Shown: positions 1 to 64,000 of the stretch, piece after piece
How the letters are laid out: every line of letters starts with the position of its first letter
Numbering within the stretch: the first letter of the stretch is position 1
Assembly (NCBI GenBank): GCA_963920765.1
Contig: OY987243.1
Span: forward strand, 20,765,419 to 20,829,418
Source of the DNA: Ulota crispa
Taxonomy: Eukaryota; Streptophyta; Bryopsida; Orthotrichales; Orthotrichaceae
Reading direction: 5' to 3'
DNA length: 64,000 nt
The notes under the pieces: model-generated
The model's input: only the letters and a program-made list of their open reading frames with translations
What the model was told of the DNA's origin: nothing
Database searches by the model: none
Program-made: the position numbers and the translations under genes

Positions 1-968
1 TCCATTCAGACATTTATTGAAGAAGTTAAAAATGAATTTTTGGAAAACAAGGGAAGGCGGGTAGCCCAAAAACTTCTTTAAAATTGCACTTCTTTAAAAT
101 AAAAATATGAAATAGGTTCTTCAACCTTATATATACATGGGGAGCCTTGAATCATTCAATTTTGATAGATGAGATGAAAGTTATAAGAAGTTTTAGTTTG
201 CGGATAGGTATGCTTTCGAACCATACCTACCCGCAAACTAAAAATACTCATAACTTTCATCTCTTATATCTAAATTGAATGATTCAAGGCTCCCCATGTA
301 TATATAAGGTTGAAGAACCAATTTCATCTTTTTATTTGAGACAAACTAGGGAGACACCTCCTTTAGCTCAACCTATTAAATTTGAGATTATTGTTTTGTC
401 AAAATAATAAATAAAATGAAAACAATATTTTAGGGCACATTTGCATCTGCAAGAGTTGCAACATACAACAAATATGTCTCATTTGTGACATGATTAAGAG
501 TTAAACTTACAACCAAAAGGAATGACTAGTCTTAACTCTTGACCATACCACAAATGAGACATGTTTGTTATATGTTTGCAATGCTTGTAGAGGCAAATAT
601 GCATGAAAAATGTTGTTTTCATTTTATTTCTTATTTCAATGTAACAATAATCTCAAATTTAATAGGCTATAGGGGTGTCTCCGTAGCAACTGGGAGGTGT
701 CCCCTAGTCCGTCCCTTTTATCTTTAAAAAATACAGTTTTTAAAGAAGTTTTTGGGCTGCCTGCCCTCTCTTGTTTTCCAAAAACCCATTTTCAAGTTCT
801 TCAATAAATGTCGGAATGAAGAAAAAATTAGATGGCCGTGTAGACCTTTGAATTTTGCATCTTCCATAAAAATTTCAGAAAATCACACAAAGTAGTTTAG
901 CTATAGGTACAACTATACAAGCCCAAAACCCTACTTGGCCCCCAAGGAGCCACTTGGGCCTTGAGGGG
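1..968. mobile_element. TTAA/CCC-type long inverted-repeat element, left end outside window
   Basis: The right terminus GAGGGG is followed by TTAA (969-972). The body folds back around 205-230, with the arms sharing the sequences near 130-200 and 245-310. It closely resembles the element at 19068-19788. A separate 378-bp foldback (338-715) is inserted in it. The left terminus is beyond the window start. Confidence 0.7.
338..715. mobile_element. Nested foldback MITE with 8-bp target duplication
   Basis: Inverted termini GAGACAAACTAGGGAGACAC (left) and the complement of a right end reading GGTGTCCCCTAGTCCGTCCC. The flanks ttttattt and ttttatct match at 7 of 8 positions, which suits a hAT-type 8-bp duplication. 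It interrupts the larger TTAA element. Confidence 0.6.
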
Positions 969-972
969 TTAA

Positions 973-1794
973 CTAATCGCCAAAAATGTTTTTTTGACCT
1001 TTTTTTTCTTTTGCCTTGTGTGAACATAACTGTTGGTAATATGAAATAAGTTAATCTAATTGAATTTAAAAATCTTATGCGACCAAAAATTAATTCTATC
1101 ATGAAAAACATATGCAAGTGCCTCTCTTATTTCTATGCATTGGAGGGGCAAATCATTGAAATTAACTTGGGGAGTTTAGTGAGAGGTAGCACTAGAAAAC
1201 TACATGCAAACAATTGATAGGGTGCCTTTAAAAACATTTGAGATAGAATTTATAATTTTTTTTATACTATAGGGTACAAAAATGCCATGACATGTCTTCA
1301 AACTACTATAGGGTATAAAAAAATAAGTCCGATTAGAAAAAAAGTAGACCTAGGATACCCTCCTTTTTATTCTATTTTATGGTTAAAAGTATTAAATGAT
1401 GTTTTCTTGTGAGTGGCATATTCAAAGTATTCAATAATTTTATATCTTTCTAGTAAATGAGTGTCATTGACAATTTTTATGAAAGATACAATAGTAGTAT
1501 TGACTACCATTTTTTGTTAAGTTCTAGTTGTAAGTAGTCATTAGTGGGGGGAAAAAAAGTTTGAAAAAAATTTAATGTAGGATAGGAATTGTAGTAGAAT
1601 TTTTTTAATCTAAATTACCATATCACTTATTCATATCAATTTAGAATTATAAGTAATGCAAGCCCCTTCTCTAATAATCCAAAGTAGAAATTTATACAAT
1701 GATAGCGTGTTTAAAAACTTAAAAAAGAAAAGAAAAGTAATACCCTCTAAAAAATACTTGGTGTTTGCACTTATTCCCTTATTTTCTTACACAG
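973..1794. other. AT-rich intergenic stretch
   Basis: No coding signal or inverted repeat that I recognise. A short direct repeat (actatagggta) occurs near 1267 and 1305. Probably decayed repeat DNA. Confidence 0.4.
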
Positions 1795-2111
1795 TGAACC
1801 CTCAAGATCAAAAATGAATGAATCAAAGCTTCCCACATATATATAAATCTAACGTACAAGTTTTAGATTTTTAATTTTAAAAAATGAAAATTTCAAAAAG
1901 GTTTTTGGGTTGCTTGGTCTCCCTCATTTTTCAGAAATTCATGCACAACTTCTTCAATAAATGTCAAAATGAAGAAAAAGAAAATACCCACATAGATATT
2001 TAAATTCCCCATCTTCCATAAAAATTTCAAAAATCACACAAAGTAAATTAGTTGTAAGTACATACCCAAAATCCCATCTGTCCCTTGGGGTATAGTTGGG
2101 CCTTTTAGGGG
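1795..2111. mobile_element. Fragment (right half) of TTAA/CCC-type element
   Basis: Matches the right half of the 19068-19788 element (shared stretches around the cttcaataaatgtcaaaa and cttccataaaa motifs). It ends TTTTAGGGG followed by TTCA, a decayed TTAA. The left half is missing. Confidence 0.6.
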
Positions 2112-2545
2112 TTCAATTACTAAGGCATATTAGTTGTTTAGTACAATTTTAAACAGAAAACATACACGGCCCCAAGTAATTTCGTGACAGTCCTTATCCT
2201 AGTGGGGCACAGTTGCACGCTGTCCTGAGCTCACATTCGAGCTTACAAAGCCAGCTTGCAAAGCCAGCTTACAAAGTAAGAGAGTTTTGGCTGTTGAACA
2301 GCAAGCCTGCTCTTTTGAGTAGTCTCTATTCTCTTTGGAATTCAACTCAAAAATGCCACAAAAGCATTCCACGTTTGTGTCCAGCCCTCATCATTACCGG
2401 TAAGATCATTCCACACTAACAGACAAGACATGCTGTCATTTCTGTGCTATGCACGCTTTCGTGAATATGCTAAGCTTAAAGTTAAAATTCAGAAGAAAAT
2501 TTGATTCCGCTACTTCTCTTTGTGACAGAAAGCACACAATGCACT
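2112..2545. other. Intergenic stretch with short tandem motif
   Basis: Contains a small tandem repeat around 2243-2277 (acaaagccagctt units). No gene recognised. Confidence 0.35.
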
Positions 2546-2549
2546 TTAA

Positions 2550-3198
2550 CCCCTAAATGCCCAAGGCACCCAATTTGGGTGTTTGCAAAACTTTGAAGAC
2601 GAATAAAATCTTATCTTATCAAATCACTATTTTTGGTATATTCTTTTGAATGCAAGTTTGTTTTGAAGTCTATTTTTAGTATCAAAAAGTTAATCTTGAA
2701 AATGAATGTTCATAATTTTTCTATTCAAGATTTTGTACAAGGGTGTCCACTGCAATCTTGAGTTTTTTTAGTGTTGGAAGATTTTGAAAATGAACCTCAA
2801 ATACACTAGAGTGTAGAGAAAAATCTGCATTTGAAATCCATTTAAAAAAAATAAAGGAATAAATATTGAAAGCCGTAAATTGATTGAGGATAAACATGTA
2901 ATGACCTTAAACCTCATATTTTTTTGATGACCAACTTTTTAGAATTGATATGTGAAATGAGGATTAGAAAACTTCAAGTCACTTTTGCAGTTTTAACACC
3001 CTCATGTTCAAACATTATAATTTTTCAAACCATAAACAATACTGTTGTGTTTTTTTTCCATGTAATCTCTAACATGTCAAGCTTAAATTTGTACGGTTAC
3101 AATTTAAAAAAACTTGATGAGATTTATGAAAAGGTTGGTTGATTATTTACTTTCCTAAAAATGCCAAGAAGTTCAAAAAGGTCTTGGGCATTTAGGGG
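2550..3198. mobile_element. TTAA-flanked CCC-terminal MITE (649 bp)
   Basis: Bounded by TTAA at 2546-2549 and 3199-3202. The termini CCCCTAAATGCCCAAG are perfectly inverted over 16 bp. No transposase ORF. TTAA duplication plus CCC ends suggest piggyBac, or less likely Kolobok, mobilisation. Confidence 0.8.
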
Positions 3199-3202
3199 TT
3201 AA

Positions 3203-3573
3203 ACACCATATTTGTTATAATGAGAGAATGGGACCTTTCAAAATAAATTTGTTAGATTTTGACTAAAATCAGCAATTTCCATCCAAAATCACTGATTTCC
3301 ATTAAAATGAGAGATTTCAGCTCGAATTGAGCTAAATTGACATAAAACTTTTCAAATTTGACCTAAAATTGAAAGGTTTTATGCCAATTCAGCTGAAATG
3401 ACCTAAAACCTTTCAATTCTAGGTCAAATTTGAAAGTTTTTTTTTGTCAATTTAGCTTGATTCAAGCTAAATTGACATAAAACCTTTTATCAAATTGACA
3501 CAATTTTTTTTTGAATTTCAGGTATTTTACCTCTCATTTCATTGGAATACTCTCATTATAACAAATATGGTGT
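3203..3573. mobile_element. ACACCATATT foldback MITE
   Basis: Inverted ends ACACCATATTTGTTATAATG at both termini. The interior carries several near-identical short inverted tracts around aaattgacataaaacctt. It directly abuts the TTAA of the preceding element. The same family occurs at 18734-19045. Confidence 0.7.
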
Positions 3574-3620
3574 TTTTATGATATGCCAAGTTTGGTAAGG
3601 GATTTTGATCTTCTTTCTAA

Positions 3621-4134
3621 GGGCATCTTCAATGCAACTGGTAAACAAGTAAACATGCCCGGTATAGCAAGCCTAGTATTTTAATAGATAATTGATCATA
3701 ATATAAATATTACATGATTAGTGGGGCATGACTTTTCTTGTTGTAAAAACGCAATAAAATTTTGGTTTAGATATTGGTTAATTTAGATACATTATATCAC
3801 ATATTAACTAACTTCCAAAAAATTTAGAGGCCTCTTCAAATCAAGCCTTAATAAGAAAAATTTAGCAAAGGGCTCCATACAATTGCCATCCCCTTTGCTA
3901 AATCTTCCTTATTGAGGCTTGATTTGGAGAGGCCTCTAATTTTTTTAGAAGTTAATTAACATTTGATGTGATGTATCTAAATCAATTAATGTCCAAACCA
4001 AAATTTTATTGCAAATTTACAACAAAAAAAGTTGTGCCTTCCAAATCATATAATTTTAATATTCCAATCAATTATCTATTAAAAAACAAGGCTTACTGTA
4101 CCGGGCCTATTTTCCGGTTGCATTGAGAATGCTC
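3621..4134. mobile_element. PIF/Harbinger (Tourist)-like MITE, TAA target site
   Basis: TAA at 3618-3620 and 4135-4137. Inverted ends GGGCATCTTCAATGCAAC and GAGCATTCTCAATGCAAC. The central part is itself a palindrome around the ccctttgctaaat motif. Confidence 0.75.
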
Positions 4135-4195
4135 TAATTGGCCGGTTCACACTTCACACTATGTCTCCTTCATTGGCCTTTCTTTTCTGCATTAA

Positions 4196-4428
4196 CTCCA
4201 AAAGGACAAAGCAGCCCTTTATGACCAATACAATACAGTGTATTTTTCTTGTATTTGGAGTGCAGCCACACCCTTATTACATTTTAGATCAACAAAGAAG
4301 TTAGAATATAAATTAGTGTTGTTCTAGTGAGGTAGTCAATATCCCATTTTAAACTTTTTGTTGGTAGTAAATGCCAGTTATGCAGCAACTTACATAGAAT
4401 GTATTATAGTAGCCTCGTCCTTTAAGGG
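4196..4428. mobile_element. Short TTAA-flanked CCC-type MITE (233 bp)
   Basis: TTAA at 4192-4195 and 4429-4432. Ends CTCCAAAAGGACAAAGC versus CCCTTAAAGGACGAGGC. A short subfamily size, as at 15695 and 63008. Confidence 0.65.
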
Positions 4429-4432
4429 TTAA

Positions 4433-5967
4433 CCAAGGACTGTAGTTAGGTACTGCGTGAATGTTGCCGTGTCATCGTAAATGACCGGTAAAGTCCCAGT
4501 GCAAGTTTCCATGGAGTTTTTTTCAGGTTCTCAGAGTCTGCATGTAAGTTACAGATTCCTGGTAAAACAAAGAAAATGGTGAAAAGGAATCCTGGTGTTA
4601 GACTTTGTCAAGCTCAGGTGCTGCTGCCAATCTGCAGTGCATAACTTAACTTTTGTTCAGCAAGTCAAGAGGTTGGGAACAGCAAATGGCAGAATGTTTT
4701 TGCAGTTGCAGTTGTCATAAGTTACCCGGCAGTTAATAACTCAGAAATGCTAACATGACAGACATGTAAATCTGTTGTTGATTAGTGAACTCAGAAATGC
4801 TAACATGACAGACATCTGTTGTTGATTAGTGCAAGAATATTTACAAATAAGGTAGCAAATTTATAGGACACAGCCAAAATATTGAGAGTATTGATTTAAG
4901 GTAGGTAAGCACTAAGCAGGGTAAAGAAGGATTGCCTTTGGAGCCGCAAAGAAATTGCAATGGAAGATTTAATGCAAAGCTATAAAGGTGGCGAGAAGGG
5001 AGCACAACGTCTACACACATGTAAATAAGACGCTACTAATGATGGTTTGTATGATAATCAAAGATTGGGCAATGAGCAATAATTGGCATTGTCAATTAAA
5101 ATATTTTGGGTGAAGTCGCCTTAACTTTTTTTTTACCAAAAAATGGTTGAGTAGCAAGAATGGTTACATTATTTTTACAAATGTAAAGTTGAATGCTTTC
5201 AATCTTTCATCAATCTTTCATCAAGACTAAATCTCATGATGGTATTGTGGGACATCAAAATATAGCATCAGTAGGGCAAAGCAAGATCAAGTGGAACCTT
5301 GAAATTGTGCTCCTACTCTCAAATTTGTGTATAAAAGTTGACTAATACTTTACATTTTTTCAAAAGACTCTATAGAACAAATAGCCATACCATTTTTGGT
5401 GTCGCTAAAAAGCAATAATTAGCACAAAATAATCTCACTAATTGGCAATCGATAATGTGAAGTGCCCCTATTTGTTTTTACTTTCAAAACGTGTTTATGA
5501 TCACAAATTCCCTTAAGAATAACCTACGTCACACCCACACTATTTTTGAATTTGTCAAACTTTTATTGTTTATCACTTTCGTTGACTTTTGTTTCCTTTT
5601 ATGAAAACGCCTAATATTTCCTTTTGTATAAAGAATGAACTTATGTGAGTGTGATTCCATTGTTTAAAATTAATTTTTTTGTAAGATCTAGTAGGTTATG
5701 ATTTGCAAAGCGTACAATGTATTTTCAACGAGATCTTCAACCGTCAAACCTCTCAAAAATTCCATGTGGGTGGCATAAGCAATCTAAGGTATGGTGCACC
5801 TCACCACTTCATTTTTTACTCTTGTTATCATAGGTGCTTCATTGTTCCTATGAAGCACCTCATTCTTGTTTCTTACCTTATAACGCGATATTCATTAAAG
5901 GGGGAAAAGCTTACAAAGTGGGACTTTTGTAAGATTAGGATGGTCACCTTAATTCAAGCTTTAGCTT
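4433..5967. other. 1.5-kb stretch without recognised repeat or gene
   Basis: Less repetitive than its surroundings and locally GC-richer (4430-4700), but no conserved reading frame was found. It holds a 50-bp tandem duplication at 4738-4832. It could be a non-coding transcript or a decayed gene; nothing in the sequence decides this. Confidence 0.3.
4738..4832 (+). repeat. Two-copy 50-bp tandem repeat
   Basis: 4738-4787 is repeated at 4788-4832 with a 5-bp deletion (aactcagaaatgctaacatg units). Confidence 0.85.
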
Positions 5968-6062
5968 TTTTTTTGGGTACACGTGGCCTCACCTGAAAGG
6001 AGGAGTTTGCGAGGAAAAAATCTTAGTGGCTCAAACTAAATCTGATAAGGTGTCTATTTTGG
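5968..6062 (+). repeat. Dispersed repeat, inverted copy at 8925-9030
   Basis: Shares tacacgtg, ggaggagtttgcgagg and aaaaatcttagtg with the reverse complement of 8925-9030. It lies immediately outside the MITE at 6067, while the other copy lies inside a foldback at 8863-9116. Confidence 0.6.
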
Positions 6063-6066
6063 ATTA

Positions 6067-6396
6067 GAGGCGGTTCAGATTACGTCCTACATCCCAAGTC
6101 CCACTGAAATTTGATGAAATTTGAGAATCTGATTGGCGGAAAGGCAAAAGATGAGACTTTGCGTTTCAGACTATGTCCCAAGTCCCACATCCCACTTGCT
6201 TACATGGAGCCTACATGACAACACTTTTCCAAGTTTTGGCGCCAAAAAAAGTGGGACTTCACTCCAAGATTGAGTTTAGCATTTTGGCAACCCATCTTTT
6301 AGCCCAAGTCCCATCTTTTCTGGCGCAGAAAGATGGGATTTTGCACTCCCGTGGGACTTTGTTAGATGGGACATGAGACGTAGTCTGAACCGCCCC
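6067..6396. mobile_element. TA-flanked GGCGGTTCAGA MITE (330 bp)
   Basis: TA at 6065-6066 and 6397-6398. Ends GAGGCGGTTCAGATTACGTC and GGGGCGGTTCAGACTACGTC are inverted. The interior has many copies of aagtcccac/gtgggact. A Tc1/mariner-Stowaway type target site. Confidence 0.75.
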
Positions 6397-6399
6397 TAA

Positions 6400-6869
6400 G
6401 GTGAAATACAAAATGGTACACATGTTTTTCCCCTTTTATGAATATCGTGTTTTATATAGCTGTTTTTGGAGTAAAGTAATAGAACAAGGGCATTTATCTA
6501 TCGCCTGTGGCTCCATCCATATGAAAAACATCTGCCACAGTGCCACCTACAAGGCAAAGATAAGTGAGGTTACTGTGAAACCAAGTTTCAATTGAAAATT
6601 AATCAAAAGACAAACAATGAAGGATGGGAAACAAGCAGCTATGCTACAAGATGCATTGTCCTTGTAGGGCCGGATGGCTTGCTTATTTAATAAGGTACCC
6701 ATTAATACTTCCTTTGAGTAGCTTCTCTTTATCCAATGCCTCCTCCCCTTACGGTCAAGAACCAACAAACTTTAATTATAAAAATCTATATCAAAACTTT
6801 AACAAATAACATTTGAATCCCTAAGCATTGTAAGTTGCAATGATGAGTTACCAATTTTCCAAAGATTTA
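6400..6869. other. Intergenic, no feature seen
   Basis: AT-rich. Overlapping short open frames on both strands lack any recognisable motif. Confidence 0.3.
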
Positions 6870-7199
6870 AGGTAGGAGGTTCTAAAGCATGCAATTTTTA
6901 AAATGGTGCACCTCTTCAAATGTATTTTGTTAGTATATGTTGTTTTTCATAGCCTTTCAACAATGTATTGACAATATATATTTGAGGAGGTGCACCATTT
7001 TAATTAGAGCCCTATGTCATTTCAACTTCAAAACTTCATAATTGATTCCACAGAGTTTCAAAAACCATGAAACAACTTGAGTCAAATGCTAATATGTCTT
7101 CTCTTTCAAGAAAAAATTACTGAAAAATATTTTAAGAAGATTCACCTCCCCAAAATTCAGTTTCAGCCCTTAGATGGGCCATTCATGAGCCTCCTACTT
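6870..7199. mobile_element. Stowaway-like MITE, AGGTAGGAGG ends
   Basis: TA at 6868-6869 and 7200-7201. Inverted ends AGGTAGGAGG and AAGTAGGAGG. The body, with an internal gtgcacctcttcaaatgta motif, matches 23937-24253 and 45103-45406. Confidence 0.75.
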
Positions 7200-8862
7200 T
7201 ACAACAACCTATGCGAATGCGCAAAGACAGCTCTTGGGGAGTTCCGAACTTCACCAGCAATTTTCCTTCATTTTCCATGTTCAATCACATTTTCATGTAC
7301 TTACACTTTGACTATTTCCTCTGTTTATAGTTTTATAGTTTTTAATAAGGAATTTCAAAATTCAAACTAAATTTTTTTTTGTCATTTTCACCGGTTCACA
7401 ATTCGCTAACTGCCAATACTCTCCGAAACTTAGGTCAAGGTCAAAAATTCTCCTCTTCAGTTTCCGAGCATTCCAGTAGGCCGGGCAGCAAAGTCTGACT
7501 TTCTCCCCTCCATCTTGCTCAAATTGGCGAAGAAAGGGAGGCAGAAACAAACAAAGTTGACCACGCCGTGGTCTCTAAAGTTGCAGCTGCTTTGGCTATG
7601 GCCCTGAGCTCCATAAAAGAGAAACTCAAGTGCCTTCACCAAATGAGTCTACCCTACTTCCGAGGTCAAAGCCTCTGACGGTCCTTTGCCATGAATTATT
7701 CAACCAGTACCTAAATCTATAGGCAATTCAAGCTCACATTCAAACCAGAACCTTTAAAAAGTAGAGTGGAGAACACCGAAGGATTGTTTTTTTCAGTGAC
7801 TAGCGTAACAGGTGCTCGTGGTCAGTGTCGATCGGCAGGACCGTTAGAAGAGCAGATCTCTTCTTATGCTTTCTGTTGATTCAAATGCAAAGAAAATGTC
7901 GTACACCTTCTGCAATGTAGGTTTAAACTGAGCTGGCAGCTCGCTGTAAGACCAATCGATCAGCAGTTATGTAACCGAACCAAATTTACTTCATGCAAAC
8001 AAACTTGACTTACAACATAGAGATGAACCCAACCAGCGTGGTAGAGAAGTTACTCTTTGTTATCATTTCCACAATCTAGTGTACTCAACTATGCAAAACG
8101 CGGTATATCTTAGTTTGGGAAAACAACCACCATTTTGGGGCTTTTGAATTCTTCATTTTTAAGAGTTTTAAGGTGATTTAGAGTGAAATTTATGATGACT
8201 TCTTCAAGACCTTATATCAATGATGAAACCTTTTGAAGGAATTCTCAAAATCTCACTTTAAATCATCAAAATATTCTCATAAATGGAAAATTCAATATCC
8301 TCAAAATCTGTTTTAGGAAAGTGTTTTTCTTAAATTAACAAATACTGTGTTGTAAGCTTTCAAGCAATCATGGCAAGTGCACATGATAAGTTCACAATAA
8401 AACTAGACACAACTTCAAGCTGCAAGGAAGAGACAAGGTTATGGATGTTTCTAAAACACTTATATTAGGGGTAGTCACACCTTCTCTTGAGAATGAAACT
8501 TTTATGAAGAATGAGAAGTTGTGGAGTAGAAATAGGAGCCAATGGGAGCAGTTCTCCATGAAGAAAGTCTGACTCCCCTTTTGTGTTTGGAGACAGCAGT
8601 TTTTGAAGTCTCCAAACCTTTGGTTTGAAACACACCAAAAAGTTGAGCATGAAAAATTCAAGGAACCTACTTTTACAAAAAGAAGCAAATGCTAACATTT
8701 GCTTTTTACAAAAAGGCCAATTTCTTTTGGTGTGTCTTCGCCTTGAGTAGTAAGTATGGAGTATACATTTTAGCTTTACTATGTGGACTATCTAAGCAAT
8801 TTTGTATTAAGTTTGTAAAACATTAGAAAATCTCTCAATATTGAAAATCCTAAATCTTTTGA
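7200..8862. other. Intergenic; 7380-7700 slightly coding-like, unassigned
   Basis: The minus strand between about 7700 and 7380 is GC-richer and has short open frames in two registers, but no conserved motif. 8098-8336 is a weak foldback repeated in diverged form at 21014-21252. Otherwise nothing recognised. Confidence 0.3.
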
Positions 8863-9116
8863 ACACCATATTAGGTAAATTGGGAAAACGGGGGGTCCCA
8901 ATTTGTACGCCACTTGGATCCAGAGAAGTCACCCAAAACCAGATTCAAAGGTATCAAATTCAGACTAAGTCACTAAGATTTTTTCCCTCGCAAATTCCTC
9001 CTCTCAAGTGAGGGCACGTGTACAAAAAAAAACGCTGAGCTCAGTTGTAAGTTATCACCTACAACCTACAAAAGTCCCAAAATGTACCCTTTTTCCCAAT
9101 TTACCTAATATGGTGT
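8863..9116. mobile_element. ACACCATATTAGG foldback MITE
   Basis: Inverted ends ACACCATATTAGGTAAATTG over more than 20 bp. The same subfamily lies in intron 2 of the PR-10 gene (23096-23354). It contains the inverted copy of the 5968-6062 repeat. Confidence 0.75.
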
Positions 9117-9660
9117 TTAGATCATCCAATGTTTTGCATATAACATACAATATGCGGGAGAAATCTACTGACAATTTGAATATATATCCAAACATATTTC
9201 TCAGTTACATTTTTTGAATTTTGAACTATCCTATTTTAAATAAATATGGCATTTTGCCAACATCGTTACATATTTCAAATATGCTAACTTACGTGCCTGT
9301 CTAGGGTCATGTGCCTTGTTATTGCCCCATGGGGCTTTTCAATCATGCCTTAGGGCTTGTGGTTTTACTAGTAATAACCTAGGAGCTCTAAATCATGCAT
9401 AATACCTTATCTGCACTAAGAATCACAAGGATTCAAAAATATATTGATCTTATGACCATATTCGTGTACATGTAACATGGGAATCAGGTTCTTGTTTTGT
9501 TTTTTATTTAACTTCATGAAAATACAGGTTTTATAATCACTTCTATATGATTGGTTGTATTTGACATGAAATTTATGTCCAACTTCAAGGTACTCAGAAT
9601 TTCAAATAGGTCCTATGTGCAAAACTGTCACTTAAAATCCTACAACAACAATTGATATTA
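9117..9660. other. AT-rich intergenic, no feature seen
   Basis: No coding or inverted-repeat signal recognised. Confidence 0.3.
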
Positions 9661-9930
9661 GGGAAAATTTCATGGATACACCTGAAGTTTGCAATGTTTT
9701 CATGGATACCCGTGCTTTTTCAAAATATCATAAATATCCTTGGACCAAAAAAATTAGGTGTTTGTTTTGTTGTGCATGGCATTTCTCTTCTTCCTTTGTG
9801 TTCTTGCATAACATGAACAAAGTAGTGTGTGCACAAAGGGAGAAAGAAGTTACATGCATAACAAAACAAATGCCTGAAAATTTTGGTCCAAGGATATTTG
9901 TGATAAATTTATGAAAAAACAAGGGTTTAG
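9661..9930. mobile_element. GGGAAAATTTCATGG foldback element, right end lost
   Basis: The left end GGGAAAATTTCATGGATAC and the central inverted parts match the elements at 31273-31597 and 52332-52646. The right terminus is not present, so this copy is truncated. Confidence 0.65.
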
Positions 9931-10663
9931 GGCATGAAGAAGTTTTTGCACATGAAGTATTTTCCAATGTGTGTCTCATTATCATCTTGCTCTTCTTGCT
10001 TTCACCTTTCTTATTACTACTTCAATGTGAATGCAACTTGCTTTCTCATTACATCACCAATTTTTAGGAGAATTCATTCTCCATTCTCCACCATCCACGA
10101 TAGAAACTCTCACCTTCTTCATGAAAAAATGCTCCCATTGCCTCCTGTTTCCACTTCGCAACTTCCCATTCTTCATAGATGGAAGTTGATACCCGAGCAA
10201 TGTCTGCAAGCATAGCAAAGTAATCTATAAGAGTGCCATTCAGGAAAAATAAATCGTTTTTAGAATGAATTTGTATATGATAATTATAAGAAACCTTTAA
10301 CAATTTATGTCAAAACATTTGTTTTCGGCAAGAGTTCTACAGGCATTTCCTGTATGTGTACCGGCTTTCAAAAAGAAATTGCAATTTTCCATTGTTATCA
10401 GGATTAACTGTGGTGACAAAATTTCTGCACAAGATGGATATGTCCTCATATTCATTTTTGAGAATTTGGATATTTGGAAAACAAAGAAAAATTGGTTATA
10501 TTCCCCAACGGATTAAAATCGACCAATTTAGCTGTGGAAATTAGCTCTTTGTGGGCATAATATGACCAATTCAAAGTCTTGAACTCAGCTGAAAATTTCT
10601 ATTTGTGGGTCAGAATTCGGAGCTAGAAATCTCCAAAATTGCAAAAGTAATTTTTTTATAAGA
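9931..10663. other. Intergenic, no feature seen
   Basis: Short open frames on both strands lack recognisable motifs. Confidence 0.3.
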
Positions 10664-11077
10664 AAATTGATATGTGCACACCGGGGTTGATATTTGCACA
10701 CCGCCTAGGAGGTAAATTATAGATTTCTACCATCTAAAAACTGAAGTTGAGAATTTTGAATTCAGATTTGGACTTAGAGACCATGATTTTGTTTAGAACC
10801 ACAAAAAGGTTGCAATTGAACAACACCCAATGAAAAAGTTTATTTTTTTTACAAACAAAAGTAAAAGTAACACTTTTCCCTTTCGCTAGGTTTTTTCATT
10901 GAGTATTGTTCAATTGCAACCTTTATTTATGGTTCTAGACTAAAGCATGGATCTCTAAGTTCAAATTTGAATTCAAAATTCTCAAATTCAACTTTTTGAT
11001 GGTAGAAATCTGTAGTTTACCTCTCACTGAGTGTGCAAATATCAACCCCCGATGTGCAAATATCGGTATCAATTTCC
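10664..11077. mobile_element. ATTGATATGTGCACACC MITE (MULE-like family)
   Basis: Inverted ends around attgatatgtgcacacc and a second inverted gatatttgcacacc box. Long inverted arms share tagatttctaccatc and caatgaaaaag. One of five copies in the window. Confidence 0.7.
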
Positions 11078-11410
11078 TTTTCTAAACAGATGGATTTTGT
11101 TAGATATCAAATTATTATTGAAAATTACAGAAAAAATTCATTAAATGCAGAATATTCATATTTATCTTTGCTTGTGAAATTCAAATCCAACAAATGTAAA
11201 GGATAGTAGTTGACAAAAAGAGAACTAACCATCACTTGTTATGGATTTAAAATCCATTAGGGGTGTCAAAGTTCAGAGTTGACAAGGGGCTTCAACTCCA
11301 TATATTTTTAAAAGAAGTCCTACTTTAGAAAGAACCACCCCCACATTGCTAAAAATAAAAACACAAATTTTTATGTTATTTTGAAATGTTGCTTAGCTAA
11401 ATTTTCAAAA
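11078..11410. other. Intergenic, no feature seen
   Basis: AT-rich spacer between two members of the same MITE family. Confidence 0.3.
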
Positions 11411-11822
11411 GGGAATTGATATGTGTACCACACCCTTTGAAGTAGTGTACCACACCTTGGGATAACTTTTAGATTTCTACCATCAAAAAGCTGAATTTGA
11501 AAATTTGGAATTCAGATTTGGACTTAGAGACCATGATTTAGTCTAAAACCACAAAAAAGTTGCAATTCAACGGCACCCAATGAAAAAGCTTATCTTCTTT
11601 TACAAATAAAAGTAAAAGTAAGACTTTTCTCCCTACCTAAACTTTTTCATTGGGTGCTGTTGAAATGCAACTTTTTTTTTATGGTTGTAGACTAAATCAT
11701 AGTCTCAAAGTCCAAATTTGAATTCCAAATTCTCAAATTTAGCTTTTCGATGGTAGAAATCTAAAATTTTCTCTGGGGTGTGGTACAGTAATTAAAAGGG
11801 TGTGGTACACATATCAATTCCC
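11411..11822. mobile_element. GGGAATTGATATGTG MITE with perfect 9-bp target duplication
   Basis: Ends GGGAATTGATATGTG and its complement. The flanks are the identical 9-mer ttttcaaaa on both sides. A 9-bp duplication points to Mutator-like (MULE) mobilisation. No coding capacity. Confidence 0.85.
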
Positions 11823-12739
11823 TTTTCAAAATCTCCAAACATTTTGAGAAGTTTTTTTGTATGAGGCTTTGCTCGATGTGCTTTGTTATTCTTCTTGACA
11901 AAGATTATAAGTTGCCCAACTTCATGCGTTTAAGGTGTCGAAGTGACATTTCAAGTTTTCTCTCATAAAACGCCACATGTAACAACCAACAACATTATCT
12001 CTGCCTTCAACTTCCAACTACAACACAAAAAGCTAGTAGGAAACAAACTGATTATCATAGGACTAGACAACAGAATAATACAAATGTTTCTAGCAATCAC
12101 CTAGTACTTCATAACCAACTAGGATGAAAACTTCGAAAATGTACTCAATTACAGATAAACTTCTCAATTAGAACACAAAACAAATGATTAGTAGGTTAAA
12201 TCGTTTCAAGATTAGAAGGCACAAAAATATGTAGACACAACAGAGTACAAGACGCACAAAACAAAATCACCCATCCTTGCATAATCTCTCTTGAAGCCAA
12301 ACTTTTCAAATTTATTGGCTCTAGACCACAAGGGAGAAGACCGCAAGGGAGAAGTCTTTGCATAAAGAGGCTTTGCATAGAGAGAAGCACTCAGAACTCG
12401 TTAGAGCTTATAATCATCTGCTGCTCTTACTGCACTTTTCGGTGAATGTAAAAATACCAATTCTGATAGCAAAGCGATTGCCGACTCCAAACCCCTGGTT
12501 TTAGGGTTTAGCAGTTGTGAGATCTTACCACCAAGCTCATGTTCAAGCGTGATGGTCAAGAATGCTACGCAACCCTCACACGATCACTGAAAACGTCTAC
12601 TCAGAGCGCCGCAGGAGAGGGCACACAATCAATAATTGAGCTTGAGCAATCCTGTGAATAAAGCACCATCATCACCCCCGCATACACATTTGTCTGCACA
12701 GAATCGGAACTTGAATTTGGTACAAATTAAAGGGTTTTT
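11823..12739. other. 3-prime flank of the PR-10 copy A gene
   Basis: Intergenic. The last few hundred bases probably include the 3-prime untranslated region of the minus-strand gene, but no clear poly(A) signal was identified. Confidence 0.35.
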
Positions 12740-14262
12740 TTACGAGGCTTTGGCGGCAGCTTCGAGAGCCTTCCAGACGGCAATGCAGAATCTGTTGTCC
12801 AGCGAGGCGTGCTCGTTCATGGGGACGTAGGTGGCAGTCCAGGTGGCCGTCGTGGTTCCCTCGGTCGGTCCCGGAACGAACTCCATCACGGCCGAGACGT
12901 GCTTGAATCTGGGGTCACCCCTGATCACCGTGTACCCTACTCTCTTCGTCTTCTCGTCGAACACGTCCAAGCGCTCCACCACTTCCCCGCCATTCGGAAT
13001 CACTGCAAAAAACCACGCCCGGCCATACAACTCATGAGCTCCAAACCCCAATTCTCATAAAACAGCGAAAAAGTTGCGCAGCAGAAGATAAATCAATCCA
13101 AACCCTAATTCTCATGGATCAACGAAAAAGTTGCCCAGGAAGGGATTGGAATCGCTGCGAGAACAAGACCAAATCTAGTGAGAAGTCACAGAAGCGGAAC
13201 TTGGCGTCAACCTGATTGAATTCAAGGTCATGACCTCAAGAAAAACTGTCCGCAGTGACACACGCCCAAATTGACTAAAATGTCCCAATTGATTGAAATT
13301 TGACAAGAATCGACAAAAACATGTCCAAATTGACAAAAAGGTGTCCGAATCAGGGTGCCCAAATTGACAAAAAAATCTCCAAATTGACACTGCTCCCTTG
13401 TAATGTCAAGGGATATGGCAAGATTCGTACCAGGGCCCATTTTGCAGACGCGGATGCTACCCACTTCGCCATTGCCTTGAACGAATGTGCAAGACTCGAA
13501 GATATGCGGCAGCGCTTTGGGCAGAACGCTGTTCTCCACCTTCACGACCTTCCAGATGGCGTCCGGAGTGGCGTCCAAGGTTCCGGTGTGCGTCAAAACC
13601 TTCTTCGCCAGCACGGCTTTCTCAAACGTCTTGAACATGAGGCTGGTGACGCTCTTGATGTGCTCCGGAGGGCCGGCATCGCCCACGGGATCGTACTTCC
13701 CAGTCCAAGTGGCTGCTGTTTGATTCGGCCCCGTGGAAACGAACTTCACCTCGCCTGTGAAGTTGGTGTAGCGGGGATCGCCTTCCATCACTGTATAGGT
13801 CAACGTTTTCGTGGCATCGTTGATGGTGTCGAGCCGTTCCTTTGCCGCTCCTGCTTGCGGAATGGCTGCCACGGCACACATTCCAACAAAACCACGCTAA
13901 ATACTCCACACCGTTCCCAGATCGAAGCGGAAACGGCAACGGCAACGGCAACGGCACGCGATCAGGAACTAGAACTTCTGAAACGCAGGACTCTTACACT
14001 GAAGCTTAGTTGTTTTGTGTTGCAGACGTGGATATGGCTATGGCGCAAGTGCTTGAAGTGGAATTAGGTTGGGACATTGCTCACCAGGGCCGAAGTGCAA
14101 GATGCGGAGGGTGCCTGGACCGCCGGAGCCTTCTAGAATCTCCATTTTGGAGAAGTACTCGGGAAGCAAATCGGGCAATATTTTGTCCGAATGCTTGCAA
14201 CACTCCCACGCGTCGTGCGCTTCGCAAGTGAGCACCTCGGTGAGCGATATGACATGCGCCAT
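12740..14262 (-). CDS. Two-domain Bet v 1/PR-10-like protein (copy A)
   Basis: Three exons: 14262-14085, 13865-13431 and 13002-12740, giving 291 residues. All introns are GT-AG and phase 1. Residues 1-145 form one Bet v 1 domain, with a glycine-rich P-loop EGSGGPGT at about 44-51, then KERLDTINDATKTLTYT and a C-terminal helix ending FEKAV. A second domain starts near residue 150; its P-loop is degenerate (QGNGEVGS). Single-domain PR-10 proteins are about 155-160 residues. They are cytosolic hydrophobic-ligand carriers or enzymes with one intron near codon 61-62. Here an intron falls at codon 60 and again at the matching place in domain 2. The start was chosen because MAH is shared with the paralogue at 24839; an in-frame Met lies 8 codons upstream. 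Intron 2 holds a miniature CACTA-like repeat. The ligand is unknown. Confidence 0.9.
13231..13405. mobile_element. CACTA-like miniature repeat in intron 2 of PR-10 copy A
   Basis: Carries repeated (t)ccaaattgacaaaaa boxes and an end reading CTCCCTTGTAATG, close to the complement of CACTACAAGGGAG. The other end (ctcaagaaaaactgtc) is diverged. Same family as 29699-29856 and 35608-35763. Confidence 0.5.
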
Positions 14263-15690
14263 CGCTACCAAAGCTCTAAAAAACAATCACAACACTCGCT
14301 AAACAGCAAAAGTCCAAATTCTACAGACGACAGCAAAGTGATCGATTTGCATTCCCTGACCCCGCATTGATTTGGTTTGATTTGGGACTCTCTGATCGAT
14401 CGGTAACTTACTACTAGTCATTGATTGATTGGAGACGAGCAGTTGTACAAGCGGCAAAGCTACTTGTGTCCCCGCTCCCGGTGGCCCGAAGTCTACCACT
14501 CTAGTACCCATCTTGACGCAATAAGTCAAGCATGCGCATCACATAATACATAAATATAAAACTCCTTAAATATCTCCCACCATTCTCGCAACTAGACGTT
14601 GCCCCACTAACTGTGTGTTTTGCTTTTCATTCCTAGTCCATGCTTTTAAACATGTAATAGCATCTGCACCCACACACACTCAAGAGCCACGCAAGAGCAC
14701 TTGACATGGCAGCTCTATTTGATGGGTCTCATCACAAACGCGCCCTTATACTACACAACATAAGGTTTGCTCAATTGTAACTTGAATATTGAAATGTTTA
14801 GGGTTTGATGAATAATTAGTGTGCCCAAATTCAAGACAATCAAAATTTGTTGACTAATAAACTCAAGAGGTCCATAGTTGAAGCTCAACACTTGTCCTTC
14901 ATTATACATGCTCAATACTTGTTTGTACTTGCTTGAATGCAAGGGTGGGGCATTGAAGATTTGAGCAAGCCCGTGATCTTGGATACACCTTGGACACTTG
15001 CTTTTGAGAGCTCCAAGTTGAGTGCAAGGGTGCAAACGCTCTAATGGGTTCACACCCTTCCCACTTTTGCAATAAGGCTCACAAACCTAATTTTACCAAT
15101 TTTTTTCATGGGTACAAACAATGCAAAATAGCATATTGGGTTTAAGTTTTGTACTTGATTGATTCTCTTATTTACTACGTAACGGCATCCGGTAGAATGT
15201 TCCAGGAGAGGGTTGACTGCAGTAGTCAAACCATGGACCTGAGGGGACTCAATGTAACACGCACGTTGCCAAGCTTGAGTGCTGAATTGCTGATGTTCAA
15301 ACCTTAAAGTTGTAGTAGGGGAGTGGTACTCTCTATTACTTTTGGTGGTTTCATCAAATAAAGTAGTAAATTTAGAAGATCTCAGCAGGGGAGTGGAGAG
15401 GGTTTATTGGTGGAGATAGGTTTGTTGAAAAACGGTAAAAGAAATAGTGGATTTGGACCACTTTCAATGGGACTAGGTTGATTTTTGCGTTCTTGGCGGC
15501 TTGGATAGGTCGGAGCCACGGCCATTTCAACATCGAACGTTGACTCTAGATTTGGACTAGATTTGGAGACGTAGGCTGCGTTTGTGGGAATTGGGAACCT
15601 AGTGACGTCATCATCAGTTCTGACGGTCAATGCTCAATGAGGCTGTGTCGTATGCGAGGATAGTTCACGGAGGTTTTTGAATTTCACCCG
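14263..15690. other. Upstream flank of PR-10 copy A and intergenic DNA
   Basis: 14263 to about 14600 is the presumed promoter and 5-prime untranslated region. A minus-strand open frame at 14511-14299 is not recognised. 15170-15660 is unique-looking, moderately GC-rich DNA with a minus-strand open frame (15382-15630) of no known family. Confidence 0.35.
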
Positions 15691-15694
15691 TTAA

Positions 15695-15933
15695 CCCCCA
15701 AGCGCCCAAGGGGGCAAAATATGGCCTCTCGGCTTTGAAAAATTTCTAGGTTTGACAATTATAATCTTTTCAATGGTACAATGAAAGGATGTGTTATTTT
15801 TTGTGGAGTTTTGGGCCTATGTTCACTACCAATTGGTATGGTCAATCTTTGTGAATCTTTTTAGGTGATAGTTTGATTGGAATGAGTTTCAACGGGTTTG
15901 GATATGAGTGAACTTGTGTTGAGCGCTCAGGGG
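15695..15933. mobile_element. Short TTAA-flanked MITE (239 bp)
   Basis: TTAA at 15691-15694 and 15934-15937. Ends CCCCCAAGCGCCCAA versus CCCCTGAGCGCTCAA. Closely related to 58523-58764. Confidence 0.8.
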
Positions 15934-15937
15934 TTAA

Positions 15938-16304
15938 AGGCATCTCCACCGCGTTCATTGCATTAGATGTGACCGGAGATTTTTAGGGCCACAGGGTGGG
16001 TCACTTTATCTACAAGCTCCGTCTTTGCAAAAGGTCTCCCACCTTGCATACGCACCGCAACTCATTGCACTCACACAACAATTGTCCTTGTGACGGCACC
16101 TTTTGTCTTCTTCTCCCTTTCTTCTCCTAGATTATCCTCCCGTGAGCTCCAAAGACCTAGAGATTAGCATGCCAAAGAGGTTGTAGCATCTGTACGTCCA
16201 AAATACTTGGAAATGAGTTGCAACCGTGCGGTGGAGCTCTGAATTCAACTCCTACCGCTACACTAGGGGTTGAGGTTCCCCTTGCATGTGCAATGGATAT
16301 GCTC
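15938..16304. mobile_element. Harbinger-like MITE, TAA target site
   Basis: Ends AGGCATCTCC and GAGCATATCC. TAA lies at 15935-15937, inside the TTAA of the preceding element, and at 16305-16307. GC-richer interior. Abutting neighbours share their target bases. Confidence 0.6.
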
Positions 16305-16306
16305 TA

Positions 16307-16712
16307 AGGTAGGACAACCCATTCTTGATTGGGCCCCATTTTTGCACTCTACATTTTGGATGTTCTCCACACAGTGTTGAACTCAAAGTGGAGCAATGAA
16401 TGCCTCTTACACAAGCAAATCCTGTCACATGTGAGCTTAGGAGCTAGTTTCAGAGGGTTGGGACTGGGACCATCAAGTACATGTATAGGAACACATCCAA
16501 GCAATTTCAAGGTCAGTCTAGAGTTGCTAATAGGGACCCTATGAGCTGCAACTTTTCCTCCTAATATAGAATAATCTACAATTTTTTTTCCACGAAAATT
16601 ACTTTCCGTGATAGCTTGTTGAAAGATTAATTCTATGGATCTTTTCCCTAAATTTTTTGAGACATCAAGGTATCCCAAATGCTTAAATGGTTGGGTATGG
16701 GTATACAGTGAC
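16307..16712. mobile_element. Stowaway-like element with conserved internal ORF
   Basis: Begins AGGTAGGACAACCCA after TA (16305-16306). The right end is decayed (gggtatgggtatac). Its minus strand (16729-16349) is open for 126 codons and resembles the open frame inside 31737-32135 (shared SRLTLKL.GCV, LDGP.PN and CLCK). No known domain. Confidence 0.6.
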
Positions 16713-17643
16713 CCACAAAATTGTCTCAATGTTTGCTTTGACGCCTAGTTTTTTTCGATATCTCCACTACATAGTGTCAAAATATAATTGGCATTTTATC
16801 CTCAGATTTTTTGTATTTGATCCTTGTGCAATCATGATCAAGTATACCAAAGTTTAGTTACTAAAAACCAAAATCCTATTTTTGGTAAATGATTTTGTGT
16901 CAAAATCATGGTTTTACAACAAAGTTGATTAAATAAACATGGGTGATGAATTTTTGAGATTTGATTGCATAGATATGTAGGAGACATCCATATGCACATC
17001 TTTGTATCAAACAAACATTTTCAAAAAGTTTCAAAATTCCTTCTACAAAGATTTTAATGTTATGGTGATCATGACCAAATTTAGTAAAATAGATAATTCT
17101 TCATGGGAATTAATTTTTGACAAATTAACTTATACATTGTGATTAAATTTGTACCTTTAAACATGATGATTGCATTGAATTCAAAGGATAAGCAAAAATA
17201 GGGGATTAGTGATTTATTTGTTGTAGTAAGTACATGTTGTAAGACCTCTTTAAAGACTTTGTAAGGGGCTCTTGGAGGGCTCAAAACTTTGCTAATGTTT
17301 TAAGCACCACTTATTTACTTACCGTACCTACATATTGCTCCCAGTATAAATTTTGTATGCATTTTTTGTAAATCATTTATCCTTCAATTAAGATTTATTA
17401 ATATGAGTCCCAAAGTTTGGCATAACCACATTTTGTTATCTCAAGACTTGGCTTGAAAACCCTGGATTTGTTGTTTATGAGACACTGATCAATGCATGGC
17501 ATTTGGCTAATTATGTGTACAAAGGGTTCACAATTTGAACCACAATTGCATGAATACGATATTTTGGGACACTTCATATTTGGGCTCAATTGTTGCTCCA
17601 ATTTGAGAACCGCCAAGATGAATCAACAAGATTGCTTGAATCC
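16713..17643. other. AT-rich intergenic, no feature seen
   Basis: No coding signal. A weak inverted pairing of atgatca-type motifs near 16830 and 17070. Confidence 0.3.
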
Positions 17644-17647
17644 TTAA

Positions 17648-18576
17648 CCCCTAAAGGGCCAGACCCTTTTTTTTTAAAGAAACATAGCGATTTTGGGAGA
17701 TTTTGGGCAGGTACCTATGATTGGAGCTTTCTATATTTTAAGCTGAAATTTTAATGGAATGTGGGGACAAAATTTGTCTTTCATATGCATTAAATTTTAT
17801 GACATTTGGAATTATGAGTAAGAAGTTATGGCCTAATATGTTGTTTTTTATGTTCGTTGAGCAACCTAAGCAAATTTTTAAAAATCATTTTTTTCAAAAA
17901 CATTAATTTTAAATGGGTTTAGGAGTTTTATGTGAATGTAGGAAGCTTTGAATCATTCTATTTAGATCAACAAGATGAAAGTTATGAGGATTTTTTGTTT
18001 GCGGGTAGCTTTGGATTCTCTACTCCAAAATAAACTTTGAAGTCTTTTACTTTACTCAATTTTAAACATTTCGCAAAAAAAAACAAAACCAGGGGATGAA
18101 TATTGTTTATGACAACATTATGACCATTGGGATTGGCATTTTTCAATTCCATAATTAAACTCTTAACAATTTAGTGTTTTGAATCATTCTCTATTTCTTT
18201 TTACTTATTTATTTTTTCCATAATTATGTTATACAACTCCAAATGATTTGAAACTTTTTTGACATGTACTTTACTTAGGTGGAATAAGGAATTTAGAGAG
18301 GCACCACCCACGTGGCCTTTTTTCCTTAGAAATTTCACTTTCTCAAGGATAGCAGCCCGGTTTTTCACAAGATGTTTTTGAATATTCAAATCCTTCTAAC
18401 TTCCAATCCACGTGGTGGAAAACTCTGATTTTTTTTTCACATCTTCTAAAACCATTCTTCTGCAAGATCCTACAGTCATATATGCATAAAAAAAATTTGT
18501 TTCAAATTTGGTTGATGCTCTAAAAATGGCAGTTTTGAAGAGTTTTTGGTGAAAACTTTGCTTGGTCCTTTAGGGG
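17648..18576. mobile_element. Long TTAA/CCC-type element (929 bp)
   Basis: TTAA at 17644-17647 and a one-base variant TAAA on the right. Ends CCCCTAAAGGGCC and CCCCTAAAGGACC. The interior is related to 26924-27855 and 60234-61170. Confidence 0.75.
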
Positions 18577-18733
18577 TAAAATGAAGTCCTTAGTTGAATC
18601 CCTGGACTTTATGTTGAAATTTTGTGTGTTTGAGCTTGACAATGACGTGATTGTTAGTGTGGAAACATTTGGGTGCCAAACGCTAAGCCCAAGGAAAAAA
18701 AAAACATTGGGTCAATCACCACAAAGCATTCAA

Positions 18734-19045
18734 ACACCATATTTGTTATAATAAGAGTATTCCATTGAAATGAGAGGTAAAATACCCAAAATTCAACAAA
18801 AGATAGGTCAATTTGACAAAAAGTTTTAGGTCAATTCATTCAATTTGAATCGAGCTAAATTGACATAAAACCTTTCAAATTTGACTTAAAATTGAAATTT
18901 TTTTGTCAATTCAGCTTAATTTCAAGTTGAAAACTCCCATTTTAATGCAAATTGGTGATTTTGGATGGAAATTGGTGATTTTGGTCAAAATTTAACATAT
19001 TTATTTTGAGAGGTCCTCATTCTCTCATTATGATGAACATGGTGT
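18734..19045. mobile_element. ACACCATATT foldback MITE
   Basis: Inverted ends ACACCATATTTGTTATAAT and ACACCATGTTCATCATAAT. The interior is shared with 3203-3573. Confidence 0.7.
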
Positions 19046-19067
19046 TTTCATCCAATGAAGAATTTAA

Positions 19068-19788
19068 CCCCTAAAGGATCACTTGTCCCTACGGGGGACA
19101 AATAGGATTTTCGGGCATGTACTTATGGCCAAACTACTTTGTGTAATTTTTGGAAACTTTTATGGAAGATGGGGAATTCAAAGATCTATGTGGGCATCTA
19201 ATTTTTTTCCTTGTTTTGACATTTATTGAAGAAGTTAAAAATGAATTTATGAGAATTTTTGTTTGGCAGGTAGCCCAAAAACTTCTTTAAAAATTGCATT
19301 GAAAAAAAATAAAAACTTGAGGTTAGTTTTTTAGACTTACATATATGTGAGAAGCTTTTAATCATTCAATTCTAATTGATGAGATAAAAGTTATGAGAAG
19401 TTTTAGTTTGCATGTAGGCATAGTTTTGAGATTTTTCACACCTATCCATAAACTAAAACTGCTCATAACTTCATCTCATCAATTAGAATTAAATGATTCA
19501 AAGCTTCCCACATATATGTAAGTCTAGAGAACTAACCTCAAGCTTTAATTTTTTTTGAATCACATTTTAAAAGAAGTTTTTGGGCTGCCCGCCAAACAAA
19601 AATTCTCATAAATTCATTTTTAACTTCTTCAATAAATGTCAAAACAAGGAAAAAATTAAATGCCCACACAAATCTTTGAATTCCCCATCTTCCATAAAAG
19701 TTTCAAAAAATTACACAAAATAGTTTAGCCATAAGTACATGCCCAAAATCCCATTTATCCCTTGTAGGGACAAGTGGTCCATTAGGGG
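19068..19788. mobile_element. TTAA-flanked CCC-type foldback element (721 bp)
   Basis: TTAA at 19064-19067 and 19789-19792. Ends CCCCTAAAGGATCACTTGTC and CCCCTAATGGACCACTTGTC. An almost full-length palindrome centred near 19435. Closest relative of the partial element at 1-968. Confidence 0.85.
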
Positions 19789-20017
19789 TTAATCCAAATT
19801 TATTGACTTCAAATTGAGCCATCAATTTGGCCCCATATGACCTAAACTTGGGCACAACTTGTGGCCTTATGGATAGCAAATTGGGCCTAGGTCCTAATAA
19901 GAACTGCCCAAGAGTTGCCAATTCTTATGGCAATAGTTGAACAATAATCACATTTCTTGAGAATGTCAACTATAGTAAAGGTGAACATGAATGATCTCCT
20001 TGAGAAACTGGTTTTAA

Positions 20018-20840
20018 CCCCTAAAGACCCAAGGAACCCACTTTGGGCTTTATGAAAACTTGGGCAGGCTCTATTGACTTCATAATTTGGAATTTTTTCA
20101 TGAAATTTTTAGGTTGGATGCTACTCATCATAATCTACATGTGAAGCTTTATTTCATGTCATTTGGATAAGTATTGCAAAAGTTAGAAGGTTTTTTCAAT
20201 TTCAATGTCAAACCGGGCAGCAAAAATTATATTCTAAATTTTTAAAATTTTTTTTTTAGAATTATACAGATTGATACCTACTCAAAAAAAATTGAATCAC
20301 TCAATTCCAAATAATGAGGTAAGAGTTACAAGGAGTGTTCTTTTGCTAGCAATGAAGGTAGGAAGAGTGTAGAAAAAACATATGAAGTTATTTTTTACTC
20401 TCAATTTTGAAAAATTACAAATGAAAATGAAAGTTACTAATTGTCTATTAGAGCATTCTCACCATTGGGATTAATAATTTTCAAATTCTTCCAAAACTTA
20501 TTAGCATATTAGTTATATTTTTCATTCATCAATACCTTCCACTTCACAATTTTTGTAAAAATGAATCCAAATTTTTTTTGGTTAATTTTTTTATATATAC
20601 TTTCAACCCATTTTCTGACATATTGCAAAAATTGCACAAGAAATTTAACATATGTGTTTTTTTTCTAAAAAGTTTGAAAATCAAAACTTCACCTTTTGGA
20701 AGGACTAGAAAAACCTACATTTTGAAATCTAGGCACATTGATCTTGCAATTGGTGGGGATATTCATTCTAAAATTTTGGGACAATGTACTTGTGCAAGTC
20801 AACCAAAGGATCCTATGGTTGGATTTGTTAAAAAATAAGT
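20018..20840. mobile_element. TTAA/CCC-type element, right end not found
   Basis: TTAA (20014-20017) then CCCCTAAAGACCCAAGG. The interior contains the caccattgggatta motif also seen in 33885-34801. No matching right terminus, so the end at 20840 is a guess. Confidence 0.5.
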
Positions 20841-22374
20841 TTCAATGAAGATTTTGACCCTAGTTTGGGGACTAGTATTTTGAAGTAGTTTTGGGCCTCT
20901 AAACACAAAAGAATTTTAGGATTACAACTCTAGTCAACACAATTATTTACTCCTACAAAAGTGGCAATTTGAACCACTCAAGAATTTTGCTTCTTGTGAA
21001 TTTTATTTATTAATTAGAGAAAATATCTTTCACACAACAGATTTTCTGGATATTGAATTTTACATTTGTGAGAACTTTGTTGATTTAAGTTTAAGTTTGA
21101 GTGTTTTGATAATTTCTTCAAGACATTTCATCATTGATGTAAGATCATGAAGAAATCATCATACAATTCATTCTAAAGCGGCAAAATTCTCTTAAAAACA
21201 TAAAATCCTAAAATCCTAAAATTAAGTTTTTCCCCAAATTGACAAATGTCACATTTTTTAGCATACTTTATTATGTAAAGTTTTATTTTTTTGAATTTAC
21301 ATTCTTATTATTTATATTAATGTAAGTTCATAAACAATTTGGAACCTAAATGTCCATACAACTTTAAAAGAAGGGCAAATTTTAGAGATAAGCCTTTGAA
21401 GGTGGTTACCTAAAGGGTAATAGGAAGTGAGAGTGAAGCACAAATAAATATCAATATTTCTAATGTATCTTGTAAAGGAGTTAACTTTAAACTTCTTTCA
21501 AATGCAAAATTGATTAGCTGTGAGCATTTTGACATTGGAGAGTCCTTGGAATTTGCAACAGCCCGGCCCAACTTAAGAAAGGTGCACTTAATGCAAGACT
21601 TGGAACATTTGAAATTGGTACATTATCATTGCCATATAAAACAAAAGTGCTATCTCTTTGGGAGGTGCCTTGGGCCAAAGTTTTTGAGTAAAGTGAACTT
21701 CTAGGATCATCTTGCTTTCATGATTTTCCTGTCCTTGGCCTCTGAACCCAAGTGTAAAGAGTGCCAAACTACAAGTTTTCTTGACAAGTTGATTTATTTT
21801 GGTCTAGGTAGATATTTCTGGTCTTTTGTTCTTTGGGTAGAAAGGAACTCCCACACTGTACTAAACAATGTTATGAGTACAGTGGCACATGTTTCCAGAT
21901 AAGATCCATATGCCTCGTATTTCTACAATCTAAGTTGGTTTCATCCTTGTTGGTTTAAGGTTACAATTCCATTTACTTAACAGTACGATCAAGAGAAGTG
22001 ATCCCTTAGCTCTCTTCTACTCTATATACAAACAGGAATCAAGAGTATAGACTCACAGCAATTCAATTAGTGTTGCTCATTTCAAGAGCAATTCCCGTAT
22101 TGGACGAAGAAACGGCTGGCCGATTGCCACTCATGTACACGTATACAAATCAGCTTTCAAAGAGAAAGCAGGGTAACCAAGCTAATATGCACACACCTTT
22201 CACCATTTGATAAAACCGGCAACTCTCACACTCAAATGTATTTGCACGTCGCTATACGACAATGTCGACTAAACAGAGCACAAAATTTTTAGTCGATTGA
22301 AGATCGTAGATTCTGTTAATATTCAGTTCTCTCAGCTATAAATAAATTAAAAATCTCGTAAAAATCCGAATGCT
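20841..22374. other. Intergenic, 3-prime side of PR-10 copy B
   Basis: 21014-21252 is a diverged copy of the weak foldback at 8098-8336. Minor open frames at 21510-21902 have no recognisable motif. The part from about 22000 is unique-looking and may include the 3-prime untranslated region. Confidence 0.3.
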
Positions 22375-24839
22375 TTAAGCCTTGGCAGCACCTTCAAGGG
22401 CCTTCCAGACTGCAACGATGAACTTACTCTCCATGGTAACACCCTCTGCAACAGGCACATAAGTGGCAGTCCAGGTGGCAGTGGTGCTTCCCTCTGTCGG
22501 TCCAGGAGCATATTGAGCCACGGCAGAGACGTGCTTGAATCTGGGATCGCCTTTAATCATTGTGTAACCCACCGTCTTGGTAGCCTCGTCAAGCAAATGT
22601 AAACGCTCCACAAGCTCTCCGCCATCAGGAATAGCTGCACAAAAAAGTGGACCATCAGAAAAAAAAAACACTCTTTCCAACCTTATGCCCAAGTGTCACC
22701 CAAACTTGAAAATTGAGCAATATCTGTAAGGTATTGTGCTCAGTCCAATTGCAACCCTCTCAGATAAAGCGTCCCATAGGTAGGTTACAAATGGATATGG
22801 AGTGGTCCTTGGATGAACCCCTTTTTAAGTCCTAGAAAATAAGGTGTATTCTATTGCAAGCGCCAATCATACTTCTTGATTTCACCTCATCTCTTCACAA
22901 GTTGCAAGGGGACGGTTTATGAGAGACTTAGAGTCACAAATAGGTGTCTACTACAAAAAAAAATTGAAAATTGATCAACAATTCAATAATGCTTCAAAAA
23001 ACATGAAAAATAGAGTTACATTTATCATCCATTAGACAAAAATCTTTTTGCCTTCAAAAGCCCATGAAAAGGCAAACCAACCCTTAAAGTGTCGAACACC
23101 ATATTAGATAAATTGGGAAAAAAAGTACATTCTAAGATGTTCACTATTTCTATCATTATGTACAATTTAACACATTACACAAAAATAAGCGTGCATTTTC
23201 TTTAACAATAGTGAAACCTCAATGATTACTTCCAAAAACTTCAAATGAAATACAACTTTGAGCTATAGATATGCCTACATTTACTATAATTATGTAAGAT
23301 TAAGGTGGAGTACAAAATGGTCCCTCCTTTTTCCCAATTTACCTAATATGGTGTGACTCGGTTTTAGAGCATACTACTACCTTAATGAGAAACTGATGAA
23401 CAAAAAATTAGAGTAGAAATTTTTCTTAGGAAGAGTGTCAGCATACCAGGACCCATCTTGCAGACGCGGATGCTGCCAACTTCGCCGTTGCCCTGGACGA
23501 ATGTGCAGGACTGGAAGATCTGAGGCAGGGCTTTGGGGAGGATGGTGTTCGCCTTCTTCACTGCACCCCAGATGGCGTCCGGGCTGACGTGGAGTGTCTC
23601 GCTGTGCGTCAAAGTCTTCTTGGCCAGGACGGCTTTCTCGAAGGTCTTGAACATGAGGCTGGTGACGCCCTTGATGTGCTCCGGAGGACCGGCTTCGCCC
23701 ACGGGGTCGTACTTCCCCGTCCAAGTTGCTTCCGTCTGGTTCTCACCTGTGGCAACGAAATGCAACTCTCCTGTGAAGTTGGTGTACCTGGGATCGCCCT
23801 CCACCACTGTGTATGTCAACGTCTTGGTGGCGTCGTCCACCGTGTCCAGGCGTTCCTTTGCAGCTCCTGCTTGTGGAATGGCTGCGCATTCAACACAGGT
23901 CACTTGATCACCTTGTTGTCTACTTAAGGTAGGAGGTTCACAAACCGACCATCTTAAGTCTGAAACTGAATTTTGGGGAGGTGAAACATCTTGGAATATT
24001 TTTCAGTAAATAATCAGTAAATAACTCTTGAAAGACGAGGAATTGGCATCTAATGCAACTTGTTTCATATTCTTTGGAGCTTTATGAAATTAGTTATGAG
24101 ATTTTGAAGTTGAAGTGACATAGGACTCAAAGACCATCAACCTCCTCATATGTACTCTGCTAGTACTTTATTGAAGCCTATGAAAAACCGCATCTATAAA
24201 ATAAGTACATTTAAGAAGGTGGACGGTTTGAGCGGAATATGAGCCTCCTGCCTTAATTGAGAACCACCATTACAAACATTCCTTTGCCTCATCCAAGCAT
24301 CAAGCAGATCACACAAATCAGGATGAAAAGCTCACACAGAAGCTGCTCTTTCGGTATCCATGCCGAAGTGAAACAGCGATCTCGAATACCACACAGAGCT
24401 AATCACATGCTCTTACAAACACAATTCCTTCCATAAACGGCTCTAAACCATCAAGATATATCGATCCCATTCATCGATCCCATTCATCGATCCCATCCAT
24501 CGATCCCATTCATCGATCCCATCCATCGATCCCATTCATCGATCCCATCCATCGATCCCATCCCTCGATAACATCCATCGATCCAGATGATGGTGGACTC
24601 AGCGAAAATGTGCTCAACTACAAAAAAAAATTGCCAATTTGCAAGAGGAAAACAATCTTACCAGGTCCGAAATGCAACACACGGAGAGTGCCGGGACCGC
24701 CGTTGCCCTCGAGAATCTCAAACTTGGCGAAGTACTCCGACAGCAGATCAGGTAAAACCTTGTCAGAATGCTTGCAGCACTCCCACGCATCCTCAGCTGA
24801 GCAGTGGAGCACCTCGGTATGGGATAGGGTGTGCGCCAT
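22375..24839 (-). CDS. Two-domain Bet v 1/PR-10-like protein (copy B)
   Basis: Paralogue of the gene at 12740-14262, same strand, about 8 kb away. Exons 24839-24662, 23881-23447 and 22634-22375 encode 290 residues. Exons 1 and 2 have exactly the same lengths as in copy A (178 and 435 nt), and the last is 3 nt shorter. Domain 1 has the Bet v 1 P-loop EGNGGPGT. Domain 2 begins around LTHSETLHVSPDAIW and has QGNGEVGS in place of the P-loop. About four in five residues of the middle exon match copy A. The introns are larger than in A (780 and 812 bp). Intron 1 holds a TA-flanked MITE and a 13-bp minisatellite; intron 2 holds an ACACCATATT foldback. A GC-rich palindrome lies about 180 bp upstream of the start codon. 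Role inferred: binding of small hydrophobic ligands, as in PR-10 proteins. Confidence 0.9.
23096..23354. mobile_element. ACACCATATTAG foldback in intron 2 of PR-10 copy B
   Basis: Inverted ends ACACCATATTAGATAAATTG and ACACCATATTAGGTAAATTG. Same subfamily as 8863-9116. Absent from intron 2 of copy A. Confidence 0.8.
23937..24253. mobile_element. Stowaway-like MITE in intron 1 of PR-10 copy B
   Basis: TA at 23935-23936 and 24254-24255. Ends AGGTAGGAGG and AGGCAGGAGG. Absent from the 219-bp intron 1 of copy A. Confidence 0.8.
24461..24584 (+). repeat. 13-bp minisatellite in intron 1 of PR-10 copy B
   Basis: About nine and a half copies of TCGATCCCATYCA, with alternating C/T variants. Confidence 0.9.
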
Positions 24840-25017
24840 CTCTTCCAAATATTGCAACCTCGGAGATCGAAGGACAAGACTGAACGTACAAATGTATCAA
24901 AGGAGAGGAGCTTTGCATTGAGGATTGGTGATGATGATGACAGAGTCCGAAAGGGATGGTATTTGTAACACTCCATGGCACTCAAAGTCTTGCTCTGCAA
25001 CAGATTTCTAGATAACT

Positions 25018-25180
25018 CTGAGGGCCCCCTTCCATGTGGAGTCGGGGGGCCGGTCAGTCTATTAAAAGCCGACCGATAATCGGTCGGATCCGGTTTTTCC
25101 AGACCCCGATCGGACCGATTATCGGTCGTCTTTTAATAGACTGACCGGCCCCCCGACTCCACATGGAAGGGGGCCCTGAG
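25018..25180. repeat. GC-rich near-perfect palindrome upstream of PR-10 copy B
   Basis: Arms of about 70 bp begin CTGAGGGCCCCCTTCCATG and end as its complement. They include GGCCGGTCAGTCTATTAAAA and a nested GACCGATAATCGGTC motif, with a short loop near 25100. A foldback MITE or a hairpin transcript source; no coding content. Confidence 0.85.
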
Positions 25181-25469
25181 TGGGGGCAGTTTTTCCACGA
25201 TCGGTGACTCCAATACCGCCAACCATTCACACCGACCATTACACCACGTGTTTGTGGACGAAACACACCAAATTGATCCGTAAGGAAATGTCATTTCTCT
25301 GTTCCCTTCGTTGGTGATCGGTAATGTCAGTGCCATAGCTCTTAACCCTAAGTCACAACTTATTCTCACAGTATCCAATGAATACATTTAAAAGTGCAAA
25401 TTCATCATTTTTTTGTTGCTAATAGGATCCTATAGTTTGCTAGATGTTTATGAATAATCATCAGGTTAG

Positions 25470-25824
25470 CCCCTAGACGTCAGGGTGGTCACCCAGTGTT
25501 TTTGCGTGAACATTGATTCTACAGTACTACCCACATATTATAGTATTATTTTTGAAAATTTCAAAAGTCAATAGTACTAGCTACCCTCAAAAAAATTGTA
25601 ACTAGGATTGCAAGGAACCTTCAACCACGGTTGTCAATCTTCTCACAAACTAGAGTTTATAAAATGTGAGGGTAATCTATAAGTCTATCTTTGACATTTC
25701 ATAATAGAGCACATCTCCATGATCATTTAAAAAAAAGAAAAGAATAAAAAAAGTTTTTTTTTGAACTTAGTGTTTTTTTTTTGTCACTAAGCAGACGGAA
25801 ACCGTCCGCTTCGACGTTTAAGAG
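25470..25824. mobile_element. CCC-type MITE (355 bp), TTAG/TTAA flanks
   Basis: Ends CCCCTAGACGTCAGG and CTCTTAAACGTCGAAG. The right flank is TTAA; the left is the one-base variant TTAG. The interior is related to 27860-28213. Confidence 0.6.
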
Positions 25825-25828
25825 TTAA

Positions 25829-26770
25829 AACCCCTTAATTTGATGGTTATGGGTGCTGCTACCTTGTTGTAGATAACGCGTAATAATCGAACCATCGCAC
25901 AAACCCTAATTTCCAAGAAGCACTGATGATGCACCTTTATTATTGCATCCGGTCTCACTTGATAAAGTGCTTCGACATATAAATGGACACTGGTATACCA
26001 AAACGCAAGCAAGCTGAGGTTATACGGTATGCCGGTTTGTGGTGCCAGGGTGGAAAATCTCTGTCAGCTTCTTCTGCAGCCATAAATTTATAAATTTGTC
26101 ACCAGGAGATTGAATTTGGGAAATTTGAATTTACTTATGGGATTCAAAGACCCTGATATAATCTAGATTCTAGAACTGAGGAGAAGGACAAAACTAACCA
26201 ACTCCAACATGGAGACACTGACATTGTTGCTGTTACCCTTTGTTTGTAAACAGAGTTAAAAATTTCCACCCTTAGCTAGCTTTAGAAAACGGCATGTCAT
26301 GTAAATAGAGCCCTAAAAAGCATAATCAAATGATCACGGAAGACGGCGATCTGGACATCGTCGTCTTTGAAAGCGCAAATCCGACAACTAAAATAAGTTA
26401 GGCGCAAAATTGAGGAGAGAAACCGATGTCAACATTGTTGAAAATGGCATCCGCAGAACTGGATAATTCGTCCCCACCAGACAGTCAAGTCAACTGGCCG
26501 CTTCACACAAGTCCCATGCACAAGAACCAAAGCTTGAGGAGATTGAGATATGGTACAGTAGTGTAGATATCGATGGTCGGGCATGCAGATTGTGTATTTC
26601 CTTGACCAGAGGGATCCGTGACCTCATCCCTTGGCAATGGCAACGTTCTTGTAGCAGTGGCTGACTGGCATGGCTGGCGATCAGTTCTATAGACCACGTG
26701 GTCTACGTCTACCTCCCTAATTGCACACTGGTTGCGGTCAGTGAGCGAATGGTGGTCGGGCAGAGTGCGC
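25829..26770. other. Intergenic; unassigned open frame at 26838-26503
   Basis: 26300-26760 is moderately GC-rich with a 111-codon minus-strand frame of no recognisable family. 25840-25870 looks like a stray end of the AGGTAG family (gctgctacctt). Confidence 0.3.
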
Positions 26771-26774
26771 ACTA

Positions 26775-26913
26775 AGATAGGCACACCCAATTGCGAGGGC
26801 TCCCCAATTCCAACCCTTAATGTACTCAAAATGTACATTTCAGTACATCATAGGTTCATAAAGTTGGAATTGGGGAGGTCCTGTGAAAGGGTCGCTTATG
26901 GGTGTGCTTACTT
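26775..26913. mobile_element. Short Stowaway-like MITE (139 bp)
   Basis: TA on both sides. Inverted ends AGATAGGCACACCCA and AAGTAAGCACACCCA. The centre inverts cccaattccaac. Confidence 0.65.
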
Positions 26914-26923
26914 TAACCCTTAA

Positions 26924-27855
26924 TCCCTAAAAGTCTAAATAGTTTTCTCCACTAAAAGTCACTTTTAACTGCCACTTTGAGGGAATGAATAAAAATGTAG
27001 GAAATAAAGTTTGTTTTGTAAATCCAACCATAGGATCTTGCCTTAAACTAGAAAAAGTACTTGTGGGAAAAATCAAGTCATTCTAGATGGAGAGGAAGGA
27101 GATGTTTACATCTAAAGTGGAAAAAAAGGTTTCATTTTGTGCTGTCCAAAAAAATTTCAAAAGCCTTAGTCCACTTTTACATGAAAAAAATTACTCTACA
27201 CAAACTTGAGGTTTATTTTTCCCATGTAGCACACCAAGTTATGTATGTGTGGGAGAAATTTCAAATCAATTGGAACTATACAACACATGAGGGAAAATAG
27301 TAAGTAAAAAGAAGTAGAGAATGAATCAAATCACTAAACTGTTAAGAGTTTAATTATTAAAATGAAAAAATGAAAATCTCAATTGTTATAATGTTGTGAT
27401 AAACAATCTACTTCCTTAGGTTTGGTTTTTTTTCCAAAATATTGAAAATTGTGGAAAATAAAGGACTTCAAAGTGTATTTTAGAGCAGAGAATCCATATT
27501 TGCCCACAAACTAAAACATCTCATAACTTTCATCTCATCAATTGAAGTTGAATGATTCAAAGCTTCCCACATATAAAAAAATCTAAAGAACCAATTTCAG
27601 ATTTCTATTTTTAGAAAATACAAATTTTAAAGAATTTTTTGGGCAACCTGGATTGCCCTCCCTCCCCAGGCAGCAAAAATTCTTGCATAACTTCTTTGTC
27701 AAATGTCAGAATGACAAAAAAATTAGATTTGTTGGTAGGTCTTGGAATTCCCCACCTTCAATAAAAGTTTAAAAAAGTCACAAAAACTAGATTAGCTATA
27801 GGTACATGCCCAAAACCTCAACTGTCCCCCTGAGGGATAGCTGGGCCTTTAGGAG
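26924..27855. mobile_element. Long TTAA-flanked element (932 bp)
   Basis: TTAA at 26920-26923 and 27856-27859. Ends TCCCTAAAAG and CTCCTAAAGG. The interior is an inverted-orientation relative of 60234-61170 (shared motifs such as ggagatgtttacatcta and gtgctgtccaaaa). Confidence 0.75.
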
Positions 27856-27859
27856 TTAA

Positions 27860-28213
27860 ACACTGGACTAATCACCATGACCAGCCCGGCTAGGTACTTT
27901 ACATTGTTCATCTTAGTGCCCAGCAATTATAAAATAATTTCCTAAAGTTGTAAGAGTCAATAGTGCACGGTGCCCTCATGAAAATTGTAAGAAGGGCACC
28001 TTGGGACCTAACACCGTGTTTCTGAATCTTATCACAATTTGGTTACCAAAAAATATGAATGCATTTGATGAGAGAATCTTTTGTCTTTCATGATGGACCA
28101 TGTATTTATGATCCCTTTTGAAAAAAATCAAATGAAAAACAACTTTTTTTGTAACACAAGATTTTTCTTTTCAAAGTCAGAGGACGTTTTTTGTCCTCTT
28201 CTACGTTTAGGGG
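27860..28213. mobile_element. CCC-type element, left end decayed, sharing a TTAA with its neighbour
   Basis: The right end complement is CCCCTAAACGTAGAAGAGG, followed by CTAA. The interior resembles 25470-25824 (gtcaatagt, aaaattgtaa). It starts directly at the TTAA of the preceding element. Confidence 0.55.
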
Positions 28214-28252
28214 CTAAGGGTAAGGTTGTGGTTGTCACCAGGGCGTGAGCGA

Positions 28253-29133
28253 GAGCATCTACTGCAACCTTGTAATCATGCGGAGGTCCCTGCAAATATC
28301 TTGTCCATTTAAGAAGGGATGGTCACTTGTATCCCCAACAATGCAAGACGTTAAATATAGTGCTAGTCATTGCAGTCAATCACAAGTCAAGGAACTTTCA
28401 AGAGCAATAAAGTAAGATATGAGGACTTGCTATCCAAGAGAAAATATAGCATGTAGAGGGTTTAGAGGCCCCCTTCAAATATGGCTTATTTGAAGAAAGA
28501 AGGTAAATATAGAGGCTGACACACACTAAAATTGATTGCTTATCATCCAAAATTAGAAGGGAGGGGACATTTGCAGGGTTGTAGGAGATGCTCTGAGGGG
28601 TTGAATTGTGTAGGCTAGAGCTCATCAACTGCAAAGCTAGCTTCTGGGTGTGGACATGTTTGGCATGGGGTGTTGTACGTGGTGCAGTAATGCATATATT
28701 TGGGGTGGTGTAAGGGCTCAATGGCAGAATAGGACTAACGTGTGGGTGGATGGTTGCAAAGGCATGGTGGTGGTGTGGTTTGGTGTGATGGGATGTCAAG
28801 AGCTGGTTTGAGTGGTATAGAGGTCTCTCCAAACTAAACCTAAAAAGGAAAAAGTTAGCCAAGGTGATGGTACAATGACACCCCAATATTATACTTTTGG
28901 GTGAATTTTCCATTTCTAAGTTTGATTTGAAGAAACCTCTAAATTTTTTGGAAGCTAGCTAATATTTGATGGGATGTTTTCAAATTAGTCAATGCCCAAA
29001 CCCAAAATTCATTACATTTTCACAATAATATTTTTAGTTCCCTTCAAATAAAAAAAATTATGATAATTTTTAAAATCTATTAAAATACCAAAATTAATTA
29101 CCAAGATTGTTGCTAGGTGCATTGCAAATGCCC
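28253..29133. mobile_element. Harbinger-like element (881 bp)
   Basis: Ends GAGCATCTACTGCAACC and GGGCATTTGCAATGCACC. The right part shares the aacctctaaattttttggaag region with 3621-4134. The minus-strand open frame at 28913-28398 lies inside it and has no transposase motif. The TAA duplication is not preserved on the left. Confidence 0.6.
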
Positions 29134-29164
29134 TTACTCCGTTACCTCCATGTACTGTACATAT

Positions 29165-29281
29165 ATGTACAAGAAACTATGTCCAAATTGACAAAAAATA
29201 TTAGTAATGACAAAAATATGTCCAAACCAACATGTACAAATTGACAAAAACTGTCCAATTTGACAATTTTCCCTTGTAGAT
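29165..29281. mobile_element. CACTA-like miniature repeat, diverged ends
   Basis: Begins near tgtacaagaaactatg and ends tttcccttgtag, with internal tccaaattgacaaaaa boxes. No clean 3-bp duplication. Confidence 0.45.
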
Positions 29282-29698
29282 ATGTATAAAGAAATGGGGT
29301 TTTTCTTGCATGAAATTTTTCTTTGTTTGTGGAGCTAAAGGTTTCACATGAAACGGTTTTTTTTGTTATTAAACTCTTTACGCGTGAGGCCCAAAGATTT
29401 TCATGTGCCACATCATAAGAGTTGATATCTATGAAAAAAGGTTTTTGTAGCTGAAGGTTTTCATGTGAAATTAATAACATTATATAATAATGCAGCATGG
29501 TCTCAAAACAATGTTGGAGACCTAACAATGACGTATTAAAATAATAATAATAATAATTTGATGTTAAGATATCTAGTTTTTTGGAGAGATTTTCTCATGA
29601 ATGCTTGAGTTCTTTTCAATTCAAAATGGATATATTTACAACCAATGAAGAATGTTATACAAAGATTACTTTTTCTAAATGTAATTTTTGACAATGAG
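29282..29698. other. AT-rich spacer between two CACTA-like miniatures
   Basis: Contains a short ATA/ATT run near 29540. No gene recognised. Confidence 0.3.
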
Positions 29699-29856
29699 CA
29701 CTATGAGGGAACATTGAATATTGTCAAATTGGACAGTTTTTGTCAATTTGGATGTGTTAATTTGGACATGTTTTTGTCATTGCAAACATTTTTATGTCAA
29801 TTCAAACACAATTAATGAATTTGGACATGTCAATTTGATCACAATTTCTTGTAGTG
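29699..29856. mobile_element. Miniature CACTA element (158 bp) with GAG target duplication
   Basis: Ends CACTATGAGGGAAC and CACTACAAGAAATTGTG (inverted), with GAG at 29696-29698 and 29857-29859. Internal gtcaatttggacatg boxes alternate in orientation, like CACTA subterminal repeats. Confidence 0.8.
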
Positions 29857-30075
29857 GAGAGAAACACAATTTTGGTCTTAAAATTTTGTTCAATACGTCA
29901 TTAGGTTGTATACTGAATTATAATGTGACCTAGTAAGGAGTTGGCTTGGGTTTCTAAAGAGTTGCAACCCACCAAAATTCAAAAAACTTGAGAGTTTGAA
30001 ATCTTACTGTAATGTCTTTTGAGTTAATTAAAAACACCTCATTTGAAAAAAACTAAATCTCTTCCAGTTGCATTA

Positions 30076-30295
30076 AGGTAGTGTGTTCTAATTGCGTTCA
30101 TGCTCTAATTGCGTTTGGCTCTAGGAACAAGAGACATTTTAGATTAAATATCTATGAGTGTCATTGATGAGTTAGGTGGGACTAGCTAGTCCCACCTAAC
30201 TCATCAATGACACTCATAGATATTTAATCTAAAATGTCTCTCGTTCCTAGAACCAAATGCAATTAGAGCATGAATGCAATTAGAACACACTACCT
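30076..30295. mobile_element. TA-flanked near-perfect palindrome (220 bp)
   Basis: TA at 30074-30075 and 30296-30297. Ends AGGTAGTGTGTTCTAATTGC are inverted, and the palindrome closes at actagctagt near 30188. A second copy is nested at 53574-53803. Very few mismatches between the arms suggest a recent insertion or conversion. Confidence 0.85.
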
Positions 30296-30305
30296 TATTA
30301 TTCAA

Positions 30306-30765
30306 GGGAATTGATATATGCACACCGAGGGTTGATATTTGTACACCCCCCGTGGTAAATTTTAGATTTCTACCATCTAAAAGCTGAATTTGAGAACTTT
30401 GAATTCAAATTTGGACTTAGAGACCATGATTTAATCTAGAATCATAAAAATGTTGCAATTCAACAACACCCAATGAAAAAGCTTATCTTTTTTTACAAAC
30501 AAAAGTAACATTTTTCCCCCTAGCTAAACTTTTTCATTGGGTGTTGTTGAATTTCAACTTTTTCATTGGGTGTTGTTGAATTTCAACTTTTTCATTGGGT
30601 GTTGTTGAATTTCAACTTTTTAATGGTTCTAGACTAAATCATGGTCTCTAACTCCAAATCTAAATTCAAAATTCTCAGATTCAGCTTTATGATGGTAGAA
30701 ATCTAAAACTCACCCTAAGGGGGGTGTGCATACATCAACCCTCCGGTGTGCATATATCAATTCCC
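30306..30765. mobile_element. GGGAATTGATATATGCACACC MITE
   Basis: Inverted ends GGGAATTGATATATGCACACC-type. Contains a three-copy 29-bp internal tandem repeat (30527-30613). It immediately follows the palindrome at 30076. A clear 9-bp duplication is not visible. Confidence 0.7.
30527..30613 (+). repeat. 29-bp tandem repeat, three copies
   Basis: Units start aactttttcattgggtgttg at 30527, 30556 and 30585, inside the MITE at 30306-30765. Confidence 0.9.
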
Positions 30766-31272
30766 TATTTTTATTTCATGCTTTTAATGTCATATACAAT
30801 TTTGCACAAATGAGTGTTCCATATTTATCCACTTTTACCAACATCATCAACATCCTTGCAGCTTTAACTACCTTTTAGAACTTGAAATTGTCTCAACTCA
30901 AACAAGCCTATTGTACATTGAGAATAGATTGAGAATATACTAGTGGTAAATTGTTGACAAACTTGTAGTGATTTTAAATGCATCTAAATCATAATTACAT
31001 TTTTTTTCCAAATGATTTTTTTCTAACACTTCTCTTAATTAGATTTATGTCAAACTTTAACATGCTCCTTTCTTTAAGCTTTTCAAATATGTAATTAGTT
31101 TTAGATTTGATAAAATATTGATTGCGTGAGAAAATTATAAAAAAACGGACTACAACTTTCTGTCTAGGACTCTATGATGATTGGTAAAAAAAACACATGA
31201 TTACAAACTCAAAACCATCTTTAATTCACATGAAAGTAAACAAACCACTTTTTGTGAATATAGTATTTTTTT
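30766..31272. other. AT-rich intergenic, no feature seen
   Basis: No coding or repeat structure recognised. Confidence 0.3.
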
Positions 31273-31597
31273 GGGGAAATTTGATGTATACCCCTGAAAT
31301 TTCCAATATTTGTTCAAATGCCCTTGGTTTTTCAGAAATTGCTGATATACTCTTAAACCATAATTTTCATGTGTTTGTTCCCCGGTCTATTCTATTGTGC
31401 ACATCATTTCTTTCTCCCTTTGTGCACATGCCAAGTGAAAAAGAAGTAATGTAGGCACAAGAGAAGATGGAAGGTGGCGTGCACAACAAAACAAACGCGT
31501 GAAAATTATGATCCAGGGATATTTGGGCAATTTATAGAAAAACCATGAATATTTGTACAAATATTGCAAATTTCAGGGGTATCCATCAAATTTTCCC
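31273..31597. mobile_element. GGGAAA foldback element with 9-bp target duplication
   Basis: Ends GGGGAAATTTGATGTATAC and GGGAAAATTTGATGGATAC are inverted. The flanks tattttttt and tatttttta match at 8 of 9. Central inverted cacaaagggagaaag-like arms. MULE-type target duplication. Confidence 0.75.
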
Positions 31598-31736
31598 TAT
31601 TTTTTAGTTGTTTTTTGTCATTGCAAAAACAAAGGCTAGGTCACACTACGGTATCTCAACAAAAGTGCAAATCAACTGATAAAGGATTGCTTTATGGACC
31701 TCCAACCATGGAGACCTCAAAAGAGCGTGTGGCGTA

Positions 31737-32135
31737 AGGTAGACACACCCATTCCTGCTCGGTCCCCAATTTTGCACCCTACCTTCGATGCTTTTACCAC
31801 ATACTTTTTAACCCATATTGGAGCAGTGAACACTCCTTGCACAAGCAAATCTTGCCACATGTCACTTGTTGAGGTGCTTTGAGATGGTTGGGATTGGGAC
31901 CATCAAGTGCCATTACGGAAACACATCCAAATAGTTTCAAGGTTAGTCTAGAGTCGCTTTTAGGGATCCTATAAGTTGCAACTTTGCCCTCTAATACAAA
32001 ATAATCTAAAATAAAATTTTCCACAAAAATTATGTTCCATAATAGCTTGTTGAAAGGCTAACCCTACTGATTTTTATCCTGAAACCTTGAGGTGCCCTCA
32101 AACCTTTAAATAGTCGGGTATGGGTGCGCCTACCT
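31737..32135. mobile_element. Stowaway-like element with internal ORF (399 bp)
   Basis: TA at 31735-31736 and 32136-32137. Ends AGGTAGACACACCCA and AGGTAGGCGCACCCA. The minus strand (32024-31794) is open for 76 codons and resembles the frame in 16307-16712. Confidence 0.75.
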
Positions 32136-32137
32136 TA

Positions 32138-33138
32138 TAACTTACCGTTGGAACAACTGCCCCCCAGCCCCTAGCAACAAGAGCAGCAGGCTCTTATCCA
32201 TTCTGGAAAAGGCTGGGAACGGAACCATTCATGGGCCAAGGGGTTTCCATGTACCAGTCAAAAGCAAGGAAACCAAAAAACACATTTACAAAGCAAGTGC
32301 CATCCAAAACACTTGCTACTACCTTTATAAGATTCCATCCCACTTATCCTTAGAGGATATTTTTCTTGAGATATTTATGCTTATAAAAGTACAGGGTAGT
32401 GCTTGACAAAGGGAGCACAATGGGGAAAAAATGGGCTCACATGGATGGCAAAGCTTCACTAAGGAAGTTTTTTTGTTCTTATGATGTTTAAAAAGGAGAG
32501 GGTTGTCCAAAGTAAACCACTACACGAAAGTGGATAAAAAATTGTAATGGCCTATTATGCAAGCTTCCTTGCGCAATGCTCTTGCAATCTCAATCTTGCA
32601 AATGATTTGCCTCGGATATGAATGAACAGGCGATTTCCTTACAATGGTTTTCGAAGGTAGTTCAAGATTGTTTAGTTTACGTCTATTTCCTTCCTTTCAT
32701 GATAAATGAAAAAATGAATTACAATAGACTTTTTGAGGAATGAGAAAGTGAACTTAAGGTTTGTGTAGAACTTCACCCTTGAATGTCATTCTACGCCCTC
32801 ATAGAGCAACCTAAAGGATAAAAGAAATAAACAAAAAGCAAATATAGAGAATGAACATGGATGTGTCATCAATCACATCATCAATCACAGTAAAAACAAA
32901 ATACCAAGAAATTCAATTTGAACTTGGCAAGAATCAAAAAGCCCTTCAAACCTCTTGTGTGCGCATTATAAGTAAACGTGAAAAAATTTGATGTTGCTAA
33001 TAAGCACAACAAATGACTTGCATCAAGCTGAATTGGAAGTACCTTGCTTACACCACCATAACTAAGCACTATTGCATGAAGAAAGGTACTATGGAAACCC
33101 AACCCAGCTCTCTGAGCTAGGTTGACCTATTGAAGGGC
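32138..33138. other. Intergenic, no feature seen
   Basis: About 1 kb without an inverted-repeat element. Small open frames lack known motifs. Confidence 0.3.
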
Positions 33139-33140
33139 TA

Positions 33141-33535
33141 AGGTAGGCGCACCCATAAGCGTGGAAATAAGGGTTTTGGAGTAGATAAAACAATTGACTA
33201 ACTTTGAAAAAAATATTGTATGTTAGGAAATGGAAACCAAAAATATTGGCATCAATTTCAAGATTCCAACTACAAGCATTTGTTCACAAAGATATTTCAA
33301 AGTCTAAAATCACTGAAATTGTAGGAACCATGTGTAAGAGATGCTAATCATAAGGCTTGTTGGTTCTTAAATAGTGAGATGGGTACTCAAAACCTCATGC
33401 TAGTCACCCACAACCATCAATTCATCACCCATAACCATCACTTAGTCACCTACAACCATTTATTTTTTTATTGATTAACCCTGCCACTGTCAGGTTATGG
33501 GCATGGGGACGCAACGCTTATGGATGCTGCTACCT
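33141..33535. mobile_element. Stowaway-like MITE (395 bp)
   Basis: TA at 33139-33140 and 33536-33537. Ends AGGTAGGCGCACCCATAAGC and AGGTAGCAGCATCCATAAGC. Short tandem units (tagtcacccacaaccatca) at 33400-33460. Confidence 0.75.
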
Positions 33536-33884
33536 TAAAAAAGAAAAAACTGTGCCCTACATGCTGGAAAACTTCAGGAAATTAAAAAGAACTGACAATT
33601 CTTGTACTATATTCATACATTTAATTGGCCTTCGCTTAGCAAGCTCGGTAAAAACATAACTTGACTGAATGTCTAAACCCAATCATACCTGAATGGAATG
33701 AAGTTGATCTCATATTCAAATGAAAATGGAGTTGATTTTTATTGTCGCTCTTCAGTAGTCGACAACTTTCCGTGTAGACATTGCATAAGAATTCCATACA
33801 AGCTCAACAAATTTCGCTCTTGTAACCAAAGATCTGTCCACGTCTTTATGCTGCTCTCCCAAAAATCAATACGACGTATATTAA

Positions 33885-34801
33885 CCTCTAAAGGACCATT
33901 GTCCTTTTGGGAGACAAATGGGATTTCGGGCAAGTATCTATGGCCTCAATTTTTGTCCTAATTTTTTGAAACTTTTTTGAAGATAGAAAAACACATTAGC
34001 TTTTGAGGAATATAATTTTTATTCCAATTGATGCCAGGGAGCAAAAGTTATGCCCAAATAAGCACAAATTTGGGGACTAGGGGCAGCAAAAAAAATTCTT
34101 ATAAAAACTTCAAAAAATTTTAATTTTTTTTCTCATAGATTACATCTTTATCTACTTTTGAAGCTTTGATTCATTCCATTTGGACTAATTATGAGAAAGT
34201 TATGGACAATCTTGTTTTTTGGGCAATTCAAGCATCTTCTTGAAAAAATAACTTATAAACTTCATTTTTGAATGCAATTTTAACATTTTTTCAAAAAAAA
34301 TTGTTGGAGAGGGTGAAGTTTGCTTTCTAGAACAATCTCACCATTGGGATTATTGCATTTCAATTCCATTGCAGGGTTATTAGCAATTTAAGTTTTTCTT
34401 CAATCTCATACCTTCTTCTACCTAATGTTTTTTTAAAGAATGAAAATTAAGTATTCTTTTTTGAAATTTTTTCCCAAGATTCCCAACTCAACTTCCCACC
34501 ATGCAAAAATAGAATTCCAAACTTTGTGGTGTAAAAATTTTAAGTTAAAAATGTTCAAAGTTAAAAAATCTAATCAAGCAAGGTGCAAAAAAGTTATTTT
34601 TTACTTTTTAAATGCAAATATCTTGCAATTTGTGCAGTCAAAATTCTTGAGTTTTGTATGACACATTCTTATAATAGTCTAGCACAAGATCCTACGGTCA
34701 GATATGCAAAATGCCTGATTTTCAAACTTTTTTACTCTTTGCCATAGAGGTGGCAATTTTGAGTGTCTTTTGACAAAATAAAGGCCATGGTCCTTTAGGG
34801 G
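33885..34801. mobile_element. Long TTAA/CCC-type element (917 bp)
   Basis: TTAA at 33881-33884 and TTTA on the right. Ends CCTCTAAAGGACCATTG and CCCCTAAAGGACCATGG. The interior matches 57592-58518 in inverse orientation (tttggggact, caccattgggat, gatcctacggtcagatatgc). Confidence 0.75.
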
Positions 34802-35161
34802 TTTAAATATGGTATCGTGTACCTTCAACACACTAATCACCAGGTAAATGAATTTTGAAACTCCTCGACATCTCAATGCATCAAACTCCCTCAGAAAAAG
34901 GAAGGCAGAGAACAACTCATCCACAGGTCATTCTAATTCAAATGAGTAAATTGAGACCATTACACACGTCTCCTCCAGTTACCACAGGAAAATCCTCTAG
35001 GTTTATTGCTGTCCTACACAACCCGATAATAAAAATTGAAAGCATATCAACGGGAGTGCATCATTGTTTTCCAGCAAAGAAGACACAATCAAGTTAACTA
35101 TAATAAAAAAAATCTTCGGAGTTAATACCAGATGTCTGTCGCGTAAAGCTTTTTATCAAAG

Positions 35162-37567
35162 CTACGAAGTGTTTTCTTGCGACAAGCGCAGGCATTCGCG
35201 CTGCAGATCGGCAAGCATTTCCCGAATGATCCTTTCCGTGACACCCATGACGTAGTTGTTGAGCGGCCAGGGAGGAACAATGGCCGGCTCCAGAATTTGT
35301 TGAAAATTGACCCACGATCCAACCGGTGCTGCTGCATTGCTCTCCTGTGACTCAATCGACATAATATCACTGGCCAGCATGGGCTCTATCTTCCAGGAGC
35401 CTGAGAATTTCTTCATCATCCCTTGTTGCGAGAGATCAAACAGCAGCTGCACCACAAGAGAAAAATGTCTGTAAGATAAAGATTCCTAGGAGAAATATAT
35501 ACATAAATTTCTAGAGAGCTCTAGCTGAGTATTCTCTCAATTGGCATGAAAGGAATCCTTAACACCTTGTTCTGCACCTCCTAAATCAATGTCCACGAAG
35601 ATCTGACCACTACAAGGAAACACTGTCAATTCGGTAATTTTTTTTGTCAGTTCGGACGTGTCAATTTGGACATTTATTTTGGTTAATTTAGACAATTTTT
35701 TTGTCAATTCAGACAAATCTAGTCAATTCAGACGTGTCAATTTGACTCTGTTTCCTTGCAAGAGATGCCGGATGAAATGCTCATATTTTTTATTCAAACT
35801 TGAAAGATGTAAGAGAAAAAAAACTGACTCTGAAAAAAAAATGCTGTAACAATAGATAGGATAATCGAGAGAAATCAATGGGCGATTATTTGGCCATTGG
35901 TAACAGAGGAAAGTCACAGCGCAGACTTCTCTGAAGTATTTCTAAAACATTACTTTAAATTGCCATGAAAAGGAAATGCCAACTAAAGAGAATCCACAAC
36001 AACTTCTTCAATCTGCAAAGTTAGCTCATTTTGAACAAGCGAGTCCATAAGCCATTGTCTTCGCAAGTGATAATTTAGTTCAATATAGTTGGATCTTAAC
36101 ATGACCTTGCCTCTAAATGGCTCTTATTTGGCATTGTTCTCAAAATTTACTATGCCCTGCACTATTACTTACCATCTAAGATCTCGTTTTTCACCATGAC
36201 TTAGTTTGAATGTGTTATAACCGCCCACTAGTCAATACCACTGTGGCAAGTGTGCAAGATATTCTTGAAGAAAACATCATTATGAGGAGGTTGAGTGCAC
36301 TACTTCAGGATGTCACAACGAATGTTGTGTACATCTTTCGTATTAAAAAGCGGGAAGCGAAAATACAAACGACATTCACAGCAATTCAGAGAGATTAGTA
36401 CCAGTGATCCTAAATGTGATTTTCACTTTTAGCTGAAATGGCTAAAAACACTGCTAAAATACTAAAACTTTCAAGCTTAACACTGTAAAGTTCACAAGTT
36501 TTTTTTAGCTGCATAATTTTTTTGGTAGCAATCATACGAAATTTAGCCAGTTTAAAGATCGCTGATTGAGTACCGATTTTTCATTGCGGTTCTGCTCCAC
36601 AATTACTCGTGACGAGAATGTTCCCGAAAGCATGAGAAAGCGCCACCGTCCAAGTTGCTCCACCTCCACCAGCTGCCGGTTGCCATCATCCTCCAACACT
36701 TTCCGAAAGACGACCTCCTGTTGTTACAGCAATACAATAGCACAACACCATCCCCGATCACCATCTTCTCACCAAAAAGCACTTCATTCTTACAACTCGT
36801 TCTCTAAATCTTCACTACAGGAAAGCGGAATATTCTCGTTCTCCCTTTGATAATTCAGAAACAAATTTTCAAAAAATTAAACAGTTTTTTGATGTGCGTA
36901 CTTATAGATAGCTTAAGAACAGTGTCTTTAAAAACGCAATCGAAAAAGACGACCTCCTGTTACAGCAATACAATAGCACAACACCATACCCGATCACCAT
37001 CTCCTTACCAAAAAGCACTTCAATCGTACAACTCGTTCTCTAAATCTTCACTACAGGAAAAGGCGGAATATTCTCGTTCTCCCTTTGATAATTCAGAACC
37101 AAATTTTCAAAAAATTAAACAGTTTTTTGGTGTGCGTACTTAAGTTACAGTTTAAGAACAGTCTGTGTCTTTTAAAAACGGAATCGAAAAAAACTTAAGA
37201 CAATTGAAAAGTAAGAGTGAAAACAGAAATACTCTGTTTTCCAGCAACTAAGCTTAAGCTCTACATTGCGAATTAAGTCATTGACACTGTTAGCGAACAC
37301 CTTAGTTACCTTGATGTTCTTGAATACACGGCGGTTGTTAGGATCCGTGATGATGTTGTACACACCTTCGGGATCCAATGCCACGGAAAAGCGTGCGTCG
37401 ATCTGGCAGAAGCTGCCTTTCGGCTGCGTCACTTCCAACACCGGCGGCTCGTGGACGAACTCCGACACCGGCTGCCACGCTTCATCTTCCAACTCCGCCT
37501 GCCCGCCTCCGTCCACTCCATCTAAAAACTTCGTAAGCTTACCGTCGGCATCGCCACCTCTCTCCAT
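35162..37567 (-). CDS. START-like (SRPBCC) lipid-transport/polyketide-cyclase type plant protein
   Basis: Three exons, 37567-37310, 36717-36574 and 35446-35162, joined in phase 0 by GT-AG introns, give 228 residues. After an acidic N-terminus, about residues 45-86 carry [20 protein letters not shown], typical of the START-like fold opening. Exon 2 reads [19 protein letters not shown] and then [18 protein letters not shown]. Exon 3 has [29 protein letters not shown] and a C-terminal amphipathic helix ([12 protein letters not shown]). This pattern matches plant proteins annotated as polyketide cyclase/dehydrase and lipid transport superfamily. A DUF220-type label is possible but not verified, and the substrate is unknown. 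Intron 1 contains a tandem duplication that includes the exon 2 acceptor. Intron 2 begins with the intronic repeat at 36402-36564 and also holds a CACTA-like miniature element. Confidence 0.85.
35608..35763. mobile_element. CACTA-like miniature in intron 2 of the START-like gene
   Basis: Starts CACTACAAGGAAACACTGTC and ends CTGTTTCCTTGCAAG. Several gtcaattcagac/gtcaatttggac boxes. The right terminus is diverged and no 3-bp duplication is certain. Confidence 0.65.
36402..36564 (-). mobile_element. Intronic ~160-bp element (copy 1), 9 nt from a splice donor
   Basis: On the gene strand it begins CAGCGATCTTTAAACTGGC and ends GGATCACTG. Flanks GTACTCAAT and GTACTAATC look like a diverged 8-9-bp target duplication. 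The upstream flank is itself the first 9 nt of intron 2. Related copies at 46222, 46674 and 52212. Confidence 0.75.
36708..37190. repeat. 239-bp tandem duplication in intron 1 of the START-like gene
   Basis: Two copies offset by 239 bp. Each contains the exon 2 acceptor context (CAGGAGGTCGTC on the gene strand) and about 10 nt of exon 2, so a decoy acceptor lies near 36956-36958. Confidence 0.85.
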
Positions 37568-38034
37568 TAAGCTTACGTGATCTGGTTATTCTCTAACCTC
37601 CGAACCTCGTCACATTGTTTCTTTCTCCTCTCCACACTGCAAATTGACTCCAAGGCGAAAGAAGAAAGAAAAAAGAAAACAATGAAAAAATGATCGTACT
37701 GTACGTGCTTCCTCCGAGCTTGGCAAAGAGGACAACTGTGCGGCAGACCTACAAAGCGCGATCCAAAAAGGGCTCTGGATTGGAGACAAAGCAAAGAAGC
37801 AATCCCGAACTCTAAAACCGCTTTAAATTAAAATGTTACTGAAGAAAGCTTTGTTGTTGTAGCAAACGGAGGAGGTGATTGATCGCCATCGCCATCGCCA
37901 CAGATTTCCAAGGTAGCGCTGCAATTTACGTGCACGCACAATTTCTTCCGCGTCGTATAAAATTTCGGGGTATTTCTCTTCCTTTTTCTTTCCGAGAGAA
38001 CTCTTTGAAGCTCGCGACCCTAAAACCGTGCACT
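37568..38034. other. Upstream flank of the START-like gene
   Basis: Presumed promoter and 5-prime untranslated region, GC-richer than intergenic DNA, with a pyrimidine/purine-rich tract around 37620-37690. No specific element is certain. Confidence 0.4.
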
Positions 38035-38405
38035 TGGTCCTCCTTTAGGACCTGAAAGGACCAAGTTGCATTTTTGGCAACATAGCAATTTTGGGCAGGT
38101 ACTTTTGATTGGAGAATTCAATATTTTAGGTTGCAATTTTTAATAGAAGGTGGGACAAGGAATGTATTTCATATGCATTAAATTTCAAAACATTTGGTAT
38201 GTTTGCTTTTTTTCTAAGGGTAATTTAGGCAATTTTAAAAAAGTCACCTTTTTAAGAAACATAAATTTAAAATCAATTATGTAGATTCACATGTATATTT
38301 GGATGTTATGATTATTCATTCCATTTTTGTTAATAAAATGAAAGTTATGAGGAGTTTTGGTTTACGAGTAGTTATGGATTATGTAATCTAAAATAAACAT
38401 TGAAG
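38035..38405. mobile_element. Fragment of TTAA/CCC-type element
   Basis: The left part matches 17648-18576 (ttttgggcaggtact, gattggag). Terminus rearranged (ctttaggacctgaaagg) and right half missing. Confidence 0.5.
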
Positions 38406-38904
38406 TCCTTTATGAAAGAGAGAGAGAAAAATGTAAGGAAAGGGAGGGTGAAAGTCATTGAAAATTCAAGTGGGAAGGGAGAGGAAAATGCAACTAAAAA
38501 AGGGTGAAAATCCACCAGATATTAAGAGAACCAAGGTGCTAAGTGCATGCAAAGCGTACTTGTAACAATATAAGGTGTTGGCTAGAACATATATTAAATT
38601 GAAAAACATTCCTTGAAATTAAAATCCCTATCACTTGTAACATACTTCTAATTCTTGTTATGACAATCTTTCCAATGTTTGTTACCCTAGTACATACCTA
38701 TGTCACTCAAATTCTCTCACCTCCATATTATCTCAAAAATTTGATCTTCTTGAAGCAATGCCCCTAGTAAACCAATATTTACCAGTGGTCAGTGGCTTTG
38801 TCCATTGGACTTGCTGCGTTGAGACTCCTACCCTTGGATGCAACAACAAGATTAGGGTTAGAGTCTTCAAATGAAGAGTCACTATCTTGTATGATTTTGG
38901 CATA
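38406..38904. other. Intergenic with purine-rich tract
   Basis: 38405-38500 is GA-rich. No gene seen. Confidence 0.3.
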
Positions 38905-39399
38905 CACTAGAAGAAAATGTGCAAAATAAGACTCTATAAACAACTCATTTTTGAGTCGTTTAGGATACAAACAACTCTTTCACAACTATACAACTGTGCA
39001 GTCATGTCCCAGTTCTGGAAAACCTATTGTTTAGAACATTCTAGAGATACGATAGTTCTCATCCGTTTGACATAACTGACATGGAATTAACTTCTCTCTA
39101 TCAGATTTTTTTTCTGATGGGTCATCAAGTAAGTGTCCAGAAAAATACTAGATTTTCTATTCACATACAACTGTTCATAAATACGGTTACAAGTGCAATA
39201 CAATTTGTGGTAGGGCCCACTTTCTTCTAGTTATTATGTTCCTATTTGCCAAGAGCAACTTTATGGATATTTATTTGTCTATAAATTACATAATGTTCAA
39301 GTGATCGTGCTAGTTGTGGGTTAGTCAAATTTCAGTTGTGTAAGTTATTTATGAGAGTACTCTAAGTTATATTTGTGTAATTATGTAGTTGTAGTTGAG

Positions 39400-39715
39400 T
39401 CGTAGATGGGTTGTAGTTTAGTCATAGTTGAGTCATAGTTGGGTCGTCATTGAGTCGTAGTTGAGTTGTAATTGGGTCGTAGTTGAGTTGTGGTTGAGTT
39501 GTAATTGAGTCGTAGTTGAGTCGTGGTTGAGTTGTAGTTGAGTTGTAGTTGAGTTGTAGTTGAGTTGTGGTTGAGTTGTAGTTGAGTTGTAGTTGTGTTG
39601 TAGTTGAGTTGTAGTTGAATTGTAGTTGAGTTATAGTTGTTGTGGTTGAGTTGTAGTTGAGTTGTAGTTGGGTCGTAGTTGTTGTGGTTGAGTTGTAGTT
39701 GAGTTGTAGCCTAGT
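39400..39715 (+). repeat. 11-bp minisatellite (TTGAGTYGTAG)n
   Basis: Roughly 28 variant copies; the open frame on the minus strand is a by-product of the repeat. Probably expanded from CACTA subterminal motifs. Confidence 0.9.
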
Positions 39716-40439
39716 AGTCATCTAATTGTCATAGAGTCGTATAGTGGTTCATCTAGTGCCATCATAGTCATAGCAAGTCATAATACAGTCATAGTTTAGT
39801 TGTTAATTAGATACTGCAAAGTCATATAGTGATGATCAATGGATCATGCTATAGTACTACTTCAGTTGCCATTGAGTTATACTAGAGTCACATTTTATTG
39901 GCCATTGAGTCACAGACTTACATTAGAGTCATAATTCATTAGACAAGTAGTAATTACAGAAGTAATTTCATATTCACAAAGTCATGGCATAATAATAACA
40001 CAGTGAACATTAAGTAATATGAGAGTTGTGTTATTTTATTAGTTACTGAGCCATAGAATAATAAGACCCTATTTACTATAAACATATCTTGATCTCTATT
40101 GAGTTCTACTAGAGTTGTAGCTTTCTAGCATCTGAGTTCAATCACACTTCACATGAAATCCAAGAGTTGCCACCTAGTTGTCATCTAGTCGTCACTTACT
40201 TCATAATCGATACACATAGTTACTTTAGAGTGTATATCAATTGTATACAACAGATCAAAAAAGCTTCATGTATATTAGGAACTCATAGTGCATCCACTAC
40301 TTATTTAACAACCACAGACTATCACACATTGCCTTTTGTATCCACTCAACATCATGTGCACATGCTTGCAATTCCATATAGACAACTAAAGCAAAACCTC
40401 AAAATTAATTACAATGTGGTAGTGTTTGGAGTCAAAAAA

Positions 40440-40790
40440 CCCTGATAAGTGTACAAAACAAGCAAATTTGCAAAGAACACAGAGCCAATAAACCTAGAAG
40501 AGCCAAAAATCCCTGATAAGTATACGAAACAAGTAAACTTGCAAAGAACACGGAGCCAACAAACATAGAAAAGAGTACGGAGCTAACAAACTTTGACAAG
40601 TGCACGATATAAGCAAACCTGAGAAGAGCGCGGAGCAAGCAAACTTGATAAAAGCGCGGAGTGAGCAAACCTAAGAAGATTGCAGAGCAAGTAAACCTCA
40701 ATGGAGCAAGCAAACATGAGAAGAACTTGGAACCAACAAACTTTGATAAATGCACATTGTCAACAAACCCTCAGAAGAGCAAGGAGCCAG
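40440..40790. repeat. Degenerate tandem array inside the CACTA element
   Basis: Units of about 30-36 bp containing aagcaaac, agaacacggagcc and gtgcac. The 107-codon minus-strand frame (40755-40432) is made of this repeat. Confidence 0.65.
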
Positions 40791-42539
40791 CACACTAAGT
40801 TTGTAGAGCTAAACCCTAAATTCAAAGGTGGCGGCCGCATCTTCACCCTATAAACTACCAACTTTAATCTCAAAATAAAGGGTCTAAACTGACTCTAAAA
40901 ATACAACTCGATTTTAGGAATAATTGCTATAAAAACTTAAATAATTGTTTTTTTAGCAAATTTAACATCAACTATGTATTTAAAACAAATATTTACCTCA
41001 AAATAGACTATTTACATGCTAAAATCTAAATTGGAAAGCATTAGAAACAAGTTTTTTGCAAATTAAAAATTCTAACTTCTAATACTTGAATGTGTTAATT
41101 TTCTTTTTAAAAAAAATCATATCTTTTTTATTTATGTGTTCCATTTTTAAAAATAAATAAAATTATGAAAAAATTATTATTATTATGAAACATAAAATTT
41201 TGAGCTTTCAAAGAGCTTTAATTGTAATTTTTAAATTGTTGTTATTAATAATTTAAAAAATTGAATTTATGACTCAAATACAACTAAGCTACAACTAGCA
41301 CGTGCTTGGTGAAGATTATAATGATCTCACTACAATTCATGTAATCCTAAAATACGATTAAACCGCTAAACCTATGGTTTAGTAAGCTAACAAAAATACA
41401 CTACTTTTAAGTAGTTGGTTGGAATTGGAATAGAAAGAGCATAACATTTTTTTGTTTTGTAAACATTCTCTAGTAGGTGCTATTGAATTGTCTACCAAAG
41501 ATGATTTATTAACATGTGCAAGGTATTAGTAAACATGTGATTATTGGCACTCTATGTAATACATTCATTGCTAACATTGATGAAATGAGCTAGTCCGGAC
41601 ATTCTAAACAACTTAAAAGAATGGGTTAAGTAGAAAAAGAAAAAGAAATAAACAACTAGGCGAGAACAACTACATAACAAGTACACAACAATTGCAAGAG
41701 TAACTAAGTTAGTTGTCGTCGTTTAGTAGTTGATGTATAGTCTTGTAGTTATTATTTAGTAGATGTAAAGTCAATGCTTAGTCTTGTAGTTGTTGTGTAG
41801 TTGATATCAAGTCAATTTATAGTCGAGTAGTTGTTCAGCAAAGGCAATGATCTAGTTGTTTTCATGACTAAATTTGAAGATGAAAACCTCAAAAATGTAT
41901 CACAAATGGCATAATATTTCAAATGAGAAAAAGAAATGCATTGCATCTATAATACAACCGCATCAATATAGTTCCTAATTAGATGTAACACTCTAGCACT
42001 AATCAACGACTGTGGAACAACTAGGAAACCACTCATTAGTGTGCACATCTTCCAACCAAAACAAGAATGGTATTGGGAGCTGCAACGCGGACAACCTAGA
42101 TATGAGTTTTATTAATTACTTAATTTAGTTCTATCAGGAGTCGTTTTATAGTCGTTCTATAATAATATTGTAGTAGTAAAGAAGCAAAAGTCATTTATTC
42201 ATACGACTTTCATACAATTCTAAGTCAAAGATGTCAAACTGCTCTAATGCCAACAAAGATTTCATCTGATCATGGACCCAAAATCATTCATCCCAAAATA
42301 TACACAATAGACCTCATCCCCAAGTCAAATAAACAATTGCACTACAACTGCTACAACTTCAGCCATGATTAGAGTCGTTTTGTTGTCGTTGTGTAGTTGT
42401 TTAGGACAGTAAGCCATTTGTTGTCAGTCAGATTTACCAACATTTTCTTCTAATGATACTCTTGTGCGCAATTTGAGCTTGAACATATCTTATTTTATTT
42501 TTACAATAGGATACAATCTCTATTAGTTGAATAGTTGCA

Positions 42540-43220
42540 TGATAGCCTTCTACCGGAACGGTGGGTGCACAAGTCCACTAGTTGTGATATAATTGCAAAT
42601 AATGTTTGCTCTAGTCAGTTGACCTAATCTATTTCTATTATTCATCACTTCTTTTTTGGATTAGTATGACGCAATTGGTGGCAAACTTTGACGTCTTAAA
42701 AGTGTACAATTGTCCGTGAGGTTTTTCCTATTGAATGAGATTCACATTACCGGTATGATCAAGTTTTGAATATAATCAAAGCTTATTAGCGATGTTGTGT
42801 TGATTCAATGTCTGCGACTATGACAACACCGTTCGGCATGAAGAAATTTGGAGTGAAACAGTGTTCCAACATATGGAGTCAAAGAGTACCAGATAAAAGG
42901 CATACAGGTTTGACATTTGCAATGCAATGCATTGGTGTTGCGCTTGTAATTGTTCAATTTTGTAATTCAAATATGAAATCCTAGTTACTTCAATGATCCG
43001 GTGCAAACTTTGGTCAATTGTCATAATTATTGTGGTTCATGTGAATTGTTATTATTTTATGTTTAGTCATATTTAAGCGCGTGTTGATCATATGGTGGCA
43101 GAGAAATGTAATGCAAAGAGACGAGTGACTGAGGAGAAATTTCGGAAGCTTGAGCGAGACCTGGGAGATTTCAAAAGAGAGGAGAAGAAATTGTTGTTTA
43201 GAATTAAAAAGGTGCATACC
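42540..43220 (+). pseudogene. Possible gene remnant, unassigned
   Basis: Short plus-strand stretches look coding. Near 42555 there is a frame containing SLLPERWVHKS; around 42809-42988 a frame beginning MSATMTTPFGMKKFGVKQ; and 43094-43215 gives a charged helix (RRVTEEKFRKLERDLGDFKR) followed by aaaaaggtgc, a possible donor. No family is recognised with confidence. It may be a transposon-captured fragment or a dead gene. Confidence 0.25.
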
Positions 43221-45102
43221 TCGTGCTTGCTTTGATTAATTTTGGCAATTTTCCGCAGAAATGTGCTATTTCTAAGATTTTTCAAACTATTCGAGTCATT
43301 AATCCTTGCTCTGGAATGAAGAGAATTGCACAAAAACCTTTGGCACAATGAAAATGGTTTCCTGCCATGAAGGAGATGTAAAATCATTTCACACTTGCAA
43401 AAATTGTTTGTTTATAATTTTACACGGCAAAATAAAACACCGTTTTGAGAGTAGTAAAAGAACTTTGAACTTCATACTTCCCATTCTTGGAATTTAAGGA
43501 ATTAAATTGACAAGAGAACATAGGATGTGATATTACAAGATATTTCATTTATAATCATGTTCTTCTTTGTTAACATTAAAATAAACATAACTTAAGCTAT
43601 TTTGTTTTTATGAATTGATATGTATGCTGAAATATATCAAGAAAATTCTTTTCGGCCGTACTGTGTCCAACATGGTCCCCTAAGATATAATCCAATAAAT
43701 AATTCTAAAGTTTGAATTAAAGTTTAAAAACATAAATAGTTTAAAAATGTCATAATGAAAAGTTTTGAAAAGATTGTAGGCCTGCTATTGAACATAACAT
43801 AATAATTTCCCATTGGTTGTAACATGTGCAAGATGATTCTCTAAAGCTAATGTAGTTTTGCAATTTTTGAATTAAAACCATATATATATATATATATATA
43901 TATATTAAAGTTTGAATTATAGAAATAGTGATACAAGGCATCCTCGTGAGTGACACCTTGTAAAGTCTTGTAGATGTAAGTAAGGATATTCAATTTTGCC
44001 ACCTCAAGCACTTGTTTCTATCATTTTTTTATGCAAAACTATTGTCAATGTCATAGAATTCTATGTAATTACGTGCATTTGGATGCTTGGGTTTTGATTT
44101 TTAAAAGATTTATAGTATAAGTAAATATTTGTTACAAGTAAAAATTGTTAGACTATTGAATGGCAAGGATTTTATTTCTATGTTGAGTTATGAATTAACA
44201 ACAGTAGATATAGTCAAAGTCAAATTTTGTTCAATAAAAAGCCTCAAAAGAAGAACACCATAATCTTGTGGAAGGTTTAGATTGTGACTTTCATATTGTT
44301 ATTCTATAATGCACACTTGCTATTTTTACAATTAAAAACTCCATTGTTGTTTTACAATTAAACGTTAATAGCTAGTTTAATACTGATTTTTTTTTTGCAA
44401 CTGTAGATAAAATATCATTTGTTGAACATAGTTGCTAAACAACATAAATGAACAAAAGAATTTTTTTATCCCATAGGAGTTGGATAAATTGTTCAAAAGA
44501 ATGTACAGGAAAAATGAAGGTATCATGATTTATGTTTTTGAAAAAAAAATGACTGTTTTGAAAGGTACTATGATCAACTTTTAGCTTCCACAATGGAAGT
44601 TCTCCACTAAATATTGCATTTAGGTTGCCTTGACAATTAGGTTGCCTTACCTAAGAAGTTACCTCATGATTCATCTTTTGGCCACTTGGAGGCACGTAAA
44701 TGCAACTCTCTTAATTATAGGTTTTCACATGGTTTCCAACATGGATGCTGCTCATTTATTATTCCGCAACATCAATGTTGTTGCTACGGTGCATGACACT
44801 TATAACCAACAACTCCCAATTCAAGAGGTTTGCCTACGGCTTTGTCAAAAAAAAAGTTACCAAAAATTCAAGTCCAAGATGAAGCTTAGGGTTTGTCCCG
44901 CTTGGTGGTGGAATTACTTTTGAGCTAATGCGTATATGTGTTGTGCTTTAGTATTTCTTGTTTGGCCAAAAGTTGTTGGTTATACGTAGTAAGTGTCATG
45001 CACTATAGGACATTTAGAATGTATTTATTGCAATTCTTATCGATAAAATTACTGTAGCAATAGTAAATATTAGTATAAGGTAATCTGCTCATATTCTACT
45101 TA
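43221..45102. other. AT-rich intergenic
   Basis: Contains a (TA)n tract at 43880-43906. 44600-44830 is a repeat shared with the foldback at 54112-54470. No gene recognised. Confidence 0.35.
44600..44830 (+). repeat. Dispersed repeat, second copy at 54180-54345
   Basis: Shared order of motifs catttaggttgc, gttacct, cttggaggc and tttcaca..gtt with the right part of 54112-54345. Confidence 0.55.
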
Positions 45103-45406
45103 GGCATTAAAATAACTCACCTCAATCCTCAAGTGTTCTCTACTAGTACATGTTGCTTTTCATAATCTTTCAACAATGTACAAACGACAAACATTTGAAG
45201 AGGTGAGCGGTTTTAGAGCCCTATGGCCTTTCCACTTCAAAAATTTCATACATATTGATTCCACAAAATTCCAAAAAAAATGAATAAATTTGGGTTTGTT
45301 GCCAATTCCTCTGATTTTCAAGTAAAATGATATTTTTTTAAAGAAGTTTCACCTCCCAAAATTCAGTTTCAGCCCTTAGATGCTCCATTCAAGAGCCTCC
45401 CTACCT
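45103..45406. mobile_element. Stowaway-like MITE upstream of the RabGGT gene
   Basis: The right end AGGTAGGGAGG (inverted) is followed by TA; the left end is decayed (ggcattaaaat). The body matches 6870-7199. It ends about 350 bp upstream of the RabGGT start codon. Confidence 0.65.
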
Positions 45407-45758
45407 TAGTGTAAAATGTCAAGAAATTGGTGTGGGACAACCGAAACGCAATACTCAGTGTACGTGTACGAATTTTCAGGGTATGGTGCAAGGTACAGTT
45501 ACCGGTTAGGCCGGTTACTCACTCCGTCCTCTGTTCTAGGAAGTGCACTGCGGTCTTCCTCGTGTGCACCACGCCTCTGGCCTTTGAATTCATCGCTCTT
45601 CATCGAGATTTGAGAGAGACTGTGATCAATCGCCATCCGTTGTAGCAAAACGATCGATTAGAAATTGAGTCTCTGTGAGATCGATCGGGGAAAAATAAGT
45701 TAACTCAGAGCGAGCGAGGAAGCGATTGAGGTAAAGGAGGAGTAAGCTTAAGCACACA

Positions 45759-48700
45759 ATGCATGGGAGACCACGGCATCGGGCAGGGGAAGCGCCCTCT
45801 CCCGTGGACAAGCAGGAGCAAGCCTACGCGGCCGAGCTCCGAAAGCTCATGCCTCCTTTCATGGAGAATAATCGCACCTGCTGGTAAGATTTGCCGTTTT
45901 CCTCTTTCGATCGCTAGGGTTTTGTATAAATCAGTTGAAGACTTAACGAGCACGTAATTTTTATTCTTGCAGCTACTCAACGGAATCCATGAACCAAAAT
46001 GCACGATTGCTGGAACTCAACCCTGATTTTCTCACGGCTTGGAACTATCGGAAGCGTGCTGTGCAACATCTGTGGGAGCTGGATTCCGATCGCAAGCGGA
46101 TTGCTCAGACAGAGCTCGATTTGGTAATGCTCTGCCGCTTTTAAACCCTAAATTGATGTGACAGCTTGGAATAATTTGAGTTGAAGTCTGAATTAGGTCA
46201 TTCTGTGGGAGATCAGGACTGCAATGATCCCAGACATGATTTATGCTTTTAGCTCAAATGGCTAAAAACACTGCTAAAAAGCTAAAATTTTCAAATTTAA
46301 AGTTCAAAAGCTCTTTAGTTGCATAACTTGTTTGGTAGCAATCCTGCGAATTTTAGCCAGTTTAAATATCGGTGGATTTCAGGAGACGGTGGAGGTGACG
46401 GAGACCCGGGTTTGAGGGTGTGCGGGACAGGTTGTCAGAGCCTTGAGGGCGAACCCTAAATGTTATGGAGCTTGGTATCATCGCAAGTGGATCATTCGGT
46501 TTGGACTTTCTTCTCTGGATGCAGAGCTTCTGCTGCTGAAGAAGCTCCTCAAATTAGAAGCTCGCAATTTCCATGGTTGGAACTATCGCAGGTGCTTGCT
46601 TGCTTGCTTGTCTCAGTTACTGCACAAAATTTGCTTTTTCTATCTATCAGTTTCCTATGTCTAATTTTTAAATCACAAAAATTTAAACTGGTTAAATTTC
46701 ACAGGATTGCTACCCAAAACATTATGCAGCTGAAGAACTTTTGAACTTTACAGTGTTAAATTTGAAAGTTTTAGCTTTTTAGCAGTGTTTTAGCCACTTG
46801 AGCTAAAAGTATAAACCATGTTTGGGAACATTGTGATTCACAATGTGTACATCCTTGCCTTATATGTGTTCCTTTGCCTACATCCAAGAGGTCGTTTATC
46901 ATATCAAGGCTGAGTGGAAGTGGACGATCTTTGATGATTATTTTGCAGATTCATTGCAAAGACGAAGGGCGTCGCTGCTGAAGAGGAGCTACAATTCACC
47001 ACTGATAAAATCAACGAGAATTTCAGCAATTACTCTGCCTGGCATAATCGTAGGTAAATATGTAAGCACATTTTTGGCTTGTTGAATTCAACTTTGTTGT
47101 AAGTCGGACTTTCGGAGTTCGAATTGTTGTTATTAGTTTAATTACACCTTAAAAGATGCTGATCGAATTTACTATTGTGACAGTGGTTAATTTTAATTTT
47201 ATTCTCGTTAGAAAATCGAAGAGGATTCTAGTGCACCAATGATTGCATTGTTTTGGTAGATGATCTAAAATGGACACAAATTCTTGTGGTAAGGTGGCGT
47301 ACGCCCGTAAAATCAATATGTACTCCCTTCTACAAGATTTTAGGGTATTTACGTTTAGGTGTATGACTGAATTAGGTACATCTATGTTATGTCAATTTTG
47401 ATTAAATGATTTTTTTTCTGGTGCGTATTTGTGCAGTGCATTATTGGCAGAGATCTCCAAGAGGACAGACACAAAGGATAGCAAAGTTCAAGAGAGCCTG
47501 GAAGAGGAATATGAGTTGGTGAAGACTGCCTTCTACACTGATCCAGACGACCAAAGTGGATGGTTCTACTACTCCTGGCTACTGGGGCAGACCATAGCTC
47601 CGGTACGCACTCATGTCAATGGATGCTGGCCCCCGGCAGAGTCCCAGATTACAATTGATTGGGAGAAAAAAACCTATAAACTTCCTTTCAATAAACACAC
47701 TGCGGAAAAATTAGAAGCCTTACCCTTGGTGCTTTCCTTTAGCAACGCTGTGATTGGTGTAAACAATCAAACTGTGTCTGTCAGTGTTAATGGAAACGAT
47801 GCTTTGGAGCTTGACTGGAGACCTGTTGAGCCGTGGCAAAAATATGGTCAGAAATGGACCACAGATATTATGCACCACTTGCCTTCAAACAGTGGGCAAC
47901 ACGCAGTCCATATCTTGGTGGGTGCAGTTCCAGGCATTGTGTCTTTGATTGGACAAGAGTGTGCGAGCTCTTGGAAGTCGAGGTTTCATGTTCTTCTGGG
48001 GGAGGCGTCTCCTGTGGACGATGTAAGCTCAGTAAAAGAGGAGGTTAACGTTAATAGTGAAACGGCTGATGGATCAGATATTTGGCAGCTGAATGTTTTG
48101 GATAGAGAAATTCAATCTTGTCGGGAGCTGCTCGAGCTGGAAAGCAAAAGGTAATTATTTCTACACCTTTGTAAGTTTTATAAGCAAAATATATCCTCAG
48201 GTCGTTTTGTTCAGCCGTCTGTTTTCACAGTTGCCATACTGTGGAGATAGGCTGTTGGATTTCACTGATGTCAAGTACAGAATAATGGATGCAATTATTG
48301 CTTATTTATATCCTTGTATAATGAACGATTGGCTAACACGGATTTTATTTTCTTCTTTTTTCAGCAAGTGGACAATGTTAACGCTGGCAAGGTTGTTATT
48401 GACACATGCCTCATACAACTCTAGTTCCCGCAAAAGTCACATGGAAGAAGCACATACACATTTTGGAGTACTTGAAAGCTTAGACCCAACTCATCGGGAG
48501 TATTATCGACATCAATCGAGCTTACTTTCTTTGAAAAAGGTATGTATTGGATTATTCATTCTGAAATTCTTTCTCCTATTGTCTCTATGGCGGTTGTTGT
48601 TTACCGTTGTCTCAAGTAAGTCACCGAACAACGATTACTCCAAGAATCTTTTATATTTCAAAGTTACATGCTCAGGTTGCATGAAGTGATTGCAGACATG

Positions 48701-49467
48701 GTTAGCTATCGCAAAATTTCGCTCCGCGTTGAATGTGGTGTTACTTTTGAAACCTGAGCAGCTCCCTTGTGAATCTTATCTCTTGTAAGAAACCTAAAAT
48801 CCTGTCTTTGTGGGGCATACAGCTGACAGAAGATAGCAGTTATCTCAGGAGGCAATATGAGCAGAGTGGAAAGCTGGAGTTAAAGCAACTGTCGCTATGC
48901 TCTCTGGAGTTTACAGAACGGTTTTTATGGGTCCAGAATCTGGACCTTAGTCATAACCAATTGCGTTCTACTCATGGTATTGCCTTGTCGTATATTCTCG
49001 TGCTTAATTTGGAGCATAGATTGTGAATGGACAGTTGTGCAACCTTAAAATTTCATGATTACTAATGCCTTTAGTGTGTTATCATTCTGGGTACAGGACT
49101 CGAAGCAATGCAGGTTTTGGTGAATCTAAACCTCAGTCATAACCGGATTAGCAGTGTAACAGCACTTGCTCCTCTGAGAAAACTCCCCCTGCTCAAGGAT
49201 GTTGATGTGTCATTCAACCAGATTGGTGATCACACGGTGGACACTTGTAGACTACTGTGCTCATCGAAGCTTACGAACGCCACGTCGGCAACACCTGATT
49301 CTCTCGAGGTCGGTGAACGCTGGGAGACGAAAACCGTCCTTGAGGGCTTGTGCTGGCGGAGACTGAATATTGCTGGAAATTCAGCTGCAGAAGATGTTCA
49401 GCTTGTTAACTCTCTCACCAAAGCTCTAAATGGAGCTACATTAATAACAGACGCAGCCGATGTGTAA
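45759..49467 (+). CDS. RGTA: Rab geranylgeranyl transferase (type II) alpha subunit
   Basis: Eight exons: 45759-45883, 45973-46123, 46431-46591, 46949-47053, 47437-48150, 48365-48539, 48823-48976 and 49097-49467, giving 651 residues (Arabidopsis RGTA is roughly this size). The start MHGRPR matches plant homologues. Prenyltransferase-alpha repeats are visible: LNPDFLTAWNYRKRAV, NPKCYGAWYHRKWII, RNFHGWNYRRFIA, NFSNYSAWHNRS and DQSGWFYYSWLL. An Ig-like RabGGT insert follows (around TIDWEKKTYKLPF to LDWRPVEPW). The C-terminus has leucine-rich repeats (LWVQNLDLSHNQL, LVNLNLSHNRI, LLKDVDVSFNQI). With a beta subunit and Rab escort protein, the enzyme attaches geranylgeranyl groups to C-terminal cysteines of Rab GTPases in the cytosol. 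The exon 3 acceptor at 46431 was chosen because it restores DLVVRALRANPK; the exon 7 acceptor gives LKK-LTEDSSYLRR. Introns 2 and 3 each hold one copy of the intronic repeat, in opposite orientations. Confidence 0.93.
46222..46374 (-). mobile_element. Intronic ~160-bp element (copy 2) in RabGGT intron 2
   Basis: Reads CAATGATCCCAGACATG at the left and ends TTTAAATATCGGTG, so it is inverted relative to the gene. The target duplication is unclear (gatcagga versus gatttcagga). Confidence 0.75.
46674..46833 (+). mobile_element. Intronic ~160-bp element (copy 3) in RabGGT intron 3
   Basis: Sense orientation, beginning near CACAAAAATTTAAACTGG and ending TTTGGGAACATTG. It shares the central ctgaagaacttttgaac, tagctttttagcagtg and gagctaaaag blocks with the other copies. 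Confidence 0.75.
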
Positions 49468-51044
49468 AAGGATCTTAGCGAGACCAGGAGCCTTTTTCTT
49501 CTCCAACAGTAGAATTTTTTCCCTCTTTTGACTACGTAGGGGAATTTGCACTTTGTATATGTGAGACACGTTCAGTCGTGGATTACAACTGCGTATTCGG
49601 ACGCTGTTGAAATGAGTTGAAATCTGAACATTTTAGACCAAAGCAAGATTTACCTCGATGGAATACGTGGACAGGCTCCGCATTTTGCCAGTGTCTTTTA
49701 GCTCGCTAACAAAAAGAGACATAAGAGCAGCGTAAATTTGGTTTCTCAGTGTTGTGGCGTTTTCTTGCTCCTTTTCCTTTGCTACATGATAGAGCGCCTA
49801 GCTCCTTTAATTTACTGCACTTAAGGCATGCCTAGTTGATAGAGATTGAGCTAGTCACATGTAAGAATGGGCTCTTTGTCACATGCTTTTAATATGAACA
49901 TCTATGTTACCCTTGTCTAAGAGGGAATGGTTTGTAGTTCCTTGGTTGGAGTGTGAATATCTATGGCAACTTCATCTGAGAAAGGTCTAAATCTTTCCAT
50001 ATTCTTCAAACCACTCTTATTATAAGATTCATATACAGTAGTGCTTGATTAACGTCAACCCTTGTACTAGAACCAATGCTTATTTTGACTCATTAGCTAG
50101 AAAGCCGTCTAGTTAGTGAATTAGAAACACTGGTGGGAAATCACCTTTAGAGTTGCAACCACCAAAACTAAGGGAAGTAATGAAAATGGATGCAAATGGA
50201 GTGCTTGTTTATGATCAACGTTTGAATACAATTAACATTTTTTTTCTAACCCTAAGTGTTACTCTTATCCAAGCACCATTGTAGTACTTTATTGGCTTAT
50301 CATGCCACAAAATGACATCATTCTCCATGTTTCTAAAGACTCCTTTGAAAACAACAAAATCATTGGTTACATTGAAGGAAATTCCAAGCATCAATCTGTT
50401 TTCTTCGTATCTCACAACTACTTTTATTCAATACTGTTCTAATAAACATAGCCTAATACATCACATTTAGTACTCATCTTGGTTATTCTTGATTCATTTG
50501 AATACATTCATGGTGCAAATAAGAATACATGGCTTTCAAGGACTGGATGTTACACAAATTCATAAATTTGAAAGAATCGATTGAACATATCATTCAAACT
50601 CATATTTTGCTTCGTGCAGTGAAAAAGAACAAGAAGCTATACTCCTCACTTCATAAAAGTATATCTAATCTATACCATTCTTGAATATAGTGCAAACCTT
50701 TCTCTCCCACAATTTCTATTTTTCTATCGTACATAAAGTACCATTTTACCTCATTCAAGTTCGTCATTGTCTCCTAACCATTTGATCTTTCCACAACCTT
50801 CTCCCCTATTCTGAAAATTTCCATACACATGAGTTCTCCAAAAATGATAGTCTTCCAATTGATTCATCTTCCAAGACCCAGAAATCATGCAACAAAATCC
50901 ATTCAGTTGTTTCCCTTAATATTTACAAGAAATCCATTCTCTTCATATTCTTTTATCAAAACAAAAAGACAGCACCCAACCACCTCAATCCCAACACCAA
51001 AGACACAGAACTTTACAGAAAATATATATATATAAAAAAAAACC
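49468..51044. other. 3-prime flank of the RabGGT gene and intergenic DNA
   Basis: 49468 to about 49640 probably holds the 3-prime untranslated region. The rest is AT-rich and lacks recognisable genes. Confidence 0.4.
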
Positions 51045-51712
51045 ACAAACTCGTCCTATCACCCTAGTAACTCATGATATACCAAACCTTTGCAAGGAGC
51101 TGAGAAAAGGGAGGAGGCATTGCAAAGCCATTTCCCATTAGTAAATCTCTGTAAGTTGCCCTCAAATTTGCAACGGAGAGCAGAGTGTATTACATTCTTT
51201 ATCTGTTATTTTGTTCTATCATTCCCACTATAAGAAATCAATTTGGCTCATATTAACAACTGCTACAAAAAACCGACCACACAAGAATGTGGAATCTAAA
51301 CCCTAATACTAACTACTACAAAAAAATCAACCAAACAAGAATGTGGAATTAGGGTATAGGCCAAGGGATGTGAGAGGTTTCGGGTTACAAACACGTCCTA
51401 TCACTTTAGTAATCCATGATACACCAAACGCTTGCAAGCAGATGAGAAAAGGGAGGAGGCATTATAAAGCCATCTCCCAATAGTAAACCTCTATTAGTTG
51501 CCTTCAAATTTGCAACGGAGAGCCGAGTGTATTGCATTCTTTATCTGTTATACCATTCTACCATTCCCACTGTAATAAATCAATTTGGCTAATACTAACT
51601 ACTACAAAACCAACCAACCAAGAATGTGGAATCTAAACCCTAATACTAACTACTACAAAACCAACCAAACAAGGATGTGGAATTAGGGTGTGGGGCTTAG
51701 GGAGGCGAGAGG
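51045..51712 (+). repeat. 342-bp tandem duplication downstream of FeSOD
   Basis: 51045-51386 is repeated at 51387-51712 with moderate divergence (shared gagaaaagggaggaggcatt and gaatgtggaatctaaaccc). Each unit itself contains repeated ctaatactaactactac motifs. Confidence 0.85.
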
Positions 51713-51720
51713 TGTGAACT

Positions 51721-51744
51721 TAAGGTTAGGGTTTAGGGTTTAAG
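51721..51744 (+). repeat. Short telomere-like TTTAGGG tract
   Basis: About three units of the plant telomeric repeat (gttagggtttagggttta), 40 bp beyond the FeSOD stop codon. Confidence 0.7.
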
Positions 51745-51780
51745 GCACTTCAGAGAATTGGGAACTGCAATGGGACTAAG

Positions 51781-53059
51781 TTATTTCTCAGGAATGACAG
51801 GCTCGCCTATATTGACAAAACTCTTGGCTCGAGCGAGTCGTTCAGCAACGGCAGGCCAAGAGACCAAGTTATTGAGAAATGCGGACAAGTAATCTGACCT
51901 CCGGTTTTGGTAATCGAGATAATAAGCATGCTCCCACACATTAACGGCTAACAAAGGAATGTGATCCCAAACAATAGGGGTGAGAGCATTCGAGGTTTTG
52001 ATGATGTCGAGCTTGGCGTCTTTCTTGAGCACCAGCCACACCCACCCGGAGCCGAATTGCGACACACCCGCATTCTGGAACTCCTGAGCAAACTCCGCAA
52101 AGGAACCAAAATGCTTAACAATGAGCTCCAGGAGCTCCCAGTCCTGGGGGGGCTCTCCGCCTCCGCCGTGGCACATGGACGACCAGAAGAACTCGTGGTT
52201 CCAGACCTGGGCAATGATCCCAAACATGATTTATACTTTCAGCTCAAATGGCTTAAAAACACTGCTAAGAAGCTAAAATTTTCAAATTTAACGCTGTAAA
52301 GTTCAAAAGTTCTTTAGCTGCATAATTCGTTGGGAAAATTTCATGGATACTCCTGAAGTTTGCAATAATGTCGTAAACACCCCTGCTTTTTCAGAAATTT
52401 CACAAATACTCTTGGACCAGGATTTGCAAGCGTTTTTTTTTTTGTTGTGCATGACACTTCCCTTCTTCCTTTGTGTGCACACTAGTTCTTTTCGTTATGC
52501 GTGCGCACAAAGGAAGAAGGGAAGTGGCATGCACAACAAAAAAAAACCCTGAAAATTTTGGTTCAAGGGTATCTGTGAAATTTCTGAAAAAGCAGGGGTA
52601 TCTATGAAATTATTGCAAACTTCAAGGGTATCCATGAAATTTTCCCTAATTTTTTTGGTAGCGTAGCAATCCTGAGAAACTTAGCCAGTTTAAATATCGC
52701 TGCAGACTCACCTGGGCGGCGTTGTTGAAGTAGGGCAACGGGTTGCCATTGTTGTACCCGTGCAACAGCAGCTCCGACAAGTTGAAGCGCTCGGCGTCAG
52801 TTCCCTCCACTTGCTTGTTCAGATCCTCCACGTAGCCGCGGTGGTGCTTCCCCCAGTGGAGCTCCAGCGTCTTCTTGCTCATGTGCGGCTCCAAGGCGTC
52901 CAGCTCGTACGGGAGCGGGCGCAGGTGGAACTCTGCGCGGGGGACGCCGCACCGGTCTCGCCTCCTGCTCGAGGACGGAGCTGGTGTCGTTTGTCTGGTG
53001 CCGGGGTTCAGGAGCGTGTTGGTGAGGAAGGACGAGCCGGCGATGAAGCTGACCGCCAT
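51781..53059 (-). CDS. FSD3: Plastid iron superoxide dismutase, FSD3-like
   Basis: Two exons, 53059-52712 and 52206-51781, phase 0, 257 residues. Residues 1 to about 42 are Ser/Thr/Arg-rich and look like a chloroplast transit peptide. The mature part starts near LPYELDALEPHMSKKTLELHWGKHH. Fe-type markers are clear: the first ligand H68, Q116 in FNNAAQ (the Fe-type active-site Gln), H120 in VWNHEFF, and H209 in WEHAYY. The C-terminus FVNIGEP and the stretch KTSNALTPIVWD resemble Arabidopsis FSD3, which acts in plastid nucleoids with FSD2 to remove superoxide. The normally invariant ligand Asp of DVWEHAYY is Asn at residue 205 (codon AAT at 51942-51940). The single intron is essentially one transposable element with another nested in it. 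Another in-frame Met lies 18 codons upstream; MAVS was preferred as the likely transit-peptide start. The gene is convergent with the RabGGT gene. Confidence 0.93.
52212..52702 (-). mobile_element. Intronic element (copy 4) forming the FeSOD intron
   Basis: On the gene strand the intron is GTGAGTCTG, then the element from CAGCGATATTTAAACTGG to TTTGGGATCATTG, then CCCAG. Its two parts (52212-52331 and 52647-52702) are split by a nested foldback. The flanks CCCAGGTGAGTCTG and CCCAGGTCTG look like a target duplication with 4 extra nt in one copy. Confidence 0.8.
52332..52646. mobile_element. GGGAAAATTTCATGG foldback nested in the FeSOD intron
   Basis: Ends GGGAAAATTTCATGGATAC are inverted (315 bp). 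The flanks taattcgtt and taatttttt match at 7 of 9. Same family as 31273-31597. It entered after the host element. Confidence 0.85.
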
Positions 53060-53297
53060 CGCTGCGAGCTCGTTGCAATAGAGAGTCGTCTCTCTCGCTC
53101 GGCAGCAGCACAACCAAAACCCCTGCAGCTAAACCCCTGGACGCTTCGCCTAGGCACTGGATATTGATTCTCATCCAGGGTGTTGGTTGGTGTCCTTCAT
53201 CTCATCGATGGTTTTCATCCTATCACATATACTACACTAAATAATGCATTTGGATTGCCCCACGCTAATTTTTCGACATTCTGCACTATATAAATAC

Positions 53298-53938
53298 GGG
53301 CATTGATATGTGCACCACACCCTTTGAACCACTATACCACACCCCGGTTTAAATTTTAGATTTCTACCATCAAAAAGCTAAATCTGAGAATTTTGAATTC
53401 AAATTTGGACTTAGAGACCATGATTTAGTCTAGAACAATAAAAAAAGTTGCTATTCAACAACACCCAATAAAAAAACTTATATTTTTTACAAACAAAAGT
53501 AAAAGTAATACTTTTCTCCCTAGCTAAACTTTTTCATTGGGTGTTGTTGAATTGCAACCTTTTTATAATTCTAAGGTAGTGTGTTCTACTTGCGTTCACA
53601 ATCTAATTGCGTTTGGCTCTAGGAACAAGAGACATTTTAGATTAAATATCTATGAGTGTCATTGATGAATTAGGTGGCACTAGCTATTTATAGCTAGTGC
53701 CACCTAATTCATCAATGACACTCATAGGTATTTAATCTAAAATGTCTCTTGTTCCTAGAGCCAAATGCAATTAGATCATGAACACAAGTAGAACACACTA
53801 CCTTAGACTAAATCATGGTCTCTAAGTCCAAATTTGAATTCCAAATTCTCAAATTCAACTTTTTGATGGTAGAAATCTAAATTTTATCCCGAGGTGTGGT
53901 ATAGTGGTTCAAAGGGTGTGGTACACATATCAATTTCC
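53298..53938. mobile_element. GGGCATTGATATGTG MITE with 9-bp target duplication, interrupted
   Basis: Flanks tataaatac and tataagtac match at 8 of 9. Ends are inverted with a single-base variant. Split by the TA-flanked palindrome at 53574-53803. It begins about 240 bp upstream of the FeSOD start. Confidence 0.8.
53574..53803. mobile_element. TA-flanked palindrome nested in a MULE-like MITE
   Basis: TA at 53572-53573 and 53804-53805. Ends AGGTAGTGTGTTCTA are inverted. Strongly similar to 30076-30295. Confidence 0.85.
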
Positions 53939-56900
53939 TATAAGTACTTACTGTTACTACAATAAATCTCATCAATAATGACTACAATGGACAATTTTTT
54001 AAAGGGCTTGGCAATAACAACAAAGTTGCAAAAAAGCAAACTAGCACCATCTAGATTGTAAATTATGTAAATCCTAATATCTAAGGAGTTGTATGCTCAT
54101 GCAAGTGGTTAAGCAATGAGTCATAAGGTAACTTTGCCAAGGTAAAGCAACCTAAATGCACTATTTGGTGTATATTAAATATTCCATTTAGGTTGCTTTG
54201 ACAATTTGGTTGCTTTATCTTGGAAAGTTACCTTGTGACTCATTGCTTGACCTCTTGGAGGCCCATGCAACCCTCTAGATACTAGGGTTTCACAAGGTTT
54301 ACTACATGGATGTTGCTAATTTGCTATTTTGTAGCTTGTTGTTGTTGTCAGGCACTATAATGAAGATTTATTGCATTAATTACTGGTGAAATATATTGCA
54401 TGATCAACAAGTATTTGAACAATATAAAATATCAAGAAATTAATGTGGGGCAACCTAAATGCAATATTTGGTGCACACAAAAGTCACCATATATTGTGGA
54501 CCACCAATTTTTTGTCAGGTATTACTAATTCTTATCTTTTGCAATTTATTGTTAATTAAAATTCTTGATAGTAGCTATTTAGCAACATTGTTTGACCAAT
54601 TTAAAAACATATACGAGCTTCTCAATGGCTCAAGTTTTGTGAACTTGCTTGTTGTAGTGATTTGTGGCCATAGATAAAATTATTTAAACCACAATAATTA
54701 TGAACTCACAATAAATACCCACCCACAAGGCATGATGATTTTGGTGTAGTCTATCCTTTATATCATTCTATTCTCTAAGTCTTGTTTGGAGGAAGTTAGG
54801 GGTTCACTGCCAAAAATCAAGGTTACTTTTGGAGGCATTGTGTAGAAATTGTTAATATGTGAAAAAAAACTTTGGGGATTTTGAAGAGTCACCCATATCA
54901 CCCATATGATCAAGTAGTTAGGTCACCTTCAAACCAATTTTAGAATAACCAAGTGCATAAAAGTATAAATTAAAAAAACAATAGTACATGAAGTTACAAC
55001 TTTTTTTTAAAGAAACACAACTTTTTTTATGAGCAATTTGCAACCCTAAAATCTTATATTTGAAGATGTAAAGGCAAAAGCACCATGGAACGTTAGAGTA
55101 TTTATGGCAAGGTTTATGGAACCCAATTCTTTGAGTTTTCAAAACATTTAAAAAAAAAAGAATTGTATTAGAGCTTTTAATACGTTAAAGTTGGTTTTGC
55201 TAAAAAGAAGACAAAAAATTTTACATGCTAAGAAAATAATAGAAATTGGTTTTAGGCTCCTTTCAAAGCCAAGATGATTTACCAATTTTGCAGATGTTTA
55301 GTGCATTTGTATTAGTTCTTAGCTTAATTTCTATTGAATTGGTCAATACAATTAAGAAAACATGGGGCTAGTATAAAGTGGAGCTAGGATTTCCACCAAT
55401 TTGTTACCTAACATTTCATTTTAATAGTTGAGTTTTTGGAAGACACTCCCATCCCTATCCATATATCTATTCCTACATATGTGAAATTTTTGGCTACCTT
55501 GATTATTTAGAGGTGTTGGATTGCGTCTTGATAATCTTTAGCATTTTAAAGTGATTAACGCAACTTTTGAATTGCTTCTAAATAGTGTTTGGCAACTTTT
55601 AGTTATATTTTCTTTGTAAAAGTACTCAACATTATTGATTCAGAAAATGAAATGTTTCTTGTGAAAAGTACAACTGAGAGAAGAGCATACATCTTTCTAT
55701 ATGCTTTGAATCCAAATTGTGATAAATACAATATAAATTAATTCTAACCACTAATCATGGGGAACATCCTCTCTCCCTTGAACCTAGTATGAATCAAAAG
55801 TTATTTTGGAATTACATTTAGTCTATTCTCAAGAAAATAATTGCCAAGCTTTGACTAGAGTTGATACTACTTCATGGATTGTAATTGTGGGGTCAAAAAT
55901 GAAACATGCACTAATCAATTGCTCCACAAAAAGCAAAGTAAACACTTGATTAAAAATTCACAAAGAAAGTTGTCATAAAGTTATTATTTTTAAGGGTTTT
56001 ATGACACACTAATGCATAGGTTTAACAAGTGTTTAATCATTGTATATTAATGTACTCTTTGAAGAGTATGAACCAAGGTATGAACAACATATTATTTGAG
56101 TGAACTTTGGGTCTTTTATTGGCCTAGAGTATACCTTTAATAATTCATTCTTCAAAGCTCATGATCTAGAGGTAGACATTGCATTTATGAAAACTTTGGG
56201 CAATTTATTATCATTTCCTTTGTAATTATTGTTAATATGATTGTAGTATTGTACAACAATGTATTTGGCCTCCTAGTTGAACACATATACAAATGTATTG
56301 CAACTTTGAGATAAATAAATTAAATTACTATTTTCCATGTGTGATTTTTGTTTTCTAGCAAGCAAATCATGCACATAAGAAACAATTAGGAAATTAATTA
56401 GACATACATTGATTTTCTACAAGTTGATTAGATACACTAGATTTCTTTTGGGTGTAATACAATTGTAGCATCAATGTAAACCATTAGGGTACATAGAACC
56501 ATGGTGAGCACATGTAGAATGTGCTCTTTTGTTTCATGACTTTTGCTACTAAATATTGAACACAACTACATGCCACATATTATTAATCTACAACAATCTC
56601 TTGAAATAATTATCTATATTCTAATATACATTTAATAAGAGATTTTGAACTCTAACAAATTTTTGTTTGAAAGTTGTTAATTTTGTTTGAAATCTTTGGA
56701 TGTACTACCTTAGGTAAATCCAACCATCTATTCCGTTTCAAGGTTGAAACCCTAGCTCATTTAATTTCATGGAAGTGATTATGTGGACATCATGAAACTT
56801 GAGTACACTTGGGCCATAGCTGCCATGGAGCACTGCTCAATTTTTCCAAACTAAAAAACCTCAGAAAAAAAGAATCCCTCTTGCAGTCAAGGTGCATTGG

Positions 56901-57100
56901 CCACATAGTGTAGAAGAAATGAGAAGAATAAGAAGTATGTAAAGAACAAGAAAAATAAATATATAAATAAATAAAAAGAGAAAAAGAAGAAGACTTCAGT
57001 TGCAATGAGTTGCCTCACCTTGTTTTGAAGGTCATTTGAATAGTCGGAATTTGCAAAGTTACAAATAAGTGCTAACTTGACAAACAAGTGCCTATTTGGT
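53939..57100. other. AT-rich gene-poor stretch with one foldback
   Basis: 54112-54250 is a foldback (gcaatgagtcataaggtaac arms), continuing as a repeat to about 54345. The remainder has no recognised gene or element; 56840-57000 is purine-rich. Confidence 0.35.
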
Positions 57101-57256
57101 GTGGCACAATTGCTTACTGGTATCTTAACGTGGGCATTTGTCTAAAACTTCCTAATGTATCACGTTCATTTAGTTTTCGTGGCACAATTGCTTACTGGTA
57201 TCTTAACATGGGCATTTGTCTAAAACTTCCTAATGTATCACGTTCATTTAGTTTTT
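57101..57256 (+). repeat. 78-bp tandem duplication, multiple of three
   Basis: 57101-57178 and 57179-57256 differ at few positions. The unit encodes 26 residues in an 85-codon open frame, with no known motif. Confidence 0.9.
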
Positions 57257-57591
57257 GTTTATACTGCTTCTCTATACAAGTTGCCTCATCGTTAGGTTTT
57301 CCTTTAAGTGTGACTCACAAAAATAATCTTGATGGATGTTTGTAGTCAGTACATCCAATGTTGTGTGTGCATTGAATTTTTCTTACTTTTATAGCATGCT
57401 TGTCCTTGATGATTGAGAAAAATTCAACTTTGAGGGAAAAATCTTTTCATGCTTTTATATTCAAAATTGTAGTCATTGTAGAAGCAATATTGTTACATGC
57501 CTCTTCAACCTTTGAGCCTCCGTAACATCCATCTTCCTTAACATAGATGTATGTATAGCATACTCATTTGTAAGTTCATTTTGTTTCTTAA

Positions 57592-58518
57592 CCCCTAAAG
57601 GATCATGGCCTTTATTTTGTCAGAAGACACTCAAAATTGCCACCTCTATGGCAAAGAGTAAAAAAGTTTGAAAATTGGTCTTTTTGCATATCTAATCGTA
57701 GGATCCTGTACTAAATTACTATAAGAATGTGTCATACAAAACTCAAGAACTTTGACCGTACAAGTTGGAAGATATATTTGCATATAAAAAGTAAAAAACA
57801 GCTTTTTTTGCACCTTGCATGACTAGATTATTTAACTTTGAACGTTTTTAACTTAAAACTTTTGCACCACAGAGTTTGGAATTCTATTTTTGCATGGTGG
57901 GAAGTTGAGTTGGTAAGCTTGGGAAAAAAAACAAAACAAAAAATAATTAATTTTCATTCTTAAAAAAAACATTAGGCAGAAGAATGTATGAGATTGAACT
58001 AAAATTTAAATTGCTAATAACCTTGCAATGGAATCGAAATGCAATGATTCCAATGGTTAGATTGTTCTAGAAAGCAAACTTCACCCTCTCCAAGAATTTA
58101 TTTTGAAAAATTGTTAAAATTGCATTCAAAAATGAAGTTTATAAGTTATTTTTTCAAGAAGATGCTAGAATTGCCCAAAAAAACAAGATTGTCCATAACT
58201 TTCTCATAACTAGTCCAAATGGAATGAATCAAAGCTCTAGATGTAAACAAAGATATAATCTATGAGAAAAAAAAATTAAACTTTTTTTTCAAGTTTTTAT
58301 AAGAATTTTATTTGCTGCCTAGAGTCCCCAAATTTGTGCTTATTTGGGCATAACTTTTGCTCCCTGGCATCAATTGGAATAAAAATTAGATGCCCATGCA
58401 GATCTTTGAATTCTCCATCTTTAATAAAAGTTTCATAAAATCATGCAAAGTAGTTTGGCCATAGGTACATGCCCAAAATCCCATTTGTCCGTTGAACAAA
58501 CAATTGGTTCTTTAGGGG
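57592..58518. mobile_element. Long TTAA-flanked element (927 bp)
   Basis: TTAA at 57588-57591 and 58519-58522. Ends CCCCTAAAGGATCATGG and CCCCTAAAGAACCAATTG. The interior is the inverse of 33885-34801. Confidence 0.85.
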
Positions 58519-58522
58519 TTAA

Positions 58523-58764
58523 CCCTTGAGCGCCCAGGCCATAGTCACCAAAATGCAAACCTAGTCACACTCAATCCAACTAATCTATCATGATGAACGA
58601 GATCCATAAAATCCAACCAAATGGATTGGTAGGGGACATAGGCCCAAAATTATAGGAAAAAAGGACACATGATTTGTCTTTATTGATGAAAAGATTATAA
58701 CAGTCAAACATGGAACTTTTTCAATTGTGAGAGGCAATATTTGGGGCTGTGGGGCGCTCAGGGG
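58523..58764. mobile_element. Short TTAA-flanked MITE (242 bp) abutting the previous element
   Basis: Starts CCCTTGAGCGCCCAGG directly after the TTAA that ends 57592-58518. The right end is the complement of CCCCTGAGCGCCCC, then TTAA (58765-58768). Confidence 0.85.
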
Positions 58765-58768
58765 TTAA

Positions 58769-59526
58769 AAATTAAAGAATTTATTTCAAAGTGTGAATCA
58801 AAGGGATTTGAATTATTAAAAGCAACTTCATTAACTAATCTCAATAACTCTATTAACTCTTATTATTAGATATTGTTTAGTTTCTATTAGATATTGTTTA
58901 GTTTCTTAGATTTTTACAAATTTAGTATAGAAATTTGCAATTATTAAGTGCACTTTTTTTTTATCACATGCACAATATATGCTCAATGTTGAATGAGTTT
59001 CTTTTGGGATATATTAGTATAATGGGAATTGTGTTGTAGTTTTAGAAGGCACTAAAACAAATATTGCATATTGTTCTTTGGAGGGTTATATTTTTCTTAT
59101 ATCTTATGGTAGCCCAAAGAAAATGGGCCATTTAATTGAAACGAGAATGCTTGATTTTATGACAATGTTACATATGTTGAGTTTTTGTTTAAGTTTGTAG
59201 CAGAATTTACCACTTAATTATTTTGCTTTTACAATTTAATGAATATGATGAATTTTGGATTTTTAATTGTTTTTTCTTATAGAAGGTACTAGAAAGGATT
59301 TCATTATAAATCACTTGTATATAGCGCATAAAATAGTTTGCTTTTATATGTGATGCTTCTTTATCATAAAAATGATATGTGTGTTTTGAATACATTTTTT
59401 TGATTTGGACATTTCATGATGGTGGATTTTTGAATTCATTGTATCCCATATGTGGAGTTTATCTTCAAACCAAACATCAATAGTAGTGTACTTGTCATAA
59501 AAGAATTCGCAACAGTATCGGTATCA
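58769..59526. other. AT-rich intergenic, no feature seen
   Basis: Small tandem of ttagatattgtttagtttct near 58865-58905. Nothing else recognised. Confidence 0.3.
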
Positions 59527-59934
59527 GGGAATTGATATGTGCACACCGAGGAGTTGATATTTGCACACCCCCTGGGAAGTGATTTATAGATTTCCACCAT
59601 CCAAAAGTTGAATTTGAGAATGATTTCAGATTTGGTTTTTGAAACCATGATTTACTCTAGAATCATAAAAGAAGTTGCAATTGAACAGCACCCCATGAAA
59701 AAACTTAGCTAGGGGAAAAAGTGTTATTTTTACTCTTGTTTATAAAAGAAGATAAACTTTTTCATTGGGTATTGTTCAATTGCAACATTTTTTATGGTTC
59801 TCAAGTAAACCATGGTCTCTTGGTCCAAATCTAAATTCAAAGTTCTCAAATTCAAATTTTTGATGGTAAAAGTCTATAATTTACCTCCAATGGGGTGTGC
59901 AAATATCAACCCCGGTGTGCACATATCAATTCCC
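59527..59934. mobile_element. GGGAATTGATATGTGCACACC MITE
   Basis: Inverted ends GGGAATTGATATGTGCACAC. The inner gatatttgcacacc box is also inverted. Flanks only weakly similar. Confidence 0.75.
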
Positions 59935-60233
59935 TAGTATTAAAGTTGTAGACATTCTATGTTATTGTTTGCCATTTTTAATAAATGGAATATCAATACT
60001 ATTTTCTCAAACTTTGGAAAATGACATTATGTAAAGATTTGAAACGTACTCAATGGACATGTATATATTTCAATTTCGTACATTTAATAGTCAATGAAAT
60101 TATACAAAGCAATCACATCAGCCTTCAAAGTTGCCAAAGTAATAAACTAACTTGCAAATGGTGAAAAAGGTTCTATTCCTGCAAATAAACTGATGTTTTT
60201 AATCCAAAAATTTGATTATATGTTTCATCTTAA

Positions 60234-61170
60234 TCCCTAAACGCCCAATTGTCCCCCCGAGGGATAGTTGAGATTTTGGGCAAGCATCTATAGCTAATTT
60301 AATTTTTGTGATTTTTTAAAACTTTTATTGAAAGTGGGGAATTCCAAGACCTACTCGGGAATCTCATTTTTTTGTCATTTTGACATTTGACGAAGAAGTT
60401 ATGCAAGAATTTTTGTTCCTTGAGGGAGGGAGGGAGGGCAATCCAAGCAACCCAAAAACTTCTTAAAATTTTTATTTAAAAATAAAAATCTAAAATTGGT
60501 TCTTTAGATTTTTCCATATGTGGGAAGCTTTGAATCATTCAACTTAAATCGATGAGATGAAAGTTATGAGATGTTTTAGTTTGTGGGCAAATATGGATTC
60601 TCTACTCTAAAATACACTTTGAAGTCCTTTATTTTTCACAATTTTTAATATTTTGGAAAAAAAAAATTAAACCTAAGGAAGTAGATTGTCTATCACAACA
60701 TTATAACTGTTGGGATTTTCATTTTTTCATTTTAATAATTAGACTCATAACAATTTAGTGATTTGACTCATTCTTTACTTCTTTTTACTTACTATGTTCC
60801 CCCATGTGTTGTATAGTTCCAATTGATTTGAAATTTCTCCCACACATACCTAACTTGGTGTGCAACATGGAAAAAATAAACCTCAACTTTGTGTAGAGTA
60901 TTTTTTTTCATGTAAGTGTGGACAAAGGCTTCTGAAATATTTTTGGACAGCACAAAAAGGAGCCTTTTTTTTCACTTCAGATGGAAATATCTCCCTCCTC
61001 TCCATCTAAAATGACTTGATTTTTTGCCACAAGTACCTCTTCTAGTCTAAGACAAGATCATACAGTTGAATTTGCAAAACAAATCTTATTTCCTACTTTT
61101 CTACTAATTCTCCCCAAAGTGGCAGTTAATAGTGACTTTCACTAGAGAAAACTGCTTGGGCCTTTAGGGG
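60234..61170. mobile_element. Long TTAA-flanked element (937 bp)
   Basis: TTAA at 60230-60233 and 61171-61174. Ends TCCCTAAACGCCCAATTG and CCCCTAAAGGCCCAAG. The interior inversely matches 26924-27855. Confidence 0.85.
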
Positions 61171-61174
61171 TTAA

Positions 61175-61770
61175 CCTATTAAAGTTTGGTCGATCAATTT
61201 CTGGTCAATTTTGTCTCATTTTAGTTGGTAGGGAGAGAATGTCAAGGAACTTGAGGATGCAGCAAAGTGGACAAGTGTAGGCAATTAGGAATTCCATAGC
61301 TTGGAACAAAAATCAATTTTTGTAAAGCTCCCACATGGTCAGGGCATTGGAGAAACTCAAGAAATACTTGCTGCCAAAATACAGAAACAAATGTAGAAAG
61401 ATGGTCATAACCCATAAAGATTGAATACTTGTACGCGTTCCCAAGAATCTAGGTTTTCCCTAAACCCATCATCACCCTAAAGAATTGCCACATGGTCCAT
61501 TAAGCAATAAGAAAGAACAATCCATAAAGAAATACGATTCATCATTGTAAATTTTGCCGCATTTGTGCAAAAACGCATACATGTACATTTTAACCCACCT
61601 GCAAACAAAATCAAACATAAAAAATGATGCATATCCAAAAACCATGCATGACATTGCTATCCGTACGGCTAGATCTTTTGTAGACATTTATATTCTTTGT
61701 TAGTATGAATTTTTCCAAAACACTAAAAAACATCTTGCCCACCCCAAAATTGACCATGGACCTTAATGGG
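61175..61770. mobile_element. Divergent TTAA-flanked element sharing a target site
   Basis: Starts CCTATTAAAGTTTGGTCG right after the TTAA of the preceding element. It ends as the complement of CCCATTAAGGTCCATGGTC, then TTAA (61771-61774). Short, imperfect inverted ends; no palindromic body. Confidence 0.45.
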
Positions 61771-61774
61771 TTAA

Positions 61775-63007
61775 TCAACAACTTGATTTCAAATCAGACT
61801 TTTTAAATCTGTTTTGAAAATATGCACAAGGTTTATTTAAAAAAATAATATTGCTTTACAATGTTTTATTTCATAATTTTTAATTTAATTTCAATTGTTT
61901 AGTATTCTATTATTTTGTACCAAAACTTGATTGTGAGTTTGTGAAATTAAAATTCCTAACGTGTTAATTTCTTTTGACCAAATGTGCTAGATTGTAACTT
62001 CTAAGATCTAGTTTTTACTATGCTCATAAAGATTTACAAAAAGTCAAAAAGTATACTGTAGGTTGATAGCAGATTTGGCATAAAATAATTCCCCAAAATT
62101 TTGCCTAATAATTCTATAAATTATTCTTCAAAAGTGCCCAATATCAAACAAATAAAAAATTGAAATTTCAAATATTACAAAAGTCATTAAGCTTACTAAC
62201 AATGGAAGGTCAAGGTTGATTCCAAGAGGGCTCAATCTACTGCAACTTTTATATCAAGGGCTAATTTTAAAAAGTGGAAGATGCTTAAAAAAAGGCTTAA
62301 CTCTACTAAAAAATTTAGTTGAATGCCAAATAATGACAACTTTTTTTGAAAGTGCCTTATCTTGTTTAATTATAAAATCAAATGTCTAATTGGGTTTTTC
62401 TCAAAAAATAATTGATTTGGTAGAGACTTGCTGAATCTGCTCCCAACCTACAGTAGTGTTTAATTAAATTTGAAGTGAAGAGTTCAATTAAATTTGAAGT
62501 GAAGAGTTCACTCTTCACAACCATGATTACAAAATATAAAACAGCATTTAAACTGAATTTACATGATGTGAATTTATATTATAATATGCAATTATGCATC
62601 TAAAATGAAAGATATATGAAACATCTGATTTTTTTAAACAATTTGTTTTAGTTTTTCTTCCAAGGTTTTCATTAAGATCCAATATTTACCAAAGATCTAA
62701 TATTATTAATTTATGTCTTAGAAGATGTACAATTCAACACATTTTTGACTTCGACATTATGTGCATGGGCTCCATCTTTTTCAAGAGAAGTCCTTGCTCC
62801 TTTGCCTTGTCCTACGAATGTGGTCCACTCTCTTTTGCTCTATCCAAGGGAATTGCCCCCGCCCCTCCCTTATTTTTTTGCTATAGGGCGAATACTACAC
62901 TTGACACTTTCCCACATCTATATATTTTTTGGTTTTTTAAAACTAAATAGCTTATGACACATTTGGGGCAGTAACTCCTTGTATAACCCTAATAGGCCCA
63001 TCTTTAA
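61775..63007. other. Very AT-rich intergenic stretch
   Basis: Contains a 24-bp tandem duplication at 62462-62509. No gene or element ends recognised. Confidence 0.35.
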
Positions 63008-63237
63008 CCCTTAAGCGTCTCAGTAATAAGATCTTGTCTTTGGGTCCCACAACTTGATCTCGTTTTTTCTTTTAATTTCTACAATGAAAACAATTGTGGC
63101 TGATCCTCATCAACAAAGAAGGCAGTTCTTTTTCAAATCCTACGGTCACTTTTTCTGGAAGTAATTTTTCAAGCTCTAGTGGCCATTAAACCCACCATTT
63201 TCTCCTAAACCCTAAAACAACTCTGGACGCTCAGGGG
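63008..63237. mobile_element. Short TTAA-flanked MITE (230 bp)
   Basis: TTAA at 63004-63007 and 63238-63241. Ends CCCTTAAGCGTCTCAG and CCCCTGAGCGTCCAGAG. Confidence 0.8.
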
Positions 63238-63241
63238 TTAA

Positions 63242-63953
63242 AAGCATGTCTATCATTACACATTAAGGATTTAACATTTATCATACTTGGATGATAAGGG
63301 CTATAGGCCCCTCAAATATTCTCATGGCACTTGATGCTAAAACTAAAGGGACAAACAATGGTCCTTCAAAACATGATTCATCTTAAGTTTAGTGAACTTT
63401 ATACAACATTCTACTTGGTGATTGGTCAAATGATTATTTACGGGACACATTTGGTGAGCAAAGGTGAAGGACAAATTTTTTGAGAATCATTCAAAAAAAT
63501 GCAACCCTTTAGCGCATTAGATGTGACGAGCAACAGTGGAGATGTTGTTACAAACTCAACCACGCTTAGAATCACAAGTGGGAGACTGGGAGTATCTATC
63601 CTGCTCTCCAACTGCCACGAAGTTGAAGCTGAATTACCAACTTACCAAACGAATCATAGTAAGTAACTAGTTTGACTTTTGGGCAATATCAAAGGCGTGG
63701 ACACTGGACAGCTGTAGCACCAAAGCAGGGTCAATGCAGACAGGGCAAGAAGATTCTCGTTTCCCTTCACTGGTTGGCTGGTGGACCGAGTCCTTCTGTT
63801 CCGCTGCACCTCCCCCACAAAATCCCTGCTCAAATCCTGCCATTCATCCGCCGTCTTCGGTCAGCGTGCATGAATGGATTCACCGCCTCTCCCTGCTATG
63901 GTAGTATGGCTCTGCTTCAGCTTACACCGACCTCCTTTGCAGTTACAGAGTAA
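63242..63953. other. Intergenic, GC-richer toward the window edge
   Basis: 63560-63950 is GC-richer, with a 93-codon plus-strand open frame (63672-63953) of no recognised family. It could be the edge of a gene lying beyond the window. Confidence 0.3.
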
Positions 63954-64000
63954 GAGCATCTTCAGCCAATCTTCAAAATTTCATCCTTGGGAAACGGAGT
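63954..64000 (+). mobile_element. Possible left end of a Harbinger-like MITE
   Basis: TAA (63951-63953) followed by GAGCATCTTCAGCCAATC, matching the GAGCATC family termini. The rest lies outside the window. Confidence 0.4.

Follow-up and report, generated by a model that had tools for sequence, protein, structure and literature searches.

A candidate for intron creation by transposon insertion in an FSD3-type iron superoxide dismutase gene

The sole coding-region intron of a predicted FSD3 gene is best explained, with a probability of roughly 0.7 as judged from the sequence, by insertion of a transposable element of about 160 bp into an AGGT-containing exon site, where the duplicated target would have supplied both splice junctions and where a foldback element would have arrived later. 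The intron is a clean candidate for a known mechanism, intron gain by transposon insertion, and does not represent a new kind of event. Only rarely is intron gain observed with its source still recognisable; should relatives be found without this intron, it would stand as a clear case from plants where both splice junctions came from target duplication and a 4-nt change completed the consensus donor. The window referred to below is the whole 64-kb stretch of DNA that was analysed, and the features located in it are collected in Table 1.

The FSD3 gene and its intron

The minus-strand gene at 53059-51781 was assigned, on the basis of its predicted product, to the FSD3/PAP4-type chloroplast iron superoxide dismutases (FeSOD). 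The spliced product comprises 257 aa and matches the Pfam families Sod_Fe_N (PF00081) and Sod_Fe_C (PF02777). Among solved structures, its best relatives are PAP4/FSD3 chains in the plastid RNA polymerase, and the alignment with 8qma_G (E 4.6e-88) runs without a gap across the AAQ|VWNH junction. By its gene content and style, the window was judged to be plant DNA. Open frames and splice consensus were combined by hand into the gene models used for the window, and the intron count given for FSD3 is that of the coding region of a predicted model. The intron, which is presumably spliced, has a length that leaves 1 when divided by three, and the unspliced frame reaches a stop at the 138th codon (0-based index 137). 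CTGAA, a candidate branch point picked by motif match alone, starts 36 nt before the intron end and within the element; the stricter CTRAY motif had no match in the last 60 nt. The whole intron was predicted to fold at -241.6 kcal/mol, compared with a mean of -112.0 for 100 shuffles (z -19.6), which corresponds to a very stable hairpin. As a separate observation, it is the nested foldback (52332-52646, minus strand) that makes the intron RNA fold, and it could yield small RNAs inside an antioxidant gene.

Searches were also made outside the window. A FeSOD scan of GTDB genomes matched 50 stretches, 18 of which encode a relative, all 18 in bacterial records; one locus (L018), which contains a piece with 65% identity, was considered as a plant contaminant and rejected, as it reads as a broken bacterial gene. 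The same scan of viral contigs gave four pattern matches, none of them encoding a relative; one 21-mer of the outer element had no exact match in these contigs, and plasmids contained no match to the FSD3 intron.

Table 1. Location of the FSD3 gene, the repeats within its intron, and related copies in the window
Feature	Coordinates	Strand	Basis
FSD3 exon 1 (ATG to ...NNAAQ)	52712..53059	-	spliced translation, PDB match PAP4/FSD3, Pfam PF00081/PF02777
FSD3 exon 2 (VWNH... to stop)	51781..52206	-	spliced translation, PDB match
Sole FSD3 coding-region intron (predicted), GTGAGT...CCCAG, 505 nt, phase 0, Gln116/Val117	52207..52711	-	gene model
Outer element, CAGCGATATTT...GGATCATTG, ~176 nt without nested foldback	52212..52702	-	BLAST, copy alignment
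Left target copy, on the donor side, CCCAGGTgagtCTG; its 4 extra nt complete the GTGAGT donor	52703..52716	-	flank alignment
Right (acceptor-side) target copy CCCAGGTCTG	52202..52211	-	flank alignment
Nested 315-nt foldback, ends GGGAAAATTTCATGGATAC / GTATCCATGAAATTTTCCC	52332..52646	-	inverted repeat, 114-nt arms 86% complementary
Left 9-nt foldback flank AAAAAATTA	52647..52655	-	by eye
Right 9-nt foldback flank AACGAATTA	52323..52331	-	by eye
Outer-element copy, 163 nt, starting 9 nt into the intron of a DUF220 gene; flanks GTACTcAAT / GTACTAAT	36402..36564	-	BLAST, flank tests, gene model
Outer-element copy, 153 nt, Rab geranylgeranyltransferase alpha gene, intron 2; flanked by 98 and 56 nt of other intron sequence	46222..46374	-	BLAST, gene model
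Outer-element copy, 160 nt, in intron 3 of the Rab geranylgeranyltransferase alpha gene; 82 + 115 nt of non-element intron beside it	46674..46833	+	BLAST, flank tests, gene model

The outer element and its copies

Comparison of the FSD3 intron with the window using BLAST revealed three more copies of the outer element (best pieces E 7.7e-42, 7.2e-36, and 2.9e-28), with lengths of 163, 153, and 160 nt and all without the foldback. Pairwise identity among the aligned pieces ranged from 78.5 to 91.3%, and the copies end alike in the alignment, with CA[GC]... at one end and ...ATTG or ACTG at the other, the first 7 nt of the 46674-46833 copy having drifted from the common end. Since the foldback-free copies fix both ends of the element, just 14 nt of the FSD3 intron are non-repeat, and the mobile element found there is full-length and bounds the intron, as is looked for in a transposon-created intron. 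Counted by coordinates, it consists of 9 nt (GTGAGTCTG), 56 nt, the 315-nt foldback, 120 nt, and 5 nt (CCCAG), i.e. 505 nt, in which 52702-52647 and 52331-52212 are parts of one repeat split by the foldback. This agrees with the earlier note, where the intron had been described as 9 nt, a repeat containing a foldback, and CCCAG; the copies found by BLAST and the coordinate tally confirmed that make-up. The nested order proposed there was also borne out, since the foldback interrupts the repeat and carries 9-nt flanks of its own and hence arrived after the outer element.

A profile built from the four copies detected no fifth copy above threshold in the 64-kb window; the E-values that it returned for the four themselves are circular and were not taken as evidence. 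None of the four copies showed significant terminal inverted repeats (P 0.06 to 0.49). MITEs of the hAT type are characterised by terminal inverted repeats and an 8-bp target duplication. The ends of the 36402-36564 copy (CAGCGATC / CAGTGATC), together with its 8-nt flank repeat, hint at hAT; assignment of the outer element to that superfamily was weighed but not adopted, the terminal-repeat test having failed. It was also observed that the FSD3 copy contains a 5-nt tandem duplication, GCTAC (52658-52667, minus strand), that is missing from the other three.

Flank repeats and the origin of the intron

The FSD3 element is flanked on its donor side by CCCAGGTGAGTCTG and on its acceptor side by CCCAGGTCTG. 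An alignment of these flanks that was made to start and end exactly at the element, and that contained a single 4-nt gap, scored 7.4, under a gap cost and anchoring that were picked after the flanks had been seen. When both flanks were shuffled, 0 of 4,000 trials equalled that score; among simulated old introns, drawn from a plant-like donor and acceptor consensus with approximate frequencies, 4 of 20,000 did. When variation was confined to the last 5 nt of the intron, with exon 2 and the donor side kept as observed, P was 0.010 (5,000 draws); when intron positions 7-9 were varied as well, 0 of 5,000 draws reached the score. Local alignment without the abutment requirement, evaluated against 20,000 random window pairs, gave a weaker result than the anchored test for FSD3 (P 0.0055), and P values of 0.066, 0.066, and 0.91 for the 36402, 46222-46374, and 46674-46833 copies, respectively. 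The repeat, CCCAGGTgagtCTG / CCCAGGTCTG, spans both splice junctions and is imperfect: the 4-nt gap is needed, 8 nt per side fail to match without it, and much of the repeat is splice-site consensus. The earlier note had read these flanks as a single target duplication with 4 extra nt and had placed both splice sites inside it. The flank sequences proved to be as given there, and the repeat, imperfect as just described, does span both junctions.

The other copies bear on the same point. The 36402-36564 copy is abutted by a near-perfect 8-nt duplication (anchored P 0.002), the repeat beside the 46222-46374 copy is weak or marginal (anchored P 0.029), and none was detectable beside the 46674-46833 copy (anchored P 0.46), each value being based on 4,000 shuffles. 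With flank repeats that are clear in two copies, weak in one, and absent in one, it is probable that the family duplicates some 8-10 bp of target on insertion.

According to the preferred explanation, a non-autonomous element of about 160 bp would have inserted in an uninterrupted GCC CAG GTC TGG of the FSD3 exon, a site that was presumably intronless until then, with duplication of some 10 bp of the target (CCCAGGTCTG). The CAG|GT donor junction would derive from the left target copy and the CCCAG|GT acceptor from the right one. Because the junctions lie in both target copies, splicing would remove the element and exactly one copy, leaving the protein unchanged; removal of the element and one flank copy from the sequence does yield an uninterrupted GCC CAG GTC TGG. 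The consensus donor would have come from 4 nt gained by the left copy (GTCTG to GTGAGTCTG), and the donor appears to have been strengthened after insertion, as the 4-nt difference between the copies turns the weak GTCTGC into GTGAGT. A foldback of Mutator-like anatomy would then have entered the outer element with a 9-bp duplication.

A DNA transposon of maize, Ds, is said to form a de novo intron in a coding region, in work attributed to Giroux and dated 1994. Ds is a recognised hAT element, and its de novo intron comes from a laboratory allele. The two cases would share an intron formed from a plant DNA transposon within coding sequence; the FSD3 element differs in being short, unclassified, and seen in one genome sequence.

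The proposed events resemble the AGGT-duplication model of intron gain presented by Yenerall and Zhou 2012 (PMC3443670), as outlined in the portion of that paper used here, in which insertion at AGGT leaves a duplicated target that serves as donor AG|GT and acceptor AG|G with the coding sequence unchanged. They depart from it in the 4 extra nt of the left copy and in the second transposon received by the element. A table in the same portion (PMC3443670) includes intron gains by transposon insertion in Oryza, Drosophila, Oikopleura, and Zea. The paper also names double-strand-break repair and tandem duplication among the mechanisms of intron gain, and a copy of the element might have been captured by either route, through filler DNA at a repaired break or when an AGGT segment was duplicated in tandem. 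Imperfect flank repeats fit filler repair as well; the captured sequence is, however, a full-length element with both ends intact, for which transposition is the simpler account, and such a route is considered very improbable.

The main rival to intron creation by insertion is an ancestral intron at the Gln116/Val117 boundary, which is regarded as unlikely. Under it, FSD3 retained a phase-0 AAQ|V intron and lost its others, the element entered beside the donor of this intron, and later deletion of the rest of the original intron left 9 + 5 nt. The excerpted gene descriptions report seven introns (8 exons) for Arabidopsis FSD3 (PMC6882211), 8 exons for Os06g05110, the rice homologue of Arabidopsis FSD3 (PMC8068833), and 3-8 introns for Brassica FSD genes (PMC6425617), in each case as counts without codon positions. 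The Arabidopsis and rice structures allow an ancestral intron at or near this boundary; the lack of any other intron in the coding region of the present gene, compared with the seven of Arabidopsis, was counted in favour of insertion. CAG|GT is itself splice consensus, and an element of this family also landed 9 nt into the DUF220 intron, which is 1,127 nt long and has 955 nt of other intron sequence beyond the element; the element can therefore land beside an existing donor. Invasion of an old FSD3 intron would nevertheless require a deletion ending exactly at the 3' end of the element, and the abutting CCCAGGT/CTG match would have to be due to chance (the 4 in 20,000 above). Insertion behind a donor further predicts a right flank equal to the nearest left bases, TGAGTCTG, whereas CCCAGGTCTG was observed. 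It is the need for both an exact deletion and a chance flank match that sets this alternative well below creation by insertion. In the DUF220/polyketide-cyclase-like gene (36402-36574, minus strand), it was noted separately that the target duplication of the element includes the donor GT.

All four outer-element copies lie inside gene models and two of the four start exactly 9 nt into an intron, which raises the stronger form of the insertion hypothesis, overlapping with it and not additive to it, that the family repeatedly makes introns in this genome in the manner of introners. An intron composed of the element plus 9 and 5 nt was found in FSD3 only among the four copies, with 14 nt of non-element intron there versus 98 + 56 and 82 + 115 nt in the two Rab geranylgeranyltransferase alpha introns. 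As the other three copies do not constitute introns by themselves, the window lends no support to such a family, nor were many similar introns at different positions found within the 64 kb. In the parts of the large survey by Gozashti et al. 2022 (PMC9860276) drawn on here, land plants are reported to be without introners, and some introners elsewhere are described as taking both splice sites from the insertion site. The FSD3 intron is like those introners (PMC9860276) in being made up by an element whose target duplication can recruit splice sites, and unlike them in being a single intron, with no family of element introns shown. The introner form is accordingly judged most unlikely. The related proposition that the family directs its insertions to CAG|GT or donor-like GT sites, and that several introns in the genome were made by it, is given little credence; if true, it would amount to an introner-type system in a land plant. 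The designation of introner-like intron birth in the earlier note is therefore retained in part: an insertion-made intron is favoured by the element ends that the other copies reveal, the abutting duplication, and the small amount of non-element intron, and the word introner was set aside on the count of zero in three other copies in the hand-made models.

The nested foldback and neighbouring sequence

The flanks of the FSD3 foldback, AAAAAATTA / AACGAATTA, form an imperfect repeat in which 7 of 9 positions match, as counted by eye. Two more foldback copies were located by BLAST near 9657-9987 and 31267-31609, with extents taken from a profile. At 31270, the other copy with both flanks scored, the flanks TATTTTTTT/TATTTTTTA match at 8 of 9 positions, likewise by eye. 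Mutator-like foldback MITEs are recognised by long inverted arms and a 9-bp target duplication. The nested element has the long arms, and its flanks may represent a duplication of about 9 nt; its likeness to members of that class is one of anatomy, as no transposase or family relation was identified.

Several further features of the window were recorded. A search for structured RNAs gave no Rfam match at gathering scores and no tRNA in the 64 kb. Upstream of FSD3, at 53302-53934 and about 240 bp from the start codon, there is a second large nested foldback, with 131-nt arms that are 93% complementary and 118-nt arms that are 96% complementary. Just downstream of FSD3, at 51045-51683, a 217-nt unit is duplicated (86% identical) and accompanied by 44-nt repeats. 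Finally, similar-looking ORFs are present at 13228-13881 and 23382-23903 (minus strand), the first of the Bet v 1 / polyketide-cyclase type and the second compared with it by eye, and these possibly represent a duplicated gene.
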